A DNA stretch of 64,000 nt from Halorubrum sp. 2020YC2. GTDB lineage: Archaea > Halobacteriota > Halobacteria > Halobacteriales > Haloferacaceae. How positions within the stretch are numbered: the stretch's first letter is position 1; every line of letters starts with the position of its first letter. Both the position numbers and the translations under genes were made by a program. Location of the stretch: positions 434,001 through 498,000 of the forward strand of contig NZ_CP076019.1 of the NCBI RefSeq assembly GCF_018623055.1. Reading direction: 5' to 3'. This document shows, in pieces, positions 1 to 64,000 of this stretch. The notes beneath the pieces were generated by a model, which searched no databases, was not told the origin of the DNA, and was given only the letters and a program-made list of their open reading frames with translations.

Positions 1-345
1 CGCCCCGCGGCGGATCGCGGTCCCGTCCGGCGTGTTGCGCGTGCCGCGCTCCGCGAGGTCGTCGGTGTCGCGGAGCGGCAACACGTCGTGGTAGGTGACG
101 CCGCCGTATTCGCGTGGCTCGGTCTCGCGCAGGCCGAAGTTGAGCAGAATTCCCCGCTTCACCCACTCGTTGGCCTCCCACGAGGTCACGTCGTCGCCGG
201 TCTTCTCGGCCGCTCGGACCTCGCCCGCCTCCAAGGCGGCGAGGAACTCGTCGATCACGGCCGCGTCCGCGTCGGTCGCGTCCGCGGCGGTCAGCCCGTC
301 CTGATACCGGTTCCAGAGGTCGGCTACGTCGGCTTCGAGGCTCAT
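1..345 (-). CDS. dapD: 2,3,4,5-tetrahydropyridine-2,6-dicarboxylate N-succinyltransferase, N-terminal part
   Basis: Acyl-CoA-dependent acyltransferase of the succinylase branch of diaminopimelate/lysine synthesis, cytosolic. Only the first 115 codons are inside the window; the left-handed beta-helix catalytic part lies beyond the left edge. The visible part contains the block NEWVKRGILLNFGLRE, then YHDVLPLRD and TPDGTAIRRG, which line up with the same region of bacterial DapD (QWLKKAVLL..., then AVRRGA). The ATG at 345-343 is the natural start. A TATA-like TTCAATA lies 26-32 bases upstream, so a leaderless message from its own promoter is possible in addition to read-through from dapA-dapB, which lie 57 bases upstream on the same strand. 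Confidence 0.88.
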   Translation of the reverse strand, partial: MSLEADVADLWNRYQDGLTAADATDADAAVIDEFLAALEAGEVRAAEKTGDDVTSWEANEWVKRGILLNFGLRETEPREYGGVTYHDVLPLRDTDDLAERGTRNTPDGTAIRRGA

Positions 346-370
346 TGGATGGTGTATGGATGAGTGTCGG

Positions 371-377
371 TATTGAA
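371..377 (-). promoter_or_regulatory. Putative TATA box of dapD
   Basis: Read on the minus strand the sequence is TTCAATA, 26-32 bases before the dapD ATG. This is the usual TATA distance for leaderless haloarchaeal genes. It sits in the 57-base AT-richer gap after dapB. Weak match; transcription not shown. Confidence 0.35.
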
Positions 378-402
378 CTGTCGATACACGTATGTCTGAG
401 AG

Positions 403-1230
403 TTATTCATCGGCGTCCCCGGCGTCGCTGCCCTCGCTGCCGTCGCCGCCCGCACCGGCGTCCAGCACGTCCCCGAACCCGTACCACCCCGCGTCGCGGT
501 CGGAGAGCCACGCGGCGGCGTCGAGCGCGCCCTCCGCGAACACCCCGCGGTCGCCGGCGCGGTGCGTGAGTTCGAGCGTCTCGCGGTTCCCGGCAAGCAG
601 GACCTCGTGTTCCCCGGTCACGTCGCCCGCGCGGCGGGCGTGGACGCCCACCTCGCCGGCGCTCCGGGGGGCGTCGCCCTCGCGGCCGTGGACGCGCTCG
701 TCGAGGTCGGAGCGCACGTCCTCGACGTCGTCGAGGATCGACTTTGCGGTGCCAGAGGGGGCGTCGCGCTTCGCGTTGTGGTGCGTCTCGGTCAGCTCCA
801 CGTCGTAGCCGGGGAGCGCGGCGGCGGCCTCCCGGACCGCCCGGCGCAGCGCGGCCACGCCGCGAGCGAAGTTCGACGCCTTGAGGACGGGCACCGCCTC
901 GCTCGCGGCCCGGAGACCGTCGATCTGCGCGTCAGAAAACCCGGTCGTCCCCGTCACGAGGGGGACGCCCGCGTCGGCGCAGGTCTCGGCGTACGCGACC
1001 GCCGAGGCCGGCCCGGTGAAGTCGACGAGGACGTCCGGATCTTCGCTCGCGAGCAGGTCGTCGAGGTCGGCGGCGTCCCCGACCGCGACGCCCGCCACCG
1101 GGTCGGTCGGCGTGCGGTTGACCGCGACCGCGACCGCGACGCCCTCGCGGTCGGCGGCCGCCTCGATCACCTCGCGGCCCATGCGACCGCCCGCGCCGGT
1201 GACGGCGATTGCCAGGCCTTCGCCGCTCAT
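403..1230 (-). CDS. dapB: 4-hydroxy-tetrahydrodipicolinate reductase
   Basis: NAD(P)H-dependent reductase, second step of the diaminopimelate pathway (275 aa; family usually 240-275). The Rossmann dinucleotide loop GAGGRMG is at residues 12-18. The active-site block ETHHNAKRDAPSGTA is at about 148-162, with the His pair at 150-151, the catalytic Lys at 154 and the substrate loop SGTA. The last ~30 residues form a Gly/Asp-rich acidic tail beyond the family core, a common haloarchaeal addition. The start codon overlaps the stop of dapA (ATGA), so the two are probably translationally coupled and co-transcribed. dapD follows 57 bases downstream. Confidence 0.95.
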   Translation of the reverse strand: MSGEGLAIAVTGAGGRMGREVIEAAADREGVAVAVAVNRTPTDPVAGVAVGDAADLDDLLASEDPDVLVDFTGPASAVAYAETCADAGVPLVTGTTGFSDAQIDGLRAASEAVPVLKASNFARGVAALRRAVREAAAALPGYDVELTETHHNAKRDAPSGTAKSILDDVEDVRSDLDERVHGREGDAPRSAGEVGVHARRAGDVTGEHEVLLAGNRETLELTHRAGDRGVFAEGALDAAAWLSDRDAGWYGFGDVLDAGAGGDGSEGSDAGDADE

Positions 1231-2228
1231 TCCGCGTCCCCCGCGACCGCGGGCTCGGCGGCCGTCAGGTCGAGCGTCCCCGGCGCGTGCTCGTCGTACG
1301 CGGCCAGCAGTTCGCGGAGCGACTCGCGCCGCTCCTCGGAGAGCCGCGAGAGCGGCGACCGGACGCGCGGCCCGCCGCGCCCGCGGACGTGCATCGCCTC
1401 TTTCACCGGGATCGGGTTCGTCTCGGCGAACAGCTCGCGGACGAGCGGCGACAGCTCGTGGTGGAGCGCCCGCGCCCGGCCGTAGTCGCCCGAGAGCGCG
1501 GCGCCGACCATCGCGCAGGCGCGCTCCGGCTCGACGTTGGCGACGACGCTGATCGTGCCCGTGCCGCCGATAGAGAGGACGGGAAGCGTGAGCCCGTCGT
1601 CGCCCGACAGCACCGCGAACTCCTCGTTTCGGGTCCGCTCTATCACCTCGCTGATGAGGTTGAGGTCGCCGGAGGCGGCCTTGTACCCCCGGATGTTCGG
1701 GTGTTCCGCGAGCTCGGCGGTGACGTCGACCGGGATCGACTGTCCCGTGCGGCTCGGCACGTTGTACACGATCTGCGGGAGGTCGACCGCGTCCGCGACC
1801 GTCCGGTAGTGTTCGAGGAAGCCGGCCGGCTCGGGCCTGTTGTAGTACGGCGAGATGAGGAGCAGGCCGTCGGCGCCCGCGTCGGCCGCGCGCTCCGACA
1901 GCGAGAGCGCCTCCGCGGTGTTGTTCGAGCCGGTGCCCGCGATCACGGGGATGTCGTCTACGGCGTCGCGGACCGTCTCGATCACCGCCACGTGCTCGTC
2001 GTGGCTCATCGTCGCTGACTCGCCGGTCGAGCCGACCGGGACGACGCCGTCGACGCCCGCGCGTTCGAGGTATCGGGCGTTCTCGGCCAGCTGGTCGTGG
2101 TCGACCGCGCCGTCGTCGATGAACGGCGTCGTCATCGCCGGGTAGACGCCCTCGAAGGGCGCGTCGGTTCGCTCGCTGTTCGTCTCGTCTTGCGTCGCGT
2201 AGGGTGTCGTGGTGGTCGTGTCTGTCAT
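1227..2228 (-). CDS. dapA: 4-hydroxy-tetrahydrodipicolinate synthase
   Basis: Class I aldolase condensing pyruvate with aspartate semialdehyde, the entry to diaminopimelate/lysine synthesis. 333 aa, about 30 longer than the usual 290-300. Visible landmarks: GSTGE loop at 66-70, Tyr155 in VYNVPSRTG, and Schiff-base Lys183 in GYKAASGD. The first ~25 residues (Thr-rich, then acidic) precede the normal N-terminus (GVYPAMTTPF); there is no internal Met before the core, so I keep this ATG. First gene of dapA-dapB-dapD. No obvious TATA box lies just upstream. The 2229-2488 gap to the HAD gene holds only a CATAAG-like motif near 2420 and the palindrome ACACCGGTGT at 2393-2402. Confidence 0.93.
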   Translation of the reverse strand: MTDTTTTTPYATQDETNSERTDAPFEGVYPAMTTPFIDDGAVDHDQLAENARYLERAGVDGVVPVGSTGESATMSHDEHVAVIETVRDAVDDIPVIAGTGSNNTAEALSLSERAADAGADGLLLISPYYNRPEPAGFLEHYRTVADAVDLPQIVYNVPSRTGQSIPVDVTAELAEHPNIRGYKAASGDLNLISEVIERTRNEEFAVLSGDDGLTLPVLSIGGTGTISVVANVEPERACAMVGAALSGDYGRARALHHELSPLVRELFAETNPIPVKEAMHVRGRGGPRVRSPLSRLSEERRESLRELLAAYDEHAPGTLDLTAAEPAVAGDAE

Positions 2229-2488
2229 GGGTGCTGTCGCGAGTCCGGGTCGGTGAACGGACCTGTGCGCGCGTCGGGGGTCGTCCGGGACGGGGTCGCC
2301 ACTCCCGCCGGCGGACGGTTCACGCCCGTTTCTTCGAGAAGAGCCGCGTCGCTGGCGTCGACTGCGGACCGCGTGCGGACGCGGGTCGGGTCACACCGGT
2401 GTATGGATCGGTCGCGCGCTTATGCGTTGTGTCTCGGGTGGAAACTGCCGCCGGGGCCGGTCGCGGGTCCAGCGCTCGCGTCGCGGGG

Positions 2489-3172
2489 TCAGGCCCCGAG
2501 CAGGTCCGCCAGCTCGTGGAGCGTCTCGACGGTGACGTCCGGCTCGCCGCCGAACGGCTCCCACGGCGTCCCCTTCCGGTCGACCCACGCCGCCCCCATC
2601 CCGGCGTGGCGCGCGCCCAGCACGTCGAACCAGCCGGCGGTCGCGTGGACCACCTCGTCGATCGGGGTCCCGGTCCGGGCGGCGCCGTGGCGGTACAGCT
2701 CGGCGGCCGGCTTGAACGTCTCCACCTCGTCGGCGCTGATCGCGTCCTCGATCAGGTCCGCGATGTCGGCGTGGTCGACGAGCGACGCGAGCATCTCGGG
2801 GTCGCCGTTCGAGAGGACGTAGCAGTCGTAGCCGGCGTCGCGCAGCCGTCCGATGGCGTCGCGCACGTCGTCGAACACCTCCAGTTCGTGGTACACCGCG
2901 AGGACCTCGTCGCGCTCCGCGGCGGGGAGGTCGACGCCGTGCGCCTCAAGCGCGTGCGTCAGCGCGTCGCGGTTCATCTCGTAGAACGGCTGGTAGGCGT
3001 CTACGTAGTTCGCGACGAACGTGTACGCCAGCGACCGCGACCGCCACAGCCGCGACACCGGCTCGGGGTCCGCGACTCGGTCCGCGAGCGCCGCCTCGGC
3101 GGCCTCGACGTCCACGAGCGTGCTGTACGAGTCGAACGTCACCGTCGAGACGCGGCCGGGATCGAACGACAT
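2489..3172 (-). CDS. HAD-superfamily hydrolase, haloacid-dehalogenase type II-like
   Basis: 227 aa, the usual size for (S)-2-haloacid-dehalogenase-like HAD proteins. Landmarks in order: nucleophile Asp14 in FDSYSTL, the LWRSRSLAY block at 42-50 that in dehalogenases supplies the halide-pocket Arg, Ser121-Asn122 in LSNGDP, Lys154 in FKP, Tyr160, and Asp183. By eye alignment with L-DEX, the active-site Asn of SSNAWD is replaced by Gly180 (TAGWFD), so dehalogenation is uncertain and a phosphatase-type reaction is possible. I chose the Met at 3172 because longer frames upstream lack domain sequence and a TATA-like GCTTATGC lies 24-31 bases before it. Confidence 0.85.
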   Translation of the reverse strand: MSFDPGRVSTVTFDSYSTLVDVEAAEAALADRVADPEPVSRLWRSRSLAYTFVANYVDAYQPFYEMNRDALTHALEAHGVDLPAAERDEVLAVYHELEVFDDVRDAIGRLRDAGYDCYVLSNGDPEMLASLVDHADIADLIEDAISADEVETFKPAAELYRHGAARTGTPIDEVVHATAGWFDVLGARHAGMGAAWVDRKGTPWEPFGGEPDVTVETLHELADLLGA

Positions 3173-3195
3173 ACGCGAGGCCACAGCGGGCGACG

Positions 3196-3203
3196 GCATA
3201 AGC
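3196..3203 (-). promoter_or_regulatory. Putative TATA box of the HAD gene
   Basis: GCTTATGC on the minus strand, 24-31 bases upstream of the HAD start codon, consistent with a leaderless transcript. Divergent from the HD-domain gene promoter. Confidence 0.45.
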
Positions 3204-3284
3204 GGTCGGGGCGCCGGCAGGATCCCAGCGGTTCGACCGGCGAAGCCGCGCGGCGGTCCGAACGACGGATCCGCGCGCCTCGCA

Positions 3285-3291
3285 CATTTAT
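3285..3291 (+). promoter_or_regulatory. Putative TATA box of the HD-domain gene
   Basis: CATTTAT, 27-33 bases before the ATG at 3318, in the divergent interval between the HAD and HD-domain genes. Spacing fits a leaderless message. Confidence 0.45.
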
Positions 3292-3317
3292 CCCGGGCCG
3301 GCGACTCTGGGAGACGC

Positions 3318-4214
3318 ATGAGCGACCCTGCCGACGACACGCCCGACCCGACGGAAGACGCCCCGGATCCGACGGACGGCGCGCGCGAGGGGATCGGCGC
3401 GGACCCCGACGCCGACCGCCACGAGTACGACCCGGACGCCGACCACGCGTTCCCCGACGACCGGCTCAACGAGGTCATGTCGTGGCTCACGTCGGACGAG
3501 GAGGTCCTCGCGTACCTGGAGGCGCAGAACGTCAACCCGGTCGCGCGGAAGGGATACAACGACCACGGCGCCAAACACGTCGAGATCGTCCGCGACCGCG
3601 CGCTGCGGCTGTACGACCTGCTCAAGTCCGGCGGGGTCGAGTTCAACGGCGCGCGCCAGCAGGGGTTAGACGAGGCCGACGAGCCGGTGATCGTCGCGCT
3701 TGCGGCGACGCTCCACGACATCGGCCACGTCGTCCACCGTCACGACCACCCGTACTACTCGATCCCGCTGGCGGCGGACTTACTGGACGACCTCCTCGCA
3801 GACTTCTACGGCGTGGCCGATCAGGTCCGCGTGAAGGCGGAGGTGCTCCACGCGATCCTGTGTCACCACACGGAGGAGCAGCCGCTCACGCTGGAGGCGG
3901 GCGTCGTCCGGATCGCGGACGGTCTCGACATGGAGCGCGGGCGCTCGCGCGTCCCCTACGAGGAGGGCGGCCGCGGGATCAACACCGTCTCCTCGCAGGC
4001 GATCGAGCGCGTCTCGCTGCGCGAAGGCGACGAGACGCCCGTTCAGGTCGTGATCCGGATGAACAACGCCGCCGGCGTCTATCAGGTTGACTCCCTGTTG
4101 AAGGCGAAGATCGACGGGTCGTTGCTCGAAGACCGGATCCGGACGGTCGCGATCAACACGCACAGCGACGGGAACGACGGGAACGGCCCGATCGTCGACC
4201 GGGTCGAGCTCTGA
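3318..4214 (+). CDS. HD-domain phosphohydrolase family protein
   Basis: 298 aa. The first ~40 residues are acidic and low-complexity (DPADDTPDPTEDAPDPTD). The rest is an HD fold: His87 in AKHVEIV, His133-Asp134 in TLHDIGHVVHRHDH, the second histidine cluster CHHTEEQ at about 181, and Asp201 in RIADGLDMERGRSR. These are the expected metal ligands of a metal-dependent phosphohydrolase, but the substrate cannot be read from sequence. The family is widespread in archaea. It is divergent from the HAD gene and ends convergent with the aldehyde-dehydrogenase homologue. I chose the ATG at 3318 because upstream codons carry no domain and a TATA-like box is correctly spaced. Confidence 0.85.
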   Translation: MSDPADDTPDPTEDAPDPTDGAREGIGADPDADRHEYDPDADHAFPDDRLNEVMSWLTSDEEVLAYLEAQNVNPVARKGYNDHGAKHVEIVRDRALRLYDLLKSGGVEFNGARQQGLDEADEPVIVALAATLHDIGHVVHRHDHPYYSIPLAADLLDDLLADFYGVADQVRVKAEVLHAILCHHTEEQPLTLEAGVVRIADGLDMERGRSRVPYEEGGRGINTVSSQAIERVSLREGDETPVQVVIRMNNAAGVYQVDSLLKAKIDGSLLEDRIRTVAINTHSDGNDGNGPIVDRVEL

Positions 4215-4253
4215 CCGGTCTCCGTCCCTGACCGGTCCCGGATCGGACCGGTC
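4213..4253. repeat. Three copies of the palindrome GACCGGTC between convergent genes
   Basis: GACCGGTC occurs at 4213-4220, 4230-4237 and 4246-4253, between the end of the HD-domain gene and the end of the aldehyde-dehydrogenase homologue. Each copy is a perfect 8-base palindrome. It may act as a bidirectional end signal or be a simple repeat expansion. Confidence 0.5.
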
Positions 4254-4295
4254 TCGGTTCCGATCGGTCCCGCTGACCCCTCGAACTCTCCCGAG

Positions 4296-5813
4296 TCAGG
4301 GCCCGCGAAGCGTCTCCCCCGCGCCGTTCCGGTGTGACGCCTCGTCCGTCACGCTCGTCGCGGCGACGGTCGTCGTCCGCGTGAGGCGCTCGGGCGTGAG
4401 TCCGCCGCAGAGCTGGCTCCCCTCGACGGCCCCGCCGCCCAGCACCGGCGCCGCCTCGAACCCGTTCGAGCGCGCGCCCGTCGCGGCGATCCCCGGCTGG
4501 TTGACGACGAGGCGCCCGGGAGAGAGCCGCTCCGCGACGCGTCGCGCGCGGCGCTGCTGGGTGGTGTGGACCGCCGCGGCGTGGGGGGTACCGATCTCGG
4601 CCGCGAGCGCCGTCGCGGCGTCGAACCCGTCGCGGCCGTGGACGGCTATCGCGGGGACCCCGGACAGCGTCGCGAGCGGGTCGTCGGCGCCGTCGGGTTC
4701 GGCAACGAAAAAGGCCGCCTCTCTGGCCGGACTCGGGAGGTCGAGCGCGGCCGCCAGCCAGCGGGGAGAGTTGCCGCGCGGATCCGTCTCGCCGTCGACC
4801 GCTCCCGCCTCGCCGTCGACCGCTCCGCCCACCGCCTCGTCGCCTCCCCGCGAGCCGTCGAGCAGCGCCCGGAAGCGGTCGCGCTCGGCGGCGTTGAGGA
4901 CGTACCCGCCCTCCTCCTCTAAGGCGGTACACAGCGGGCCGACGGCCGGCGAGACCGTGACGACCGCGGCGTCGCCCGCGGGGTGGGCCCCGAAGTCGTA
5001 GGTCGCCCCCACCGCCACCCGCGTCGCCACGGCCTCGGGGGGAACCGACCCGTCCGCGACGGAGACGACGCCGTCCGCGCCGGCGGCGACGTTCGGCGTC
5101 CCGCAGCGCTGCCCCGCCGCGACCGTCGCCTCGGACCCCGCCGCGACGACGAAGTCGGCGCGCTCGAACAGCGCGTCCGTCTCGGGCTTCGAGGCCGGCG
5201 CGGGCAGCATCGAGACCGCGCCGGTCGGCGCCCCCGCGTCGGAGAGCGCGCGGCGGACGGTCTCGACGACGACGTCGCAGGTCTCGACGGTCGACGGCGA
5301 GGGCGCCAAGACGACCGCGTTCCGGGTCGCGAGCCCGTACAGCGAGAGGACGGCGGGGACTACGACCGGGTGCGCCGCGGGGACGGACGCCCCGACGACG
5401 CCCATCGGACCGGCGACGGTCACCGTGCCCGCCGCGCCGTCGCGGTCGACCGCGCCCGCGGTCGGCGCGCTCCGGAGCGTCCGCCGGGCGGCGTCGAGTT
5501 CGGTCGCGACCTTCTCGGCCTTCGTCCCCGGGTGGCCTCGCCCCGTCTCGTTCGCCGCCGACCGCGCGAGGCGACTGACCGCCTCCCCGTCCGCCAGCCG
5601 CTCGCCGACCGCCCGCACGAGGCCGTCGACGGCGTCGGGCTCCCACGCGGCCAGTTCGCCGGCCGCCGTCCGCGCCGCCGCGACGGCCCGCCCCGCGCGC
5701 CCCAGCGAGTCCGCGGTGGGTCCCCCCGGTTCGTTCCGGGTGCTCGCTTCCGTTTCGTCGAGTCGGTTCGCCGTTCCCGGTCCGTCGCCCTCGCCGCTTC
5801 GCTCCCGTCCCAT
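4296..5813 (-). CDS. Aldehyde-dehydrogenase superfamily protein of the acylating (EutE/AdhE) type, catalytic Cys absent
   Basis: 505 aa. The fold is recognisable from blocks that match AdhE/EutE acylating aldehyde dehydrogenases: GPMGVV (135-140), a PAAHPVVVPAVLSL-type helix (145-158), TRNAVVLAPSPS (163-174), GGYVLN (302-307) and, near the end, LVVNQPGIAATG. The active-site block FDNGMICASEQ of E. coli AdhE aligns with YDFGAHPAGDA at 272-282, which puts Pro278 at the thiol position; His277 is adjacent. No other Cys sits in the block. Dehydrogenase activity is therefore doubtful, and a non-catalytic or binding role is inferred. N-terminal ~35 residues are low complexity. Divergent from the large regulator at 5930, with a palindrome between them. 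Confidence 0.75.
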   Translation of the reverse strand: MGRERSGEGDGPGTANRLDETEASTRNEPGGPTADSLGRAGRAVAAARTAAGELAAWEPDAVDGLVRAVGERLADGEAVSRLARSAANETGRGHPGTKAEKVATELDAARRTLRSAPTAGAVDRDGAAGTVTVAGPMGVVGASVPAAHPVVVPAVLSLYGLATRNAVVLAPSPSTVETCDVVVETVRRALSDAGAPTGAVSMLPAPASKPETDALFERADFVVAAGSEATVAAGQRCGTPNVAAGADGVVSVADGSVPPEAVATRVAVGATYDFGAHPAGDAAVVTVSPAVGPLCTALEEEGGYVLNAAERDRFRALLDGSRGGDEAVGGAVDGEAGAVDGETDPRGNSPRWLAAALDLPSPAREAAFFVAEPDGADDPLATLSGVPAIAVHGRDGFDAATALAAEIGTPHAAAVHTTQQRRARRVAERLSPGRLVVNQPGIAATGARSNGFEAAPVLGGGAVEGSQLCGGLTPERLTRTTTVAATSVTDEASHRNGAGETLRGP

Positions 5814-5836
5814 GGGTCCGGCTGCGGCGGTATCCG

Positions 5837-5844
5837 CCTTATTC
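5837..5844 (-). promoter_or_regulatory. Putative TATA box of the aldehyde-dehydrogenase homologue
   Basis: GAATAAGG on the minus strand, 24-31 bases before its ATG (5813-5811). It is one half of a compact divergent promoter region. Confidence 0.45.
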
Positions 5845-5851
5845 TCACCCC

Positions 5852-5868
5852 GTGAAACACTGTGTCAC
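5852..5868. promoter_or_regulatory. Near-perfect 17-bp palindrome between divergent promoters (operator candidate)
   Basis: GTGAAACACTGTGTCAC: the outer GTGA/TCAC arms and inner ACA/TGT triplets match in dyad symmetry. It lies between the TATA boxes of the aldehyde-dehydrogenase homologue and the HTH-ATPase-TPR regulator, the position expected for a shared operator. The regulator may be autoregulated here (inference). Confidence 0.5.
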
Positions 5869-5898
5869 CGCGTGCGGCGAGCCGTCACTGAGGAAACA

Positions 5899-5906
5899 GT
5901 TATATC
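5899..5906 (+). promoter_or_regulatory. Putative TATA box of the large regulator
   Basis: GTTATATC, 24-31 bases before the ATG at 5930. Good spacing for a leaderless haloarchaeal message. Confidence 0.5.
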
Positions 5907-5929
5907 GGTGCGGTCGGTGCGAAGGACGT

Positions 5930-8900
5930 ATGACTGAGCCGTCGGAGCTCGTGGGCGTCGTCGAACGGCGCCTCGACTTCCTCGAACGGCTCGCCGCGGA
6001 ACCGCTGCGGAAACACGAGCTCGTCGACGCGCTCGGCCACTCCCGGTCGACGGTGAACCGCGCGATAGACGAGCTGGAGGCGGCGGGGCTCGTCGCCGGC
6101 GAGACGGACGGCTACCGGACGACCCTCTCCGGGCGGCTGCTCGCGAACGCGTACCGCGAGTTCCTGACGGTCGCGGACGACCTCTCGGCCGCGGGCGACG
6201 TGCTCGACCCGCTCGGCGCCGACGCCGACGTCTCCGCCGCGATCCTGCGCGGAGCCGAGACGTACCGGGCCGCGGCCCCGGACCCGTACCGGCCGCTGGA
6301 GGTCCTCGACGACGCGCTGGCCGACGCCGACGCGGTCGCCGCCGCGCTGCCGGCGTTCCCCTACCCCCGGGTCGCGGAGCGGCTCCGGCGCGCGGCCGCC
6401 GGCGGCGGGACCGTCGAGCTCGCGCTGGCGGAGCGGGCGTACGGACACGCCGCCGACCGGTTCGCGGACGACCTCGGAGCCGTCGCGCGCCGGGAGGGGT
6501 GCCGGATCGCGACGGTCGACGACGTCGACGTGGGGGCGGTCGCGGCGGACGGGGTCGCGCTGCTCCTCACCTTCGACGACGGCGCGCTCCACGGCGCGGC
6601 GGTCTCGACCGACCCCGAGGCGGTCGCGTGGGCGGAGGCGCGGGTCAGCGAGCTGATCGACGGGGGAAGCGACGGCGGCGAGACGCTCGCGGCGATGGGT
6701 CAAGCCGGGGCGGACTCACACGAGGGGCGGTCGGGCGAATCCGAAGCCGACAGCCGGCCGAGCGGTTCCCCGGCCGACTCCTCGGGCGCGGAAGGACGCG
6801 GCGACGGGGTCGCGGACTCGGGAGGGGACGGCGACGGGACAGCGGAGTCGGGACGGAGCGACGGCGACGCGCTCTTCGGGCGGTCGAGTCCGGACCGACC
6901 GGGGCGCGACGCGCTCTCGGGGCAGGGGTTCCACCCGGTCGACGAGGACCGGCTCGCGGGGGACCCGGACCCGTACGGACCGCTCCGCGCCACGGCGTCG
7001 TTCCCGGAGGTCGACGCGGGGTACGTCCTCGACAGGACGACGGTCCGCGGCGACGAGCGGCGGTCGATCGCCGGGCTGTTGATCGAGGGGCTCGCGGCCG
7101 GGACCGACCACGCGCTGGTCGGCCCGCCGGGCAGCGGGAAGAGCACCGTCTGCCGGTCCGTCGCGGTCGCGTGGTACCGGTCGGGGCGCGGTCCGGTCAC
7201 CTACCGGCCGGGCGCCGGCGGCGAGGCGTTCACCGCGACCGAGCGCCTGCGGGAGCGCGTCACCGAGAGCGACGGGCACCACCTCGTGGTGGTCGAGGAC
7301 GCCGTCGACCCCGGGGCGGCCGAGGCGATCGGCGTCGCCCGCGAACTGGCCGACCGCGACGACGTGTCCTTCCTCTTCGACGCCCGGGAGGAGCCGTACG
7401 ACGACCCCGACGGGCTCCCCCTCTCGCCGGCGGACCTCCGCTACCGCCGAGCGATAGCGACCGTGCGGATGCCCCGGCTCGACGAGCGCGAGGTCGAGCG
7501 GTTCGTCGGCCACCTCACCGAGCGCACCGGCTCCGCCCCGACCGCCGACGCGGGGTCCCTCCTCACCGACGTGCGGCGCGCCGACGACGAGCGCGTCGGA
7601 GAGCTGCTGTGTCTCGTCCACCACCTCGTCCGCGCGACCGAGGGCCGGGCCGACGGCGCCGGCGGGAGCGGCCCCGAGACGGCGTCCGGACTACGGGGGG
7701 CGGTCGCCGAGTCGGTCCGCGATGCCCGGAACCGGCCGCCGCCGCCGGCGGACGTGGCGGTGCTGGTGAACCTCCTCAACGTCGCCGGCGTCGGTGACGT
7801 CCGGACTCTGGCGTACGCGCTCGTCGACGGGCCGGAGCGGGACGCCGACGCGGGGGGGAGCGGGGCCTCGTCACCGACCGTCGACGAGGTCCGCCGGGCG
7901 CTCGAACGACTGGTCGGAACCGCCCTCGTCGAGTCCGGAGACGGGGGGTACCGGACCGTCCACGACGAGTGGTCGGTGCTGTTCCTGGAACGGTTCGTCG
8001 AGCGGGAACCGGCGCCGGTCGTCGCCAGGCGCGTGGGCCGGGTCGTCTCCCGGGTGCTCGCGCTCGCTGACGACCCCGCGCGTCGATCCCGCGTGCGGCG
8101 GGCCGTCGGCGGGGACGCGCCGACGGTGGACCGGATCGAGCGCCACCCGGGCGCGTGGGCCGCCGAGACGGTCCGCGCGGCGTACGGGGCCGGTCGCCGC
8201 TACCCCCGGCTCGCGGCGCTGTACGGTCGCGTCCGCTACGCTTGGATCGACCTCCCGGACGCGTGTCCGGACGGCCTGCGCGACCGTCCGCCGGAGTGGG
8301 TGGCGCGGATGTACGTCGACGCCGGGGACCTCGACGGCGCGACGGCCGCCCTGGACGCGTGGCGACCGACCGACGGGACCGCGGCGGCCGAGCGCCAGCG
8401 CGGGTACGGCGACGTCGCGCGGCGCCGCGGCGAGTACGACGCCGCGCGCGAGCGGTTCGAGCGGGCCGAGGAGCTGTTCACGGCCGCGGGCGACCGCGCC
8501 GGGTTGGCGGCGGCTGTCAGGGGGCGCGCGCAGGCGGCCCACTTCGACGGCGACTACGAGGTCGCCTACGAGGCGGCCTCGCGGGCGTACGCCATCGCCG
8601 CGGCGGCCGGCGACCCGATCGGGAGGGCGAAGGCGCTGATGGACGCCGGGAACGCGCTCGATGCGCTCGACGGGACCGACGCGGTCCTCGACCACTACCG
8701 GGTCGCCGGCGACCTGTTCCGCGCGCACGACGACACCCACGGGGAGGCGAACGTCCGGACGAACCTCGCGGTCGCGCTGCGGCGGCGGGGGGACCTCGAC
8801 GCGGCCGAGCGGACCGCGAGCCGCGCGCTCGACGGCTACCGGACGGTCGGTGACGAGCACCGGGAGGCCATCTCCCTCCTGAACCTCGCGGCGGTGGCCG

Positions 8901-9691
8901 AGCAGCGCGGCGCGGTCGCGGAGGCGGTCGACCGCGCGTCCGAGGCGCGAGCCATCGCCCGGCGGCTCGGCTCGGAGATGTACGAGGCGTTCGCGCTGAG
9001 CCACCTCGGCAGCGCGGCCCACCTCGCCGGCGACCTCGACCGGGCGGAGCGGTTCCTGACGGCCGCGCTCGACCGCCTCGACGCGCTCGACGCCGAGACC
9101 CGGTGCGCGATGGTGACCGCGGTCCTGGCGGAGGTGGCTGTCGAGCGCGGCGACCTGTCGGAGGCCGAGCGGCGGGCGGAGCGGACCGGGTCGCTGCTCG
9201 ACGGCCACGCCGGCCACAAGCGGTTGGCCGAGCTGAACCGGATCAGGGGTCGGCTGGCGCTCGCGCGGGGAGACGGCGACGCGGCGGCGACGGCGCTGAC
9301 GGACGCGGTCGACGCCGCGAGGGCGGGCGGGTTCACGCAGGCCGAGGCGCAGGCGCTCGCGGCGCTGGGCGCCGCCGAGGCCGAGCGCGGCGACGCCGTC
9401 GCGGCGGCAGACCGGCTGACCGCGGCGCTCGACCTCGCCAGTCGGATCGAGGGCGCCCGCGCGACCGTCGCGGCGGCCGACCGGCTCGCGGCCCTGCTCG
9501 CCCGGGAGCCAGACGGAGCGAGCGAGGCCGACGGACTCAACCGCGAGGAACTGGCCGAGGCGCTCCGGGCGTCGCCGCCGGAGTCGGTCCCGGCGAGCAG
9601 GGCCGCGGACCCGGTCGCGTATCGCGAGGTCGCTGACCGGTGGCGCGTCGACGGCGACGGGGTCGCCGCGACGTACCCCGCGCTCGGCTGA
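5930..9691 (+). CDS. Large multidomain regulator: winged HTH, FilR1-like domain, P-loop NTPase, TPR array
   Basis: 1253 aa. In order: N-terminal winged HTH (about 8-75; LVDALGHSRSTVNRAIDELEAAGLV is a clear HTH plus wing start). Next a domain resembling the middle domain of haloarchaeal FilR1-type regulators (about 115-240; PYRPLEVLDDAL and DDGALHGAAVST are typical). A Gly/Ser/Asp-rich linker covers about 245-335. A P-loop ATPase follows with Walker A GPPGSGKST at 398-406 and Walker B LVVVED at 452-457. An arginine-rich helical part leads to a long TPR-type array from about 790 to 1190. The build is STAND-like: DNA-binding head, switch ATPase, repeat sensor. The upstream codons to 5852 are not used because a TATA box sits at 5899-5906. 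The ligand is unknown; the divergent dehydrogenase homologue is the most obvious target. Confidence 0.8.
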   Translation: MTEPSELVGVVERRLDFLERLAAEPLRKHELVDALGHSRSTVNRAIDELEAAGLVAGETDGYRTTLSGRLLANAYREFLTVADDLSAAGDVLDPLGADADVSAAILRGAETYRAAAPDPYRPLEVLDDALADADAVAAALPAFPYPRVAERLRRAAAGGGTVELALAERAYGHAADRFADDLGAVARREGCRIATVDDVDVGAVAADGVALLLTFDDGALHGAAVSTDPEAVAWAEARVSELIDGGSDGGETLAAMGQAGADSHEGRSGESEADSRPSGSPADSSGAEGRGDGVADSGGDGDGTAESGRSDGDALFGRSSPDRPGRDALSGQGFHPVDEDRLAGDPDPYGPLRATASFPEVDAGYVLDRTTVRGDERRSIAGLLIEGLAAGTDHALVGPPGSGKSTVCRSVAVAWYRSGRGPVTYRPGAGGEAFTATERLRERVTESDGHHLVVVEDAVDPGAAEAIGVARELADRDDVSFLFDAREEPYDDPDGLPLSPADLRYRRAIATVRMPRLDEREVERFVGHLTERTGSAPTADAGSLLTDVRRADDERVGELLCLVHHLVRATEGRADGAGGSGPETASGLRGAVAESVRDARNRPPPPADVAVLVNLLNVAGVGDVRTLAYALVDGPERDADAGGSGASSPTVDEVRRALERLVGTALVESGDGGYRTVHDEWSVLFLERFVEREPAPVVARRVGRVVSRVLALADDPARRSRVRRAVGGDAPTVDRIERHPGAWAAETVRAAYGAGRRYPRLAALYGRVRYAWIDLPDACPDGLRDRPPEWVARMYVDAGDLDGATAALDAWRPTDGTAAAERQRGYGDVARRRGEYDAARERFERAEELFTAAGDRAGLAAAVRGRAQAAHFDGDYEVAYEAASRAYAIAAAAGDPIGRAKALMDAGNALDALDGTDAVLDHYRVAGDLFRAHDDTHGEANVRTNLAVALRRRGDLDAAERTASRALDGYRTVGDEHREAISLLNLAAVAEQRGAVAEAVDRASEARAIARRLGSEMYEAFALSHLGSAAHLAGDLDRAERFLTAALDRLDALDAETRCAMVTAVLAEVAVERGDLSEAERRAERTGSLLDGHAGHKRLAELNRIRGRLALARGDGDAAATALTDAVDAARAGGFTQAEAQALAALGAAEAERGDAVAAADRLTAALDLASRIEGARATVAAADRLAALLAREPDGASEADGLNREELAEALRASPPESVPASRAADPVAYREVADRWRVDGDGVAATYPALG

Positions 9692-9755
9692 GGGGGCGAT
9701 CAGCGACGCGGGCCGGTGTCGCAATCGCTTTCAGCGCGCGGTCGGTATCGCTGGC

Positions 9756-10265
9756 ATGACCGACGCAGCGACGCTCGCGGACCTTCGAACCGCCGCCGAC
9801 TACCAGTTCGGGAGCGGCGCGGGCGAGGCCCTGTTCCCGCCGGACGACCCCCTCACCGTGCGCCGGTCGAGCGGCGGCCGCCCGCGGCAGGTGATCGACG
9901 GCGACGTCGACGACACCCCGGGCAGCAGCGAGGGGAGCCGCCTCGTCTCGTACGGCACCGACGGCCGGTTCACGCTCGGGCTCGCGGGCGGCCGACGGAT
10001 CCACGAGGCGTTCACCGAACCCCGCCACCGGATGGTCGTGGGCGAGGAGAGCGAGCCGTTCGTGCGCGAGGGACGCAACGCGTTCGCGAAGTTCGTCGCC
10101 GCGGCCGACGACGGGATCCGGCCGGGCGACGAGGTGCTCGTCGTCGACGAGTCGGACGCGATATTCGCGGTCGGCCGCGCCGAACTCTCCGGGACGGAGG
10201 CGGAGGAACTGGGGTCCGGCGTCGCCGTGAAGACCCGAGACGGGAACCCCGCCGACGGCGACTGA
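9756..10265 (+). CDS. PUA-domain protein related to the C-terminal part of archaeosine tRNA-guanine transglycosylase
   Basis: 169 aa. The C-terminal half (about 85-160) reads as a PUA RNA-binding domain: RMVVGEESEPFVREGRNAFA, then the IRPGDEVLVVDESDAIFAVGRA strand-loop-strand. The N-terminal half has LADLRTAADYQFG and resembles the domain preceding PUA in archaeal ArcTGT/ArcS-type proteins. No catalytic transglycosylase domain is present, so the likely role is RNA binding or assisting tRNA modification (inference). The ATG at 9756 follows a short gap after the TPR regulator. purE follows after 101 bases. Confidence 0.7.
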   Translation: MTDAATLADLRTAADYQFGSGAGEALFPPDDPLTVRRSSGGRPRQVIDGDVDDTPGSSEGSRLVSYGTDGRFTLGLAGGRRIHEAFTEPRHRMVVGEESEPFVREGRNAFAKFVAAADDGIRPGDEVLVVDESDAIFAVGRAELSGTEAEELGSGVAVKTRDGNPADGD

Positions 10266-10366
10266 GCCTCACCGGGCCGCCGGCGCTCGCCGGTCTCGCT
10301 CTCCTTCTCGCCCGCCCGGTCGCCGCATCCGGCAGTTCCTTACGGTCTTCCGCCGAACCCTCCGCC

Positions 10367-10975
10367 GTGACCACGGTACAAGACCTGATCGACCGGCTCG
10401 AAGCGGAAGCGGACGCGGACGTCGACTCCGGAGCGACCCCCGACGTGGGGATCATCATGGGGTCGGACTCGGACCTCCCCGTCATGGCGGACGCCTACGA
10501 GGCGCTCGACGACCTCGGGTTCGCGGAGCAGACCGACTTCGACGACGCGCCGGACGCCCGGTTCACCTACGAGAGCTACGTCGTCTCGGCGCACCGGACG
10601 CCGGAGCTCATGTACGCGTACGGGGAGACGGCGACGGACCGCGGGCTCGACGTGATCGTCGCGGGCGCGGGCGGGAAGTCCGCCGACCTGCCGAACATGA
10701 CCGCGTCGATCGCGTACCCGGTGCCCGTGATCGGCGTGCCGGTCCAAGAGAAGTCCGTCGACTCCGTCATCGGGATGCCGACGGGCGCGCCCATCGTCGC
10801 CGTTGACGCCGGGAAGTCGTACAACGCGGCGCTGTCGGCGGCGCAGGTGCTCGCGCGCGAACACGACGAGATCGAAGAGCGGCTGGTCGACCTCCACGAC
10901 GAGCAGAAGGCGGACGTCGCGGACGTCTCCGCCGCCCTCCACGACCTCGGCATCGACGGGTTCCGCGATCGGTGA
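10367..10975 (+). CDS. purE: N5-carboxyaminoimidazole ribonucleotide mutase
   Basis: Cytosolic purine-biosynthesis enzyme rearranging N5-CAIR to CAIR (202 aa; haloarchaeal PurE proteins carry extensions beyond the ~160-aa core). Motifs: GSDSDLPVM in the phosphate loop (about 39-47), SAHRTPE with the catalytic His, and AGAGGKSADLPNM. An ~30-aa acidic N-terminal extension precedes the core and a helical tail follows. I chose the GTG at 10367 (V/MTTVQDLIDRLEAEAD), since there is no ATG in frame before the core. The partner purK is not adjacent. The gene is followed by a 632-base non-coding interval before nuoA. Confidence 0.92.
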   Translation: MTTVQDLIDRLEAEADADVDSGATPDVGIIMGSDSDLPVMADAYEALDDLGFAEQTDFDDAPDARFTYESYVVSAHRTPELMYAYGETATDRGLDVIVAGAGGKSADLPNMTASIAYPVPVIGVPVQEKSVDSVIGMPTGAPIVAVDAGKSYNAALSAAQVLAREHDEIEERLVDLHDEQKADVADVSAALHDLGIDGFRDR

Positions 10976-11047
10976 AGGTGACTCTCTTTATAAACGCGTA
11001 CGGGAGGTGTCTGCGGCGCGGTGAACCTTTCCAAATCCCGGTCGCTT

Positions 11048-11396
11048 GCTTATAAATAACCGCTGACGTATCGACGGCAAACGCCGCCAAAGCCCCAGCC
11101 GATCGTTTATAAGTAGTCCTCAACAGATCAACGGCAAACGCCGCCAAAGCCCCAGCCGCGAGGACTCGCGCGGCTCGGTGCGCTCCTCGCTCGTTCGCTC
11201 CGCTCACTCGCTGCGGTGCTTCCGTCGCCGTGCTTCGTCCTCGCGACTGCCCCTTTGAGTCCCACCCCGCACCGCACAGCCCCGCACCTCACACCTCCCC
11301 AGCCTCGTCGGTGGTCCTCCGCGTTGCTCCGGACCACCGACTCCCTCGCGCGTGCTCCTCGTGGCCTGTCGGCCACTCGGAGGCACGCGCCACCGC
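11048..11396 (+). repeat. Dispersed intergenic element, copy A (two TATA modules plus structured body)
   Basis: Most of the 632-base gap between purE and nuoA. It begins with two tandem copies (57-bp period) of a module: GCTTATAAAT or GTTTATAAGT, a 13-base spacer, then a 28-base block ending AAAGCCCCAG (11071-11098 and 11128-11155). The body has three stems. P1: 11154-11165 with 11237-11248 (one mismatch). P2: 11307-11317 with 11331-11341 (11 bp, 13-base loop). P3: 11348-11355 with 11383-11390, plus inner stems of 3 and 6 bp. Copy C at 54.3-54.7 kb has the same order of blocks and stems. Short reading frames inside it are GC-shadow frames. No insertion-type terminal repeats seen. Confidence 0.75.
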
Positions 11397-11561
11397 ACGG
11401 TGTTCACTTATAAATGGAGATCAGCTCGTCCGCCGGCCAGCTGCCGCGCTTCCGTCGACTCGCACACCGATTCGGATCGAGGACTCTCACTCGGTTCGCA
11501 GGCGCTTCCACCGCGAACGGGCGATACCGGCCCGCACGCCCGCGGACGCACAAGACTCAAC

Positions 11562-11568
11562 GCTTATG
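11562..11568 (+). promoter_or_regulatory. Putative nuo operon promoter
   Basis: GCTTATGA-like box about 40 bases before the nuoA ATG (11608), implying a short leader. A GGAG at 11597-11600 lies about 7 bases before the ATG and could be a ribosome binding site, which is unusual here because most neighbouring genes look leaderless. Confidence 0.4.
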
Positions 11569-11607
11569 AGGGGGCGGTCCAAACCCCAGCACGTTACGGA
11601 GACCTAT

Positions 11608-12024
11608 ATGAGCGATTGGATAGCGATTGGCGCCTTGGCGGTCGTCGGCCTGCTCATCCCGATAGCGATGATGACAGTGTCGGCGTTGCTCCGTCCGAGC
11701 GTGCCTGAGACCGGTAAAAGTACCACCTACGAGTCCGGCGAGACCCCGACTGGCGGGACGCGGATCCGGTTCAACATCCAGTACTACATGGTCGCGCTGT
11801 TGTTCGTCGTGTTCGACATCGAGACCGTGTTGCTGTTCCCGTGGGCGGTCATCTACCGCCCGGCCGTTCAGGCCGGCGTTCCGATGGCCGACCTGCTGTG
11901 GCCGATGTTGGCGTTCGTCGGCGTTCTCGCGGTCGGACTCGTCTGGGCGTGGCGGTCGGGTGTGATCAGCTGGGCCCGCAGCCCCCGCGCGACCAACAGA
12001 AAGACGACGGAGGACATCAACTAA
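11608..12024 (+). CDS. nuoA: NADH-quinone oxidoreductase-type complex, subunit A
   Basis: Membrane subunit of the complex I-like respiratory enzyme (138 aa). Three predicted membrane helices (about 5-27, 58-80, 90-112) with the conserved loop ESGETPTGGTRIRFNIQYY and the DIETVLLFPWA motif of NuoA. First gene of an eleven-gene operon. I chose the ATG at 11608 because it is preceded by a GGAG ribosome binding site and the family N-terminus starts there; upstream codons belong to the non-coding gap. The stop overlaps the nuoB start (TAATG). Confidence 0.95.
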   Translation: MSDWIAIGALAVVGLLIPIAMMTVSALLRPSVPETGKSTTYESGETPTGGTRIRFNIQYYMVALLFVVFDIETVLLFPWAVIYRPAVQAGVPMADLLWPMLAFVGVLAVGLVWAWRSGVISWARSPRATNRKTTEDIN

Positions 12025-12722
12025 TGAGCAGCGATCAACCGTTTATCACCGACGAATCGCAGGTCGTCACCGAGACCAGAGACGCCCGGATGACCGGGCA
12101 GGGCGACCGATTCAACTCCCGGCTCCGCGAGGCGTTCGGCTCGTCGCCGTTCATCCTCACCAAGTTCGACAAGTTCCTGAACTGGTGTCGGGGCTCCTCG
12201 ATGTTCATGCTGCAGTTCGGCATCGCCTGCTGTAGCATCGAGATGATGCACACCTACGCGGTGAAACACGACCTCGACCGCTTCGGGTCGGGCGTCCCTC
12301 GCGCCTCGCCGCGGCAGGCCGACGTGATGATCGTCCCCGGGACGATCGTCTCGAAGTTCGCCCCGCGGATGAAGCGCGTGTACGACCAGATGCCCGAGCC
12401 GAAGTTCGTCGTCGGCATGGGCTCGTGCACCATCTCCGGCGGCCCGTTCCAGGAGGGGTACAACGTGATCAAGGGCGCCGAGGAGGTCATCCCGATCGAC
12501 ATCCACGTCCCCGGCTGCCCGCCCCGCCCCGAGGCGCTCGTGTACGGCGTCGTGAAGCTGCAGGAGCGCGTCGCAAACGGCGAGGCCGCGCCCGTCACCG
12601 TCAAGCCGTACGAGCTGGAGGAGTTCTCGGACCTCGAACGCGACGAACTCGTCGACAAGCTGTCCGACCAGATCGACGACGACGAGCTCGTCATGCGGTA
12701 CAACTTCGCTGATTCGCCATGA
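12024..12722 (+). CDS. nuoB: NADH-quinone oxidoreductase-type complex, subunit B
   Basis: Peripheral-arm subunit carrying the terminal 4Fe-4S cluster N2 that reduces quinone (232 aa). The ligands are visible: the tandem Cys pair in GIACCSIEMM, one in GMGSCTISGG, one in VPGCPPRPEA. An ~50-aa acidic N-terminus and a ~40-aa acidic C-terminal tail extend the family core. The start codon overlaps the nuoA stop and the 3' end overlaps nuoCD by four bases, pointing to translational coupling. Confidence 0.96.
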   Translation: MSSDQPFITDESQVVTETRDARMTGQGDRFNSRLREAFGSSPFILTKFDKFLNWCRGSSMFMLQFGIACCSIEMMHTYAVKHDLDRFGSGVPRASPRQADVMIVPGTIVSKFAPRMKRVYDQMPEPKFVVGMGSCTISGGPFQEGYNVIKGAEEVIPIDIHVPGCPPRPEALVYGVVKLQERVANGEAAPVTVKPYELEEFSDLERDELVDKLSDQIDDDELVMRYNFADSP

Positions 12723-14383
12723 GCCTCGAACGACCAGACACCGTCGACGACGGCGCCGTCGAGCGGACGCCCGACGAGCTGGAGGCGCTGCTGGGCGACC
12801 TCGTCGTCGACCGCGACGACCACCTGAACGCGCCCGGCTTCGTCATCCGCCCGGACACCGTTCAGGAGACGCTTCGGACCCTGAAAGAGCAGGCGGGGTA
12901 CGACCACCTCTCCGTCGTCTCCGCACAGGAGTACGAGAACCGCTACGAGTCGATCTACCACCTGAAGAAGTACGACGACCCCACTCAGGAGGTCAGCATC
13001 GTCGTCCCCGCGGACAAGGATAACCCGGTCTCGGAGTCGGCCGAGCCGGTCTTCCGCACCGCCGACTGGCACGAGCGGGAGGCGTACGACCTGATCGGGA
13101 TCGAGTACGACGACCACCCCGACCTGCGTCGGATCCTGCTGCCCGAGACGTGGCAGGGCCACCCCCTGTCGATGGACTACGACAAGGACCGGCCGCAGAT
13201 CGCCACGCTGCCGGAGCACGCGAACCCGCTGGAGGACCACCACAAGGACGCCGAGTCCGACACGATGTTCCTCAACATCGGGCCGCACCACCCGGCGACC
13301 CACGGCGTGCTCCACCTGAAGACGGTCCTCGACGGCGAGCAGGTGGCCGACGTCGAGCCGGACATCGGCTACCTCCACCGCAGCGAGGAGCAGATGGCGC
13401 AGTCCGGGACGTACCGCCACCAGATCATGCCGTACCCGGACCGCTGGGACTACATCTCGGCGGGGCTGCTCAACGAGTGGGCGTACGCCCGCGCGGCCGA
13501 GGACCTCGCGGACATCGAGGTGCCGGAGTACGCGCAGGTCATCCGGACGATGGGCGCGGAGATGTGCCGGATCGCCGCGCACATGCTCGCGCTCGCCACG
13601 TTCGCGCTCGACATCAACGGCGACTTCACGGCGACGTTCATGTACGCCATCAACGACCGCGAGCGCGTCCAGAACCTCCTCGAGGATCTGACGGGTCAGC
13701 GGCTGATGTTCAACTACTTCCGGCTCGGCGGGGTCGTCTGGGACCTGCCGGAACCCCGCGACGAGTTCTTCTCGAAGACCCGGGACTTCCTCGACCAGCT
13801 CCCGGAGTCCGTCGAGGAGTACCACAACCTGATCACGTCCAACGAGATCTTCCAGATGCGGACGGTCGACACCGGGGTCCTCCCGCCGGAGGTCGCGAAG
13901 AACTACGGCGCGACCGGCCCGGTCGCCCGCGCCTCGGGCGTCGACTACGACCTGCGTCGCGACGACCCGTACGGCTACTACGACGAGCTCGACTGGGACG
14001 TCGTCACCGAAGACGGCTGCGACAACTTCAGCCGGCTGCTCGTCCGGATGCGCGAGGTCGAGGAGTCCGCGAAGATCATCGAGCAGTGCGTCGACCTGCT
14101 CGAGGAGTGGCCCGAAGACGAGCGGACGATTCAGGCGAACGTGCCGCGCACGCTGCGCCCGGACGACGACACGGAGATCTACCGCGCCGTCGAGGGCGCG
14201 AAGGGCGAACTCGGGATCTATATCCGCGCCGACGGGACTGACAAGCCGGCTCGGTTCAAGATCCGCTCGCCGTGCTTCTCGAACCTCCAGACGCTACCGG
14301 AGATGGCGAACGGGGAGTACATCCCCGACGTCATCGCCGCGCTCGGTAGCCTCGACATCGTCCTCGGGGAGGTGGACCGCTGA
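12719..14383 (+). CDS. nuoCD: NADH-quinone oxidoreductase-type complex, fused subunits C and D
   Basis: 554 aa. The N-terminal ~170 residues are the 30-kDa NuoC domain (DWHEREAYDLIGIEYDDHPD, then LRRILLPETWQGHPL). The rest is the 49-kDa NuoD domain, starting with NIGPHHPATHGVLHLK at about 184. NuoD forms the quinone pocket with NuoB; the His-containing GPHHPATHG loop is present. C/D fusion occurs in some bacteria and in haloarchaea. The gene overlaps nuoB and abuts nuoH (last base of the stop shared with the ATG). Confidence 0.96.
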   Translation: MSLERPDTVDDGAVERTPDELEALLGDLVVDRDDHLNAPGFVIRPDTVQETLRTLKEQAGYDHLSVVSAQEYENRYESIYHLKKYDDPTQEVSIVVPADKDNPVSESAEPVFRTADWHEREAYDLIGIEYDDHPDLRRILLPETWQGHPLSMDYDKDRPQIATLPEHANPLEDHHKDAESDTMFLNIGPHHPATHGVLHLKTVLDGEQVADVEPDIGYLHRSEEQMAQSGTYRHQIMPYPDRWDYISAGLLNEWAYARAAEDLADIEVPEYAQVIRTMGAEMCRIAAHMLALATFALDINGDFTATFMYAINDRERVQNLLEDLTGQRLMFNYFRLGGVVWDLPEPRDEFFSKTRDFLDQLPESVEEYHNLITSNEIFQMRTVDTGVLPPEVAKNYGATGPVARASGVDYDLRRDDPYGYYDELDWDVVTEDGCDNFSRLLVRMREVEESAKIIEQCVDLLEEWPEDERTIQANVPRTLRPDDDTEIYRAVEGAKGELGIYIRADGTDKPARFKIRSPCFSNLQTLPEMANGEYIPDVIAALGSLDIVLGEVDR

Positions 14384-15456
14384 TGGGCACGGCGCCCGCG
14401 CAGCTGTTCCCCGAGTTCATCGTCGACACGCTCGGGCTCGACAGCGTGATCGGCGAGGTCGCGGCCTCGCTCGTCGCCGCGTTCGTCGTCGGGAACATCA
14501 TCCTCGCGTTCACGGGCGTCGCGGGCCCGTGGGCGAAACGGAAGATCACGGCCGCGTTCACCGACCGGATCGCGGTCGACCGGATCGGCCCCTACGGGCT
14601 GTTAATCATCCCGGCGGCCGCGGTCCAGCTGCTCGCGAAGGAGCTGATCATCCCCGAGGGCGTCGACCGCCCCTCGTGGGACATCGCGCCGATCCTCCTC
14701 CCGGCGTCGGCGCTTCTGGGCTTCTCCGTCATCCCGATGGGACAGCTCGGCCCGATCAACCTCCACCTCGCGGACCCGGAGGTCGGCTTCGCGTTGGTGT
14801 TCGCGTTCGCCTCCATCGCGTCCGTCTCGCTGGTGATGGCCGGCTACGCGTCGAACAACAAGTACTCGCTCCTCGGCGGCCTCCGCGCCGTCGCGCAGAA
14901 CCTCGCGTACGAGATCCCGCTCATCGTCACGGCGATGTCGGCCGTCATCTTCGCCGGCACGCTCCAGATGAGCGGTATCGTCGGCGCGCAGACGGAGACG
15001 CTCGCGACGATCGGCGGCATCGCCATTCCGTCGTGGTACGCGTTCGTGAACCCGTTCGCGTTCGTGCTGTTCCTCACGGCGAACATGGCGGAGATCGGAC
15101 GGAACCCGTTCGACATCCCCGAGGCGCCGACGGAGATTGTCGGCGGGTACCAGACGGAGTACTCCTCGGCGTACTTCGTCCTCTTCTACCTCGGAGAGTT
15201 CGTCCACATCTTCCTCGGCGGGGCGATCCTCGCCGTGACGTTCCTCGGCGGCGCCTCCGGGCCCGGCCCGGAGAGCATCGGCTTCATTTGGTTCGTGGTG
15301 AAGATCTGGGGCTTCTTCCTGTTCACGCAGTGGGCCCGCGCGGCGATACCCCGCGTCCGGATCGATCAGCTGATCGAGATCGGCTGGAAAGGTATGCTGG
15401 TGCTGTCGTTCGCGAACCTGGTGCTCACGGCCGTAATCGTGGGGGTGATCGCGTAA
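14383..15456 (+). CDS. nuoH: NADH-quinone oxidoreductase-type complex, subunit H
   Basis: Membrane subunit at the junction of arm and membrane domain, forming part of the quinone channel (357 aa, about eight helices). Characteristic strings: DRIGPYGLLIIPAAAVQLLAKE, MAEIGRNPFDIPEAPTEIVGGY and the acidic loop EYSSAYFVLFYLGEF. Overlaps nuoCD by one base and ends one base before nuoI. Confidence 0.95.
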   Translation: MGTAPAQLFPEFIVDTLGLDSVIGEVAASLVAAFVVGNIILAFTGVAGPWAKRKITAAFTDRIAVDRIGPYGLLIIPAAAVQLLAKELIIPEGVDRPSWDIAPILLPASALLGFSVIPMGQLGPINLHLADPEVGFALVFAFASIASVSLVMAGYASNNKYSLLGGLRAVAQNLAYEIPLIVTAMSAVIFAGTLQMSGIVGAQTETLATIGGIAIPSWYAFVNPFAFVLFLTANMAEIGRNPFDIPEAPTEIVGGYQTEYSSAYFVLFYLGEFVHIFLGGAILAVTFLGGASGPGPESIGFIWFVVKIWGFFLFTQWARAAIPRVRIDQLIEIGWKGMLVLSFANLVLTAVIVGVIA

Positions 15457-15457
15457 C

Positions 15458-15919
15458 ATGATCGGACTCATGAAATCCATGGCGACGACGATGAAGCACG
15501 CGCTGGACGGCAAGACGTTCACCGTGGAATACCCGGAGGACGCGCCGGAGGTCAGCCCCCGGTTCCGCGGGGTCCACAAGTTCAGCCAGGAGCGGTGTAT
15601 CTGGTGTCGGCAATGCGAGAACGTCTGCCCGAACGACACGATCCAGATCGTTCAGGACGACCAGCGCAACGGCGAGCAGTACAACCTCCACATCGGGCAG
15701 TGCATCTACTGCCGGCTCTGCGAGGAGGTCTGTCCCGTCGACGCTATCCTGTTGACGCAGAACTTCGAGTTCACGGCGGACACGAAGGACGACTTCGTGT
15801 TCAACAAAGAACAGCTCAAAAACGTCCCGTGGTACAAGGGAATCGACCCGCTGGAGTCCCGCAATCCCGATCGCGGCGCGTGGATCGGGGAGGGCGACGG
15901 CGAAGTCGACTACCAGTAG
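15458..15919 (+). CDS. nuoI: NADH-quinone oxidoreductase-type complex, subunit I (2 x 4Fe-4S)
   Basis: 153 aa. Two classical 4Fe-4S motifs, CIWCRQCENVCPN and CIYCRLCEEVCPVD, hold clusters N6a/N6b that relay electrons to NuoB. With no NuoEFG in this operon, this subunit is the likely docking point for a reduced donor such as ferredoxin (inference from operon content and known archaeal complexes). ATG at 15458, one base after the nuoH stop. A 49-base gap with GGGGTTCTC then precedes nuoJ1. Confidence 0.95.
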   Translation: MIGLMKSMATTMKHALDGKTFTVEYPEDAPEVSPRFRGVHKFSQERCIWCRQCENVCPNDTIQIVQDDQRNGEQYNLHIGQCIYCRLCEEVCPVDAILLTQNFEFTADTKDDFVFNKEQLKNVPWYKGIDPLESRNPDRGAWIGEGDGEVDYQ

Positions 15920-15968
15920 CGGGCGCGTCTCGAAATCTTCAAAGGGGTTCTCATAGGAGACAAACACA

Positions 15969-16235
15969 ATGGTTTATGCCACCATCGCGTTTGGGCTGTT
16001 CGCCGCGGTCACGCTGGCGTTCGCCCTCGGGGTCGTCCTGGCGCGCGACGTGTTCCACGCCGCGCTGCTTCTGGGCGGAGCCCTCACGAGCGTCGCGGTG
16101 CACTACGTGATGCTGCGGGCGGAGTTTATCGCCGCCATGCAGATCCTCGTCTACGTGGGCGGGGTCCTCATCTTGGTCACGTTCGCCGTGATGCTCACGC
16201 GGTCGGATTCCGAAACGGAGGTGAGTAGCGCGTGA
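15969..16235 (+). CDS. nuoJ1: NADH-quinone oxidoreductase-type complex, subunit J, N-terminal half
   Basis: 88 aa with three hydrophobic helices. The string EFIAAMQILVYVGGVLILVTFAVML is the hallmark third helix of NuoJ. Only the first half of the usual ~165-aa NuoJ is present; the rest is in the next frame. The separation is clean: stop and GTG overlap by four bases (GTGA). It is therefore a real gene split, as annotated in other haloarchaea, and not a sequencing frameshift. Confidence 0.9.
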   Translation: MVYATIAFGLFAAVTLAFALGVVLARDVFHAALLLGGALTSVAVHYVMLRAEFIAAMQILVYVGGVLILVTFAVMLTRSDSETEVSSA

Positions 16236-16588
16236 GCAACGACGAGAGCCGCGGGTCACGGATCGCACCTGCGGTCGCCGTGGGCGCATTGTTCGCCCTG
16301 TTGGCCGCGACGGTCAACGCGGCGACGTTCGGATTCGAGGAGGCCGGCTTCCCGGCCGACGCCTCGGTCGTTCACAACATCGGGTACGCCCTGTTCGACC
16401 TCGGCGCGTACGACGTCGCGACCATCCCCGCGGAGGGGTTCCTCGCGGCCTTCCTGATCGCCGCGGTCGCGCTCGACGTCGCGGTCGACGGCGCCGTCTA
16501 CCTCGCGAAACGCGAGGAGGACGGGTCCGTCGTCTCCGCGGTCGGAGGGGCGTTTACCGACGGCGGCCGCGACGGAGGTGACCGGTAG
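16232..16588 (+). CDS. nuoJ2: NADH-quinone oxidoreductase-type complex, subunit J, C-terminal half
   Basis: 118 aa, GTG start overlapping the nuoJ1 stop. Two clear membrane helices: about 11-27 and, after a periplasmic-type stretch, about 68-88. The second helix follows GYALFDLGAYDV and AEGFLAAFLIAAVALDVAVDG, which match the end of NuoJ. A short acidic tail follows. Identified mainly by position between nuoJ1 and nuoK and by the C-terminal helix; similarity of the first part is weak. Confidence 0.82.
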   Translation: MSNDESRGSRIAPAVAVGALFALLAATVNAATFGFEEAGFPADASVVHNIGYALFDLGAYDVATIPAEGFLAAFLIAAVALDVAVDGAVYLAKREEDGSVVSAVGGAFTDGGRDGGDR

Positions 16589-16908
16589 TGAGCGCCGTCG
16601 TGTCCTCTATCCCTCCGACGTGGTACCTGCTGTTGGCGTCGGCAGTGTTCTGTATCGGACTGTTCGGCGTGCTGACGCGGCGGAACGCGCTGTACTTCCT
16701 CATGAGCGTCGAGCTCATGATGAACGCGGCCAACATCAACTTCGTCGCGTTCGCGTGGTACTACGGCAACCTCACCGGGCAGGTGTTCGCGCTGTTCGTC
16801 ATCGCGCTCGCCGCCGCGGAGGTCGCCATCGGAATCGGCATCATACTCGTGTTATACCGCAACTTCGGTACGACAGACGTGACCGTTCCAGCGGAGATGA
16901 GGTGGTAA
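16588..16908 (+). CDS. nuoK: NADH-quinone oxidoreductase-type complex, subunit K
   Basis: 106 aa, three helices. Contains LMSVELMMNAANINFVAFAW with the helix-2 Glu that is part of the proton pathway, and ALAAAEVAIGIGI in helix 3 with the second Glu. MrpC/NuoK family; the nuo context fixes the assignment. GTG start overlaps the nuoJ2 stop by one base; nuoL starts one base after the stop. Confidence 0.95.
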   Translation: MSAVVSSIPPTWYLLLASAVFCIGLFGVLTRRNALYFLMSVELMMNAANINFVAFAWYYGNLTGQVFALFVIALAAAEVAIGIGIILVLYRNFGTTDVTVPAEMRW

Positions 16909-16909
16909 G

Positions 16910-18958
16910 ATGGTGAACGCATTCGCATACGTTCCGGCGATCGTACTCCTCCCGTTCTTCTCGTTCCTGGTCGCGCTCGGCGCGGGCAGGTATCTCCCGA
17001 AGGGGGGCGCCTTCGGCGGTATCGCGGCGACCGCGGGGTCGTTCCTGCTGTCTATCTGGGTCGCGGCGACCGTCGCCGGCGGCCGCGCGTACAACGAGAC
17101 GCTGTACTACTGGGCGAGCGAGGGCGGCGCGGGGATCGGTCCGACGGACATCGAACTCACGTTCGGCGTCCTGATCGACCCGCTGTCGGCGCTCATGCTC
17201 GTCATCGTGACGCTCGTGGCACTCCTCGTCCACGTGTTCTCGCTCGGCTACATGAACGACGAGGGCGAGACTGGCCTGCCGCGTTACTACGCCGGCCTCG
17301 GCCTGTTCACGGCGTCGATGCTCGGATTCGTCGTCGCTGACAACCTGCTGATGGCGTTCATGTTCTTCGAGCTGGTCGGGCTCTGCTCGTACCTGCTCAT
17401 CGGCTTCCACTTCCGGGAGCCGGGCCCGCCGTCGGCGGCGAAGAAGGCGTTCCTCGTCACCCGCTTCGGTGACTACTTCTTCCTCGTCGGCGTCGTCGCG
17501 GTGTTCGCGACGTTCGGCACGGCGCAGTTCGCCGGTCCCGAGTCGTTCCCGGCGCTCGCTGACGCGGCGCTCAACGGCTCCGGGTCGGTCGCGTGGACGC
17601 CCGGCGGCCTCGAACTCGGGACGTGGCTGACCGTCGTCGGCCTGCTCGTCTTAGGCGGCGTCGTCGGCAAGTCCGCGCAGTTCCCGCTTCACACGTGGCT
17701 CCCCGACGCGATGGAGGGCCCAACGCCGGTCTCGGCGCTCATCCACGCCGCGACGATGGTCGCGGCCGGCGTCTACCTCGTCGCGCGGATGTACGGGTTC
17801 TACGTGCTGACGCCGACGACGATGGCGGTCATCGCGTTCATCGGCGGCTTCACCGCCCTGTTCGCGGCGACGATGGGACTGGTGAAAGACGAACTGAAGC
17901 AGGTGCTCGCGTACTCCACCATCTCGCAGTACGGCTACATGATGCTCGCGCTCGGCGCGGGCGGGTACGTGGCCGCGGTCTTCCACCTGACCACCCACGC
18001 GTTCTTCAAGGCGCTGCTGTTCTTAGGCGCCGGGTCGGTCATCATCGCGATGCACCACAACGAGGACATGTGGGACATGGGTGGGCTGCGGTCGAAGATG
18101 CCCGTCACCTACTACACCTTCCTGGCCGGGTCGCTGGCGCTCGCGGGCATCTTCCCGTTCGCCGGCTTCTGGTCGAAAGACGAGATCCTCTACGAGGCGC
18201 TCGTCCACGGCCTCAACGACCCGCTGCTGCTCGGCGGCTACCTGATGGGGCTGCTCGCGGTGCCCGTCACCGCCTTCTACACCTTCCGGATGGTGTTCCT
18301 GACCTTCCACGGGGAGCCGCGGAGCGACACCGCCCGCGACCCCGAACCCGTCGGGTGGAACGTGAAGGGACCGCTGACGGTCCTCGGGTCGCTTGCGGTC
18401 GTCACCGGCCTCATCAATATGGTGCCGGTCCAGAAGGTCCTCGGACTGGAGGGCATCGACCTGCTCCACCGCTGGCTCGACAACGAGTGGGGCGGTATCG
18501 AGGGCCTTTCCTCGCACCACTACGCGAACCTGAGTCCGTACAGTAGCGGCACCCTCGTCGGCGGCGAGGCCGGGACCGTCCTCGTCGGCGCGGCCGTCTC
18601 GCTCGGCTTCGCGCTGCTCGGACTCGGACTCGCCTGGCGGCTCTACAACGTTGCGTCGCCGACGGAACACACCGCCAAGCTCGGCGGGGTCAAAGACGTG
18701 CTGTACAACAACTACTATCTCGACGAAGTACAGGTCTGGCTCGCGTATCGAACGGAAGACGTCGCGGGCGGCGCGGACGTCTTCGATCAGGGAATCATCG
18801 ACGGCGTCGTCAACGGCGTCTCCTCGGTGAGCCTGACCGGCGGCGGTCGGGTCCGGAAGCTCCAGTCCGGCGTCGTCTCGCAGTACGCCGCGCTGCTCAC
18901 CTTCGGGCTCGTCGCGCTGCTGCTCGTGCTCGGCGCGACCGGGGGGTGGTTCCAGTGA
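16910..18958 (+). CDS. nuoL: NADH-quinone oxidoreductase-type complex, subunit L (proton-pumping antiporter-like)
   Basis: 682 aa, about 16 membrane helices. The antiporter-type core shows FGVLIDPLSALMLVIVTLVALLVH near the N-terminus, GKSAQFPLHTWLPDAMEGPTPVSALIHAATMV with the pump Lys and His, and LVKDELKQVLAYSTISQYGYM. The C-terminal part extends past the core into the long amphipathic and final helix region of NuoL. Co-transcribed: one base after nuoK, and its last codon overlaps the GTG start of nuoM. Confidence 0.95.
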   Translation: MVNAFAYVPAIVLLPFFSFLVALGAGRYLPKGGAFGGIAATAGSFLLSIWVAATVAGGRAYNETLYYWASEGGAGIGPTDIELTFGVLIDPLSALMLVIVTLVALLVHVFSLGYMNDEGETGLPRYYAGLGLFTASMLGFVVADNLLMAFMFFELVGLCSYLLIGFHFREPGPPSAAKKAFLVTRFGDYFFLVGVVAVFATFGTAQFAGPESFPALADAALNGSGSVAWTPGGLELGTWLTVVGLLVLGGVVGKSAQFPLHTWLPDAMEGPTPVSALIHAATMVAAGVYLVARMYGFYVLTPTTMAVIAFIGGFTALFAATMGLVKDELKQVLAYSTISQYGYMMLALGAGGYVAAVFHLTTHAFFKALLFLGAGSVIIAMHHNEDMWDMGGLRSKMPVTYYTFLAGSLALAGIFPFAGFWSKDEILYEALVHGLNDPLLLGGYLMGLLAVPVTAFYTFRMVFLTFHGEPRSDTARDPEPVGWNVKGPLTVLGSLAVVTGLINMVPVQKVLGLEGIDLLHRWLDNEWGGIEGLSSHHYANLSPYSSGTLVGGEAGTVLVGAAVSLGFALLGLGLAWRLYNVASPTEHTAKLGGVKDVLYNNYYLDEVQVWLAYRTEDVAGGADVFDQGIIDGVVNGVSSVSLTGGGRVRKLQSGVVSQYAALLTFGLVALLLVLGATGGWFQ

Positions 18959-20487
18959 TACTCGAAGCGCTCATGGCGGCCGCCTTCGTCGGCGCGTTGA
19001 CGGTGTTCCTCGCGCCCGACGAGTGGGCGGGTCGGCTGGCGTTCGCGATCAGCCTGGTCCCCTTCGTCGGCAGCCTCTACCTGTGGTCCGGCTTCGAGGC
19101 CGGCGGCAACGCGCTGCTCGGCGGCGAGGTCGCGTACGCGACGCAGATCGAGTGGCTCGAAGTCGGCGGTCGGGGCGTCTCGTGGTTCGTCGGGCTCGAC
19201 GGGATCAGCCTCCCGCTGTTCGTGCTCACGACGTTCCTCGTGCCGCTGGCGATCCTCAGCGCGTGGACGCCCGTCGACACGCGGCAGAGCCAGTTCTACG
19301 GGCTCATGCTGTTCATGGAGGCGAACCTGCTCGGCGTGTTCGCCGCGCTCGACTTCTTCCTGTGGTTCGTCTTCTGGGAGGCCGTGCTGGTCCCGATGTA
19401 CTTCCTCATCGGGATCTGGGGCGGCCCGCGCCGCAAGTACGCCGCGATCAAGTTCTTCGTGTACACGAACGCGGCGTCGCTTTTGATGTTCATCGGCTTC
19501 ATGAGCCTCGTGTTCGCGCTCGGCGACTCGGTGTCGTCGTTCGCGCTGCCCGAGATCGCACAGGCGGTCGCCGCGGGCGGGCTGACCGAGTGGTTCGGCA
19601 TCGCCCCGGACCGGGTCGCGATGTTCGCGTTCCTCGCGATGTTCCTCGGGTTCGCGGTGAAGGTCCCGATCGTCCCCTTCCACACGTGGCTCCCGGACGC
19701 GCACGTTCAGGCGCCGACCCCCGCGTCGGTGCTTCTGGCGGGCGTCCTCCTGAAGATGGGGACGTATGCGCTGCTGCGGTTCAACTTCACGATGCTGCCC
19801 GAACAGGCGTCGATGCTCGCGGTCCCGATCGCGGCTATCGCCGTCACCAGCGTCATCTACGGCGCAATGTTAGCGCTGGCACAGAAGGACCTCAAGCGGA
19901 TCGTCGCCTACTCGTCCGTCTCGTCGATGGGCTACGTCATCCTCGGGCTCATCGTCTTCACCGAGTACGGGGTCGGCGGCGCGACGTTCCAGATGGTCGC
20001 GCACGGCCTCATCTCGGGACTGATGTTCATGGCGGTCGGCGTCATCTACAACACGACCCACACCCGGATGGTCGGAGACATGGCCGGGATGGCCGACCGG
20101 ATGCCGGTCACCGTCGGCATCCTCGTCGCCGGCGCCTTCGGCTACATGGGGCTGCCGCTGATGGCCGGCTTCGCCGGCGAGTTCTTCATCTTCGTCGGCT
20201 CGCTGTCCGCGCCGGCGCTCCCGTACGCGCCGGTGTTCACGGCGCTCGCCATGTTCGGTATCGTGATCGTCGCCGGCTACCTGCTGTCGGCGATGCAGAG
20301 CACGCTGTTCGGCCCGTTCGAACTGGAGACCGACTACGAGGTCGGGCCCGCGGCGTTCCACGACGTCGCCCCGCTCGCGGTGCTTCTGGTGGCGATCATC
20401 GTGCTGGGCGTCGCGCCCGACATCTTCTTCGAGATGATCCGTGACGCCGCCGTTCCCGTCGTCGAGGGGGTGACGATCGATGGTTAA
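18955..20487 (+). CDS. nuoM: NADH-quinone oxidoreductase-type complex, subunit M (proton-pumping antiporter-like)
   Basis: 510 aa with the antiporter-core strings FAVKVPIVPFHTWLPDAHVQAPTPASVLLAGVLLKMG and AQKDLKRIVAYSSVSSMGYV. I chose the GTG at 18955 because it overlaps the nuoL stop as GTGA, like other junctions in this operon; another in-frame GTG at 18946 would add three residues. Overlaps nuoN by eight bases. Confidence 0.93.
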   Translation: MILEALMAAAFVGALTVFLAPDEWAGRLAFAISLVPFVGSLYLWSGFEAGGNALLGGEVAYATQIEWLEVGGRGVSWFVGLDGISLPLFVLTTFLVPLAILSAWTPVDTRQSQFYGLMLFMEANLLGVFAALDFFLWFVFWEAVLVPMYFLIGIWGGPRRKYAAIKFFVYTNAASLLMFIGFMSLVFALGDSVSSFALPEIAQAVAAGGLTEWFGIAPDRVAMFAFLAMFLGFAVKVPIVPFHTWLPDAHVQAPTPASVLLAGVLLKMGTYALLRFNFTMLPEQASMLAVPIAAIAVTSVIYGAMLALAQKDLKRIVAYSSVSSMGYVILGLIVFTEYGVGGATFQMVAHGLISGLMFMAVGVIYNTTHTRMVGDMAGMADRMPVTVGILVAGAFGYMGLPLMAGFAGEFFIFVGSLSAPALPYAPVFTALAMFGIVIVAGYLLSAMQSTLFGPFELETDYEVGPAAFHDVAPLAVLLVAIIVLGVAPDIFFEMIRDAAVPVVEGVTIDG

Positions 20488-21985
20488 CGCGCTCCCGCAG
20501 GTCGCTGCGCTACTCCCGGTGCTGCTGCTCGGATTCACCGGGCTGGCCCTGCTGCTCGTCGACACGATCAGCCCCGACGAGCGGTCGAACACCTCGATGG
20601 CGGCCGTGAGCACGCTCGGCGCGCTCGCCTCGCTCGCGGCGACGGTCTGGTTCGTCGCCTCGGGGACCGGTAGCGTCGACACCGGCGGCGCGATCACGCT
20701 GTTCGCAGACGCGATCAAGGTCGACACCATGGCGCTGTTCTTCACCGCCATCTTCGCGTCCGTGACGGCGCTCGTCGTCGTCGCCGGCCACGACTACTTC
20801 CACGACCACGCCAACCCGGCGGCGTTCTACTCGCTCGTGACCTTCGCCGCGACGGGGATGGCGCTGCTCGCGGTCGCGAACTCGCTCGCGGTCGTGTTCG
20901 TCGCCTTGGAGATGGTGTCGCTGCCGTCGTACGTGCTCGTCGCGTACCTCAAGCGGAACCGCGGGAGCGTCGAAGCGGGGATGAAGTACTTCCTCGTCGG
21001 CGCGCTCTCGTCCGCCATCTTCCTGTTCGGCATCTCGCTGGTGTACGCGGCGACGGGGTCGCTCATCCTGAGCGACATCGCGTCGGCGTCGATAGAGGGA
21101 CTCACGGGCGTCCTCGGCGTCGGTATCGTGATGATGATCGGCGGCGTCGCGTTCAAGACGGCCTCCGTCCCGTTCCACTTCTGGGCGCCGGAGGCGTACG
21201 AGGGCGCGCCCGCGCCGGTGAGCGCGTTCCTCTCGTCGGCGTCGAAGGCCGCCGGGTTCGTCGTCGCGTTCCGCGTGTTCACCGAGGCGTTCCCGCTCGA
21301 GATGGCGGTCTCCGCGAACATCGACTGGATGCTCGCGTTCGCGGTCCTCGCGGCCGTCACGATGACGGTCGGGAACTTCGCGGCCGCGGTCCAAGAGGAG
21401 GTCAAGCGGATGCTGGCGTACTCCTCCATCGGCCACGCCGGCTACGCGCTCATCGGCGTCGCCGCGCTCACGGTCGACGGGCCGGCGAACGGCACCGTCA
21501 TGGCCACCGCGATGACCCACCTGCTCGTCTACGGGTTCATGAACACCGGCGCGTTCCTCTTCGTCGCGATGGCGGAGCGGTGGGGCGTCGGCAAGACCTT
21601 CGCGGACTACGCGGGGCTCGCGCGGCGCGCGCCCGTCGCCTCGACGGCGATGGCCGTGTTCATGTTCTCGCTCGCCGGGCTCCCGCCGTTCGCCGGGTTC
21701 TTCTCGAAGTACTTCCTGTTTCAGGCGGCCATCGACAACGGCTTCCTGTGGCTCGCCGGACTCGGCGCGATAAACAGCGTCGTGTCGCTGTACTACTACA
21801 GCAGGGTCGTGAAGGCGCTGTGGCTCGACGACCCCGAGACGCAGAGCGCGCTCGACGCGGTCGACGTGCGGCCGACGGCGCTGTACGCCGCGGTCGTCTT
21901 CGCGGCGGTCGCGACGTTGCTGCTGCTCCCCGGCTTCGGTCCCGTCATCGAGACGGCCGAGGCGGCGGCGTCCGCGCTGTTCTGA
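20480..21985 (+). CDS. nuoN: NADH-quinone oxidoreductase-type complex, subunit N (proton-pumping antiporter-like)
   Basis: 501 aa, about 14 helices. Signature strings: FKTASVPFHFWAPEAYEGAPAPVSAFLSSASKAAGF and VQEEVKRMLAYSSIGHAGYALIG. Last gene of the operon; the next gene starts 138 bases on. A short T-run (CCCTTTTCGATTCC) about 25 bases after the stop may be the operon end. Confidence 0.95.
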   Translation: MVNALPQVAALLPVLLLGFTGLALLLVDTISPDERSNTSMAAVSTLGALASLAATVWFVASGTGSVDTGGAITLFADAIKVDTMALFFTAIFASVTALVVVAGHDYFHDHANPAAFYSLVTFAATGMALLAVANSLAVVFVALEMVSLPSYVLVAYLKRNRGSVEAGMKYFLVGALSSAIFLFGISLVYAATGSLILSDIASASIEGLTGVLGVGIVMMIGGVAFKTASVPFHFWAPEAYEGAPAPVSAFLSSASKAAGFVVAFRVFTEAFPLEMAVSANIDWMLAFAVLAAVTMTVGNFAAAVQEEVKRMLAYSSIGHAGYALIGVAALTVDGPANGTVMATAMTHLLVYGFMNTGAFLFVAMAERWGVGKTFADYAGLARRAPVASTAMAVFMFSLAGLPPFAGFFSKYFLFQAAIDNGFLWLAGLGAINSVVSLYYYSRVVKALWLDDPETQSALDAVDVRPTALYAAVVFAAVATLLLLPGFGPVIETAEAAASALF

Positions 21986-22122
21986 GCGGCGCCTCCAGTC
22001 GATCCCTTTTCGATTCCGCTCTCGCCGCGCCCGAGCGCCCGCTCCGGGTTCGGTGGGTTTCGGACGCCGAGCCGCGCGCCGGCGACCACAGATACTCGTC
22101 CGTTCGGTCCCTCAGTACGGTC

Positions 22123-22440
22123 GTGTCTCGGACCCACACCTACCGGTGTCTGAACTGCCTTGACCACGCCGTCACGCGGTCGTTCGACACCTCGCACCTG
22201 TCGCGGACATGCCCGAACTGCGGTTCGTTCGAGCGCTTCGCCAACGAGGCCGTGATCGACCGGTTCGAGTCGCTGGAGGCGTCGCCGCCGACGGAACTCG
22301 ACTGGGAGCGGCTGGAGCGTCGGGAGAAGCTGCTCGTCGCGGAACGGCTCGCCCGCACGGAGAAGACGCTCGCGGACTTCGAGGTGGTCGGCAACGAGGA
22401 CGACGACGCGGGCGACGGCGTCGCCGCGACCGAGGCGTAA
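22123..22440 (+). CDS. Small zinc-ribbon protein, conserved haloarchaeal type
   Basis: 105 aa, GTG start. Two CxxC knuckles, C9-x2-C12 and C30-P-N-C33, form an N-terminal zinc ribbon (residues 7-36). The remainder is a charged helix with ERLERREKLLVAERLARTEK and an acidic tail. Proteins of this build are common in haloarchaea and have no assigned role. The GTG was chosen because it starts right before the ribbon and upstream codons overlap the nuo operon end region. Converges with gar1 (14 bases apart). Confidence 0.7.
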   Translation: MSRTHTYRCLNCLDHAVTRSFDTSHLSRTCPNCGSFERFANEAVIDRFESLEASPPTELDWERLERREKLLVAERLARTEKTLADFEVVGNEDDDAGDGVAATEA

Positions 22441-22453
22441 CGCCGCCAGACGC

Positions 22454-22684
22454 CTACCGCGCGTACAGTTTCCCGCCGACGAGGTCGGGGAGTCCGACGC
22501 CGTCGCCGGGCGTGACGGCCACGTAAGGGTGACCGACCGGCCCGAACACGTCGACGACGCGGCCGACCGTGGAGAGCGACTCGTCGACGACGCTCGCGCC
22601 GATCCGCGGCGGGTCGGCGCCCGGGTCGCCGCGAGCGATCGCGAGTCCGCCGGCGGTGCGGACGACGGTGCCGACGCGCCGCAC
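22454..22684 (-). CDS. gar1: H/ACA ribonucleoprotein complex subunit Gar1/Naf1-type
   Basis: 76 aa, GTG start at 22684. Small six-stranded beta barrel that in archaea binds Cbf5 in the H/ACA pseudouridylation particle. Recognisable from GTVVRTAGGLAIARG, the strand VDESLSTVGRVVDVFGPVGHPYVAV, and the end LVGGKLYAR, which fit archaeal Gar1. The start is three to five bases after the SRP19 stop on the same strand, a pairing seen in other haloarchaea. Confidence 0.85.
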   Translation of the reverse strand: MRRVGTVVRTAGGLAIARGDPGADPPRIGASVVDESLSTVGRVVDVFGPVGHPYVAVTPGDGVGLPDLVGGKLYAR

Positions 22685-22686
22685 GG

Positions 22687-22965
22687 TTACTCCCGGAGAA
22701 CGCCGAGGTACGCGGCGATCGCCTGAACGAGGTCGTTTTTCGCGGTGTCCTCGGTGCCTCTGACCGCCACGGAACCGCGGGCGTCGAACTCTCGGGGGTA
22801 GGTCGCATCGCGCTCGACGACGGCGTCGTAGCCGACCTGCTGGACGGCCTTCGCGATCTCGTCGACGGTCGGCGCTTCGACCGCCATGTCCATCGGGACG
22901 CGGCGTCCCTCCGAGCGCGACAGCTCGGCGTCGAAGTAGGCGGGGTAGACGACGTTCTCGACCAT
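22687..22965 (-). CDS. srp19: Signal recognition particle protein SRP19
   Basis: 92 aa. SRP19 binds the tips of helices 6 and 8 of 7S RNA and helps SRP54 load. The string [20 protein letters not shown] is the family hallmark (V-x-Y-P-x-Y-[FL]-[ND]-x-x-x-[ST]), followed by [26 protein letters not shown]. The ATG at 22965 is chosen because the conserved domain starts at residue 3. The RNA partner is encoded in this window at about 41.45-41.76 kb. Same strand as gar1, probably co-transcribed. Confidence 0.95.
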
Positions 22966-23024
22966 ATCGGATACCCTCGCGCGCGGCGTAAGGTCGTTTC
23001 GGACCGGCGCCGCCCGGGCGCCGG

Positions 23025-24935
23025 TCACTCCGTCCGGAACTCGAACCGCGCTCCGCCGCTCTCGGCGGGACACGCGGCGACGGTCCAGCCGTGCGCCTCG
23101 GCAATTCGCTCGCTGATCGCCAGCCCGAGTCCCGTGCCCGACTCCTCGGTCGTGAACCCGCTCTCGAACACCCGGTCGATGTCGTCCTCCGGGAGCCCCC
23201 GCCCGTCGTCTTCGACGTAGAAGCCGTCCACGACGGTGCCGTCGTCCTCACGGAGGGCCGCAACGCCCACGCGGACCGAGAGTGGCGCGTCCGGAGGGCT
23301 GTCGCCGTGTTCCACGCTGTCGTCGGGCTCCGCCCGACTGCTCGTGGAACCGTGTTCCACACTGTTCCGAAAGACGTTCTCGAACAGTTCGCGAAGCCGC
23401 GTGCGGTTCGCCTCCAGCGTCGTGTCCGAGTCGACGGTCAGGGTCGCGCCGTCGGTGTCGACGCCCTCCCACGCCTCGCGGGCGATATCGGCCAGCGAGA
23501 CGGACTCCGTCTCTCCGACCGACCGCCCCTGTCTGGCCAGCGACAGGAGGTCCTCGACGAGTTCGTCCATCCGACCGATCGCGTCCGCGGCCCTGTCGAG
23601 GTGGTCCATGTCGCCGGTCTCGCGAGCGAGGTCGACGTACCCCTCCGCGACCGACAGCGGGTTTCGGAGGTCGTGTGACACGATGGACGCGAACTCGTCG
23701 AGCCGCTCGTTCTGCCGTCTGAGCGTCTCCTCGCGCTCTCGCCGGTCGGTGACGTCGGTGTAGATGGCGTAGCCGGCGGCGTTCTCCGCGTCGAGGCGGA
23801 TCGGGATGACGTGGAGGATGAAGTGACGGGTCCCGTCGGCGGTCGTCCGGGCCACCTCCCGGCGGACGTTCTCGCCGCGCTGTAACCGCTCGTTGAGGTC
23901 GTCGGCCTCCGGTCCGGAGCCGGCGGGCACGATGTAATCGTCGATCGACTCTCCGGTCACCGTCTCCGCGTCGTATCCGAACGTCTCCTCGAACGCGTCG
24001 TTCACCTGCCGGACGATTGGGTCGCCGTCGACGTAGTCGTAGGCGATGGCGGGGTCCGGGACGTTCGTGAACAGCGCGAGCAGCCTGTCGCGTTCCGTCC
24101 GAAGAGTCTCGGTAACGGCGATCCGATCGAGCGTCTCTTCGAGGTGGGAGCCGAGCAGCTCCGCCAGTCGCCGGTCGTCGTCGTCGAACCCGTCCGCCCC
24201 GGCGGCGAGCTGAAAGACGACGTCGTCTCCGACCGGGACGGTGAGCAGCGTGTCGAACCGGCTCTCGGGGTTCGGGTTCGGCGCGATAGACGCGTTCCCG
24301 GTCCGGACGGCACGCCCGGCCACTCCGCCGCCGACGCGGACTCGGTTACAGTCCTCGACCGGCGTCCCGCTGGAGGCGACCACCGGCTCGACCCACTCCC
24401 CGTCGCGGACGGCGACCACGGACTGGTACTCCGGGAACACCTGCTCCGCGACGGCGGTGACGGCACGGTACGCCTCGTCGACCGATCTGACGGCGGCCAG
24501 CTCCGCCATCCCAGCGTTGAGCTGTTCGATCCGCGAGGGAGTCCGCGTCGGTTCCGACCGGACGACCGACCGCCGGTCGCGGGCGAGGAGCCACGCCACG
24601 GTGTCCGAAAGCGCCTCGGGCGTCCCGGCGGTCGCGTCCACGACCGGGTCGGTCGCGGTCTCGCCAGCCGGGTCATCGACGTACGCGACCACGGCGCCGT
24701 CGCGGTCGACCGACCGGACGCGTTCGAGCCCCGCCTCGTCGACGACGACGGTCACGTCGACGTCGGTGATCTGCGCCTCGTCGGCCGCGTCCGAGGTAAC
24801 GGCGTGCGCCTTGACCGCGAACGTCCCGTCGCCGTCGTCCACGCGGGGTTCGAGCCGCGCCTCGAGGTCCTCGGAGAGCTCGGGGTCACCGCTGAGCACG
24901 AGAACCGACGCGTGCTCGCCCAACGCAGAAGTCAC
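23025..24935 (-). CDS. Sensor histidine kinase: divergent receiver-like, GAF, PAS, HisKA, HATPase
   Basis: 636 aa, no membrane helices, so a cytoplasmic sensor. In order: an N-terminal receiver-like fold (1-125; [18 protein letters not shown], but the acidic pocket is incomplete), GAF (about 135-272), PAS (about 285-395, ending in the PAC string [12 protein letters not shown]), and HisKA with phospho-acceptor His421 in [11 protein letters not shown]. The HATPase has an N-box ([14 protein letters not shown], 517-529), G1 DDGRG (576-580) and G2 GTGLGL (600-605). Starts with GTG. A TATA box lies at 24961-24969. No response regulator gene is adjacent; the signal is unknown. Confidence 0.9.
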
Positions 24936-24960
24936 GATGGTGTATCGTAGTCCGCGCCGA

Positions 24961-24969
24961 GAGTATAAG
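24961..24969 (-). promoter_or_regulatory. Putative TATA box of the histidine kinase gene
   Basis: GCTTATACT on the minus strand, 26-34 bases before the GTG start (24935-24933). Good consensus and spacing; supports the GTG as the start of a leaderless message. Confidence 0.5.
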
Positions 24970-25113
24970 CCTTCTTACCGATCACCGAACCCTCGGCCGT
25001 ACCGCACCGCTCGCGACCCGTCGTCGCCGTTCGCGTCGCGTTCGCGCTCTCGCGAGAACCGGCGACGACCGACCCCGGAACCCTTTTGGAGCAACACGGG
25101 CCACGTTCGTGTA

Positions 25114-27894
25114 ATGAGCGATCTCGAAGCGGAGTACCGTCTCGACTACTTCGAGGAGGAGGGGTTCGAGCGGAAGGAGTGCACCTCCTGTGGCGCGCAC
25201 TTCTGGACCCGCGACGCCGACCGCGAACTGTGCGGCGAGCCGCCGTGTGCGGACTACAGCTTCATCGACGACCCCGGCTTCCCGGAGGCCCATTCGCTGT
25301 CGGAGATGCGGGAGGCGTTCCTCTCCTTCTTCGAGGAGCACGGCCATGAGCGGATCGACCCGTACCCGGTCGCCGCGAACCGCTGGCGCGACGACGTCCT
25401 CCTGACGCAGGCGTCCATCTACGACTTCCAGCCGCTCGTCACCTCGGGACAGACGCCCCCGCCGGCGAACCCGCTGACCGTCTCACAGCCCTGTATCCGG
25501 ATGCAGGACATCGACAACGTCGGCAAGACCGGCCGCCACACGATGGCGTTCGAGATGATGGCCCACCACGCGTTCAACACGCGCGAGGAGGTGGAGGAGG
25601 ACGAGTACGCCTACCACGGCGAGGTGTACTGGAAAGACGAGACGGTCCAGTACTGCGACGAACTGTTCGAGAGCCTCGGCGCCGACCTCGAGGAGATCAC
25701 CTACATCGAGGACCCGTGGGTCGGCGGCGGTAACGCCGGTCCCGCCATCGAGGTCATCTACAAGGGCGCGGAGCTGGCGACGCTCGTCTTCATGTGCATG
25801 GAGCGGGACCCCGACGGCGACTACGAGATGAAAGACGGGCACACGTACTCGTTCATGGACACGTACATCGTCGACACCGGGTACGGGCTCGAACGGTGGA
25901 CCTGGATGAGCCAGGGGACCGCGACGGTGTACGAGGCGATCTACCCCGACGCGATCGACTTCCTGAAGGAGAACGCGGGGATAGAGCACACGGAGGCGGA
26001 ACGCGAGATCGTCCACCGCGCCGCGAAGCTCTCCGGCCGGCTCGACATCGACGACGTCGACGACGTGGAGGCCGCGCGCGGCGAGATAGCCGACCGGCTC
26101 GACGTCGACGTCGGCCGGCTGCGCGAACTGGTCGAACCCCTGGAGTCGATCTACGCGATCGCCGACCACTCGCGGACGCTCGCGTACATGTTCGGCGACG
26201 AGATCGTCCCGTCGAACGTCGGCACGGGCTACCTCGCCCGGATGGTGTTGCGCCGGATGAAGCGGCTCGTCGACGAGGTGGGCGTCGACGCCCCGCTCGA
26301 CGAGCTGGTCGACATACAGGCAGAGCGGCTCGGCTACGAGAACCGCGACACGGTCCGCGAGATCGTCCGCAGCGAGGAGCGGAAGTACGAGGAGACGTTA
26401 GAGCGCGGCGCTCGCAAGGTCGAGCAGCTGGCCGACGAGTACGCCGGCACCGGCGAGCCGATCCCGACCGCGGAGCTGCTGGAGCTGTACGACTCCCACG
26501 GGATCCAGCCCGACATGGTCGCCGACATCGCGGACGAGCGCGGCGCGACCGTCGACGTGCCCGACGACTTCTACGCGCTCGTCGCGGACAGACACGAGGA
26601 GGGCGACGCGGCGACGGCGGACGACGAGCGCGACGAGCGCCTCGCGGACCTCCCGGAGACGGAGAAGCTGTTCTACGACGACCAGGGGCGCACGGAGTTC
26701 GAGGCGGTCGTCCTCGACGTGTTGGCGGCCGAGGAGGGGTACGACGTGGTCTTGGACCAGACGATGTTCTACCCGGAGGGGGGCGGCCAGCCGGCCGACA
26801 GGGGCCAGCTCACCGTCGGGGAGACCACCGTCGACGTCACCGACGTGCAGGAGGCCGACGGGGTCGTCCTCCACCGCACGGACGAAGACCCCGGGAAAGG
26901 CGAGTTCGTCACGGGGCAGGTCGACGGCGACCGCCGCGATCGGCTCCGCGCGCACCACACCGCGACCCACCTGATCGGCCACGCCGCCCGCGAGGTGCTG
27001 GGCGACCACGTCCGACAGGCGGGCGCACAGAAGGGGACCGACTCCGCGCGGCTCGACGTGCGCCACTTCGAGCGCATCACCCGCGAGGACGTGAAGGCCA
27101 TCGAGCGCGTCGCGAACGAGCTGGTCCGCGACGACGTCCCCGTCCGACAGGAGTGGCCCGACCGCAACGAGGCGGAGGCCGAACACGGCTTCGACCTGTA
27201 TCAGGGCGGCGTCCCGCCGGGAACGAACGTCCGGCTGATCCACGTGGGCGACGCCGACGTTCAGGCGTGTGCGGGCACGCACGTCGACCGGACCGGCGAG
27301 ATAGGCGCCGTGAAGGTGCTGAAGACGGAGCCGGTTCAGGACGGCGTCGAGCGGATCGCCTTCGCCGCCGGCGCCGCGGCGGTCGAGGCGACCCAGCGCA
27401 CGGAGGACGCGCTGTACGACGCGGCGGACGCCTTGGACGTCGACCCGCTCGACGTGCCCGAGACGGCCGAGCGCTTCTTCGAGGAGTGGAAGGCGCGAGG
27501 CAAGGAGATCGAGTCGCTCAAGCAGGAGCTGGCGACCGCCCGTGCCTCCGGCGGCGCCGACGCCGAGGAGGTCGAGGTCGCCGGGACGACCGCGGTGATC
27601 CAGCGGCTCGACGGCGACGCCGACGAGCTGCGCGCGACCGCCAACGCCCACGTCGACGACGGGAAGGTCGCGGTGATCGGCAGCGGCGCGGACGGCTCCG
27701 CGAGCTTCGTCGTCGGCGTCCCCGACGGCGTCGACGTGAACGCCGGGCAGGTCGTCTCTGAGCTCGCCGGTCGCGTCGGCGGCGGCGGCGGCGGTCCGCC
27801 GGACTTCGCGCAGGGCGGCGGGCCGGACGCCGACGCGCTCGACAACGCGCTCGACGCGGCGCCGGACGTCCTCCGCAGCCTTCAGGAGGCCTGA
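25114..27894 (+). CDS. alaS: Alanyl-tRNA synthetase
   Basis: 926 aa, archaeal class of AlaRS. N-terminal catalytic core of class II type with a zinc-like ribbon [10 protein letters not shown] (about 22-31), [15 protein letters not shown]-type motif 2 ([20 protein letters not shown]) and [13 protein letters not shown]. The editing domain has [17 protein letters not shown] and the distal [17 protein letters not shown], which provide the zinc ligands for deacylating mischarged tRNA. A Gly-rich C-Ala tail follows ([15 protein letters not shown]). The ATG at 25114 fits the family N-terminus; a CCTTTTGG box lies about 25-33 bases upstream. Upstream frame extension covers intergenic sequence and the divergent kinase. 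Confidence 0.96.
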
Positions 27895-27926
27895 CGGTCC
27901 CCGATCTGCCCTCCACCACCTCACCC

Positions 27927-28730
27927 ATGCCCCACGCGACAAACGCCGGCGTCGAGATCAGATACGAAGTGGACGCCCCCGACGCGGGCGACCCCGACGA
28001 GGCGGTCGTCTTTTGCGGCGACGCGGGACTGGGAGCGTGGCAGTTCGGCTGGCAACACGCCGCGCTGGCGGGACCGCACACGGTCGTCACGCCGGAGACG
28101 CGAGGCGTCGGGCGCTCGGACGCGCCGCCCGGGCCGTACGCCGTCGCGGACCTCGCGGCCGACATCGAGGCGGTCTGCGCGGCCGAGGGGATCCGGAACG
28201 CCCACCTCGTCGGCTACGGGCTCGGCGGCGCCGTCGCGCTGACGGCCGCGCTGGCCTCCTCGCGGCCGACGAGTCTCGCCCTCGTAGGGACGCCGCCCGC
28301 GGGCGACGCGTACAACCCCGACGGCGTCTGGGCCGACCCGGCCGACCCCGCGGCGGTCGAGGGGTCGTTGAACGGGCTGCTCTCGACGGGTTTCCGCGAG
28401 GCACACCCGGACGCGCTCTCGCGGATCGCGGAGTGGCGCCTCGCGGAGGACGCCGACCGGGAGGCGTACGAGGCGCACCGCGCCGCAGTCGAGGGGTTCG
28501 ATCTGAGCGACGACCTCTTCGAGGTCACCACGCCGGCCCTCGTCGTCCACGGGAGCGACGACACGGTCTGTCCGGTCACGGCGGGCGAGACGCTCGCGGA
28601 GGGGCTGCCGCGCGGCGAGTTCCACGACGTCGAGGGGGCCCGGCACCTCGTCGGCGTTGAGGCGTCCGCCGCGGTCAACGACCTGCTCGTCGGCTGGCTG
28701 GCGGAACACTCGAGCGCGAGCTTCGAGTAG
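27927..28730 (+). CDS. Alpha/beta-hydrolase fold protein with Gly at the nucleophile position
   Basis: 267 aa, full-length alpha/beta hydrolase: oxyanion region VVFCGDAGLGAW (27-38), TRGVGRSDAP (58-67), nucleophile elbow VGYGLGG (95-101), acid region HGSDD (208-212) and terminal His240 in GARHLVG. The elbow normally reads G-x-S-x-G; here Gly98 replaces Ser while the Asp and His positions are kept. Either it is non-hydrolytic (lyase, decarboxylase or binding role) or it uses another residue. Starts 32 bases after alaS and could be co-transcribed with it. Confidence 0.78.
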   Translation: MPHATNAGVEIRYEVDAPDAGDPDEAVVFCGDAGLGAWQFGWQHAALAGPHTVVTPETRGVGRSDAPPGPYAVADLAADIEAVCAAEGIRNAHLVGYGLGGAVALTAALASSRPTSLALVGTPPAGDAYNPDGVWADPADPAAVEGSLNGLLSTGFREAHPDALSRIAEWRLAEDADREAYEAHRAAVEGFDLSDDLFEVTTPALVVHGSDDTVCPVTAGETLAEGLPRGEFHDVEGARHLVGVEASAAVNDLLVGWLAEHSSASFE

Positions 28731-28826
28731 GCTCGGCGGTCCGCAGGCGGCGCCACGCCTCCGCGTCGTCGGCCGGCGTGTCCGACGCCGCAACCGTTTT
28801 GTCGCTCTCGCCTCTCCGTTGGTTCA

Positions 28827-29543
28827 ATGACTCGCCTCCGGTTCGCCCTGTTGAACGCCGCCCACGACGGCGCGAACACCCGTCGGAACTTCCGCCGGGA
28901 GATCGACGCCGACCTCGTCGAGTTCGACGCGGTCGAGGGAGACCTCCCCGACCACACCGAGTTCGACGGCGTCGTGGTGACGGGGTCCCGCTCCTCGGTC
29001 TACTGGGACGAGGCGTGGATCCCGCCGCTCGTCGACTACGTCTCCGAGGCCGCCGAGGCCGGCGTGCCGGTCCTCGGCGTCTGTTACGGCCATCAGGTGC
29101 TCGCGGAGGCGCTCGGCGGCCGCGTCGCCGGGATGGACGGCTTCGAGATCGGCTACAACGAGATCCGCGCGGTGCGCGACGACCCGCTGTTCGACGGGAT
29201 CGACGACGACTTCACCGCCTTCACGACCCACGGCGACGCGGTGGTCGAACTACCGCCGTCCGCGACGCTTCTGGCCGAGAACGACCGCGGCGTCCACGCG
29301 TTCCGCGACGGCCACTGCTGGGGCGTCCAGTTCCACCCCGAGTACGACATCGAGACCGCCCGCGAGGTGACCGACGGGAAGCGCGACCGGATCGGTGACG
29401 CACGCGTCGACGCGGTGCTCGAATCGATCACGCCGGAGGCGTACGACGCCGCCTGCGAGGCGAAGGCGCTGTTCGACAACTTCACTGCCTACGCCGAGCG
29501 GCTGGCGACCGACGGGGCGGAGCCGGCCGCGGCGGACGACTGA
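28827..29543 (+). CDS. Type 1 glutamine amidotransferase-domain protein
   Basis: 238 aa, stand-alone class I GATase. Catalytic triad Cys86 in VLGVCYGHQVLAEALGG, His170 and Glu172 in GVQFHPEYD. The fold resembles GuaA-type amidotransferase domains, and haloarchaea have several such free-standing copies. No synthetase partner is adjacent, so the amide acceptor is unknown. The ATG at 28827 is followed directly by the first strand (LRFALLNAAHDG). Confidence 0.85.
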   Translation: MTRLRFALLNAAHDGANTRRNFRREIDADLVEFDAVEGDLPDHTEFDGVVVTGSRSSVYWDEAWIPPLVDYVSEAAEAGVPVLGVCYGHQVLAEALGGRVAGMDGFEIGYNEIRAVRDDPLFDGIDDDFTAFTTHGDAVVELPPSATLLAENDRGVHAFRDGHCWGVQFHPEYDIETAREVTDGKRDRIGDARVDAVLESITPEAYDAACEAKALFDNFTAYAERLATDGAEPAAADD

Positions 29544-29643
29544 CCGGGGTCGCCCGGAGTAGACGGCTGACCGGAACCGGCCCCCGGTCGCGGCCGGATC
29601 CCTCGGTCGCCGCGGTTCCGCGTTCGGCCCCCGGTCGAACACG

Positions 29644-29650
29644 CTTATAC
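29644..29650 (+). promoter_or_regulatory. Putative TATA box of the PINc-ATPase gene
   Basis: CTTATAC, 23-29 bases before the ATG at 29673, in a clear AT-richer spot of the 129-base gap. Fits a leaderless transcript. Confidence 0.5.
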
Positions 29651-29672
29651 GGTTCCCGTACCGAACTTCGGT

Positions 29673-31562
29673 ATGAACGTAGTACCGGACACGAGCGCGG
29701 TCGTCGACGGCCGCGTGTCCGAACGCGTCGCGGACGGGACCTACGAGTCGGTCACCGTGTTCGTCCCGGAGGCGGTCGTGGGCGAACTGGAGTCGCAGGC
29801 GAACGACGGGCTCGAGTCCGGCTGGGACGGACTGAGCGAACTCAAGCGACTGGCCGACCACGCAGACGAGGGGACGATCGAACTGCGGTACGTCGGGGAA
29901 CGCGCCAGCGGCGACGCCCGCTCGAACGCCCACGAGGGCGACGTGGACGCGCTAATCCGCGACCTCGCCGCCGACCACGACGCGACGCTGCTCTCCAGCG
30001 ACGTGGTCCAGGCCGAGGTCGCCCGCGCGAAGGGACTCAACGTCGAGTACGTCGAGCCGGTCGCTCGCGGCGTCGTCGACGACCTCCCGATTCAGGACTT
30101 TTTCACCGAGGAGACGATGTCCGTCCACCTCAAGTCGGACACCGTCCCGAAGGCGAAACGCGGGACGCTGGGGGAGATGCGGTACGTCGAAATCGACGAC
30201 GAGCCGACCGACGAGGAACAGATGCGCGAGTGGGCCAACTCGATCGTCGATCTGGCCCGCCAGTCGAGCGAGGGGTTCATCGAGCTGTCGGACGACGGGA
30301 TGGACATCGTCCAGTTCCGCGACTACCGGATCGCGGTGGCGCGACCCCCGTTCGCGGACGGGATCGAGATCACCGCCGTCCGCCCCATCGCGAAGACGAC
30401 GCTCGACGACTACGAGTTCGCCGACGAGCTGCGCGACCGGTTCACGGAGCGGAAGCGCGGCGTGCTCATCTCGGGGTCGCCCGGCGCCGGGAAGTCGACG
30501 TTCGCGCAGGCGGTCGCGGAGTTCTTAAACGACAGCGACTACGCCGTGAAGACGATGGAGAAGCCCCGGGACCTCCAGGTGGGCCCGGAGATCACCCAGT
30601 ACGGCGCGCTCGGCGGCGAGATGGAGAACACCGCCGACTCCCTCCTCTTAGTTCGGCCCGACTACACCATCTACGACGAGGTCCGGAAGACGAACGACTT
30701 CGAGGTGTTCTCGGACATGCGGATGGCCGGCGTCGGCATGGTCGGCGTCGTCCACGCCTCCCGCGCCATCGACGCGCTCCAGCGGCTCGTCGGCCGCGTC
30801 GAACTCGGGATGATCCCGCAGATCGTCGACACCGTCGTCTACATCGAGGCCGGGGAGGTCCACACGGTCTACGACGTGACCACCGAGGTGAAAGTGCCCG
30901 CCGGGCTGACGGCGGAGGACCTCGCCCGGCCGGTCATTCAGGTGTCGAACTTCGAGACGGGCCGGCCGGAGTACGAGATATACACGTTCAACCGACAGGT
31001 CGTCACGGTGCCGCTCGACGAGGAGGGCGGCGAGGCCGAAAGCGAGTCCGGCGTCGGCCGCATCGCCAAAAAGGAGATCGAACGCGAGATCAAGTCGGTC
31101 GCGCACGGGCACGTCGACGTGACGCTGAACGGCGACGACGAGGCGGTCGTCTACGTCACCGAGGGCGACATCGGCACGGTGATCGGGAAGGGCGGCGGCC
31201 GGATCGCCGACATCGAGAACCGCCTCGGCATCGACATCGACGTCCGCACCCACGACGAGAAGCCCGGCGGCTCCGGAGCGGGTCCCGCCGGCGGCGCCGC
31301 CGGGAACGGCAGCGGCGACGGGCAGGTCGGGACCGAGCGCGGCACGGTCGTCGCACCGGAGATCACCTCGCGGCACGTCGTCATCGACGTCGACGACGGG
31401 GTGGGCGAGACGGTCGAGGTGCGCGCCGACGGCGAGTACCTCTTTACCGCCACCGTCGGCCGCGGCGGCGAGGTACAAGTCTCCCGCGGCTCCGCCATCG
31501 CCGAGGAGTTGGAGGACGCGATCGACCGGAGCCGGACGGTGACGGTCGTCCCGGCGCGCTGA
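29673..31562 (+). CDS. PINc/VapC-domain ATPase with C-terminal KH domain
   Basis: 629 aa, a conserved archaeal protein. PIN nuclease-type domain at 1-130 (Asp6 in VPDTSAVVDGR, Glu33 and acidic residues around 90 and 110). A PilT/VirB11-like ATPase follows with Walker A GSPGAGKST at 268-276 and ELGMIPQIVDTVVYI near 378-391. A KH-type RNA-binding domain is at about 480-527, with the GxxG loop in VIGKGGGRIADIENRLGI. A Gly/Ser linker and a small TRAM-like beta domain end the protein. The combination suggests an RNA-processing or surveillance ATPase; the target is unknown. Confidence 0.9.
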   Translation: MNVVPDTSAVVDGRVSERVADGTYESVTVFVPEAVVGELESQANDGLESGWDGLSELKRLADHADEGTIELRYVGERASGDARSNAHEGDVDALIRDLAADHDATLLSSDVVQAEVARAKGLNVEYVEPVARGVVDDLPIQDFFTEETMSVHLKSDTVPKAKRGTLGEMRYVEIDDEPTDEEQMREWANSIVDLARQSSEGFIELSDDGMDIVQFRDYRIAVARPPFADGIEITAVRPIAKTTLDDYEFADELRDRFTERKRGVLISGSPGAGKSTFAQAVAEFLNDSDYAVKTMEKPRDLQVGPEITQYGALGGEMENTADSLLLVRPDYTIYDEVRKTNDFEVFSDMRMAGVGMVGVVHASRAIDALQRLVGRVELGMIPQIVDTVVYIEAGEVHTVYDVTTEVKVPAGLTAEDLARPVIQVSNFETGRPEYEIYTFNRQVVTVPLDEEGGEAESESGVGRIAKKEIEREIKSVAHGHVDVTLNGDDEAVVYVTEGDIGTVIGKGGGRIADIENRLGIDIDVRTHDEKPGGSGAGPAGGAAGNGSGDGQVGTERGTVVAPEITSRHVVIDVDDGVGETVEVRADGEYLFTATVGRGGEVQVSRGSAIAEELEDAIDRSRTVTVVPAR

Positions 31563-31671
31563 GGATTCCCGGGACCGATCCCGCCGCCCGGACGTTTCCG
31601 AACGCTGTCACGTCGTCGTTCGACGCGGTGGCGTACCACGATCGACGTATCGTATCCCTCCTGAAAGATAA

Positions 31672-31680
31672 CGCTTTTTT
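31672..31680 (+). promoter_or_regulatory. Putative TATA/T-rich box of the citrate synthase gene
   Basis: GATAACGCTTTTTT ends about 24 bases before the ATG at 31704. The T-rich core is at the usual TATA distance and could also mark termination of the PINc-ATPase transcript. Confidence 0.35.
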
Positions 31681-31703
31681 GCCGGTGGTCGGAACGACGT
31701 GGT

Positions 31704-32849
31704 ATGGCCGATGAGTTAAAACGCGGGCTTGAAGGCGTCCTCGTCGCGGAGTCGGATCTGAGCTACGTCGACGGCGAGGTCGGGAAGCTCGTGTATCGCG
31801 GGTACGACATCGAGGACCTCGCGCGCGGCGCGAGTTACGAGGAGGTGCTGTACCTGCTGTGGCACGGTTCGCTCCCCACCGCCGCGGAGCTTGACGCGTT
31901 CGCCGCCGACCTCGCGGCCGAACGCGCGGTGGACGACGACGTCATCGAGACGGTCCGCGCGCTCGCTGACGCGGGCGAGCGGCCGATGGCCGCGCTCCGC
32001 ACCGCGACGTCGATGCTGTCCGCGTACGACCCGGAAGCCGGCGAGAACGACGACGGCGAGGCCACCCTCCGCCAGGGCCGCCGGATCACGGCGAAGATCC
32101 CGACGGTCCTCGCCGCGTTCGAGCGCGTCCGACAGGGCGAGGAGCCGATCGCCCCCGACCCGGACCTCTCGCACGCCGGGAACTTCCTCTACATGCTGAC
32201 CGGGACCGAGCCGGACGCCGTGAGCGAGGAGACGTTCGACATGGCGCTCACGCTCCACGCCGACCACGGACTCAACGCCTCCACGTTCACCGCGATGGTG
32301 ATCGGGTCGACGATGGCCGACGTCTACTCCGGCGTCACCGGCGGCATCGGCGCGCTCTCCGGGCCCCTTCACGGCGGCGCGAACCAGGACGTGATGGAGG
32401 TGCTCCACGACATCGACGCCTCCTCGAAGGACCCCGTTCAGTGGGTGAAAGACACCCGCGACGACGGCGGCCGCATCCCCGGGTTCGGCCACCGCGTCTA
32501 CAAGGTGAAAGACCCGCGCGCGAAGATCCTCGAAGAGAAGCTCCACGACCTCGCGGCGTCGTCGGGCGACACCAAGTGGCTCGACTACACCACCGCAATC
32601 GAGGAGTACCTCACCGATCAGGGGCTCATAGAGAAGGGGATCGCCCCGAACGTCGACTTCTACTCCGGCTCCGTCTACGACTCGCTCGGCATCCCCGTCG
32701 ACATGTACACGCCCATCTTCGCGATGAGCCGCGTCGGCGGCTGGATCGCCCACGTCGCGGAGTACCAGGAGGACAACCGCCTCATCCGCCCGCGCGCCCG
32801 GTACACCGGTCCCGAGGACGCCGAGTTCGTCCCCCTCGACGGGCGGTAG
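31704..32849 (+). CDS. gltA: Citrate synthase
   Basis: 381 aa, type II citrate synthase (oxaloacetate + acetyl-CoA to citrate). The catalytic triad is visible: His223 in GPLHGGANQ, His263 in GFGHRVYK and Asp318 in NVDFYSG; HADHGLNAST is at about 185. 2-methylcitrate synthase has the same motifs, so that activity cannot be excluded. With korAB and porAB in the same window it fits the oxidative TCA cycle. Confidence 0.94.
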   Translation: MADELKRGLEGVLVAESDLSYVDGEVGKLVYRGYDIEDLARGASYEEVLYLLWHGSLPTAAELDAFAADLAAERAVDDDVIETVRALADAGERPMAALRTATSMLSAYDPEAGENDDGEATLRQGRRITAKIPTVLAAFERVRQGEEPIAPDPDLSHAGNFLYMLTGTEPDAVSEETFDMALTLHADHGLNASTFTAMVIGSTMADVYSGVTGGIGALSGPLHGGANQDVMEVLHDIDASSKDPVQWVKDTRDDGGRIPGFGHRVYKVKDPRAKILEEKLHDLAASSGDTKWLDYTTAIEEYLTDQGLIEKGIAPNVDFYSGSVYDSLGIPVDMYTPIFAMSRVGGWIAHVAEYQEDNRLIRPRARYTGPEDAEFVPLDGR

Positions 32850-32897
32850 CTCCGCGTTCGCGCGTCTCGAATCCGGGACCGCCCTCGGCCACCTTTC

Positions 32898-34106
32898 TCA
32901 CTCGAACGCCGCGATCCCGGTCAGGTCCTCGCCCAACACCAGCGTGTGGATGTCGTGGGTCCCCTCGTAGGTGTAGACGGTCTCGAAGTTCGCCATGTGT
33001 CGCATCGGCGAGTAGTCGGTCGTGATCCCGTTGCCGCCGAGCATCTCGCGGGCGACCCGCGACTGGTCGCGGGCCATCCGGACGTTGTTGCGCTTCGCCA
33101 TCGAGACGTGTTGCGGCGTGAGGTCGCCGCGCTCTTTCAGCTCCGCGAGCCGGTGGGCGAGCAGCTGGCTCGTCGTGATCTGGGTCGCCATCTCCGCGAG
33201 CTTCTCTTGTTGGAGCTGGAACCGCGCGATCGGGCCGCCGAACTGGTCGCGGTCGAGCGCGTACTCGCGGGCCTGCTCGAAGCAGTCGCGCGCCGCGCCG
33301 ACCGCACCCCATGCGATCCCGTACCGCGCCTGCGTGAGACACGACAGCGGCCCCTTCATGCCGCTCACGCCGGGGAGGACGTTCTCCTCGGGAACGAAGA
33401 CGTTCTGAAGGCTGATCTCGCCGGTGATCGACGCCCGCAGCGAGAGCTTGTCGTCGATCTCGTTCGTGGTGACGCCGTCGCGGTCGGTCTCGACGAGGAA
33501 CCCGCGGACCGGCGTCCCCTCGGCCGAAGTGTCGCGCGCCCAGACGACCGCCACGTCCGCGATGGGGGCGTTCGTGATCCACGTCTTCGAGCCGTTGAGC
33601 ACGTAGCCGTCGCCGTCGCGCTCCGCGGCCGTGCCGCTCCGCTCCGAGTCGGTCCCCGGCTCGCGCTCCGCCCGCGTCTCCATCGCGGAGGGGTCAGAGC
33701 CGTGGTCCGGCTCCGTCAGCCCGAAACAGCCCACCGCCTCGCCGGTGCCCAGCTTCGGGAGCCACCGCTCCTTCTGTTCGTCGCTCCCGTACGCGTGGAT
33801 GGGGTACATCACGAGCGCCCCCTGGACGCTGGCCATCGACCGAAGCCCGGAGTCGCACGCCTCCAGCTCCTGCATCAACACGCCGTAGGCGGTCTCGGAG
33901 ACGTTCGGCAGACCGTAGCCGTCGAGGTTCGAGCCGTAGAATCCCAACTCGCCCATCTCCTCTATCAGGTCCGTCGGGAACGTCCCCGCCTGAAAGTGGT
34001 CACCGATGTCGGGGCGGACCCGTTCGTCGACGAACTGCCGGGCGGTGTCGCGGATCAGTCGGGCCTCCTCGTCGAGGTCCTCCTCCAGTCCGACGTAGTC
34101 GAGCAT
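32898..34106 (-). CDS. Acyl-CoA dehydrogenase, glutaryl-CoA-dehydrogenase-like
   Basis: 402 aa FAD enzyme. Visible: CFGLTEPDHGSDPSAM (substrate/FAD loop), KTWITNAPIADVAVVWA, and the C-terminal block YEGTHDIHTLVLGEDLTGIAAF, which closely matches glutaryl-CoA dehydrogenases and carries the catalytic-base Glu. An acidic insertion near residues 140-160 (REPGTDSERSGTAAERDGDG) is haloarchaeal. Substrate specificity is inferred only. The Met at 34106 starts at the usual N-terminus (MLDYVGLEEDLDEEARLI); a CTTTTGCC box is about 27-35 bases upstream. Confidence 0.85.
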   Translation of the reverse strand: MLDYVGLEEDLDEEARLIRDTARQFVDERVRPDIGDHFQAGTFPTDLIEEMGELGFYGSNLDGYGLPNVSETAYGVLMQELEACDSGLRSMASVQGALVMYPIHAYGSDEQKERWLPKLGTGEAVGCFGLTEPDHGSDPSAMETRAEREPGTDSERSGTAAERDGDGYVLNGSKTWITNAPIADVAVVWARDTSAEGTPVRGFLVETDRDGVTTNEIDDKLSLRASITGEISLQNVFVPEENVLPGVSGMKGPLSCLTQARYGIAWGAVGAARDCFEQAREYALDRDQFGGPIARFQLQQEKLAEMATQITTSQLLAHRLAELKERGDLTPQHVSMAKRNNVRMARDQSRVAREMLGGNGITTDYSPMRHMANFETVYTYEGTHDIHTLVLGEDLTGIAAFE

Positions 34107-34169
34107 GATCGTTCGTGCGCGTCGGACCGGCAAAAGCGGTTCGCCCGACGTCGCCGCGCTCTCGACTCC

Positions 34170-35405
34170 TCAGAGACCGAACCACTCGCGGCCGAACTTC
34201 GCGAGCAGCGGGGCGTCGTCGAGGTGGAGGAGCTTCGCCATCGCGCTCTTGTCGCCCTGATTAGCCTTTTCGAGGGTGTTGTCGTCCGTCCGGCTGAGGT
34301 CACGCATGAACCGGTCGTACCGCTCATTGGGCGCGAGATACAGCAGCCGTGTGAGCATCAGCCGCGCCTTCATCCGCGGGGCCACGTCCCGGTGCCAGAG
34401 CCGCTCGTACACCTCGAGGCTCTCCGCGTCGAGGCGGCGCTTCGAGTCGGTGAGACAGCGGTCGACGGTGGCCGCCGCGGCGCGGGCCGACTTCATCCCC
34501 TTGTGGATCCCCTCTCCCCACAGCGGGTCGATCGAGGGGACCGTGTCACCGATCGCGAGGAATCGGTCGGTGTGCATCTCGTCGGGCATCTGGATGTGCG
34601 CGGAGCCGCGGTGGACCTTCTCGTCGATCTTCTCGGCGTCGGCAAAGCGGGGGTCGCGGCTCACCCAGTCGTCGAGGTAGCCGTCGACCGTCTTGCCCGC
34701 CTCCGCGAACTCGCGGTGGCGGTCGTTCTGGATGTAACAGATCCCGACCTTCGCGGTGTCCTCGCCGGTCGCGAAGATCCACGAGTAGCCGCCGGGCGCG
34801 ATGTCGTGGTCTAAGCGGAGCATCATCGCGCGCCGGAGGTCCGCGTAGTCGGGGTGGTTCATTTCGACGCCCTCCATCTCGTACTCGATGCCGATCGCCT
34901 GGTTCTCGCGTTCGAGGTCGACCACGTCGAGCGCGCTCGCGATCGGCGCGGCCGGCCCCGTAGCGTCGATCACCACGTCGGCGTACACCTCCTCGTCGCC
35001 GTTGTACCGAACGCCCTCGATGACGCCGTCGCCGTCGAGGATCGGCCGCGACACCCGCGCGTCGAAGCGGTACTCCGCGCCGTTCTCGCGGCCGTCTTCC
35101 ACGAGGAACCGCTTGAACTCCGCGAACTCCAACACCGCCCCCGGCTGGTAGCTCTCGTAGTACTCGTTTGGCGACTCCAACACGACGTCGTCGGTGTACG
35201 ACATCACGACGTCGTCGGGGATTCCGAACGAGGACATCATCGACGGGAACGTGCCGGCCGTCGACTTGTTGCTCTGTCGCGGGAACTCGTCTTCCGACTC
35301 CGTCTCTAAGACGACGACGTCGTAGTCGCGCGTCGCCAGGTCGCGGGCGCACTGCGCGCCCGCCGGACCGGCACCGGCGATAGCGACGTCGTAGCGATCA
35401 ACCAT
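34170..35405 (-). CDS. Geranylgeranyl reductase family FAD-dependent oxidoreductase
   Basis: 411 aa. N-terminal FAD-binding GAGPAGAQCARDLA (about 10-23), central VVIDATGPAAPIASAL, and LAIGDTVPSIDPLWGEGIHKGMKSARAAA, the block typical of geranylgeranyl reductases and related flavoprotein hydroxylases. Members saturate prenyl chains of archaeal lipids or of menaquinone; which substrate applies here cannot be read. Met at 35405 directly precedes the FAD-binding strand. The promoter has the palindromic CCTAATTAGG at 35426-35435. Same strand as the acyl-CoA dehydrogenase 63 bases downstream. Confidence 0.82.
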   Translation of the reverse strand: MVDRYDVAIAGAGPAGAQCARDLATRDYDVVVLETESEDEFPRQSNKSTAGTFPSMMSSFGIPDDVVMSYTDDVVLESPNEYYESYQPGAVLEFAEFKRFLVEDGRENGAEYRFDARVSRPILDGDGVIEGVRYNGDEEVYADVVIDATGPAAPIASALDVVDLERENQAIGIEYEMEGVEMNHPDYADLRRAMMLRLDHDIAPGGYSWIFATGEDTAKVGICYIQNDRHREFAEAGKTVDGYLDDWVSRDPRFADAEKIDEKVHRGSAHIQMPDEMHTDRFLAIGDTVPSIDPLWGEGIHKGMKSARAAAATVDRCLTDSKRRLDAESLEVYERLWHRDVAPRMKARLMLTRLLYLAPNERYDRFMRDLSRTDDNTLEKANQGDKSAMAKLLHLDDAPLLAKFGREWFGL

Positions 35406-35425
35406 ACACGTTAGTTGCGGACCCA

Positions 35426-35435
35426 CCTAATTAGG
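35426..35435 (-). promoter_or_regulatory. Palindromic promoter box CCTAATTAGG of the flavoprotein gene
   Basis: Perfect 10-base palindrome 21-30 bases before the ATG at 35405. It coincides with the expected TATA position, so it could act as TATA box and operator at once. Confidence 0.45.
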
Positions 35436-35533
35436 CTTGCTGAAACCCGACGAAAAATCCGTGCGAACGCCCTCTTTCGGCCGGTTTTGGCCGTTCCGAG
35501 AGGACGGAATTCCACCCGCCTCGTCCGGCGGTC

Positions 35534-36397
35534 TCAGTAGAACTCGCGGACGAGGTCGGTCGCGCTCTCGGGAGCGCCGTCCGGGAGGACGGACATGTCC
35601 TCGTCGACGCCGTGCTGCTCGTGGTACGGCACCGACGACTCGTCTTTATACATGACGCCCTGATGTTCCTTCTCGTTGTCGAGGATGACGTCTTTCGCGT
35701 CCTCGCGGTCGGTCGGGTCGTGGTCCTCTTCCTTCAGGTCGACCAGCGAGTCGCGGAAGTAGTCGTACGTGTCGACGTCGTTGAACGTGACGCACGGCGA
35801 GTAGACGTTCACGAAGCCGAACCCGTCGTGCTCGATGGCCTCCTGGATGATCTCCTGGTGGCGGAGCGCGTCCGAGGAGAACGACTGCGCGATGAACGTC
35901 GCGCCCGAGGCGAGCGCCAGCGCGTGCGGGTTGACCGGGGGCTGTTTCGGGCCGTCGGGGCTGGTCGACGTCTCGAAGTCCTCCCGGGAGGTCGGGGAGG
36001 CCTGCCCCTTCGTCAGCCCGTAGATGCGGTTGTCCATCACGACGTACGTCATGTCGACGTTGCGCCGGACGGCGTGGACGAAGTGGCCCGCGCCGATGGA
36101 GTAGCCGTCGCCGTCGCCGCCGGCGACCATCACTTCGATGTCGGGCCGCGCCATCTTGACACCGGTCCCGACCGGGAGCGCGCGCCCGTGAACCCCGTGG
36201 AGCGCGTAGCTGTGCATGTACGTGCCGATCTTCCCGGAACAGCCGATGCCGGCGACGACGAAGGTGTTGTCGGGGTCGTTGCCCGTCTCCGCGAGACCCT
36301 TCATCATCCCGTTCATCGTGCCGAAGTCGCCGCACCCCGGGCACCACGTCGGCTGCTTGTCGGACTTGAAGTCGGTGAATCGAATGTCTGAGCTCAT
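35534..36397 (-). CDS. korB: 2-oxoacid:ferredoxin oxidoreductase beta subunit, probably 2-oxoglutarate-specific
   Basis: 287 aa thiamine-diphosphate subunit. TWCPGCGDFGTMNGM supplies the N-terminal Cys pair region, GGDGDGYSIGAGHFVHAVRRN the TPP-binding GDG, and DNRIYGLTKGQASPTS the end of the TPP site. The reaction is oxidative decarboxylation of 2-oxoglutarate to succinyl-CoA with reduction of ferredoxin. The 2-oxoglutarate assignment rests on subunit sizes (287/585) and neighbourhood, versus the second, 312-aa beta subunit at 62.3 kb. The start is three bases after the korA stop (TAACCAATG), implying coupled translation. Confidence 0.88.
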   Translation of the reverse strand: MSSDIRFTDFKSDKQPTWCPGCGDFGTMNGMMKGLAETGNDPDNTFVVAGIGCSGKIGTYMHSYALHGVHGRALPVGTGVKMARPDIEVMVAGGDGDGYSIGAGHFVHAVRRNVDMTYVVMDNRIYGLTKGQASPTSREDFETSTSPDGPKQPPVNPHALALASGATFIAQSFSSDALRHQEIIQEAIEHDGFGFVNVYSPCVTFNDVDTYDYFRDSLVDLKEEDHDPTDREDAKDVILDNEKEHQGVMYKDESSVPYHEQHGVDEDMSVLPDGAPESATDLVREFY

Positions 36398-36400
36398 TGG

Positions 36401-38158
36401 TTACGCCTCCACCCCCTCCGCGAGGGTCGCCTTGATGTCGTCTGCGAGTTCGTCGGCCTTGAACCGCACGCCGTTGTACTTGTTTATCCGGTCGACCCGT
36501 TCGAGCACGTCGTGCTCGACGAGGTCCGCGAACTGCCCCCGCTCGTTGCACTCGACGACGACCGTCGTCTCGGCCGCTTCGACGTCTTCCGAGAGGTCCG
36601 GCCGCGGGAAGACGTACGGGACCGAGAGGACCCGCACGTCGATACCCTCGTCGTCGAGGAACTCAACCGCCTCCGCGAGCGCGCCCTCGTTCGACCCCCA
36701 CGTGATCACGAGGGTGTCGGCGTCTTTGTCACCGAACTCGCGCGGACTCCAGTCCTCGCGCTCGCGGGCCGTCTCCACCTTCCGGTTGCGCTTGTCGACC
36801 TGCTCGACGCGCATCTCGGTGTCCTCCGTCCGGCGGCCCTGCTCGTCGTGTTCGAGGCCGGTGGACATGTGCGCGCCGTCGGCCGTGCCGGGGAACGCCC
36901 GGGGCGAGACCCCGTCGTCGGTGATCTCGTGTGGCTGGAAGCCGCCCGACTCGCTCATGTGGTCGTCGATCGTCGTCTCGTCGACGACCTTGCCCCGGTC
37001 GATCTCGACCTCGTCCATGTCGAACGTCTCCGGGGAGAACGTCTGTTCCGTGACCGCCATCGAGAGGTCGGCGGTGAGGTAGACGGGGAGCTGGTACTTC
37101 TCGGCCAGGTTGAACGCCTCGACCGTCTTCCAGAAGCACTCGTCGATGGTGGTGGGCGCGAGGACGAACCGCGGCACCTCGCCGTGGCCGCCGTACAGCA
37201 TCTGGTTTAAATCGCCCTGCTCCTGTTTCGTCGGCATCCCCGTAGAGGGGCCCGAGCGCATCACGTTACAGATGACGAGCGGCGTCTCGGAGGTGGCGAT
37301 GAGCCCGAACGTCTCCGTCATCAGGTCGATCCCCGGCCCGGAGGTCGCCGTCATCGCGCGGGCGCCGCCGCGGGCCGCGCCCAGCGCCATGTTGATCGCG
37401 GACAGCTCGTCTTCCGCCTGAACGACGTGACCCCCGTACCGCTCGATGCGGCCCGTGAGGTAGGTCATCACGTCCGTCGCGGGCGTGATCGGGTAGCCGG
37501 CGTAGAAGCGGCAGCCGGCCGCGATGGCGCCCATGCCGATCGCCTCGTCGCCGTTGAGGAGGACGTAGTCCTCCTCGGTGGTCTCTAGGTCGTAGTCGAA
37601 CTCGTGGTCGTACTCGTCCGCGACGTACGACTGCCCCGCCCGCGCGGCCTCCTTGTTGTTGTCGACCAGCTTCTGGCCCTTGTCCTTGAAGCGCTTCTCC
37701 AGCGCCGAGTCGAGGTTCTCGATGGGGAACTCCGCCACCTCGCAGGCGGCGCCGAGCGCGACGACGTTCCGCATGATCGCCCCGCCGGCGTCCTCGGCTA
37801 AGCTCTTGAGCGGCACGTCAAGCCCGATCATCTCCTCGGGGATCTCGACGTCTTGCATCGTCGTCCGCTCGCCGTCGTAGATTATAACCGAGCCCTCGTG
37901 GAGCTCGTCGAGGTTCTCCTCGATCGTCCGGGGAGTCAACGCGATGAGCACGTCGAGTCGGTCCACCACGCTCTGTACCTTGTCGACGGAGGTCCGCACC
38001 TTGTAGGCGGTGTAGCCGCCCCGGATCCGCGATGCGAAGTCCTTCGACGTGAACACGTGTCGACCCGCGCGGGAAAGCGCCTGTGCGAAGATCTTCCCCG
38101 TCGAGTCGATGCCGTCGCCGGCCTCTCCGCCGACAGCCCAGTTGAAATCCGCGGCCAT
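36401..38158 (-). CDS. korA: 2-oxoacid:ferredoxin oxidoreductase alpha subunit (gamma-alpha fusion), probably 2-oxoglutarate-specific
   Basis: 585 aa. The gamma domain comes first (GGEAGDGIDSTGKIFAQALS, with FASRIRGGYTAYKVR at about 41-55), then the alpha pyrimidine-binding domain (LLNGDEAIGMGAIAAGCRFYAGYPITPATDVMTYL), then the transketolase C-like part (LVITWGSNEGALAEAVEFL). Two-subunit, fused-gamma architecture is standard in haloarchaea. The ATG at 38158 has a CTTTTGATG box about 27-37 bases upstream and a 10-bp inverted repeat centred about 84 bases upstream. Confidence 0.9.
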   Translation of the reverse strand: MAADFNWAVGGEAGDGIDSTGKIFAQALSRAGRHVFTSKDFASRIRGGYTAYKVRTSVDKVQSVVDRLDVLIALTPRTIEENLDELHEGSVIIYDGERTTMQDVEIPEEMIGLDVPLKSLAEDAGGAIMRNVVALGAACEVAEFPIENLDSALEKRFKDKGQKLVDNNKEAARAGQSYVADEYDHEFDYDLETTEEDYVLLNGDEAIGMGAIAAGCRFYAGYPITPATDVMTYLTGRIERYGGHVVQAEDELSAINMALGAARGGARAMTATSGPGIDLMTETFGLIATSETPLVICNVMRSGPSTGMPTKQEQGDLNQMLYGGHGEVPRFVLAPTTIDECFWKTVEAFNLAEKYQLPVYLTADLSMAVTEQTFSPETFDMDEVEIDRGKVVDETTIDDHMSESGGFQPHEITDDGVSPRAFPGTADGAHMSTGLEHDEQGRRTEDTEMRVEQVDKRNRKVETAREREDWSPREFGDKDADTLVITWGSNEGALAEAVEFLDDEGIDVRVLSVPYVFPRPDLSEDVEAAETTVVVECNERGQFADLVEHDVLERVDRINKYNGVRFKADELADDIKATLAEGVEA

Positions 38159-38546
38159 GTACTATAGGCACGATTCCGGCGGACTCATCAAAAGGCTTCT
38201 GGAAGGAGATACCGAGGCATTTTTGGACGAACATTCGCGTTCTCGCGAATATTGTCGCCTCTAAGCGCCATCATCGACTAATACAAGACAATAATTGGAC
38301 GTATATTCACCAAATTCCTCACGATCGACCCCTCGCGTCGGACCGGTTTTCGACGTTCGTCGAAGTACTTCGGTCGGGACCGGCCGAGTCCGATGCGGCG
38401 AAACGGCCGCGCCGACGGGGTTCGGGTAACCGAGACGACGGGGTGCGGGTAACCCGGATGACGGGCGCCCCGCGCGAGTGGGTTTCGACACGGGCAGGAC
38501 CGACGCCGACGGGAAGGCGTTTGTGTCTCCCCCACGGATGCGACGT
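38159..38546. promoter_or_regulatory. AT-richer regulatory interval between korA and the flavin reductase gene
   Basis: A 388-base divergent gap without a credible gene. It holds the korA promoter (CTTTTGATG on the minus strand near 38186-38195) and an inverted repeat at 38230-38253 (ACATTCGCG, 4-base loop TTCT, CGCGAATAT; one mismatch). The low-GC stretch 38220-38330 contains TAATACAAGACAATAATT. Two direct repeats of about 23 bases carry the palindrome GGTAACC (38421-38443, 38444-38466). Confidence 0.5.
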
Positions 38547-39191
38547 ATGGACACGACAGCGACGGTCGAGTCGGTCGAGACGGTCGGCCCCGACACGTAC
38601 GCCCTCCGCTTCCGCGCGCCCGACGGGTTCGCGGCCGAGCCGGGGCAGTTCGTGAAGCTCGGCACCGAGATAGGCGGCGAGTCGGTCGCGCGGTTCTACA
38701 CGCTCTCGTCGCCGCGCGTCGACGACAGCTTCGAGGTCACGGTCGGCATCGACCCCGACGAGGGCGGCGACTTCTCGGCGTTCCTCTCCGACGCCGAGGC
38801 GGGCACCGAGATGACCCTCTCCGGTCCCTACGGCGACCAACACTACGACGGGCAGTCCCGCGCGGTCGTGATCGCGGGCGGCCCCGGGGTCGGTCCCGCG
38901 GTCGCCATCGCGGAGCGCGCGCTCGACGAGGGCGCCGAGGCCGCCGTCGTCTACCGCGACGACGACGTCGCGCACGCCGACCGGATCGACGCGCTCCGCG
39001 AGCGCGGCGCCGCGGTCCGCCTCATCGACGCGGACGACCCCCTCACCGACGCGGTTGCCGACGTCCTCACGGGCGCCGACGGCGAGACGGTCTTCGTCTA
39101 CGGGTTCGCGGACCTCGTCGCGGACGCGGAGGCCGCCGTCGACGCGGCCGGCGGCGACGCGGACGCCGCGAAGGTCGAGAACTTCGGGTAG
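38547..39191 (+). CDS. Ferredoxin-NADP reductase-like FAD-binding oxidoreductase
   Basis: 214 aa. FAD-binding barrel in the first half (AEPGQFVKLGTE, then SVARFYTLSSP, the RxYS-type flavin motif with F for Y in one place), followed by an NAD(P)-binding half starting GPYGDQHY and VVIAGGPGVGPAVAIAERAL. It ends at about the size of short archaeal FNR-like proteins, without a C-terminal iron-sulfur domain. Next to korA, which makes reduced ferredoxin; haloarchaea keep this pairing, so a role in ferredoxin/NADP exchange is plausible. A second ATG three codons upstream (38538) is an alternative start. Confidence 0.8.
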   Translation: MDTTATVESVETVGPDTYALRFRAPDGFAAEPGQFVKLGTEIGGESVARFYTLSSPRVDDSFEVTVGIDPDEGGDFSAFLSDAEAGTEMTLSGPYGDQHYDGQSRAVVIAGGPGVGPAVAIAERALDEGAEAAVVYRDDDVAHADRIDALRERGAAVRLIDADDPLTDAVADVLTGADGETVFVYGFADLVADAEAAVDAAGGDADAAKVENFG

Positions 39192-39277
39192 TCGCGGCCG
39201 CCCGACGGACTTTTGTCGTCGCGGCCGCCGCCGCCGGTGCCGCCACGCTTTACGTACCGCGCCCGAGAGGGGCGGGC

Positions 39278-40303
39278 ATGGACTACCGACGACTGGGCGG
39301 CACGGGACTCAGCGTCTCGGAGCTCTGCTTCGGGACGTGGCGGTTCGGCCGCGAGACGAACGGCGTCGTGGAGACGGGCCGCGAGGAGTCGCACGAACTG
39401 CTCGACGCGGCCGCGGACCGCGGGATCAACTTCATCGACACCGCGAACGTGTACGGGTCGCCGCACGGGACGAGCGAGGAGTACGTCGGGGAGTGGCTCG
39501 CTGACCGCGACCGCGAGGACTACGTGGTCGCCTCGAAGGTGTACTTCCCGTTCGACGGTCGCGGCGAGCCGGGCCCCAACGACTCCGGGCTGGGGCGGAA
39601 GCACATCCGCGCGCAGGTCGAGGGTAGCCTCGACCGGCTCGACACCGACTACCTCGACGTGTACTACATCCACCGCTGGGACGAGGAGACGCCCATCGAG
39701 GAGACGATGCGCGCGCTCGACGAACTCGTCTCCGAGGGGAAAGTACACCACCTCGGCGCGTCGACGATGGCGGCCTGGCAGCTGACGAAGGCGCAATGGA
39801 CCGCCGACGTCAACGGTTACGCGAGCTTCGACGTGGTCCAGCCGCTCCACCACGCGGGCTACTACGAGGACGTGAGCGAGTACCTCGACGTCTGTATCGA
39901 CCAGGACCTCGCGGTCTGCCCGTACTCCCCGCTCGCCGGCGGGTTCCTCACGGGGAAGTACGAGCGCGCAGACCCCGACGACCCCGAGCAGGTGATCGCG
40001 CCCGACGGCTCGCGCGCGAGCTTCGACGACCGGTTCGAGCGCTTCTACCTCTCCGAGCGCGGCTGGAAGGTGCTCGACGCGGTCCGCGAGGTGGCCGACG
40101 AACTCGACGCGACGCCCGCGCAGGTCGCGCTCGCGTGGCTCACCGAGTGGGACGAGTTCACCTGCGTCCCCATCGTCGGCGCGCGGACGGTCGACCAGCT
40201 CGACGAGAACGTCGCCGCGGCCGACCTCTCTCTCTCCGACGCGCAGTGGGACCGGATCATGGACGCGCGGTACGACCCGGACGGCAACCTCTGGGGTCAC
40301 TGA
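39278..40303 (+). CDS. Aldo/keto reductase
   Basis: 341 aa TIM-barrel NADPH oxidoreductase. Tetrad blocks: Asp in NFIDTANVYG with the Tyr of the same string, Lys in YVVASKVYF, His in DVYYIHRWDE. The C-terminal cofactor part is VPIVGARTVDQLDENVAA. Closest in layout to the potassium-channel-beta/YhdN-type group; substrate unknown. The ATG at 39278 is followed at once by MDYRRLGGTGLSVSELCFG, the typical start. Confidence 0.9.
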   Translation: MDYRRLGGTGLSVSELCFGTWRFGRETNGVVETGREESHELLDAAADRGINFIDTANVYGSPHGTSEEYVGEWLADRDREDYVVASKVYFPFDGRGEPGPNDSGLGRKHIRAQVEGSLDRLDTDYLDVYYIHRWDEETPIEETMRALDELVSEGKVHHLGASTMAAWQLTKAQWTADVNGYASFDVVQPLHHAGYYEDVSEYLDVCIDQDLAVCPYSPLAGGFLTGKYERADPDDPEQVIAPDGSRASFDDRFERFYLSERGWKVLDAVREVADELDATPAQVALAWLTEWDEFTCVPIVGARTVDQLDENVAAADLSLSDAQWDRIMDARYDPDGNLWGH

Positions 40304-40366
40304 ACGGGTTAGCGGCGGGGTCCGCGTCGGCGGCGCGGCCCGCGTTGCGGTCGCCTCCGTAGCCCG

Positions 40367-40825
40367 CTACGTCTCGAAGTCCGGCAGGTCGTCGGGCGCG
40401 TCGAAGTCGGCCTCCCAGTCGATGTACTCCTCCTTGAGCGTCTCGCAGACGATCTGCCCCAGCTCCGTGAGCCCGGCGTTGATCGCGGAGACGGTGCCCC
40501 ACGAGTCGAGTTCGGGGTGGAGGTCGCGCTCCTTCCAGTCCTCCGGCAGCCCCGGCGCGTGGTAGCCGACGCGGTCCGCGAAGTCGTCCCAGAAGAAGTC
40601 GAACCGGGAGACGAGTCCGAGGTCGACGGCGATCCGCCAGTCGTCCTCGTCCATGTCGCTCCCGGCGGCCCACTGGCCGAACGCTTCCTCCCACGCGCCC
40701 CCGCGGAGGAGTTCCTCGATGTCGTCGCGGCGGTACTCGCCGCCCGCCACCTCGGCGTCCTCGTACTCGTTCGGGTCGACGGCGGCGAGTTCGGGGGGTT
40801 CCGGTGGGTCGACGTCGAGTGACAT
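40367..40825 (-). CDS. Uncharacterised acidic protein, haloarchaeal type
   Basis: 152 aa, no membrane helix, no metal motif. An acidic N-terminus (DPPEPPELAAVDPNEYEDAEV) is followed by a compact Trp-rich fold: GAWEEAFGQWAAGSDMDEDDWRIAVDLGL, VGYHAPGLPEDWKERDLHPE, then AINAGLTELGQIVCETLKEEYIDW. I do not recognise a family. Composition and codon use match the neighbours, so it looks like a resident gene. Convergent with the aldo/keto reductase and divergent from the membrane protein at 40982. Confidence 0.65.
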   Translation of the reverse strand: MSLDVDPPEPPELAAVDPNEYEDAEVAGGEYRRDDIEELLRGGAWEEAFGQWAAGSDMDEDDWRIAVDLGLVSRFDFFWDDFADRVGYHAPGLPEDWKERDLHPELDSWGTVSAINAGLTELGQIVCETLKEEYIDWEADFDAPDDLPDFET

Positions 40826-40981
40826 GTCCCGGTCTGGGGGCCGCCGAGGCAAAACGCTACGGGAACGGCCGCGTCCCCGCGGGGCGCCCGCTCGCCCGCG
40901 CGCTCCGGCGGCCGTTCGTCCGGTTCCCTTCCGGCGCGTCCGATCCGGTCCTTTTACCGCGGTTCCGTTCCGACACCGGGT

Positions 40982-41395
40982 ATGGACCTCCGTGCCGTCT
41001 CGCGTCGGGTCGGGATCGCCGCCGCCGTCGCCACCGTGATCGCGCTCGTCGCGCCGTACGCGGTCATCTCGGGACCGGAGTACGCGAGCCAGCTGGCGAC
41101 CTACTACGCCTCCGGGGTCGTCGGCTGGGGCGGTATCGCGCTGTTCGCGCTGTTGACCGCGGTCGTCATCGCCTCCGTGGAGCAGGGGAACGTCGACCCG
41201 GGCACGCTCGCCGGCGTCGCGCTCGTCCTCGCGTTCGCGACCACCCTGAGCGCGGCGAGTTGGGCGGCGGCGGTCGAGCCCAGTCCGGTGTTCCGCGACA
41301 ACCTCTGGCTCGTGTGGCACGCGCCGGCCGTCGTCGCGCTCTCGGTCCCCCTGCCGCTCTCCGCCGCGGTGTACGCCCGGGCCATGTTGTCGTAG
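40982..41395 (+). CDS. Small integral membrane protein, unknown function
   Basis: 137 aa with four predicted membrane helices (about 10-30, 43-63, 72-95, 108-132). Loops are short; one reads EPSPVFRDNLW. No catalytic or transport motif seen. The ATG at 40982 follows a TATA-like CCTTTTACC about 24-32 bases upstream. Directly upstream of the SRP RNA gene on the same strand. Confidence 0.7.
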   Translation: MDLRAVSRRVGIAAAVATVIALVAPYAVISGPEYASQLATYYASGVVGWGGIALFALLTAVVIASVEQGNVDPGTLAGVALVLAFATTLSAASWAAAVEPSPVFRDNLWLVWHAPAVVALSVPLPLSAAVYARAMLS

Positions 41396-41421
41396 GGGAA
41401 CCGTCCGCGGAACGAAAGGCC

Positions 41422-41428
41422 CTTATGC
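41422..41428 (+). promoter_or_regulatory. Putative TATA box of the SRP RNA gene
   Basis: CTTATGC about 27 bases upstream of the predicted RNA 5' end near 41451, immediately after the preceding membrane-protein gene. The spacing fits archaeal transcription starts. Confidence 0.5.
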
Positions 41429-41450
41429 GGCACCCGAGTAGCGCAAAACG

Positions 41451-41760
41451 GACTAGGTCGGGCGGTTAGGCCCCGCTCGTCACCCGCGAGGTAGTCTTTA
41501 GCGGGGACCGAACAGCGGGCACGTCCGGTCAGACCGGCACGGGCCCCGAGAGCCAACGTGGAAGCCTCGTCCGCCGGGGACAGCGGTCCGTGGCGCCCGC
41601 TCGCAGGAGCGGTCCGTCGCGGTTCGTCGGCGACACCGGGTCAGGCGCGGAAGCGAGCAGCCCACCGCCGGACGCCCGTCGCTCGTCGGGTCGCGGGGTG
41701 GAGGAGGCAATCGGGATACCCCGTGCCGGAACGCCGGGCTCCCCCGCCTGTCCGCCATTC
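41451..41760 (+). ncRNA. ffs: Signal recognition particle 7S RNA
   Basis: About 300 nt, the length of haloarchaeal 7S RNA. The helix 8 / SRP54-binding block reads GTCAGGCGCGGAAGCGAGCA, the conserved asymmetric-loop and GGAA-tetraloop region of archaeal and eukaryal SRP RNA. The 5' part GGGCGGTTAGGCCCCGCTCG forms the Alu-type start, and the 3' end CCCCCGCCTGTCC pairs with GGTCGGGCGG near the 5' end to close helix 1. No convincing protein frame explains the stretch. Its ends are set by the helix 1 pairing and are uncertain by about 5 bases. The partner protein SRP19 is encoded at 22.7-23.0 kb. Confidence 0.88.
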
Positions 41761-41863
41761 ATACCGATTCTCGTTCGGAGAACGGTCGCGCTGTGATCCT
41801 GTTGTCAGGAGCAGCGACGTTGCGACCGTTCTTTCACAAGTAGATCATCACGAGGCGGTACCG

Positions 41864-42130
41864 AACCGCCACGAAGTCCCAGCCGCTCGGCGGCACGTGC
41901 TCGACACCACTCCTGCCGCCAACCACTCCGAAGCCCCAGCCGCTCGGCGGTACGTGCTCGACACCACTCCTGCCAACCGCCACGAAGCCCCAGCCTCGCG
42001 GCTCCCTCCGCTTCTCCGGTTGCCGCGTCCAGCGAGAATCGAAGATTCTCTGGCAGCCGGCGGCGAAGCCGCCGGCGACCTCGCGCGTGCGACTCGCGCC
42101 CTCCGGGCGCTCGTCGGCACGCGCCACCGC
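41864..42130 (+). repeat. Dispersed intergenic element, copy B (57-bp repeat array plus terminal stem)
   Basis: Between the SRP RNA and the GNAT gene. Three units start at 41864, 41921 and 41975 (periods 57 and 54). Each begins AACCGCCACGAAG or a close variant and runs through CCCAGCCGCTCGGCGG, then GTGCTCGACACCACTCCTG; the third is cut short. Further hairpins follow (AGAATC-gaa-GATTCT and GCCGGCGGC-gaa-GCCGCCGGC). The end is the same P3 stem as copies A and C: GCGCGTGC (42083-42090) with GCACGCGC (42117-42124), inner stem GCGCCC/GGGCGC. The TATA module is degraded and P1/P2 are absent. Minus-strand reading frames here are repeat-derived. Confidence 0.65.
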
Positions 42131-42156
42131 CCAGCAAAATGAGTCGGTCCCGCGGC

Positions 42157-42741
42157 TCAGCGACCGGTATCGTATTTATACGTCGCCGAGTCCGGGTCGA
42201 TGCCGAAGTCCTCGGCCGACTCCTCCGGCTCGTCGCCGCCGGTCGGCTCGGCGTCTTTGAACGCCTGCCGGAAGCGGCTCGGCATCTCGAACTCGTCGAC
42301 GGCGAGTTCGAGGCCGACGACGCCGCCGCCGAGGAACTCCCGCTTCTCGGTGAGGCGGTCGGAGAGCGCGGGCGGGAGGTCGTCGGTGTCGACGCGCTCG
42401 AAGCCGAACTGCGTCAGGTACTCCGGCTGGTCGGTGAGCACGTACACCGTCTCGAACCCGTCCGCGGTCGCGGTGTCGACGAGGCGCTCGACGACGTGCG
42501 CCCCGACCCCGCGGTCGCGCCACTCGGGGAGGACGCCGATCCCGGTGAGCTCGATCCGGTTTTCCTCGTCCTCGTCGCCGCGATGGAGCCGGAGTCGGCC
42601 GAAACCGGCCCGGTCGCCGGACTCCTCGTCGACCGCGATCACGTAGTCCCGCGACCGGAAGGCGACGTCGTCGAGCCCCAACTGCTCGATCGCGTCCAAC
42701 AACCACGCCTCGTCACGGTTTTTGGCGTCGCGGACGTACAT
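42157..42741 (-). CDS. GNAT-family N-acetyltransferase
   Basis: 194 aa. The acetyl-CoA pyrophosphate loop is RDRGVG (in GIGVLPEWRDRGVGAHVVERLV), preceded by the strand NRIELTGIGVLP. The C-terminal ~60 residues (from EFLGGGVVGLELAVDEFEMPSRF) are an acidic extension beyond the domain. Acceptor unknown. Met at 42741 chosen because MYVRDAKNRDE begins the fold. Transcribed toward the repeat array. Confidence 0.82.
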   Translation of the reverse strand: MYVRDAKNRDEAWLLDAIEQLGLDDVAFRSRDYVIAVDEESGDRAGFGRLRLHRGDEDEENRIELTGIGVLPEWRDRGVGAHVVERLVDTATADGFETVYVLTDQPEYLTQFGFERVDTDDLPPALSDRLTEKREFLGGGVVGLELAVDEFEMPSRFRQAFKDAEPTGGDEPEESAEDFGIDPDSATYKYDTGR

Positions 42742-42904
42742 GGCAAGCCGTACGAGGGCGGGGGTGAAAAACCGTTCCCCGGCGGGCGTCCCCGCCCCTC
42801 TCGGCGCCGAGACCGCCCGCCGAAGCCGGTGGGCTCGCGCGCGGTCGCCTCCGGCCGAGTCCGCATCGCGTCGCTTTTGACCGCCGACCGCCGACCCGAC
42901 GCGT

Positions 42905-44812
42905 ATGGAATTCGCCGCGCTGGCGGAACGGGCGGAGGGGGTGGCCGCGAACGACGGCGACATCGAGACGACCCTCGCGGTGGCCGACCTGCTCGCGGAC
43001 GCCGGCGCCGTCGAGAGCGCCGAGAACGGCGAGAACGGCGAGAACGGCGGTCCGAACGACGACCTCCCGGTCGTCGCCCGGTTCCTCCTCGGACGCGTCT
43101 TTCCCGCCCACGACACCCGAACCCTCGACGTCGGGCCCGCGCTCTGTCGCGAGGCGATCGCTCGCGCCGCCGGCCCGAACGTCTCCGCGGCCGACGTCGA
43201 GGACCGCCTCGCGGAGCGCGGCGAGATCGGCGCCGTCGCGGCCGCGTACGACTTCGGCGGCCAGCGGGGGCTCGCGTCGTTCGGAGGCGGGCGCGACGCG
43301 CTCACCGTCGCCGCGGTCGACGAGGGGCTTCGGGGGCTGGCGGCCGAGACCGGCGACGGCAGCGAGTCGCGCAAGCGGGACGCGCTGTTCGGACTGTTCA
43401 CCCGCTGCTCGCCAACCGAGGCGGCGTTCCTCGCCCGGCTCGTCCTCGGGGAGATGCGGCTCGGCGTCGGTGAGGGGACGGTCCGGGACGCGACCGCGGA
43501 GGCGTTCCTCGCGTCGGAGGGGAGGCCCGAATCCGACGGCGCGGACGACGATGACGATGCGGGCGGAGACGCGGAACTCGAACTCGTCGCGCCCGAGACC
43601 GCGGTCGCGGCCGTCGAGCGCGCGCTTCAGGTGACCAACGACTACGGGCGGGTCGCGGTCCGCGCCCGCGACGAGGGGATCGAGGGGCTCCGCGAGGAGT
43701 CGCTGCGCGTCGGCCGGCCGGTTCAGGCGATGCTCGCGCAGGCGGGCACCGCGACCGACGCGGTCGACGCGTTCGACGAGGTCACCGTCGAGACGAAGTT
43801 CGACGGCGCCCGCGTTCAGGTGCACTACGCGCCGGGCGGAGCGGCGACGGACGCGACAGACGCGACGGACGGCCACTCGACGGACGGCGACGCGCTCGGC
43901 CCGCGGCTCTACTCGCGGAACATGGACGACGTGACCGAGGCGCTCCCGGAGATAGTCGAGTACGTCGCGGACCGCGTCGACGTGCCCGTCATCCTCGACG
44001 GCGAGGTCGTCGCGGTCGACGACGACGGCGACCCGCTCCCGTTTCAGGAGGTGCTCCGGCGGTTCCGGCGGAAACACGACGTCGAGCGCATGCGCGAGAC
44101 CGTCTCGTTGCGGCTCCACGCCTTCGACTGCCTCCACGCCGACGGCGACGACCTGCTCGACGAGCCGCTCCGCGTCCGCCACGAGCGGCTCCGGGAGGTC
44201 CTGCCGGACGCGGCCGCGGACCTCACGCTCGCCGCCGATCCGGACGCGGTCGCGGCCGAGGAGCGGGCCGCCCTCAACGCGGGCCACGAGGGCGTCATGC
44301 TGAAGAACCCCGAGGCGGCGTACACTCCCGGCGACCGCGGCCGCGACTGGCTGAAACGCAAGCCGGACGTGGAGACGCTCGACGCCGTCGTCGTCGGCGC
44401 CGAGTGGGGCGAGGGGCGCCGCGCGGAGCTTTTCGGGACGTTCCTGCTCGCCGTCCGGGAAGGGGGCGACGCGGGCGACACCCCGGACCACGACGTGTCC
44501 GACCCCGACGCCGCCGACCTCGTCCCAGCGGGGTACGCCACGGTCGGGAAGGTGGCCACGGGGATCACCGACGAGGCGCTGGCGGACCTCACGGAGCGGC
44601 TGGAGCCGCTGGTCGTCGACGAGTCCGGTACGACGGTCGCGTTCGACCCCGAACTGGTGGTCGAGGTCGGCTACGAGGAGATCCAGCGCTCCCCGACGTA
44701 CTCGGCCGGGTACGCCCTCCGATTCCCCCGGTTCGTCGGCGTCCGCGAGGACAAGGGCGTCGACGACGCCGACTCGCTCGCCCGCGTCCGCCGGCTCGCC
44801 GGCGACGACTGA
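42905..44812 (+). CDS. lig: ATP-dependent DNA ligase
   Basis: 635 aa, archaeal type I ligase. An N-terminal DNA-binding helical domain (1-~210, with the FLARLVLGEMRLGVGEGT string) is followed by the adenylation site KFDGAR at 298-303 with nucleophile Lys298. Motif III-V strings are present (VPVILDGEVVAVDDDG, EGVMLKNPEAAYTPGDRGRDWLKRK), and the OB-fold domain ends with QRSPTYSAGYALRFPRFVGVREDK. Acidic insertions near 215-230 and 310-325 are haloarchaeal. Joins Okazaki fragments and repair nicks. Confidence 0.95.
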   Translation: MEFAALAERAEGVAANDGDIETTLAVADLLADAGAVESAENGENGENGGPNDDLPVVARFLLGRVFPAHDTRTLDVGPALCREAIARAAGPNVSAADVEDRLAERGEIGAVAAAYDFGGQRGLASFGGGRDALTVAAVDEGLRGLAAETGDGSESRKRDALFGLFTRCSPTEAAFLARLVLGEMRLGVGEGTVRDATAEAFLASEGRPESDGADDDDDAGGDAELELVAPETAVAAVERALQVTNDYGRVAVRARDEGIEGLREESLRVGRPVQAMLAQAGTATDAVDAFDEVTVETKFDGARVQVHYAPGGAATDATDATDGHSTDGDALGPRLYSRNMDDVTEALPEIVEYVADRVDVPVILDGEVVAVDDDGDPLPFQEVLRRFRRKHDVERMRETVSLRLHAFDCLHADGDDLLDEPLRVRHERLREVLPDAAADLTLAADPDAVAAEERAALNAGHEGVMLKNPEAAYTPGDRGRDWLKRKPDVETLDAVVVGAEWGEGRRAELFGTFLLAVREGGDAGDTPDHDVSDPDAADLVPAGYATVGKVATGITDEALADLTERLEPLVVDESGTTVAFDPELVVEVGYEEIQRSPTYSAGYALRFPRFVGVREDKGVDDADSLARVRRLAGDD

Positions 44813-44907
44813 GCGGGGCCCGCGCGAGGGGACACCCTCGTCACCGCGGGCGCCGACGCCGTTCCGCCACGCGAAACTCCTTCACGGTCCGGCACGTACG
44901 GATGGAT

Positions 44908-45723
44908 ATGCCAGGCCCGCTCGGAGACGCGACGCGGCGCGACCTCACCGACGCGGCCGCCGACCGGCTCGCGGCCGAGGGGTTCGCGGTCGCCCGGCCC
45001 GAGACCGGGGCCGAGCCGCCGGCGATCGCGACCCGCGGCGACGACCGCGTCGCCGTGGAGCCGCTCGCGGCGGGCGACGCCACGCCCACCGTCGTCGTCT
45101 CGCGGCTGGGTCACGCGCTCGACCGCGACCGCCGCGTCCTGTTCGTCGCCCGTGACGCCGACACCGCGGCCGCCGTACGCGACCTCCTCGACGACCCGCC
45201 GCTGCTCGCCGCGCGGCGCGACGGCCGCCGGACGTTCCACCTCGGCCCGGACCGGATCCCGGTGTCCGGCGGCGGCTACGCCTGCGTCCGCGCCGAGGGC
45301 CTCGGAGACCCGACGTTCGCGTGGCGCGAGACCGACACCCCCGCCGGGCCGGTCGCGGCCGGCGCGGACGTCGACGCCGCGACGATCGACGACGACGGCC
45401 GGCCGGCGGTCCCCCGGCTGGTCTGTGAGGTCGACGGAACCCCCGTCGCGGTCCTCGCGGGTGTCGAGAGCCTCCGGACGCCGGCCGACGAGGTCTTCCC
45501 GTTCGCGTACCGCCGCGATCCGGCCGACAAGCGGTTCCGCGTCCGGCGGGGCGACGACGGGACGGTCGTGGAGACGCTCGGCGGGTTCGCCGCGCTGCGC
45601 GAGGCCGGGTACGTCCCGGTCCCGATGCCGCTCGTCCCGGAGCACGCGCTGGGGCGGCCGATCGACGACGACGCGCTCGCGGCGGCGTGGGAGCTGTCCG
45701 TGATCGGCGAGGGAGACCGATAG
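44908..45723 (+). CDS. Uncharacterised haloarchaeal protein
   Basis: 271 aa, soluble, no recognised domain. The N-terminal ~120 residues have an alternating helix/strand pattern (TRRDLTDAAADRLAAEGFAV, VVVSRLGHALDRDRRVLFVARDADTAAAVRDLL), reminiscent of a restriction-endonuclease-like or Rossmann fold, but I cannot assign it. The second half is mostly beta (ADKRFRVRRGDDGTVVE). It follows the DNA ligase gene on the same strand after 95 bases and precedes the MBL gene by 35. A start two codons upstream (44902) is equally possible. Confidence 0.6.
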   Translation: MPGPLGDATRRDLTDAAADRLAAEGFAVARPETGAEPPAIATRGDDRVAVEPLAAGDATPTVVVSRLGHALDRDRRVLFVARDADTAAAVRDLLDDPPLLAARRDGRRTFHLGPDRIPVSGGGYACVRAEGLGDPTFAWRETDTPAGPVAAGADVDAATIDDDGRPAVPRLVCEVDGTPVAVLAGVESLRTPADEVFPFAYRRDPADKRFRVRRGDDGTVVETLGGFAALREAGYVPVPMPLVPEHALGRPIDDDALAAAWELSVIGEGDR

Positions 45724-45758
45724 CCACCCTCAAGACGGCCGCGGCCGCAGGAACCGAC

Positions 45759-46493
45759 ATGACGGTCCGCTACGAGGAGCTCGCGGTGGAGTGGCTCGGC
45801 TACGCGACGGCGCGGTTGGAGACCGACGACGGGCCGGTTGTCTACACCGACCCCGGCCGGTACGGCGTCCTCGACGACTACTGGGCGCGCGACGGCGACC
45901 TCGTCGTCGTCACCCACGACCACCACTACGACAGCGACGGGATCCGGTCGGTCGCGACCGAGGACGCGACGCTCGTGATCTACGAGGCGGTCGACCCCGC
46001 CGGCATCGACCGCGACGTGGAGCCGATCGACGCGCTCGCGGCCGACTACGACGTGATCCGCGTCGGCGAGGAGGAGCGCGTCGACGTCGAGACGCCGGCC
46101 GGCGAGGTCCGGGTGTGGTCCGTCCCCGCCCACAACGACCCCGATGGACCGAACGCGGACGCCGACGGCTCCGTGGCACATCCCCCGGGTTTCGGCTGCG
46201 GCTACCTGTTGTCGCTCGGCGGACGCACCGTCTTCTGGCCCGGCGACTCGGACGCGCTCGACGGGTTCGCGGAGCTCGACGTCTCCGTCTTCCTCGCGAA
46301 CATCGGCGGGGGCGGCATCGTCTCCGACCGGCGCGAGGCCGCCGACCTGGCCGATGCGATGGGTCCCGACCTCGTCGTCCCGATCCACTACGACACGTTC
46401 GACCTGCTCGAAGCCGACGGCGAGGCGTTCGCCGGCGACGTGGCGAGCCGGTCGATCCCCGTCGCGCTCGACGCCCGCTCGGCGAACCAGTAG
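45759..46493 (+). CDS. MBL-fold metallo-hydrolase, UlaG-like group
   Basis: 244 aa. Metal-site strings: VVVTHDHHYDSDG (about 48-60), SVPAHND (mid His), FWPGDSD (bridging Asp) and VPIHYDTF (terminal His). The first motif differs from the usual H-x-H-x-D-H: it reads H-D-H-H-Y-D-S, so the last His of the motif seems replaced or shifted by one. Full length for the group. Chosen ATG follows the preceding gene by 35 bases and starts the first beta strand (LAVEWLGYATARL). Confidence 0.8.
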   Translation: MTVRYEELAVEWLGYATARLETDDGPVVYTDPGRYGVLDDYWARDGDLVVVTHDHHYDSDGIRSVATEDATLVIYEAVDPAGIDRDVEPIDALAADYDVIRVGEEERVDVETPAGEVRVWSVPAHNDPDGPNADADGSVAHPPGFGCGYLLSLGGRTVFWPGDSDALDGFAELDVSVFLANIGGGGIVSDRREAADLADAMGPDLVVPIHYDTFDLLEADGEAFAGDVASRSIPVALDARSANQ

Positions 46494-46496
46494 TCC

Positions 46497-46546
46497 GGCG
46501 GGTCGGCGGGTCGGCGGGTCGGCGGGTCGGCGGGTCGGCGGCGCGG
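46497..46546 (+). repeat. 8-bp tandem repeat (TCGGCGGG)n
   Basis: About five exact copies of TCGGCGGG starting near 46503, flanked by imperfect ones, just after the MBL gene stop and about 100 bases before the next start. Length is not a multiple of three, so it is not read as protein repeat. Likely hypervariable by slippage. Confidence 0.75.
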
Positions 46547-46652
46547 CGGAGCGACGGCGCGGCGGGCCGCGCGGCCGGGCGGTTCGAGTCGGGCGCGCGG
46601 GGCGTCTCGCGGCCGGAGGCCTTTTTACTTCCCCGCGTCCTTCCCCGGTCGC

Positions 46653-48242
46653 ATGACCACCGAGTCCGCGCTCGCCGACGGGGTCCGGGAGGCGCTTTCG
46701 GTCGACGCCGAGGCGTTCGCCGAGCGCGCGGCCGAGGAGGCCGAGATCGTCAAACAGGAGCTCCGCGACGGCTCCTTCGACAACCACCAGTCGATCGTCG
46801 GCTTCGAGTACGAGTTCTACGCGGTCGGTGACGGCCGCTGGAGCGAGGAGTCGCGGGCGGGCGAGTACGCGCTGATGCGCGTGCCTCGCCGGCTGCTGGA
46901 GCTGATGGGGTTCGAGAAGGAGCTGGGGCTCCACAACGCCGAGATGTCGACGAGTCCGCAACCCCTCTCCGACCACGGGCTCCGCGCGCAGCTCGCCGAG
47001 GTCCGCGCGCGGCTGGAGGCCGCGGAGAACACCGCTGGCGTGGAGGGGATGCGGCTCGTCTCCGACGGGCTCTGGACCATCCCGCCGGCGGGCGAGACCG
47101 CTGACGGGTACCTCACCGACAGCGTGGAGGTCGACGGCGTCGTCGTCGCGGTCAACATGAGCGACGCGGTCCGGTACCACGCGATGGCCAACGACCGTCC
47201 GGAGAACTCGGCGGACGCCGACCCGAACACCGGGAACGGGGACCCGGCCGTCCGCCTCGACGCGCCCGGGGTGTCGCTGGCGGCGGAGACGGTGATGCCC
47301 GAGAGCCTCATCACCTCGATTCAGCCGCACTATCAGGTGGCACACGCAGAGACGCTTCCCCGTCACTTCCGGTACGCGCTCCGGATCGCCGGCCCCCTCC
47401 TCGCGCTCGGCGCCAACTCCCCGTTCTTCCCGCCGGAGCTGTACGACGACGGTTGGGAGGGCGAGCGCGTCCTCGACGAGGGCGCGACGGCGAACCGGAT
47501 CCACGTCTTCGAGTCGGTCCTCAACGCCCGCACCGACGCGGACAAGGTCCGGTTCCCGCGCGACTTCCACGACGTCGAGACGGCGGTCGACCGCATCGCG
47601 GCCGACGAGACGCTGATCCCGATGCCCGACCCGGGCGGCAGCGACCGCTTCGACGACGCGTTCGCGACGTTCCGGACGAAACACGGCAGCTACTGGCGCT
47701 GGGTCCGCCCCGTCTTCGAGGGGTCGAGCCGCTCGGCCGCCAACGCCCGGATCGAGTTCCGGCCGATTCCGGGCCAGCCCACCGTCCGCGACTCCATCGC
47801 GTTCCAGGGCGCGTTCGCCGGGCTGATGCAGGCGCTCGCGCAGCGCGAACACCCCGTCATCGGGTTAGACTGGGAGACCGCCCGCGACAACTTCTACGCC
47901 GCGGTCGCGGACGGGCTGGACGCCGACATGGAGTGGATCGGTCCCGACGGGGAGCGCACGACCGACACCGACGCGCTGTACGCCGACCTCCTCGACCACG
48001 CGGAGGCGGGACTCCGTACCGCCGGCTGCGCCGACGACGAGGCCGCCGAGTGGATCGCGCCGCTCCGCTGGCGCGTCGCGAACCGCACGACCCCGGCGGG
48101 CTGGAAGCGCGACCGCGTCCGCGCCCGCCTCGACGGCGACGACTTCGAGACGGCCGTGGTCGACACCCAGCGCGAGTACATCCGCCAGCAGGCCGACACG
48201 CTCATCGACGGCGGCTTCTCGGCGTGGACGGACGGGTCCTGA
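46653..48242 (+). CDS. Glutamate-cysteine ligase-like protein (GCS2 family)
   Basis: 529 aa, longer than the ~360-aa YbdK/GshA ligases of the family. Visible: VGFEYEFYAV (metal/glutamate site), GLHNAEMSTSPQP, LGANSPFFPPELYDDG and SSRSAANARIEFRPIPGQPT with the ATP-site basic/acidic residues. Haloarchaea accumulate gamma-glutamylcysteine, so a ligase of this type has a role to fill. However, the long form may use another amino-acid substrate. TATA-like TTTTTAC about 25-30 bases before the ATG. Confidence 0.72.
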   Translation: MTTESALADGVREALSVDAEAFAERAAEEAEIVKQELRDGSFDNHQSIVGFEYEFYAVGDGRWSEESRAGEYALMRVPRRLLELMGFEKELGLHNAEMSTSPQPLSDHGLRAQLAEVRARLEAAENTAGVEGMRLVSDGLWTIPPAGETADGYLTDSVEVDGVVVAVNMSDAVRYHAMANDRPENSADADPNTGNGDPAVRLDAPGVSLAAETVMPESLITSIQPHYQVAHAETLPRHFRYALRIAGPLLALGANSPFFPPELYDDGWEGERVLDEGATANRIHVFESVLNARTDADKVRFPRDFHDVETAVDRIAADETLIPMPDPGGSDRFDDAFATFRTKHGSYWRWVRPVFEGSSRSAANARIEFRPIPGQPTVRDSIAFQGAFAGLMQALAQREHPVIGLDWETARDNFYAAVADGLDADMEWIGPDGERTTDTDALYADLLDHAEAGLRTAGCADDEAAEWIAPLRWRVANRTTPAGWKRDRVRARLDGDDFETAVVDTQREYIRQQADTLIDGGFSAWTDGS

Positions 48243-48326
48243 CCCGCCGACCGTCCCGGGACCGCCCCCTTCTCCCGCCCGACCGCGACACAGTACAGTT
48301 ATCGGCCCGCCGCCTCTCCCGCCCGT

Positions 48327-48770
48327 ATGGACGAGCTGATCGCCGCGGCGCGCGACGCCCTCGAAGCGGCCCACGTCCCGTACTCCGAGTACCGCGTCGG
48401 CGCCGCGCTCCGGACCGCCGACGGCACCGTCTACACCGGCTGTAACATCGAGAACGCGAACTACTCCAACAGCCTCCACGCCGAGGAGGTCGCGCTCGCG
48501 GAAGCGGTGAAGAACGGCCACCGCGAGTTCGACCGGATCGCGGTCTCCTCCGGCGTCCGCGACGGCGTCACCCCCTGCGGGATGTGCCGACAGTCGCTCG
48601 CGGAGTTCGCGGCCGACGACCTCGTCGTCGCCTGCGACGAGGGCGGGGACGCGGTCACGGAGTACACGCTGGGCGAACTGCTCCCGAACACCATCTCCGA
48701 GGGGACGCTCGACGACGCGGAAGCGACCGCGAGAGGGGCCGCCGGAGACGGCGACTCGGGACCGGACTGA
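48327..48770 (+). CDS. cdd: Cytidine deaminase
   Basis: 147 aa homotetrameric-type cytidine deaminase. Zinc site: NSLHAEEVAL (the His-Ala-Glu is usually Cys-Ala-Glu in dimeric forms and tetrameric types) and PCGMCRQ supplying two Cys. The N-terminal YSEYRVGAALRTADGTVYTGCNIENANY matches the family. Converts cytidine/deoxycytidine to uridine/deoxyuridine for salvage; followed 88 bases on by a uridine-phosphorylase-like gene. A short acidic tail is added. Confidence 0.92.
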   Translation: MDELIAAARDALEAAHVPYSEYRVGAALRTADGTVYTGCNIENANYSNSLHAEEVALAEAVKNGHREFDRIAVSSGVRDGVTPCGMCRQSLAEFAADDLVVACDEGGDAVTEYTLGELLPNTISEGTLDDAEATARGAAGDGDSGPD

Positions 48771-48858
48771 CGCGGCCGCGGCCACGTATTTCAGCCGTGG
48801 CTACGAGAGCCGCCGCGAGCCGGAACTGGTTTGGGACGGCTCCCCCAACCGCGGGGAC

Positions 48859-49704
48859 ATGACCGACGACACCAAGGCCCCCGACGCCGACGCCGAGAGC
48901 GAGGACCCCAACGACGAGGCCGGCTACCACGTCGAGGCCGCGCCCGAGGACGTCGCTGACGCGGTCCTCCTCCCGGGTAACCCCGAGCGCGTCGACAAGA
49001 TCACGGCGCTGTGGGACGGCCACGAGGAGGTCGCGCGCCACCGCGAGTACCGCACCGCGACCGGCACGTACGACGGCGCCCCGATATCCGTCACCTCCAC
49101 CGGGATCGGCTCCCCCTCCGCCGCAATCGCCGTCGAGGAACTCGCGCGTGTCGGCGTGGACACGTTCATCCGGGTCGGCTCCTGCGGCGCGATCCAGCCG
49201 GAGATGGACGTGGGCGACCTGGTGATCACGACCGGGGGCGTCCGCCAGGAGGGGACGAGCGACGAGTACGTCCGCGGGGACTACCCCGCGACCGCGGACG
49301 GCGAGGTGGTGTCCGCGCTGGTCGCCGCCGCCGAGCGGCTCGGCCACGACTACCACACCGGCGTCACGATGAGCGCCGACTCCTTCTACGCCGGGCAGGG
49401 CCGCCCCGGGTTTGAGGGGTTCGAGGCCGCCGGGTCAGACGAGCTCGTCGCGGAGCTTCGGGACGCCAACGTGAAGAACATCGAGATGGAGGCGTCGGCC
49501 ATCCTCACGATCGCGAGCGTGTACGGGCTCCGGGCGGGGGCGGTCTGCTCCGTCTACGCCAACCGCGTGACCGGTGAGTTCCGGACGGAGGGCGAGTCGC
49601 GGGCGGCCGAGACCGCGAGCCTCGCGGTGAAGCTGCTCGCGCGCATGGACGAGGTCAAACGAGAGGCGGGCGCCGACCGCTGGCACGCGGGCCTCTCGCT
49701 GTAG
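48859..49704 (+). CDS. udp: Nucleoside phosphorylase, uridine-phosphorylase-like
   Basis: 281 aa, NP-I family. Strings: VLLPGNPERVDKI (phosphate loop), TGIGSPSAAIAVEELARVGVDTFIRVGSCGAIQPEM, and NIEMEASAILTIASVYGLRAGAVCSVYANRVTGEF (ribose-binding EMEAS). The N-terminal ~25 residues are an acidic extension. With cdd upstream on the same strand it completes cytidine-to-uracil salvage. Purine specificity cannot be excluded from sequence alone. Confidence 0.88.
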   Translation: MTDDTKAPDADAESEDPNDEAGYHVEAAPEDVADAVLLPGNPERVDKITALWDGHEEVARHREYRTATGTYDGAPISVTSTGIGSPSAAIAVEELARVGVDTFIRVGSCGAIQPEMDVGDLVITTGGVRQEGTSDEYVRGDYPATADGEVVSALVAAAERLGHDYHTGVTMSADSFYAGQGRPGFEGFEAAGSDELVAELRDANVKNIEMEASAILTIASVYGLRAGAVCSVYANRVTGEFRTEGESRAAETASLAVKLLARMDEVKREAGADRWHAGLSL

Positions 49705-49790
49705 TCGCCCCGCGTTACCCCGCCGCGACGGCGATATTTGCCTGCGAGCGTTCCAAAGCGACTTTACCCGCGGGCCGCGGAGCGACACGC

Positions 49791-50972
49791 ATGAGTACAC
49801 AGGTCGTCGTCGTCGGCTCCGGCTACGCCGGCGCCGGGGCGGTGAAGGCGTTCGAAGACGAGGTAGGCGAGGGCGAGGCGGAGCTCACGTGGATCTCCGA
49901 ACACGACTACCACCTCGTCTTGCACGAGGTCCACCGCGCGATCCGCAACCCCGCGGTCGAGGACAAGATCACGATCCCCGTCGACGAGATCAAGTCGCCC
50001 GAGTCCGACTTCGTTCAGGGTCGGGTCGTCGACGTCGACACCGACGCCCGGGTCGTCGAGACCGACGACGGGACGACCGTGGACTACGACTACCTCCTCC
50101 TCGGCGTCGGCTCCACGACGGCCTTCTTCGGCATCGAGGGGCTGAAAGAGAACGCCCACCAGCTGAAGGGACTCGACGACGCGAAGGCGATCCACGAGGA
50201 GGTCCGCGAGGCGGCCGCGGAGGCGACCCGCTCCGACCCCGTCGAGGTCATCGTCGGCGGCGCCGGGCTCTCCGGCATCCAGACCGCCGGCGAGATAGCG
50301 GAGTACCGCGACAAGCACCGCGCGCCGATAGAGATCAAACTGGTCGAGGGGCTCGACGAGGTCTTCCCTGGCAACGACCCGCAGATCCAGGGGGCGCTCC
50401 GCCAGCGGCTGGAGGACGCCGACGTGGAGATCCTCACCGGCGACTTCATCTCGAAGGCCGACGAGGACGCCGTCTACCTCGGCGGCGGCGAGGACGAAGA
50501 GCCGGAGGAGCTCGCCTACGACGTGCTGATCTGGACCGGCGGCATCACGGGCCAGCCGGAGATCGAAAACGTCGAGATCGAGAAGGACGAGCGCTCGAAC
50601 CGCGTCCACGCCGGCTCCGACTTCGCCACCAGCGACGACCGCGTGTTCGCCATCGGGGACACCGCCCTCGTCGAGCAGGGCGACGACGACGTGGCGCCGC
50701 CGACCGCGCAGGCCGCCTGGCAGGCCGCCGAGGTCGCGGGCGCGAACCTCGCCCGCGCGGCCCGCGGCGCGCCGCTCCGCTCGTGGACCCACGATGACAA
50801 GGGTACCGTCATCTCCGTGGGCGAGGAGGCGGTCGCACACGACGTGGTGGGGATGCCGATCAAGACGTTCGGCGGCAAGCCCGCCAAGCTGCTGAAGAAG
50901 GCCATCGCCACGCGCTGGATCGCCAAGGTCTCCTCCGCGAGCCGCGGCGTCAGCGCGTTCGGCGACATGTGA
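49791..50972 (+). CDS. NAD(P)/FAD-dependent oxidoreductase, NDH-2 type
   Basis: 393 aa. First Rossmann loop GSGYAGAGAVKAF at about 9-21 for FAD, second EVIVGGAGLSGIQTAGEIAEY at about 151-171 for NAD(H), then the FAD block DDRVFAIGDTALVEQ. Membrane-anchoring amphipathic C-terminus (KPAKLLKKAIATRWIAKVSSASRG) as in type II NADH dehydrogenases. If it is NDH-2, it would feed NADH electrons to menaquinone without pumping, which matches a Nuo complex that lacks the NADH module. Sulfide:quinone reductase is an alternative, but its Cys pattern is not seen. Confidence 0.8.
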   Translation: MSTQVVVVGSGYAGAGAVKAFEDEVGEGEAELTWISEHDYHLVLHEVHRAIRNPAVEDKITIPVDEIKSPESDFVQGRVVDVDTDARVVETDDGTTVDYDYLLLGVGSTTAFFGIEGLKENAHQLKGLDDAKAIHEEVREAAAEATRSDPVEVIVGGAGLSGIQTAGEIAEYRDKHRAPIEIKLVEGLDEVFPGNDPQIQGALRQRLEDADVEILTGDFISKADEDAVYLGGGEDEEPEELAYDVLIWTGGITGQPEIENVEIEKDERSNRVHAGSDFATSDDRVFAIGDTALVEQGDDDVAPPTAQAAWQAAEVAGANLARAARGAPLRSWTHDDKGTVISVGEEAVAHDVVGMPIKTFGGKPAKLLKKAIATRWIAKVSSASRGVSAFGDM

Positions 50973-51084
50973 GCGCGGGCGACTCGCGGTAGCGACGCTT
51001 CTCCCGGTTCGGATAACCGACTATTTTCGACGAGAAACGGGCAGAACCGCGGCAGACAGGCGGCCGAAGAAATCCGTTCCGCAG

Positions 51085-51618
51085 TCAGTGTTCTGCCGGC
51101 TCGTCGGGCGCCCGCATGTCGTCGATCCGCAGGATGAGAACGTTCGCGGTGTCGTCTTTGCCGTCGACGGTGCCGTCGATGACGAGCTTCGAGAGCGGCG
51201 TCGGGCCGACGGTGACGCTGTCGCCCTCGTGGAAGTCGCGGACCGACCCCTGGACGTGGATCTCGGCGCGACACAGCTCGGGGTGGTGGACGCTGGAGAG
51301 GTCGATCCCGTCGACGTTGACCCCCTCTACCTCCTCGCTCTCGTGGTAGATCGGGACGTCGGCCGGCTCGTCCATGCGCTGGATGTCGAGCGCCTCGTAG
51401 GCGTTCGAGGTGGGCTTGTAGCCGCCCTTCGGACCCGGTACGCCCTCCACCAGTTGGAGGGCCTTGAGGCTCTGCATCTGGTTGCGGATCGTCCCGGGGT
51501 TACGGTCGACCTCCTCCGCGATCGCCTCGCCTTTCACGGCGTCCTCCTGTTCCCCGTACAGGTTGATCAGGGCCGAGAGGATGCTTTTCTGGCTCGATGT
51601 GAGCTCGATCGATGACAT
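51085..51618 (-). CDS. Winged-helix transcriptional regulator, haloarchaeal type
   Basis: 177 aa. N-terminal wHTH at about 5-75: LTSSQKSILSALINLYGEQEDAVKGEAIAEEVDRNPGTIRNQMQSLKALQLVEG, with the wing GPKGGYKPTSNAYEAL. The C-terminal ~95 residues form a beta-rich domain (VPIYHESEEVEGVNVDGIDLSSVHHPELCRAEIHV, then GDSVTVGPTPLSKLVIDG) that looks like a ligand or dimerisation domain. The CATTTAAG box on the minus strand lies about 27-34 bases upstream. Target unknown; neighbours are the NDH-2-like gene and a small membrane protein. Confidence 0.8.
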   Translation of the reverse strand: MSSIELTSSQKSILSALINLYGEQEDAVKGEAIAEEVDRNPGTIRNQMQSLKALQLVEGVPGPKGGYKPTSNAYEALDIQRMDEPADVPIYHESEEVEGVNVDGIDLSSVHHPELCRAEIHVQGSVRDFHEGDSVTVGPTPLSKLVIDGTVDGKDDTANVLILRIDDMRAPDEPAEH

Positions 51619-51644
51619 GGAGGTAAATACAGAGCGCCCCCGCT

Positions 51645-51652
51645 TAAATGCG
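51645..51652 (-). promoter_or_regulatory. Putative TATA box of the wHTH regulator
   Basis: CATTTAAG on the minus strand, 27-34 bases before the ATG (51618). A second AT-rich box, TTTATAACT, lies further upstream near 51663-51671. Confidence 0.4.
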
Positions 51653-51734
51653 ATGGAACCCAGTTATAAACGATCGTGCGAAATCCGCTCGACGGCCGGG
51701 TGCGGTCGGCTCCGGCCGTTCCGGCCGCGCCGGC

Positions 51735-51953
51735 CTACTCGCCGCGCAACCGTTTCATCCGGACGTAGGCGAGCGGACTGGAGAGCGCGACGACGACGCC
51801 GACGCCGATCAGCGCGACGCCGAAGTCGACGGCGACGAACGACACCGCGGCGCCGACGAGCCCGATCGCCGCGCCGGTGAACGCGACTGCGATGGTCGCG
51901 CCGATCGGCTCGATGTCGGCGGGGTCGACCGAGTAGGGGTCGGAACTGCTCAT
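51735..51953 (-). CDS. Small two-helix membrane protein
   Basis: 72 aa: a short acidic N-terminus (MSSSDPYSVDPADIEPIG), two hydrophobic helices (about 19-42 and 45-64) and a basic end (RMKRLRGE). Proteins of this plan are common in haloarchaea and have no known role. The ATG at 51953 is chosen because longer frames run into the tandem repeat at 51.99-52.08 kb. Confidence 0.65.
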   Translation of the reverse strand: MSSSDPYSVDPADIEPIGATIAVAFTGAAIGLVGAAVSFVAVDFGVALIGVGVVVALSSPLAYVRMKRLRGE

Positions 51954-51993
51954 AGTCGTCCCGTGACGGGCCGGGCGCAAAACGGTGTCCGAT

Positions 51994-52077
51994 CCGCCGA
52001 GCCGGGACCGCCGAGCCGAGACCGCCGGGCCGAGACCGCCGAGCCGAGACCGCCGGGCCGAGACCGCCGAGCCGAAA
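51994..52077 (+). repeat. 14-bp tandem repeat, six units with alternating A/G
   Basis: Units of the form CCGCCGRGCCGAGA at 51994, 52008, 52022, 52036, 52050 and 52064. The seventh base runs A, A, G, A, G, A, so the last five units show a 28-bp higher-order period. Degenerate copies continue to about 52115. It lies in the divergent region upstream of the arginase-family gene. Reading frames across it (repeated PSRDRRAETA) are repeat artefacts. Confidence 0.8.
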
Positions 52078-52187
52078 CCGAACCGGGACGCCCGAGTCGA
52101 AACCGCCGGGCCGCGCGTCGCGTCCGCCCGGGGTCCCCCCGCGCACCGATCCCCATCATTCAAGCGGTGGCGCGCCGCGTAGCCGGT

Positions 52188-53093
52188 ATGACCACGGTCA
52201 GGATCATCGGCGCGCCGACCGACTACGGGGCGAACCGACGCGGGGTCGACATGGGGCCGTCAGCGATCCGGTACGGCGGGCTCGCGGACCAGCTCGCGGA
52301 CGCGGGCGTCGAGACGGCCGACGCGGGCGATCTCCCCGTCCCGCGGGCCGAGGAGCGCGACCCGGACGCGGACGCCCCCAGCGAGGGGAAGGCCAAGTTC
52401 CTCCGCGAGACGGCCGACGTCTGCCGACGCCTCGGCGACGAGGTCGCCGGGACGCTCGCGGACGGCGCGGTGCCGCTCGCGCTCGGCGGCGACCACTCCA
52501 TCGCCATCGGGAGCCTCGTCGGGTCCGCGCGCGACGCGGACATCGGGGCGGTGTGGTTCGACGCGCACGCCGACCTCAACACGCCCGCCACGACGCCCTC
52601 GGGCAACGTCCACGGGATGCCGCTCGCGGCCGCGCTCGGGATCGGGGAGTTCGCGGACGCCGAGTGGGCGAACGCGCCGGGGCTCTCGCCGGAGAACGTC
52701 GCCCTCGTCGGCCTCCGCTCGGTCGACGGCGCGGAGGCGGAGCTAATCAACGATCGCGGCTTCGCGGCGTACACGATGTCGGACATCGACGAGCGGGGGA
52801 TCACGGAGGTCACGGAGGAGGCGCTCTCCGTCGCCTCGGCCGGCGTCGACGGGATCCACGTCAGCCTCGACCTGGACTTCCTCGATCCGAACGCGGCGCC
52901 CGGGGTCGGCACGCCGGTCCGCGGCGGGGCCACCTACCGGGAGGCGCACAGCGCGATGGAGATAGTCGACCGGACGGACGCGCTCCGGTCGATGGAGCTG
53001 GTCGAGGTGAATCCGACGCTCGACCAGCACAACGAGACGGCCGAGCTGGCGACGGAACTGGCGGCGAGCGCGCTCGGAAAGCGCGTGCTGTAA
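52188..53093 (+). CDS. rocF: Arginase/agmatinase family protein, probable arginase
   Basis: 301 aa ureohydrolase. Binuclear Mn site: GGDHSIAIG (His), WFDAHADLNTP (Asp-x-His-x-Asp) and SLDLDFLDPNAAPGVGTPV (Asp-x-Asp). The last string, with PGVGTP, is typical of arginases. GAPTDYGANRRGVDMGPSAIR at 7-27 is also arginase-type. The likely reaction is arginine to ornithine and urea. Formimidoylglutamase and agmatinase share the ligands, so the substrate is inferred. A TATA-like CATTCAAGC lies about 26-34 bases before the ATG. Confidence 0.88.
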   Translation: MTTVRIIGAPTDYGANRRGVDMGPSAIRYGGLADQLADAGVETADAGDLPVPRAEERDPDADAPSEGKAKFLRETADVCRRLGDEVAGTLADGAVPLALGGDHSIAIGSLVGSARDADIGAVWFDAHADLNTPATTPSGNVHGMPLAAALGIGEFADAEWANAPGLSPENVALVGLRSVDGAEAELINDRGFAAYTMSDIDERGITEVTEEALSVASAGVDGIHVSLDLDFLDPNAAPGVGTPVRGGATYREAHSAMEIVDRTDALRSMELVEVNPTLDQHNETAELATELAASALGKRVL

Positions 53094-53114
53094 CTCGGGT
53101 CGGGGACGCTCCGG

Positions 53115-53414
53115 TCAGACGCCGCGGTCCAGCTCCTCGACGACGCGCTGGAGGTCCGCCGCGGACTCGACCTCGCCTTTGATCTCCTCGCGGCGGCGGA
53201 CGGCCGCCGAGTCGGCGTCGTACGCGCGGACGAACTCGGCGCGGGTGTGCTCGTCGAACGCGTGGCGGATCGCGAAGTAGCCGTCGGGGACGATGGTGCC
53301 GCACACCTTGCACTCGTGGCGCTGGTGGTCGTTCGTCTGGTGGACGATCGCCGCCTCAACGTCGTCGAAGGCGGCGTCGCAGTCGCCAATGCCGCACGTC
53401 CAGCGAGGGGCCAT
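53115..53414 (-). CDS. Small Cys/His zinc-binding protein
   Basis: 99 aa. C7-x4-C12 with His25 and His30 (WTCGIGDCDAAFDDVEAAIVHQTNDH) looks like a C2H2 finger. A second pair C35-x2-C38 with His51 and His56 (CKVCGTIVPDGYFAIRHAFDEH) forms a second site. A charged helical tail follows. Likely a haloarchaeal zinc protein of unknown role, possibly nucleic-acid binding. Convergent with the arginase gene. Confidence 0.72.
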   Translation of the reverse strand: MAPRWTCGIGDCDAAFDDVEAAIVHQTNDHQRHECKVCGTIVPDGYFAIRHAFDEHTRAEFVRAYDADSAAVRRREEIKGEVESAADLQRVVEELDRGV

Positions 53415-53564
53415 ACCCGGACTCTCGTCCGAGGGGGATTAACGGTTTCCCACGCCGGCGACCCCTCGCCCGGCGACGCCCGCCCACCGGCCCACCGGCC
53501 CGCGGTCGCGGCACCCTCGTCGTCGAACGATACGCCTTTGCGCGGGCGCGACCACCGTCCGACC

Positions 53565-54329
53565 GTGACCCGATCGCAAACGCGCGTCGACGCCCACGTC
53601 AAGGTGCTCGACGACGAGGTCGTCACCCGCGCGAAGGCCCGCGGGATCGACGCGCTCGTGTACGCGCCGCACTTCACGCGCCTCCCGACGATCCGCGAGC
53701 GCGCCGCCCGCTACTCCGACGACGACCTGACGGTCGTCCCCGCCCGCGAGGTGTTCACCGGCGACTGGGGCAACCGGCGCCACCTCCTCGTCGTCGGTCT
53801 CTCCGATCCGGTCCCCGACTACATCACCTTCGAGGGCGCCATGGCCGAGTTCGAGCGGCAGGACGCCGCCGTGCTCGTCCCCCACCCCGGCTTCGCCACC
53901 ATCTCGCTCACCGGCCCCGAGGTCGACGCCCACGCCGACCGGATCGACGCCGTCGAGACGTACAACACGAAGCTGCTCCCCCACCAGAACGCCCGGGCGC
54001 GTCGGACGGCCGAGACCACCGGCTGCGCCGGCTTCGGCTCGTCGTACGCGCACCTCCCCGGGACGGTGGGCGAGGCGTGGACCGCCTTCGAGGGCGAGCT
54101 CGACGACGCGGAGGCGGTCGCGGACGCCTTCCGCGAGCGCCACCCCCGGACGGTGATCCACCGCAGCGGGGCCGGCCACCGGCTGCGCGGCCTCGTGGAG
54201 TTCGCACACCTCGCATACGAGAACACGTGGGTGAAGCTCGACCGGATGTTCCTCTCCGGCAACGAGCCGACCCTCCCGTCGAACGTCGCATACGAGGGCC
54301 GGTTCGACGACGTGAGCGTCTACGAGTAG
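53565..54329 (+). CDS. PHP-domain protein (metal-dependent phosphoesterase-like)
   Basis: 254 aa, GTG start. Polymerase-and-histidinol-phosphatase-like fold: DAHVKVLDDEVVTRAKARGIDALVYAPHFTRLP at the N-terminus, VVPAREVFTGDWGNRRHLLVVG, VLVPHPGF and ETYNTKLLPHQNARARR, with GFGSSYAHLPGTVG near the end. The usual first motif H-x-H is reduced to DAHVKV, so metal binding may differ. Haloarchaea carry this family with unknown substrate. Directly followed by repeat element C. Confidence 0.75.
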   Translation: MTRSQTRVDAHVKVLDDEVVTRAKARGIDALVYAPHFTRLPTIRERAARYSDDDLTVVPAREVFTGDWGNRRHLLVVGLSDPVPDYITFEGAMAEFERQDAAVLVPHPGFATISLTGPEVDAHADRIDAVETYNTKLLPHQNARARRTAETTGCAGFGSSYAHLPGTVGEAWTAFEGELDDAEAVADAFRERHPRTVIHRSGAGHRLRGLVEFAHLAYENTWVKLDRMFLSGNEPTLPSNVAYEGRFDDVSVYE

Positions 54330-54336
54330 AGAAACT

Positions 54337-54711
54337 GCGGTGGCGCGTGCCGACGAGCGCCCGAAGGGCGCGATGTCGCACGCGCGAGGGAGTCGATGGT
54401 CCGGAGCGAAGCGGAGGACCATCGACGAGGCTGGGGAGGCGTGAGGTGCGGTCCCGCGAGCGACCGGAGGGAGCGAGCGGGAGAACGGAAGCCGCAGCCC
54501 GCGCAGCGACGCGAGCAGGAACGTCTTCCGGCGGTTGCGGTGCTGTGCGGGGCGGGACTCAAAGGGGCAGCCGGGAAGCGGGCGCAGGCGACGTAAGGAC
54601 CACAGGGAGCGAGTGAAACGAGCGACCGAGGACCGCAGCGAGCGTGCGCCCGCTTCCCGGCTGGGGCTTTGGCGGTGTTCGCCGTCGATCCGCAATCAAC
54701 GATTTATAAGC
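54337..54711 (-). repeat. Dispersed intergenic element, copy C (inverted)
   Basis: 375 bases on the minus strand, between the convergent PHP and DUF457-like genes. It reads in the same order as copy A: GCTTATAAAT box (54702-54711), 13-base spacer, 28-base block ending AAAGCCCCAG (54661-54688), P1, TGCCCCTTTGAGTCCC, CACCTCACGCCTCCCC, P2, P3. P1 pairs 54645-54662 with 54569-54586, 18 bp perfect. P2 pairs 54416-54426 with 54392-54402, 11 bp with a 13-base loop. P3 pairs 54378-54385 with 54343-54350 plus an inner GCGCCC/GGGCGC. Stem sequences differ from copy A while pairing is kept. Reading frames here are not credible genes. Confidence 0.78.
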
Positions 54712-54838
54712 GAGCGCCTGTGATTTCGGACGTGTTAGACGAAAATTCGTCGTCAACTGTTTATAAGTGAACGGCCGGGACGTTGACGACATTATCGCAG
54801 TTTCTAACCCCGACAGGCCCGCCCCGACGCCGACTCAC
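54712..54838. other. AT-richer tail next to repeat element C with two more TTATAA boxes
   Basis: Contains CTGTTTATAAGTG (about 54759-54771) and CACTTATAAC (about 54836-54845, running into the stop of the next gene), plus the inverted repeat ACGAAAATTCGT at 54738-54749. No gene seen. The boxes resemble the TATA part of the repeat module without its 28-base block. Confidence 0.45.
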
Positions 54839-55339
54839 TTATAACCCGAATCCGGCAGCGGCCTCCGAAGCCGCGGACAGGTCCAAGTCAAGATTAACGA
54901 CGTAGGTGTGGATCGCCCAGAACGCCGCCAGTTCGACCGCCGTGACGATCACCGTGACGAGGTCGGCGTACTTGCTGCTCGTCGTCACGCCCGTCGGCAT
55001 CCCGAACTCCCGGTCCGAGAGCGGGTGGAACAGCGCGATGCCGCGCCGGCTGCCGACCACGTCGAGGACGTAGTGCGTCAACACGCCGATCCACACGTAC
55101 TGGAGGTTCCCGAAGAAGATCGGGTACGCGAGGAACACCGCCAGCACGGGGAGGCTGTGAAGCGTCTTGCGGTGGCGCCCGAAGGCGGTGTCGACGTCGG
55201 GGAACAGCGCTCCCAGCACGACCGGGACGGTGATCTCCGCGACGGTGGTGGCGGTCGCCGCGTCGAGACCGGGTTCGACGATGAAGCCGAGTCCCAAGGC
55301 GAGCAGCAGGCCGTTGAGGACGTGGCCGCGTTTGTTCAT
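54839..55339 (-). CDS. Membrane-bound metal-dependent hydrolase (DUF457/YdjM-like)
   Basis: 166 aa, four to five membrane helices. Family motifs: the N-terminal His (MNKRGHVLNGLLLALG), LFPDVDTAFGRHRKTLHSLP with Asp/Asp/His, and HYVLDVVGSRRGIALFHPLSDREFG. These are the conserved polar residues of the YdjM-type integral membrane hydrolases. Substrate unknown in archaea. ATG at 55339 begins directly with the first motif. Confidence 0.85.
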   Translation of the reverse strand: MNKRGHVLNGLLLALGLGFIVEPGLDAATATTVAEITVPVVLGALFPDVDTAFGRHRKTLHSLPVLAVFLAYPIFFGNLQYVWIGVLTHYVLDVVGSRRGIALFHPLSDREFGMPTGVTTSSKYADLVTVIVTAVELAAFWAIHTYVVNLDLDLSAASEAAAGFGL

Positions 55340-55483
55340 GCCCCCCGCTTCGCGCGTCGGTAGGTCAAACCACCGGATCGCGGCGACGCCCGTAAGGCGG
55401 GCTTACCGCGCTCCGCCGCCCCGCCGCCCCGCCGCGCCGGGGCGGTCGAAAGAGCCACGGCGACCGCGGCCGACCCGGACCGT

Positions 55484-56605
55484 ATGGAGTACGAGGAGCC
55501 GAAGTTCTTCCACGTCATGCGGTACGCCGCGGCCGCCGACGGCGATGTCATCGACATGGTGAGCGGCAACCCGGACTGGGAGCCGCCCGCCGCGCTCCGC
55601 GAGGCGCTCCGCGAGTACGCCGACCTGCCGCCGGCCGACTTCCAGTACCCGCCGAGCGAGGGGCTCCGCGAGCTGCGGGAGGCGATCGCGGCCCGCGAGG
55701 GCGTCGCCCCCGAGCGCGTGGTCGTCACCAACGGCACCGGCGAGGCGAACTACCTCGCGATGGCCCGGGCGCTCGACCGCGGCGCCGGCGACGAGGCGCT
55801 GCTCACCGACCCGGTGTACCCGTACTACCCCGGGAAGACGCACCTGCTCGGCGGGGAGCCGACGCTCGTCCCGACCGCCCGCGACGGGGGCCTCGACCTC
55901 GACGCGATGCGCGAGGCGGCGAGCGAGGACACCGCTCTGATAGTCTTAAACACGCCGAACAACCCGACCGGCGCCGTCTACGACCTCGACGCGATCCGGG
56001 AGGTCGTCGCGGTCGCGGAGGCGGTCGACGCCGTGGTCGTCGTCGACGAGGTGTACGACCGGTTCGACCTGACCGGCTCCTTCGAGTCGGCGCTGGCGCT
56101 CGACTCGGACCGCGTCATCGTCACGAGCGGCTTCTCGAAGTCGATGGCGATCACGGGTTTCCGCGTCGGGTACGGGATATTCTCCGAGGCGCACGTCGAC
56201 GAGGCGAAGACTCGACACATGCTGGTGAACGTCGCCGGGGCGCGCCCCTCCCAGTACGCGGTCTACCACGCGCTGGCGGAGACGCCGCCCGAGTACTACG
56301 CCGAGTCGCGGGACCTGCTCGCGGACCGCGTCGACGCGTTCACCGACGCGCTCGACGCGGCCGGCGCGGAGTACACACGCCCCGAGGGGGCGTTCTACGT
56401 CCTCGCGCGCTTCGAGGGGTTCCCCGGCACGATGGCGAACGTCAAGCGGCTGGTCGACGAGGCGGGCGTCGCCGGCATGCCGGGCGAGGCGTTCGGCACC
56501 GCCCGCGACGAGTGGATCCGGTTCGCCCTCGTGACGCCGCGCGCGACCGAGGCCGCCGAGCGGCTCGCGGACCACTTCTCCGACGGCGCGCTCGACCCGC
56601 GGTGA
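55484..56605 (+). CDS. Pyridoxal-phosphate-dependent aminotransferase, class I/II
   Basis: 373 aa, fold type I. PLP contacts: TNGTGEANYLAMARAL (phosphate cup), LNTPNNPTGAVYD (Asn/Pro), VVVDEVYDRF (Asp/Tyr), Schiff-base Lys219 in SGFSKSMAITGFRVGY, and the substrate Arg in EWIRFALVT. The pattern matches aspartate/alanine-type archaeal aminotransferases. The amino donor cannot be read. A haloarchaeal N-terminus (MEYEEPKFFHVMRYAAAADGD) precedes the core. Confidence 0.9.
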   Translation: MEYEEPKFFHVMRYAAAADGDVIDMVSGNPDWEPPAALREALREYADLPPADFQYPPSEGLRELREAIAAREGVAPERVVVTNGTGEANYLAMARALDRGAGDEALLTDPVYPYYPGKTHLLGGEPTLVPTARDGGLDLDAMREAASEDTALIVLNTPNNPTGAVYDLDAIREVVAVAEAVDAVVVVDEVYDRFDLTGSFESALALDSDRVIVTSGFSKSMAITGFRVGYGIFSEAHVDEAKTRHMLVNVAGARPSQYAVYHALAETPPEYYAESRDLLADRVDAFTDALDAAGAEYTRPEGAFYVLARFEGFPGTMANVKRLVDEAGVAGMPGEAFGTARDEWIRFALVTPRATEAAERLADHFSDGALDPR

Positions 56606-56651
56606 GCGGCGACGTTCCCGGCGACCCCTCCAGTCACCTCGGTCGGTCACC

Positions 56652-57899
56652 TCATCGACCGTGAACGCGGCTCGCGAGGCCGACCGCGAGGAGGGCGAGC
56701 ACGGCCGGGACGACGCCGAGGCCGGGGCTGTCGTCGTCGGTGGTCCCGGAGCCGCCGTCTCCGCTGCCGCTTCCGGCCCCGTCCGAGTCGTTCCCGTCCG
56801 CCTCCGCCGCGCTGTCGACGCCCTCGATCGTCACCGGCTCGGACGCCACGGAGCCGTCCCGGGCGACGACCGTCAGGTTCCCGGCCGCGGACACCGGCAC
56901 GTCGACCTCCCCGCGGTCGTCGGTCTCCCCGACTGCCTCGCCGTCGACCTCGACCGTCGCGCCCGCGACCGGCTCGTCGTAGGCGTTCCGCACCGTCACG
57001 CGGGTGGTCTCCCCGACGAGGACGCGCTCGTTCGCCGGCGCGACGGTCAGCGCCGCGGTCCGCCGGGCCGTGGCGTTCGCGCTCGCGGGCGACTCCCGAA
57101 CCCTGACGCGCTCGGCGTCGGCCTCGTACCCCTCCTTGATCACCTCGATGCTGTAGGCAGCGTTCACGGGGACGTTGAGCGAGGCCGTCCCATCGGTCAC
57201 GCTCACCTGCCCGTCGTACACCGACGAGGACACCTGAACCGATCCCGTCTCGATGGCGACGGGCGGGTCGAAGTGGTCGTCGTAGGCGCGCACGTCGAGC
57301 GTCGTGGTTCCCCGTTCGATCGCGACCGTCGTCGCCGCGGCCTCACCCGTCACCTCGACCTCCCCCTCCGCCTCGAAGTACCCCGGCTTCACGACCGCGA
57401 CCTCGTACGCGCCGCGTTCGAGCCGCGCCGTCTCGTAGGCGCCGTCGGCGCCGGTCTCGCCGCGGTCGACCGTCCGCCCGTCCTCGCGGACCCGGACGGT
57501 CGCGTTCGCCTGCGACCGGTTCTCCCCGTCGAGGACGGTCACCGTCGCGGTCCCGCTCCGGGCGACGCCGAGCGCGACGGCCGTCGCGCTCGCGTTGGCG
57601 ACCCGAAGCGGTCGGTTCCGGACGTAGTCGTCGTCGTCGACGTCCAACTCGACGCTCGCCCCCTCGGGGACGTCGAGGAGCACGTTCCCGTTGCTCGCCG
57701 TCGTCCCCGACGCGGTCTCCGTCTCGCCCGACTCGGTCTCCCACGTCGCCTCGACGGTCACGCCCCCGACGGTGTTGCCGTCCTGATCCGTCACCGAGAC
57801 GGTGAGCGTCACCGGGTCCGCGGCGACCGCGCCGCCGGTCGCGGCGACCGCGACGACCAGTACCGCCGCGCCGACGAGCGTCGAACGTGCGACTTTCAT
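56652..57899 (-). CDS. Secreted surface protein with carboxypeptidase-regulatory-like repeats and PGF-CTERM-like tail
   Basis: 415 aa. Signal peptide at 1-27 (hydrophobic VGAAVLVVAVAATGGAVA). Then four or more Ig/CarboxypepD_reg-like beta units (for example VTVSVTDQDGNTVGGVTVEATW, ATVTVLDGENRSQANATVRVREDG, VTVRNAYDEPVAGATVEVDG). A Gly/Ser/Asp-rich linker and the tail SPGLGVVPAVLALLAVGLASR end it. The tail has the plan of the archaeosortase A PGF-CTERM signal (linker, PGF, hydrophobic helix, basic end) with Leu for Phe. Probably an extracellular lipid-anchored protein. Met at 57899 starts the signal peptide. Confidence 0.82.
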   Translation of the reverse strand: MKVARSTLVGAAVLVVAVAATGGAVAADPVTLTVSVTDQDGNTVGGVTVEATWETESGETETASGTTASNGNVLLDVPEGASVELDVDDDDYVRNRPLRVANASATAVALGVARSGTATVTVLDGENRSQANATVRVREDGRTVDRGETGADGAYETARLERGAYEVAVVKPGYFEAEGEVEVTGEAAATTVAIERGTTTLDVRAYDDHFDPPVAIETGSVQVSSSVYDGQVSVTDGTASLNVPVNAAYSIEVIKEGYEADAERVRVRESPASANATARRTAALTVAPANERVLVGETTRVTVRNAYDEPVAGATVEVDGEAVGETDDRGEVDVPVSAAGNLTVVARDGSVASEPVTIEGVDSAAEADGNDSDGAGSGSGDGGSGTTDDDSPGLGVVPAVLALLAVGLASRVHGR

Positions 57900-57999
57900 G
57901 CGAGGCGCCACGGCGGCCGTGGGTATTGGTATGCGCCGATTACCCGGTGTTCTGACGCAGAGCCGGTCCGCCGCGACAGAACCGTTCCCACGACTCCGC

Positions 58000-58013
58000 C
58001 GTATTCAAATACG
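58000..58013 (+). promoter_or_regulatory. ileS promoter: TATA-like box inside a perfect inverted repeat
   Basis: CGTATTCAAATACG, perfect 6-bp arms with a 2-base centre. The AT-rich centre lies about 22-30 bases before the ileS ATG (58033), the expected TATA position, so a protein on the palindrome would block the promoter. Confidence 0.5.
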
Positions 58014-58032
58014 CGCGCGCAGACCAACGCGT

Positions 58033-61000
58033 ATGGAGCAGATCGACGACCAGTACGCGCCCGCGGACGTCGAGTCGGCGGTCGACGAGTACTGGGACGA
58101 CCACGACGCCTACGAGGCGGCGAAGGAGGCGCACGCCGACGACCCGCCGTTCTTCTTCGTGGACGGCCCGCCGTACACCTCCGGACAGATGCACCTCGGG
58201 ACGGCCTGGAACAAGACGCTGAAGGACGCGGTCATCCGGTACAAGCGGATGACCGGCCACCGCGTCACCGACCGCCCCGGCTACGACATGCACGGCCTCC
58301 CGATCGAGGTGAAAGTCGAGGAGGAGCTCGGCTTCGAGAACAAGCGGGACATCGAGGAGTACGGGATGGAGTCGTTCATCGAGAAGTGCAAGCAGTTCGC
58401 CGTCGAGAACCGCGCGGCGATGGACGAGGACTTCAAGTCCATCGGCGTCTGGATGGACTTCGAGGACCCCTACGAGACGATCGACCCCGAGTACATGGAG
58501 GCCGCCTGGTGGGCGTTCTCCGAGGTGGCCGACAACGGGCTCGTCGAGCAGGGGAAACGGTCCATCTCGCAGTGCCCGCGCTGCGAGACCGGCCTCGCGA
58601 ACAACGAGGTCGAGTACGAGGACGTCGAGGACCCCTCCATCTACGTGAAGTTCCCGCTCGCGGACCGGGAGGGGAGCCTCGTCATCTGGACGACGACGCC
58701 GTGGACCGTCCCGGCGAACACCTTCGTCGCCGTCGACGAGAACCTGACCTACAACGCGGTCCGGGCGGAGCGGGACGGCGAGGAGGAGCTGCTGTACGTC
58801 GCCGCGGAGTGCGTCGAGGACGTGCTCGGGGAGGGCCGCTACGAGGACTACGAGGTCGAGGCGGAGCTGACGGGCGAGGAGCTCGTCGGCTGGGCGTACG
58901 ACCACCCGCTCGCGGACCGCCTCGCGGAGTACGCGGACTTCGGGGGCGCCGGGCAGGTGTACGGCGCCGACTACGTCGAGGCGGACCGCACCGGGCTCGT
59001 CCACTCCGCCCCCGGCCACGGGGAGGAGGACTTCCACCGCGGCACGGAACTCGGACTTGACGTCTACTGTCCCGTCGAGCCGAACGGCGAGTTCACCGAG
59101 GCCGCCGGCGAGTACGCCGGCCAGTTCGTGCGCGACGCCAACGACGACATCATCGACGACCTCGTGGCCGACGGCCACATGCTCGCGCACGGCACCGTCG
59201 ACCACAGCTACGGCCACTGCTGGCGCTGTGACACCGGGATCATCCAGCTGGTCACAGACCAGTGGTTCATCTCGATCACGGACGTGAAAGACGACCTCCT
59301 CGACAACATGGAAGACTCGGAGTGGCACCCGGAGTGGGCGCGGGACAACCGCTTCCGCGACTTCATCGAGGACGCCCCCGACTGGAACGTCTCCCGCCAG
59401 CGCTACTGGGGGATCCCGATCCCGATCTGGGTCCCCGAGGACGCCGAATCAGGCGCCCTCGACGACGACATGATCGTGATCGGCACCCGCGAGGAGTTGG
59501 CCGACCGCGTCGAGGAGGACGTCGACCCCGAGTCGATCGACCTTCACCGGCCCTCCGTCGACGACCTCACGATCGTCGAGGGGGGGACGACCTACCGGCG
59601 GATCGACGACGTGTTCGACGTGTGGATCGACTCCTCGGTGGCGTCGTGGGCGACGCTCGGCTACCCGAGCGACGAGGCCGCACACGAGGAGCTGTGGCCC
59701 GCGGACCTCATCATCGAGGCGCACGACCAGACGCGCGGCTGGTTCTGGTCGCAGCTCGGCATGGGGACCGCCGCGGTGGACCAGATCCCCTACGAGGAGG
59801 TGTTGATGCACGGCTTCGCCAACGACGAGGACGGCCGGAAGATGTCGAAGTCGGTCGGCAACATCGTCACGCCCGAGGAGGCGATCGACCGCGCCGGCCG
59901 CGACCCGCTCCGCACCTACCTCCTCTCCCACGACCAGCAGGGGGTCGACCTCGCGTTCGAGTGGGACGGGCTGGGCGAGATCCAGGGCAAGCTCAACATC
60001 CTCTGGAACGTGTTCCGGTTCCCGCTGGAGTACATGGACCTCGACGGCTACGACCCCGCCGCCGCCGACCTCTCCGACGGCGACCTCGAACTCGTCGACG
60101 AGTGGGTGCTCTCGCGGCTCCAGTCCGTCGAGACCGAGGTCGCGGACGCCTGGGACGACTACCGGGTCAGCGACGCGGTCAACGCCGTCATCGAGTTCGT
60201 CACCCAGGACGTCTCGCGGTTCTACGTGAAGGCGGTCCGCGACCGGATGTGGGAGGAGGCCGACTCCGCCTCGAAGCGCGGCGCCTACGCCACGCTCGCG
60301 ACCGTCCTCGACGAGGTGATCCGGCTGCTCGCGCCGATCGCCCCGTACCTCACCGAGCGGATGTACCAGCGGCTCGACGGCGAGGCGGCGACGGTCCACG
60401 CGCTGTCGTACCCCGAGCCGGACGCCGACCTGCGCGACCCGGACCTCGAACGCGACGTGGCTGCCTTCCGCGACGTGGAGGAGGCGGCCGCGAACGCGCG
60501 TCAGCAGGCCGGCCGCAAGCTCCGGTGGCCCGTGCCGCGGGTCGTCGTCGAGACCGACGACGAGGCGGTCGCGGGCGCGGTCGACCGGCTCGAAGCGCTG
60601 ATAGCCGACCGCGTCAACGCCCGAGAGGTGGTCGTCACCGACGCCTTCGACGAGCTGGTCGAGACCGCGGAGCCGCAGATGGCCGCCATCGGCCCGGCGT
60701 TCGGCGGCGACGCCCAGCAGGTGATGGAGGCGGTTCAGGGCGCCGCCCGCGCCGCGGTCGAGGGCGGCGAGGTGACCGTCGACGGCGAGCCGGTCGACCT
60801 CGACGACGAGATGGTCGAGTACGTCGCGGAGCCGCCGGAGAACGTCACCGGCGTCGACTTCGAGGGCGGCACGGTCTACGTCGACACCTCCCTGACCCCG
60901 GACATCGAGTCCGAGGGGTACGCCCGCGACGTGATCCGCCGGATCCAGGAGATGCGAAAGGAGCTCGACTTGGATGTCGAGGCGCGGGTCCGCGTCGGCG

Positions 61001-61185
61001 TCGCGGTCGACGACGAGCGCATCGCGGCGTTCGTCGACGACCACGCCGACCTGATCGCCGGGGAGGTACGCGCCGACGCGTGGCTCGACGACCCGAGCGA
61101 CGCCGCGGACGCCGACGCCGGCCTCGTCGAGGAGTGGGAGGTCGAAGGCGTCGCGGTCACGATAGGCGTCGAGCCGGTCGCGTAA
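58033..61185 (+). CDS. ileS: Isoleucyl-tRNA synthetase
   Basis: 1050 aa class I synthetase. HIGH-type motif MHLGT at 53-57 (in GQMHLGTAWNKT), KMSKS at 603-607, and the CP1 editing domain with TTPWTVPANTFVAV and GHGEEDFHRG. Zinc-type Cys strings are present in the editing/insert part (SQCPRCETGLANNEV and SYGHCWRCDTG). The C-terminal anticodon-binding and tail domains follow. Start set at 58033; upstream codons are promoter sequence. Archaeal/eukaryal-type length. Confidence 0.96.
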   Translation: MEQIDDQYAPADVESAVDEYWDDHDAYEAAKEAHADDPPFFFVDGPPYTSGQMHLGTAWNKTLKDAVIRYKRMTGHRVTDRPGYDMHGLPIEVKVEEELGFENKRDIEEYGMESFIEKCKQFAVENRAAMDEDFKSIGVWMDFEDPYETIDPEYMEAAWWAFSEVADNGLVEQGKRSISQCPRCETGLANNEVEYEDVEDPSIYVKFPLADREGSLVIWTTTPWTVPANTFVAVDENLTYNAVRAERDGEEELLYVAAECVEDVLGEGRYEDYEVEAELTGEELVGWAYDHPLADRLAEYADFGGAGQVYGADYVEADRTGLVHSAPGHGEEDFHRGTELGLDVYCPVEPNGEFTEAAGEYAGQFVRDANDDIIDDLVADGHMLAHGTVDHSYGHCWRCDTGIIQLVTDQWFISITDVKDDLLDNMEDSEWHPEWARDNRFRDFIEDAPDWNVSRQRYWGIPIPIWVPEDAESGALDDDMIVIGTREELADRVEEDVDPESIDLHRPSVDDLTIVEGGTTYRRIDDVFDVWIDSSVASWATLGYPSDEAAHEELWPADLIIEAHDQTRGWFWSQLGMGTAAVDQIPYEEVLMHGFANDEDGRKMSKSVGNIVTPEEAIDRAGRDPLRTYLLSHDQQGVDLAFEWDGLGEIQGKLNILWNVFRFPLEYMDLDGYDPAAADLSDGDLELVDEWVLSRLQSVETEVADAWDDYRVSDAVNAVIEFVTQDVSRFYVKAVRDRMWEEADSASKRGAYATLATVLDEVIRLLAPIAPYLTERMYQRLDGEAATVHALSYPEPDADLRDPDLERDVAAFRDVEEAAANARQQAGRKLRWPVPRVVVETDDEAVAGAVDRLEALIADRVNAREVVVTDAFDELVETAEPQMAAIGPAFGGDAQQVMEAVQGAARAAVEGGEVTVDGEPVDLDDEMVEYVAEPPENVTGVDFEGGTVYVDTSLTPDIESEGYARDVIRRIQEMRKELDLDVEARVRVGVAVDDERIAAFVDDHADLIAGEVRADAWLDDPSDAADADAGLVEEWEVEGVAVTIGVEPVA

Positions 61186-61297
61186 GGGACTCCGCCGGCG
61201 CGGCCACAGCCGCGGCCACCACCGCGCCGCCCGCGAATTCTGTGAGTACCATTGTCATGCCGAAACCTATACGTGCGTTCTTTACTCACGGTCAATT

Positions 61298-61771
61298 ATG
61301 TATGTCCGGGCGGCTCGCCCCGACGACGCGGAGGCCTTGCGGACCGCGGTGTCGCGAGCCCGCGAGGAGACGGTGTTCGACGACATCGGCGCGCCCTTGC
61401 TCGACGTGTCCGCCGCCGGCGTCCGCGAGGCCGCCGCCGAGGCGGAGTGGTCGTTCCTGATGGAACACGATCAAGAGGGGCCCGTCGGGCTGGCGATCGC
61501 GCATCCGGATCCCGACGGGACGGAGGCCGAGCTGTTGGCGCTGTGGGTCCACCCGAACCGCACCGGCGAAGGCGTGGCCGACGAACTCCTCGCTCGCGTC
61601 GGCGGCGCGCTGGCCGACTGCGGGATCGAGGTGCTCCGCGCGACGGTCCCGCCGGACCGCCCCAGCGCGGAGGAGTTCTTCAGCGCGCACGGGTTCGCGC
61701 CGCGCGGGACCCGCCGAAGCCCGGCGGGCGACGAGTCGGTCGTCGTCGCGGACCCGCGCGTGCTCGGCTGA
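61298..61771 (+). CDS. GNAT-family N-acetyltransferase
   Basis: 157 aa single-domain GNAT. Acetyl-CoA loop NRTGEGVADELL within LLALWVHPNRTGEGVADELLARV; N-terminal VRAARPDDAEALRTAVSRA and C-terminal AEEFFSAHGFAPRGTRRSP fit the fold. Acceptor unknown. TATA-like TCTTTACT about 15-20 bases upstream and CCTATACG about 25-32 bases upstream of the ATG. Confidence 0.85.
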   Translation: MYVRAARPDDAEALRTAVSRAREETVFDDIGAPLLDVSAAGVREAAAEAEWSFLMEHDQEGPVGLAIAHPDPDGTEAELLALWVHPNRTGEGVADELLARVGGALADCGIEVLRATVPPDRPSAEEFFSAHGFAPRGTRRSPAGDESVVVADPRVLG

Positions 61772-61811
61772 GGCGAGCGCGACGAGGAACAGAACAGAGC
61801 CGCCGACCGGT

Positions 61812-62240
61812 CTACTTCAGCCGTTCCTGGAGGAACGAGGGGTGCGCCGCCGTGACGCCCTCGACGCCAAGCAGCTTCTCGGAGATGACGTCGCCCAGTT
61901 CGTCGCCGTCGCCGGCGCGCACCTCCGCCATCAGCATGTGGTCGCCCGAGGAGGTGTACAGCGCCTGAACCTCGTCGAGCGACTTCAGCTCTCGGGTGGC
62001 CTCCACGTACTGGCCGGAGTCGACGTCCATCCCCACCATGGCGATCGACTGCGAGGAGAGCTTCTTCGGGTCGACCTCCGCGGAGTAGCCGACGATCACG
62101 CCCCGATCTTCGAGCCGGTCGATGTACTTCCGCACCGTGGGTTTCGAGACGTCCGCTCGCTCCGCGATCTCTCCGCAGGACGCTTGTGCGTCCTCTTCTA
62201 ACACAGAGAGGATCCGTTCCTCCGTCGATACGGTACTCAT
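61812..62240 (-). CDS. Lrp/AsnC family transcriptional regulator
   Basis: 142 aa. N-terminal HTH ILSVLEEDAQASCGEIAERADVSKPTVRKYIDRLEDRGVIVGYSAEV, then the RAM/ligand domain (MVGMDVDSGQYVEATRELKSLDEVQALYTSSGDHMLMAEVRAGD) with the G-D-x-x-x-x-x-V turn. Octamer-type regulators of amino-acid and central metabolism. It is the next gene downstream of porB on the same strand but has its own TATA box at 62258-62268, so it may regulate or respond with the por genes (inference). Confidence 0.9.
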   Translation of the reverse strand: MSTVSTEERILSVLEEDAQASCGEIAERADVSKPTVRKYIDRLEDRGVIVGYSAEVDPKKLSSQSIAMVGMDVDSGQYVEATRELKSLDEVQALYTSSGDHMLMAEVRAGDGDELGDVISEKLLGVEGVTAAHPSFLQERLK

Positions 62241-62257
62241 ACGACTGGGTTTGTCAC

Positions 62258-62268
62258 CAATGAAAAAA
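62258..62268 (-). promoter_or_regulatory. Putative TATA box of the Lrp gene
   Basis: GGTATTTTTTC on the minus strand, 18-28 bases before the ATG (62240). The gap is strikingly AT-rich (AAAAAATACC, ATCAAAAAACG) compared with the surroundings; the T-run may also end the por transcript. Confidence 0.5.
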
Positions 62269-62323
62269 TACCTTCCGAATCAAAAAACGAACTCCCCGCG
62301 CCGTGAACGACTCTCGGCCCCGC

Positions 62324-63262
62324 TCAGGCGTGTTTGTCGAGGAACATGTCGTGGGAGCGCTCCCACTCGTAGTCGTCGTCCCAGTAGCGCTCGGCCAGCG
62401 GTTCGTCGGGCATCTCGCCGATCGCCTGTTTCTCCGCGCCGTAGGACGGGCGGTCGTCGTCGACGTAGTAACGACCGGTGAGGACTTTCCCTTCGTGGAG
62501 CGCCTCCTCCGTCTCGCGCATCATCTCCGCGGCCTCGACCTTATCCGTCGTGTCGAAGTCGTAGTCTTCCGACTCCTGTACGTCGATGTACGGAACGTAC
62601 TGGCGCGCGTCCTTGTTCCAGGTCGGGCACTGGGTGAGGAAGTCGACGTGCGCGAACCCGTCGTGTTCGATCGCCTCGGCGATGATCTCTTTCGCTTGGT
62701 TCGGATTCACCGCGGCCGTGCGGGCGACGTAGGAGGCGCCGGCGTTGAGCGACATCGAGAGCGGCTTGAGCGGCTCCTTAGCGCTGCCCGAGGGCTGCGT
62801 CTTCGACTTGTGGCCCTTCGGGCTCGTCGGGGAGGTCTGCCCCTTCGTCAGCCCGAAGATCTCGTTGTTGAACACGATGTACGTCATGTCGTGGTTCTCC
62901 CGGGCCGTGTGGATGAAGTGGTTCCCGCCGATCCCGTAGCCGTCGCCGTCGCCGCCGGCGGCAATGACCTCGAGGTCGTGGTTCGCGAGCTTCGCGGCGC
63001 GGGCCACGGGCAGCGAGCGCCCGTGGATCGTGTGGAACCCGTACGTGTCGAGGTAGCTGTTCAGCTTGCCCGAACAGCCGATCCCGGTACACAGCAGGGT
63101 CTCCTCGGGCGTACGCCCGACCTCCGGGAGCGCCTGCTTGAGCGCCTTCAGGACGCTGAAGTCACCGCAGCCCGGACACCAGGTCGGCTGCGGCTCCACG
63201 CCGGGGGTGTACTCGTCGCGGTCGATCTCTCGCTCCTCTCCGATCGCTGAAAACGTGCTCAT
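62324..63262 (-). CDS. porB: 2-oxoacid:ferredoxin oxidoreductase beta subunit, probably pyruvate-specific
   Basis: 312 aa, the size of the haloarchaeal pyruvate enzyme beta subunit. TPP-site strings GGDGDGYGIGGNHFIHTARENHD and FNNEIFGLTKGQTSPTSPKG; CPGCGDFSVLKALKQALPE at the N-terminus. Clearly paralogous to korB at 35.5 kb (shared PGCGD, GDGDGY and LTKGQ strings). It begins three bases after the porA stop with the same TAACCAATGAGC junction as korA-korB. The probable reaction is pyruvate + CoA to acetyl-CoA, reducing ferredoxin; 3-methyl-2-oxoacids are an alternative. Confidence 0.85.
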   Translation of the reverse strand: MSTFSAIGEEREIDRDEYTPGVEPQPTWCPGCGDFSVLKALKQALPEVGRTPEETLLCTGIGCSGKLNSYLDTYGFHTIHGRSLPVARAAKLANHDLEVIAAGGDGDGYGIGGNHFIHTARENHDMTYIVFNNEIFGLTKGQTSPTSPKGHKSKTQPSGSAKEPLKPLSMSLNAGASYVARTAAVNPNQAKEIIAEAIEHDGFAHVDFLTQCPTWNKDARQYVPYIDVQESEDYDFDTTDKVEAAEMMRETEEALHEGKVLTGRYYVDDDRPSYGAEKQAIGEMPDEPLAERYWDDDYEWERSHDMFLDKHA

Positions 63263-63265
63263 TGG

Positions 63266-64000
63266 TTAGTCACCTGCGGCTGGGACGAAGGTAGTCTGGT
63301 GGTCGGGCGCGTCGCCGTCGCCCTCGACGATCGCGGACTCGAACCCGTCGACGACCTCCGCCGGCTCGAACGGGTTCCCGTTGTACTTCAGCAGGCTCGA
63401 CAGCTTCTCGCCGTAGCGGCCGAGGTTCTTCTGGACGAGCCCGCGGAACTGTCCCGAGGCGGTCATCTCGACGACGAGGACCTCGTCGACGCTCTCGATG
63501 AACTCCGCGACCTGCTCGGTCGGGAACGGGAGCATGTCGGAGACGCCGTACGACTTCACCGAGACGCCGGCGTCGTTGAGCCGACCGACCGCCTCCTCGA
63601 CGGTGCCCTGCTGGCTGCCGAACGTGAGGATGCCGTACTGCGCGTCGTCGGGACCGGCGTACGAGCCGGTGTCCTCCCCATCGAGGTCGTCACGGATCGC
63701 CTCCAGCTTCTGGGCCCGCCGGTCGATCTGCGCGACACGGTTGTCCGGGGACTCGCTGATGTGGCCGGTCGGGTCGTGCTCGTTGCCGGTCGCGAGGAAG
63801 CGACCGCCCTTCTGGCCGGGAACCGACCGCGGGGAGACGCCGTCGTCGACGTCGTGCTGGAAGCGGTGGAACTTCCCGTCCTCGCTGTGGGGCTGCTCGG
63901 ACAGCGCGTCCTCCGAGAGCGTCTTCCCGAGCGTCGGGTTCGGATCGCGGTCGAAGTGGCTCTTCGGGACGTTCTTCAGCTCGCCGCCGAGCTTCTGGTC
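63266..64000 (-). CDS. porA: 2-oxoacid:ferredoxin oxidoreductase alpha subunit, C-terminal part, probably pyruvate-specific
   Basis: The last ~244 codons are in the window; the rest lies beyond the right edge. In order: VPKSHFDRDPNPTLGKTLSE, DDGVSPRSVPGQKGGRFLATGNEHDPTGH (alpha-domain loop, shared with KorA DGVSPRAFPGTADGAHMSTG), AQYGILTFGSQQGTVEEAVGRL and the end VEMTASGQFRGLVQKNL. The Q-F-R-G-L string fits the C-terminal transketolase-like part. The frame is open from 64000 to the TAA at 63268-63266. Confidence 0.85.
   Translation of the reverse strand, partial: DQKLGGELKNVPKSHFDRDPNPTLGKTLSEDALSEQPHSEDGKFHRFQHDVDDGVSPRSVPGQKGGRFLATGNEHDPTGHISESPDNRVAQIDRRAQKLEAIRDDLDGEDTGSYAGPDDAQYGILTFGSQQGTVEEAVGRLNDAGVSVKSYGVSDMLPFPTEQVAEFIESVDEVLVVEMTASGQFRGLVQKNLGRYGEKLSSLLKYNGNPFEPAEVVDGFESAIVEGDGDAPDHQTTFVPAAGD

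Follow-up and report, generated by a model that had tools for sequence, protein, structure and literature searches.

A regulator gene and its divergent neighbour

Within the window, by which we mean the whole 64,000-nt stretch of Halorubrum sp. 2020YC2 analysed here, an uninterrupted frame of 1253 codons (5930-9691, plus strand) encodes a predicted regulator, and a second gene, here called the partner, reads away from it on the other strand. Three blocks between the two start codons are conserved in 23 aligned orthologous loci, a few of which are near-identical: a TATA-like element of the partner, a palindrome, and the BRE/TATA of the regulator. The features are as follows:

4296..5813, minus strand: partner gene, 505-aa homologue of CoA-acylating aldehyde dehydrogenases (PDB and NCBIfam matches, motifs, co-occurrence)
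5838..5851, minus strand: likely BRE/TATA of the partner, reverse complement of CTTATTCTCACCCC, some 27 nt ahead of the start codon (block shared by 23 loci; predicted function)
5852..5868, no strand: 17-bp palindrome GTGAAACACTGTGTCAC, a candidate operator (block shared by 23 loci)
5890..5905, plus strand: likely BRE/TATA of the regulator, GAGGAAACAGTTATAT, some 27 nt ahead of the start codon (block shared by 23 loci; predicted function)
5930..9691, plus strand: regulator gene, 1253 aa (open frame, Pfam, orthologues)
5960..6169, plus strand: winged HTH (wHTH), HVO_A0261_N, residues 11-80 (Pfam, alignment, model)
6284..6652, plus strand: FilR1_middle, PLD-like fold without HKD motif, residues 119-241 (Pfam, Foldseek, motif scan)
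6665..6964, plus strand: Gly/Ser/Asp-rich linker, residues 246-345 (composition)
7040..7879, plus strand: STAND-type NTPase core and helical part, about residues 371-650 (Pfam, homologue alignment, model, Foldseek, motif scan)
7880..8005, plus strand: STAND-core winged-helix domain with VHDEW motif, about residues 651-692 (alignment, model)
8342..9529, plus strand: TPR array, presumed sensor, about residues 805-1200 (Pfam, NCBIfam, PDB TPR matches)

Since the ATG at 5930 is kept across all 23 loci and preceded at about 27 nt by a TATA-like block, it is likely the start of the regulator, and the mRNA is probably leaderless.

What kind of protein does this frame encode? The earlier note on this DNA had read it as one fusion of a wHTH, a FilR1-like domain at around 115-240, a P-loop ATPase and TPRs, with an acidic linker between head and ATPase, and Pfam, motifs and full-length orthologues bear this out. 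HVO_A0261_N (E 1.5e-16, 60.5 bits against a cut-off of 35) and FilR1_middle (E 6.6e-14, 52.5 bits against 27) make up a head modelled by AlphaFold from 35 homologues at a mean pLDDT of 95; the linker is 22% acidic and 8% basic; and TPR_12 matches the C-terminal part (E 7e-21). Under their Pfam cut-offs are nSTAND_NTPase5 at residues 396-488 (E 4e-5, 23.9 bits; cut-off 34), TPR_MalT on the tail, and TrmB on the head (18.4 bits; cut-off 25.6). In the wHTH, the segment HSRSTVNRAI occupies residues 37-46, with S38, T41 and R44 invariant in the head alignment. The Walker A motif GPPGSGKST lies at residues 398-406, the Walker B motif LVVVEDA, which fits the pattern hhhh[DE]D, at 452-458, and VHDEW starts at residue 677, its His being His678; a motif scan of the PLD-like domain found no HKD motif. 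The combination of wHTH and FilR1_middle (DUF1724) is shared with FilR1 of Methanosaeta harundinacea. FilR1, however, ends in a REC domain (PMC5847659), whereas the C-terminal part here consists of NTPase and TPR, and no such REC domain is among the 25 of 36 Pfam families listed for the regulator.

Structural comparison with Foldseek places the head closest to TrmBL2 (8e-10) and TrmB (1e-5), with the middle domain matching phospholipase-D-like proteins such as NucT and FAM83. Archaeal TrmB and TrmBL2 resemble the regulator in head fold and in their palindromic operators near BRE/TATA (PMC4158304), but have neither NTPase nor TPRs. Residues 340-815 were modelled at pLDDT 87 from 38 homologues (AlphaFold). 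The ATPase, for which the earlier note had proposed a STAND-like layout, is not of an unrelated fold: its best Foldseek matches include the STAND/NLR proteins EfAvs5 (SIR2-STAND, the top match, 5e-7), NOD2 (2e-5) and NLRP9 (2e-4), with archaeal Orc1/Cdc6 also ranking high, Apaf-1 and archaeal STAND-like ATPases further down, and TM-scores that are low throughout (0.23-0.40). Among the 38 homologues the P-loop residues are invariant, and Walker A, Walker B, an Arg after the following strand and the winged-helix domain are kept, the latter a helix-hairpin-helix at about 651-692 with a VHxxW signature whose His is nearly invariant. Models and alignment support the assignment of a predicted STAND-type ATPase with an archaeal wHTH/TrmB-like head in front.

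Distribution and joint inheritance

The domains have not been joined by chance: other Halorubrum species have full-length orthologues (75-84% identity), and proteins with an identical order of domains are found, at roughly 25-41% identity, in further genera and families of the order. Homologue surveys drew on genus, family, order and phylum samples: within the genus, 23 of 52 genomes have an orthologue of the regulator (shortened in one), and an NTPase profile search of 120 genomes sampled across the phylum returned haloarchaeal matches only. In its own genome the regulator is single-copy, with one short FilR1-type protein elsewhere. In a tree of the NTPase, the FilR1-headed proteins group together, apart from homologues without an N-terminal FilR1 match. 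Judged by these sequence comparisons, the FilR1-headed STAND regulator is an established family in haloarchaea. The earlier impression of an unusual archaeal version thus holds against described regulators, but not among haloarchaea, several families of which have this architecture. Our search of the open-access literature found no paper on HVO_A0261 and none on archaeal STAND transcription factors.

The surveys also returned haloarchaeal STAND-TPR proteins with a related NTPase and N-terminal regions in which Pfam finds no head (L033, 3282-6818; L034, 3204-6323; L035, L041, L042, L043 and L057), which are candidates for effector-headed relatives; the L034 gene lies near TnpB-like genes.

The earlier note had covered neither the divergent partner gene, nor the operator, nor co-inheritance. 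Of the 52 genomes of the genus, 23 have both regulator and partner and the others have neither; one gene was never seen alone, and wherever loci were seen the two are adjacent and divergent. Under free shuffling such exact co-occurrence would have a chance near 3e-15, a figure that is indicative only, as the genomes are related. In the orthologous loci the pair always has the same surroundings, made up of dapB, dapA, HD-phosphohydrolase and PUA genes. Of the genomes that lack the regulator, 12 were sampled, and none has either gene at this place: eight leave 0-206 bp between HD and PUA, and the other four have about 1.5 kb of other DNA there (L077, L078, L079 and L081). A four-gene tree interleaves holders and non-holders, and we count no fewer than five gains or losses on it. 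At 800-892 of the window, within dapB and on the other strand, ARAGORN reports a tRNA-Gly (ccc), probably a false positive.

This context bears on the earlier hint at a defence sensor, that is, a STAND protein that senses viral proteins and acts via transcription or abortive infection. Such a role would agree with EfAvs5 as the top structural match of the NTPase, with the patchy presence among close relatives and with the existence of relatives with other N-termini. Avs-type anti-phage STAND proteins, in contrast, come with an effector domain and a defence context, neither of which was found here: a head predicted to bind DNA stands in place of an effector, the pair keeps its place between housekeeping genes in every holder, the candidate operator is single and dedicated, and PADLOC matches only the TPR and generic HTH parts. 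We regard a defence function as very improbable.

A pair that comes and goes on the tree could also be a decaying relic without present function. The gains or losses counted above would be compatible with this, as would one genome (G017) whose regulator gene (L045, 3955-5202, minus strand) carries a natural in-frame deletion of about residues 292-1128: the remaining 416-aa protein consists of the head and the C-terminal tail, with the NTPase and most TPRs gone and operator and partner still there. In this genome, the head may work on its own, or the gene may be decaying. Both genes, however, are under purifying selection (dN/dS 0.22-0.47 for the partner, which indicates that the protein is maintained, and about 0.32-0.42 for the regulator), the operator is conserved and the genes are full-length in most holders, so that we give the relic reading hardly any credence.

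The shared promoter region

The palindrome was recognised from the locus alignment, a repeat search having missed it because mismatches break the seed. In its perfect form, GTGAAACACTGTGTCAC occurs once in the whole genome, and in most genomes that hold the pair it is the sole site. The genome has a second near-match next to a TnpB-like transposon gene, and the window's second-best match is a weakly operator-like palindrome at 23344-23360 (GTGGAACCGTGTTCCAC) within a histidine-kinase gene; both were discounted as chance. When 430 kb of other loci were scanned, no more than three distinct strong sites came up, each of them at a regulator locus from one of two other families: G174 has one in front of its regulator and one in front of the adjacent gene, and G160 has one between the regulator and a divergent gene. 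The scanned loci had been fetched because they hold a regulator; the sites nonetheless lie at promoters and not at random places. Since the neighbouring genes in G174 and G160 are unrelated to the aldehyde dehydrogenase partner, the operator-like site follows the regulator. The majority of the distant FilR1-headed homologues have neither palindrome nor partner. We also considered a lipoprotein as common partner at distant regulator loci but dismissed the idea, those neighbours being unrelated to each other; the best operator match outside the genus lies in the promoter region of a Tat-type lipoprotein gene (L087, 9479-10474, minus strand).

Would the regulator activate or repress? The palindrome lies upstream of both BRE/TATA elements, a position that goes with activation for TrmBL1 and Tgr, while TrmB represses malE from a BRE/TATA site (PMC4158304). 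On the latter model, the head would silence the shared promoter region and the NTPase/TPR part would release it on a signal. Consistent with this, the palindrome directly adjoins the partner's BRE, so that a protein bound there could get in the way of TFB, and the head and operator left in the G017 deletion would suffice for repression. Against it stand the activation-type position of the site and the precedent of known STAND transcription regulators such as MalT and AfsR, which are activators. We consider repression rather unlikely and prefer activation as the predicted outcome.

The partner protein and a proposed switch

The partner aligns across nearly its whole length with SauS, SucD and AdhE (PDB 8cei, E 9e-33; NCBIfam SauS, E 9e-58, below the equivalog cut-off), but in all its orthologues, unlike in these enzymes, both the catalytic Cys and the active-site Asn are replaced. 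In an alignment with solved SucD- and AdhE-type structures, the reference Cys motif YDNGIICSSEQ corresponds to TYDFG[AS]HPA[GA]DAA, which places the invariant Pro278 at the Cys position, and the Asn of the active-site TNP motif corresponds to the likewise invariant His148; together with His277, the latter forms a pair of invariant histidines in the former active site. The partner is thus best read, from its sequence, as a catalytically dead relative of CoA-acylating aldehyde dehydrogenases. Elsewhere in the family, outside this genus, it is absent, except for a 33% homologue in G123 (L083, 8719-13833). There, both catalytic residues are intact, and the neighbours are a short HVO_A0261/FilR1-type regulator, a SnoaL-like gene and a CoA ligase, an arrangement that may show the origin of the regulator-partner pair. 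No paper on an aldehyde-dehydrogenase pseudoenzyme acting as a regulator was found in the open-access literature. Co-inheritance and the lost catalytic residues together point to a two-gene sensing module, as yet undescribed.

How might such a module work? The reading we favour, and consider probable, is that of an ATP-gated, TPR-sensing archaeal STAND transcription factor that serves its own locus only; the dead enzyme would be its target and most likely also its sensor or antagonist. The TrmB-like head, comprising the wHTH and an inactive PLD-like domain, would bind the single palindromic operator between the two divergent genes; NTPase and winged-helix domain would make up a switch that is closed with ADP and open with ATP; the TPR array would sense a ligand or a partner protein; and the open regulator would oligomerise and activate one or both flanking promoters. 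The model for the partner's role is MalT, which is held inactive by the enzyme-like proteins MalY, Aes and MalK (PMC10427625). Because of this precedent, and because the dead enzyme was never found without the regulator, the partner is a natural candidate for the inhibitor. Alternatively, it may present a ligand, for instance an acyl-CoA, an aldehyde or an NAD cofactor. Several observations count against this favoured reading: the nSTAND_NTPase5 match below cut-off, the low TM-scores, the lack of palindrome and partner in the majority of the distant homologues, and the G017 deletion.

The partner could instead be a plain regulated output, an ALDH fold with a changed or non-catalytic job such as ligand storage or altered chemistry, while the TPRs of the regulator sense a small molecule without protein contact. 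Divergent genes around a shared operator are the ordinary layout of a regulator and its target, the invariant His277 and His148 could serve another function, and many STAND regulators bind small inducers, as MalT does maltotriose (PMC10427625). Loss of both catalytic residues, however, speaks against ordinary ALDH chemistry, and this explanation leaves open why the partner never occurs without the regulator in the genus, although a dedicated target could show the same pattern. We take it to be a real possibility, if on balance not the probable one.

A stricter form of the favoured two-gene switch may be ventured, somewhat doubtfully: the dead CoA-acylating aldehyde dehydrogenase, retained solely to bind its former ligands, would gate the STAND factor via the TPRs, and the factor would control only the shared promoter region. 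Like MalT of Escherichia coli, the regulator combines a STAND core, a helical-repeat sensor and a DNA-binding domain in one chain. In MalT, however, the DNA-binding domain is C-terminal, whereas here an archaeal wHTH and PLD-like head is N-terminal, and the putative partner, whose contact with the regulator we infer, differs from the MalT inhibitors in being an aldehyde-dehydrogenase relative. AfsR of Streptomyces (SARP-NOD-TPR) likewise adds NOD and TPR to a DNA-binding regulator (PMC10936776), but with a bacterial SARP head and a different operator and partners.

STAND regulators themselves are known; what is new here is a STAND transcription regulator variant coupled to a pseudoenzyme. So far, STAND switches have been studied as bacterial transcription activators and immune sensors, and an archaeal member with a TrmB-like head represents the same chassis joined to archaeal regulation. 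With a single regulator, a single site and a single partner, and with cultured strains among the species, the question of what is sensed becomes small and testable. If true, the stricter form of the switch would give archaea an equivalent of MalT-MalY, built on another enzyme and another DNA-binding head.

Follow-up and report, generated by a model that had tools for sequence, protein, structure and literature searches.

The intergenic interval at positions 11048 to 11396 of the window, by which we mean the whole 64,000-nucleotide stretch of Halorubrum DNA analysed here, raises the question of what is conserved in a repeat whose arms keep pairing while their letters change, on which strand it folds, and in which nucleic acid. 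A preliminary description had listed an ordered set of blocks and three stems (P1 to P3) in this interval (copy A) and at 54337 to 54711 (copy C), and these blocks and stems were recovered in place. As judged from its sequences, the element is real and larger than was then described, and likely includes a G-quadruplex.

The core of copy A, delimited by covariation and by a covariance model match (117.5 bits, E 6.8e-20), spans positions 11145-11267 on the minus strand. Its folded strand carries GGG-T-GGG-ACT, the helix P0 (CAAAG/CTTTG), GGG facing GGG, and P1, an irregular helix that contains tandem G.A pairs and a GNA triloop; the four G-tracts lie, on the same strand, at 11265-11267 (tract 1), 11261-11263 (tract 2), 11250-11252 (tract 3) and 11150-11152 (tract 4). 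Outside the core are the P2 hairpin (11307-11341, minus strand; 11 bp and a 13-nt loop region) and P3 (11348-11390, minus strand), which combines GCGCGTGC/GCACGCGC, a bulged base, a covarying triplet, a tandem G.A step and an inner stem, with 8+3+6 pairs. The left part of the copy (11048-11155, no strand assigned), formerly read as a TATA box with a 28-base block, proved to be a tandem array of two units, each consisting of TTATAA, about 32 bp and CAAAGCCCCAG. Within these units TTATAA stands at 11050 and 11107; further ones lie at 10988 and 11408.

Copy C has a core of the same anatomy at 54550-54671 on the plus strand (100.1 bits, E 1.1e-16). Its P3 (54343-54385, plus strand) is separated by 13 nt from the stop codon of the upstream plus-strand gene and is followed by the P2 hairpin (54392-54426, plus strand), and an extra hairpin module that is found in some other copies too lies between P2 and the core (approximate limits 54452-54541, plus strand). 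TTATAA units occupy 54704-54844 on its 3' side (no strand assigned), at 54704, 54761 and 54839. The window holds nine TTATAA where 0.26 are expected, seven of them at copies A and C. The hexamer is rare (29 in 200 kb), and units farther from the core look more decayed.

Copies A and C are members of a family, as had been supposed, and this family is not confined to the three copies first recognised: about 150 motif places were found in the genome. The 15-mer GCCCCTTTGAGTCCC with up to two mismatches occurred at 84 + 70 places (154), compared to 4 + 1 for the reversed control, and BLAST of copy A against its own genome returned 46 places. Replication-strand bias was not evident from the 70 and 84 places on the two strands, and both orientations occurred along the chromosome among the places listed. 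With up to one mismatch, 193 of the 292 class genomes contained the 15-mer, among them all 35 of the genus, where the number of places ranged from 6 to 187 per genome. Many genomes of other genera have one or two places only, which may be chance, the control also scoring 1 in some. A further scan yielded at least 120 stretches, and among the matches listed there were 80 loci from many genera, such as Haloarcula, Natrinema, Halorussus, Haladaptatus, Halobaculum and Natronococcus. The closing arm GGGGCTTTC (up to one mismatch, within 400 nt) accompanied 85 of the 90 exact 15-mer matches at the listed loci of other genera.

A covariance model built from 30 cores and applied with strict filters, which may miss weak matches, detected the element in 62 of the 81 Halobacteria genomes sampled, with weak matches (E above 1e-4) in four. 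All 62 genomes belong to the same genus, family or order, and 19 relatives of these ranks gave no match. None of the 311 other Halobacteriota in the sample of 392 genomes of the phylum was matched, 310 of which were assigned outside the order from the kinship ordering of the list. In this sample the family is therefore restricted to Halobacteria, where it forms dispersed, intergenic, non-coding repeats across the class, with dozens to hundreds (up to nearly 190) per genome.

Rfam 15 had no family match at gathering score for the element; the window gave an SRP RNA only and five loci a tRNA only, and a search of copy A at E up to 5 produced a single match under the gathering score (18.2 of 40 bits, E 0.89). 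Among the papers listed in literature searches we recognised no description of the family, and a text search by four sequence strings gave only papers unrelated by title. A CRISPR-like or solo TnpB guide RNA was considered, GGGACTGAAAG resembling repeat ends, and was dropped, as the 3' flank is conserved in Halorubrum rather than guide-like. A plasmid or virus origin was rejected as well: only 4 of 72,556 plasmid records matched, none covering 80% of the query and a Halorubrum record having the highest identity (79.9%), and 0 of 50,697 phage records did.

The covariation on which the preliminary description had based its case for selection was assessed by the covariance model and by covariation counts, and was very strong. 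The alignment used, A2, comprises 30 cores, of which 21 come from other genera and 9 from this genome, 13 of the 43 sequences of alignment A1 having been omitted for poorer 3' alignment or as outliers. Its 33 pairs were paired in 93.9% of 980 cells, and 25 of the 33 change on both sides. The covariation score was 0.622, against 0.180 for shuffled alignments and at most 0.098 with slid partners, the latter comparison favouring the proposed structure because it was derived from the consensus of the same sequences. P0 (SAAAG/CTTTS) covaries from G..C to C..G and from A..T to G..C, its conservation being partly by construction since its letters are mostly fixed by the search patterns. In Halorubrum P2 and P3 keep their pairing, and elaborate internal loops, among them those around GACGYAA, are kept across genera. 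The exchange of the P3 triplet TCC/GGA for GAC/GTC, previously noticed between copies A and C, is one of many in the family: the 73 parsed of 135 copies include GAC/GTC (19), TGC/GCA (13), TCC/GGA (13), GGT/ACC (7), GAT/ATC (2), GGC/GCC (2) and TTC/GAA (1), together with 16 others that are not fully complementary. Moreover, RNA folding on the strand first described beat every dinucleotide shuffle both for copy A (z -4.4, 200 shuffles) and for copy C (z -5.6, 100 shuffles).

Judged by these alignments, evolution has kept the pairing of P0 and of the long irregular P1, and in Halorubrum also that of P2 and P3, along with the tandem G.A steps, the GNA-type triloops, four GGG tracts that hardly vary and imperfections that differ between the strands. 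Selection on structure is strongly supported by the covariation, the stem imperfections and the apex motif, and the existence of a fold is near certain.

The preliminary description had folded copy A on the plus strand and copy C on the minus strand. According to wobble, G.A, triloop and G-tract signs the conserved fold most likely forms on the reverse of these strands, and the wrong strand was probably folded before. The one mismatch reported in P1 of copy A does appear as A.C on the strand used then, and on the opposite strand it is a G.T wobble. In the first 11 pairs of P1, 64 G.T stood against 13 A.C on the reverse strand, an asymmetry that strand-biased deamination could mimic in part, and 47 purine-purine mismatches (G.A, G.G, A.A) against 18 pyrimidine-pyrimidine ones (T.C, C.C, T.T); these counts use 217 of 234 cores (129 of 135 from Halorubrum, 88 of 99 from other genera), the rest having been dropped for poor pairing. 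Likewise, the P3 triplets contained five G.T and no A.C (73 of 135 parsed), and on the reverse strand the P3 internal loop is a tandem G.A, not T.C.

The apical motif GA-xx-NNN-xx-GA was found on the reverse strand in 113 of 135 Halorubrum copies and 67 of 99 others, compared to 2 and 1 on the opposite strand. Its loop is GNA in 96 of 113 and 44 of 67, and in 88 of the 113 the motif is followed by two more pairs and a second G.A tandem. Concordantly, 55 of 135 Halorubrum copies carry GGA-xx-NNN-xx-GGA at the P2 apex on the reverse strand, and none on the opposite one. A point against this strand is that the margin of GNA over TNC was narrower in perfect hairpins with at least 6 pairs (40:24 and 21:20). 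Energy z-scores for copy A point slightly against the choice of the reverse strand, at -4.4 for the strand first described versus -3.9 for its reverse as RNA and -4.6 versus -3.6 as DNA; energy models do not score quadruplexes. At locus L085 the core near 7003 (minus strand) has its P1 interior inverted between intact ends. Inverted repeats would allow such an exchange freely if the strand did not matter, and this was the only such copy noticed in the Halorubrum set.

The GGG tracts are nearly invariant. Their letters were G in 479 of 480 cells among 40 covariance model matches in 4 x 200 kb of Halorubrum DNA around nuoA, the one set picked by position rather than by search patterns containing the tracts, although the model that finds its copies includes the tract positions nonetheless. 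Half of the copies have T as the one-base loop, and variation is also seen at neighbouring positions (A8 0.90, A12 0.88, G15 0.93). In 12 loci that were retrieved with a 15-mer pattern free of tract 1, 10 of 13 element copies had GGG-Y in the right place; the exceptions were L089, a copy in L095 and another in L096, and L099 resembles a chance match. The four conserved G3 tracts are joined by loops allowed in a three-layer quadruplex, namely Y, ACTSAAAG and the P1 hairpin. We think it probable from this arrangement that a three-layer G-quadruplex is built from the four tracts and enclosed by P0 and P1, favoured by the molar potassium of the cells. With both P0 and P1 formed, tracts 3 and 4 would be antiparallel, and tracts 1 and 2, joined by a single base, would be parallel; the simplest model would therefore be a (3+1) quadruplex between two helices. 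Five loci (L123, L129, L132, L178, L180) have a second type of interior (TCAGCGACC ... ATATGTCG) in the same frame of G-tracts and P0.

Quadruplex-duplex hybrids such as Spinach-type RNAs and PIM1 promoter DNA likewise have tracts separated by a duplex hairpin; here a duplex is predicted on both faces, from sequence only. The GNA triloop on a two-base-pair stem recalls d(GCGNAGC) mini-hairpins and the promoter hairpins of phage N4, but in the element it sits among tandem G.A steps within a larger fold, and we know of no polymerase link for its triloops. Such loops on two-pair stems are extraordinarily stable in DNA. A Tm of 76.5 C is given in PMC10527192 for a 2-bp DNA mini-hairpin, presumably d(GCGAAGC). 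Furthermore, G-quadruplexes of a halophile, Haloferax volcanii, have been reported in both DNA and RNA (PMC12873603); the accessible text of that report has neither "intergenic" nor "Halorubrum", and "repeat" twice, both in the reference list.

The cores lay in intergenic DNA: none of 99 in Halorubrum and none of 91 in other genera overlapped genes called with a simple custom caller trained on the window, overlaps of up to 15 nt being disregarded. The Halorubrum copies lay in 36 convergent, 49 tandem and 13 divergent gaps, with 1 at an edge, and those of other genera in 12, 46 and 21, with 12 at an edge. Divergent gaps were thus least used in Halorubrum (13 of 98), while in other genera they outnumbered convergent ones (21 versus 12), which is unlike REPs. 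Orientation to neighbouring genes was mixed. At seven loci (L104, L106, L117, L127, L141, L143, L145) copies stood back to back with spacers of 15-27 nt, some of them partly palindromic. Among perfect hairpins, triloops, a DNA-type feature, made up 125 of 189 in Halorubrum and 61 of 91 in other genera, compared to 640 of 3113 in the background. G.U pairs made up 29 of about 920 standard cells (3.2%), against 12 of 98 (12.2%) in the SRP RNA of the window and 24 of 355 (6.8%) in tRNAs (16 predictions). In view of the mixed gene orientation, the short back-to-back spacers, the few G.U pairs and the triloops, folded DNA, which the preliminary description had mentioned in parenthesis beside a structured RNA, is at least as likely as RNA.

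To the reading that the family is a REP-like element acting via folded single-stranded, G-rich DNA we give a probability of about one half; that the relevant molecule is DNA appears evenly balanced, the DNA level being slightly favoured. Replication, repair or transcription would expose the G-rich strand in single-stranded form next to the easily melted TTATAA units, whereupon it would fold; a host protein would recognise or process the fold, much as with REP hairpins. Copies mostly stay put through species divergence and would be reshuffled by gene conversion, by which the stems would turn over and the scaffold and pairing persist. Tentatively, and a little short of an even chance, the fold in ssDNA (or RNA) would be a natural duplex-quadruplex-duplex element in which a conserved (3+1)-type quadruplex sits between two covarying helices capped by sheared G.A steps and GNA triloops, maintained by class-wide selection while most stem letters turn over, possibly as molar potassium makes the fold dependable. 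Several points count against our reading. G.T over A.C and the complex internal loops suit RNA equally, intragenomic concerted evolution can hold any bases constant, no protein partner was found, and most of P1 is missing from at least six minimal copies (L106, L110, L112, L139, L150 and L165, six of the 90 exact matches in other genera, which keep the tract frame with the P1 hairpin nearly deleted). A seventh candidate, L147, was set aside because its match to the closing arm is false. If our reading holds, it would describe a covariation-supported, class-wide non-B nucleic-acid fold with a G-quadruplex in a helical scaffold in a potassium-rich cytoplasm, and in organisms related to tractable laboratory strains. 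G-quadruplex biology is commonly argued from motif counts; here evolution provides the structural evidence. Haloarchaea would also have a REP-like repeat class of their own, and a clear case of kept structure with nearly free exchange of stem sequences.

The strongest rival, possible but somewhat less than probable, is that the G-rich strand acts as RNA, each copy or the surrounding intergenic transcript giving rise to a structured non-coding RNA or UTR domain that may contain an RNA G-quadruplex. Covariation, the excess of G.T over A.C, eight U.G among the 30 cells of pair 46-95 in A2 and elaborate internal loops across genera speak for it, as does the next downstream gene lying in sense for 50 of 79 copies in other genera. 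The position of TTATAA fits it less well. The usual spacing from TATA to start is about 25 nt; TTATAA precedes P3 in 41 of 87 copies and lies only 7-9 nt away in 23 of these, too close for a start before P3 if that spacing applies, and the TTATAA at a sharp position lies past the core, exactly 32 nt beyond its 3' end in 60 of 99 copies, where it might serve as a promoter of the opposite strand, as a readily melting segment, or as both. The lack of a fixed gene orientation, the short back-to-back spacers, the few G.U pairs, triloops instead of tetraloops and the lack of an Rfam match argue in the same direction. In a halite metatranscriptome 22 intergenic RNAs of unknown function were common to several Halobacteria (PMC7002113), and these, to which the element may or may not belong, we count in favour of RNA.

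Copy A lies upstream of nuoA, and 39 genomes supplied 30 loci for a comparison of this site. Besides G000, L222, L223, L225 and L226 have a clear copy there, placed and oriented alike, and L227, L239 and L243 have remnants; none was seen between both genes in the other 22 loci. Across four species whose aligned blocks are 87.5 to 88.3% identical to G000, 120 comparisons, which come from 40 of 42 elements (two were too near an end) and are not independent because pairs were counted from both sides, gave 51 copies in the same place and orientation, 3 in the opposite orientation, 20 absent, 44 with no anchor and 2 with no synteny. Orthologous copies keep scaffold and place, but most show whole stems replaced; in the closest nuoA pair (G000 and G102) the differences were confined to P3 and single letters. 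Accessory hairpin modules are common, some inserted at loops. The replacement of stems between copies looks like gene conversion.

Such whole-stem exchange, like the inverted P1 interior of L085 and the hairpin modules at loops, could also be taken to mean that matching arms are the product of mutation and not of selection, through quasi-palindrome correction by template switching plus gene conversion. This is unlikely and already disfavoured: correction would erase the conserved mismatches (tandem G.A, GGG facing GGG and the loops around GACGYAA), and it would not prefer a strand, yet no more than 2 of 135 and 1 of 99 copies have the apical motif on the opposite strand.

We regard it as improbable that the family is a MITE, a PATE or an IS200/IS605-like element still being mobilised by a Y1 (HUH) transposase. 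High copy number, intergenic location, one-strand hairpins and variable presence between species (absence in 20 of 74 decidable comparisons; the nuoA site) would be in keeping with mobility. Against this, 51 of the 74 comparisons had the copy in the same place and orientation. Y1 (PF01797) was not found in 5 of 19 genomes of the genus, which hold 10, 58, 61, 71 and 98 motif places, and the motif occurred in 3 of 30 Y1 loci; alignments of empty sites gave no clean element ends. Of the marks of MITEs, terminal inverted repeats and target-site duplications, P0 gives 5-bp inverted ends, and the empty-site alignments were too diverged to show duplications.

The nearest bacterial likeness is with REPs and BIMEs, which are dispersed and intergenic, with one-strand imperfect hairpins, many copies and mosaic modules. 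The haloarchaeal family is extragenic, repeated and palindromic too (0 of 190 cores in called genes; 154 motif places). It differs in its length of 120-350 nt, its G-tract core, internal loops and several helices, its class-wide fold, and in that no dependence on Y1 (RAYT) was seen, given the genomes in which Y1 was not found and the few Y1 loci with the motif. The accessible text of the RepRanger survey (PMC12306157) has the word "Halo" 0 times. PATEs of Haloquadratum walsbyi are also haloarchaeal non-coding repeats with many copies, palindromic parts and other elements inserted, and their near-terminal palindromes are described as related to IS605-type transposons (PMC3119063). No such link was found for the present element, as judged by motif proximity to Y1 genes.

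Transcription terminators or insulators between genes are a very improbable reading: 36 of 98 Halorubrum copies do lie between convergent genes, but 49 are tandem and 13 divergent with mixed orientation, and of ten convergent pairs in the window a full copy occupies one and a derivative another. The element derivative at 41872-42131 on the minus strand is probably the third copy (B) of the preliminary description. It has CGAAGCCCCAG-like units in tandem, accessory hairpins, P3 and some of P2, lacks P1 and the core, and gave no significant covariance model match. It comes after an archaeal SRP RNA at 41446-41757 on the plus strand (Rfam RF01857, 174 bits). The junction looks like recombination between two CCCCAGCC stretches.
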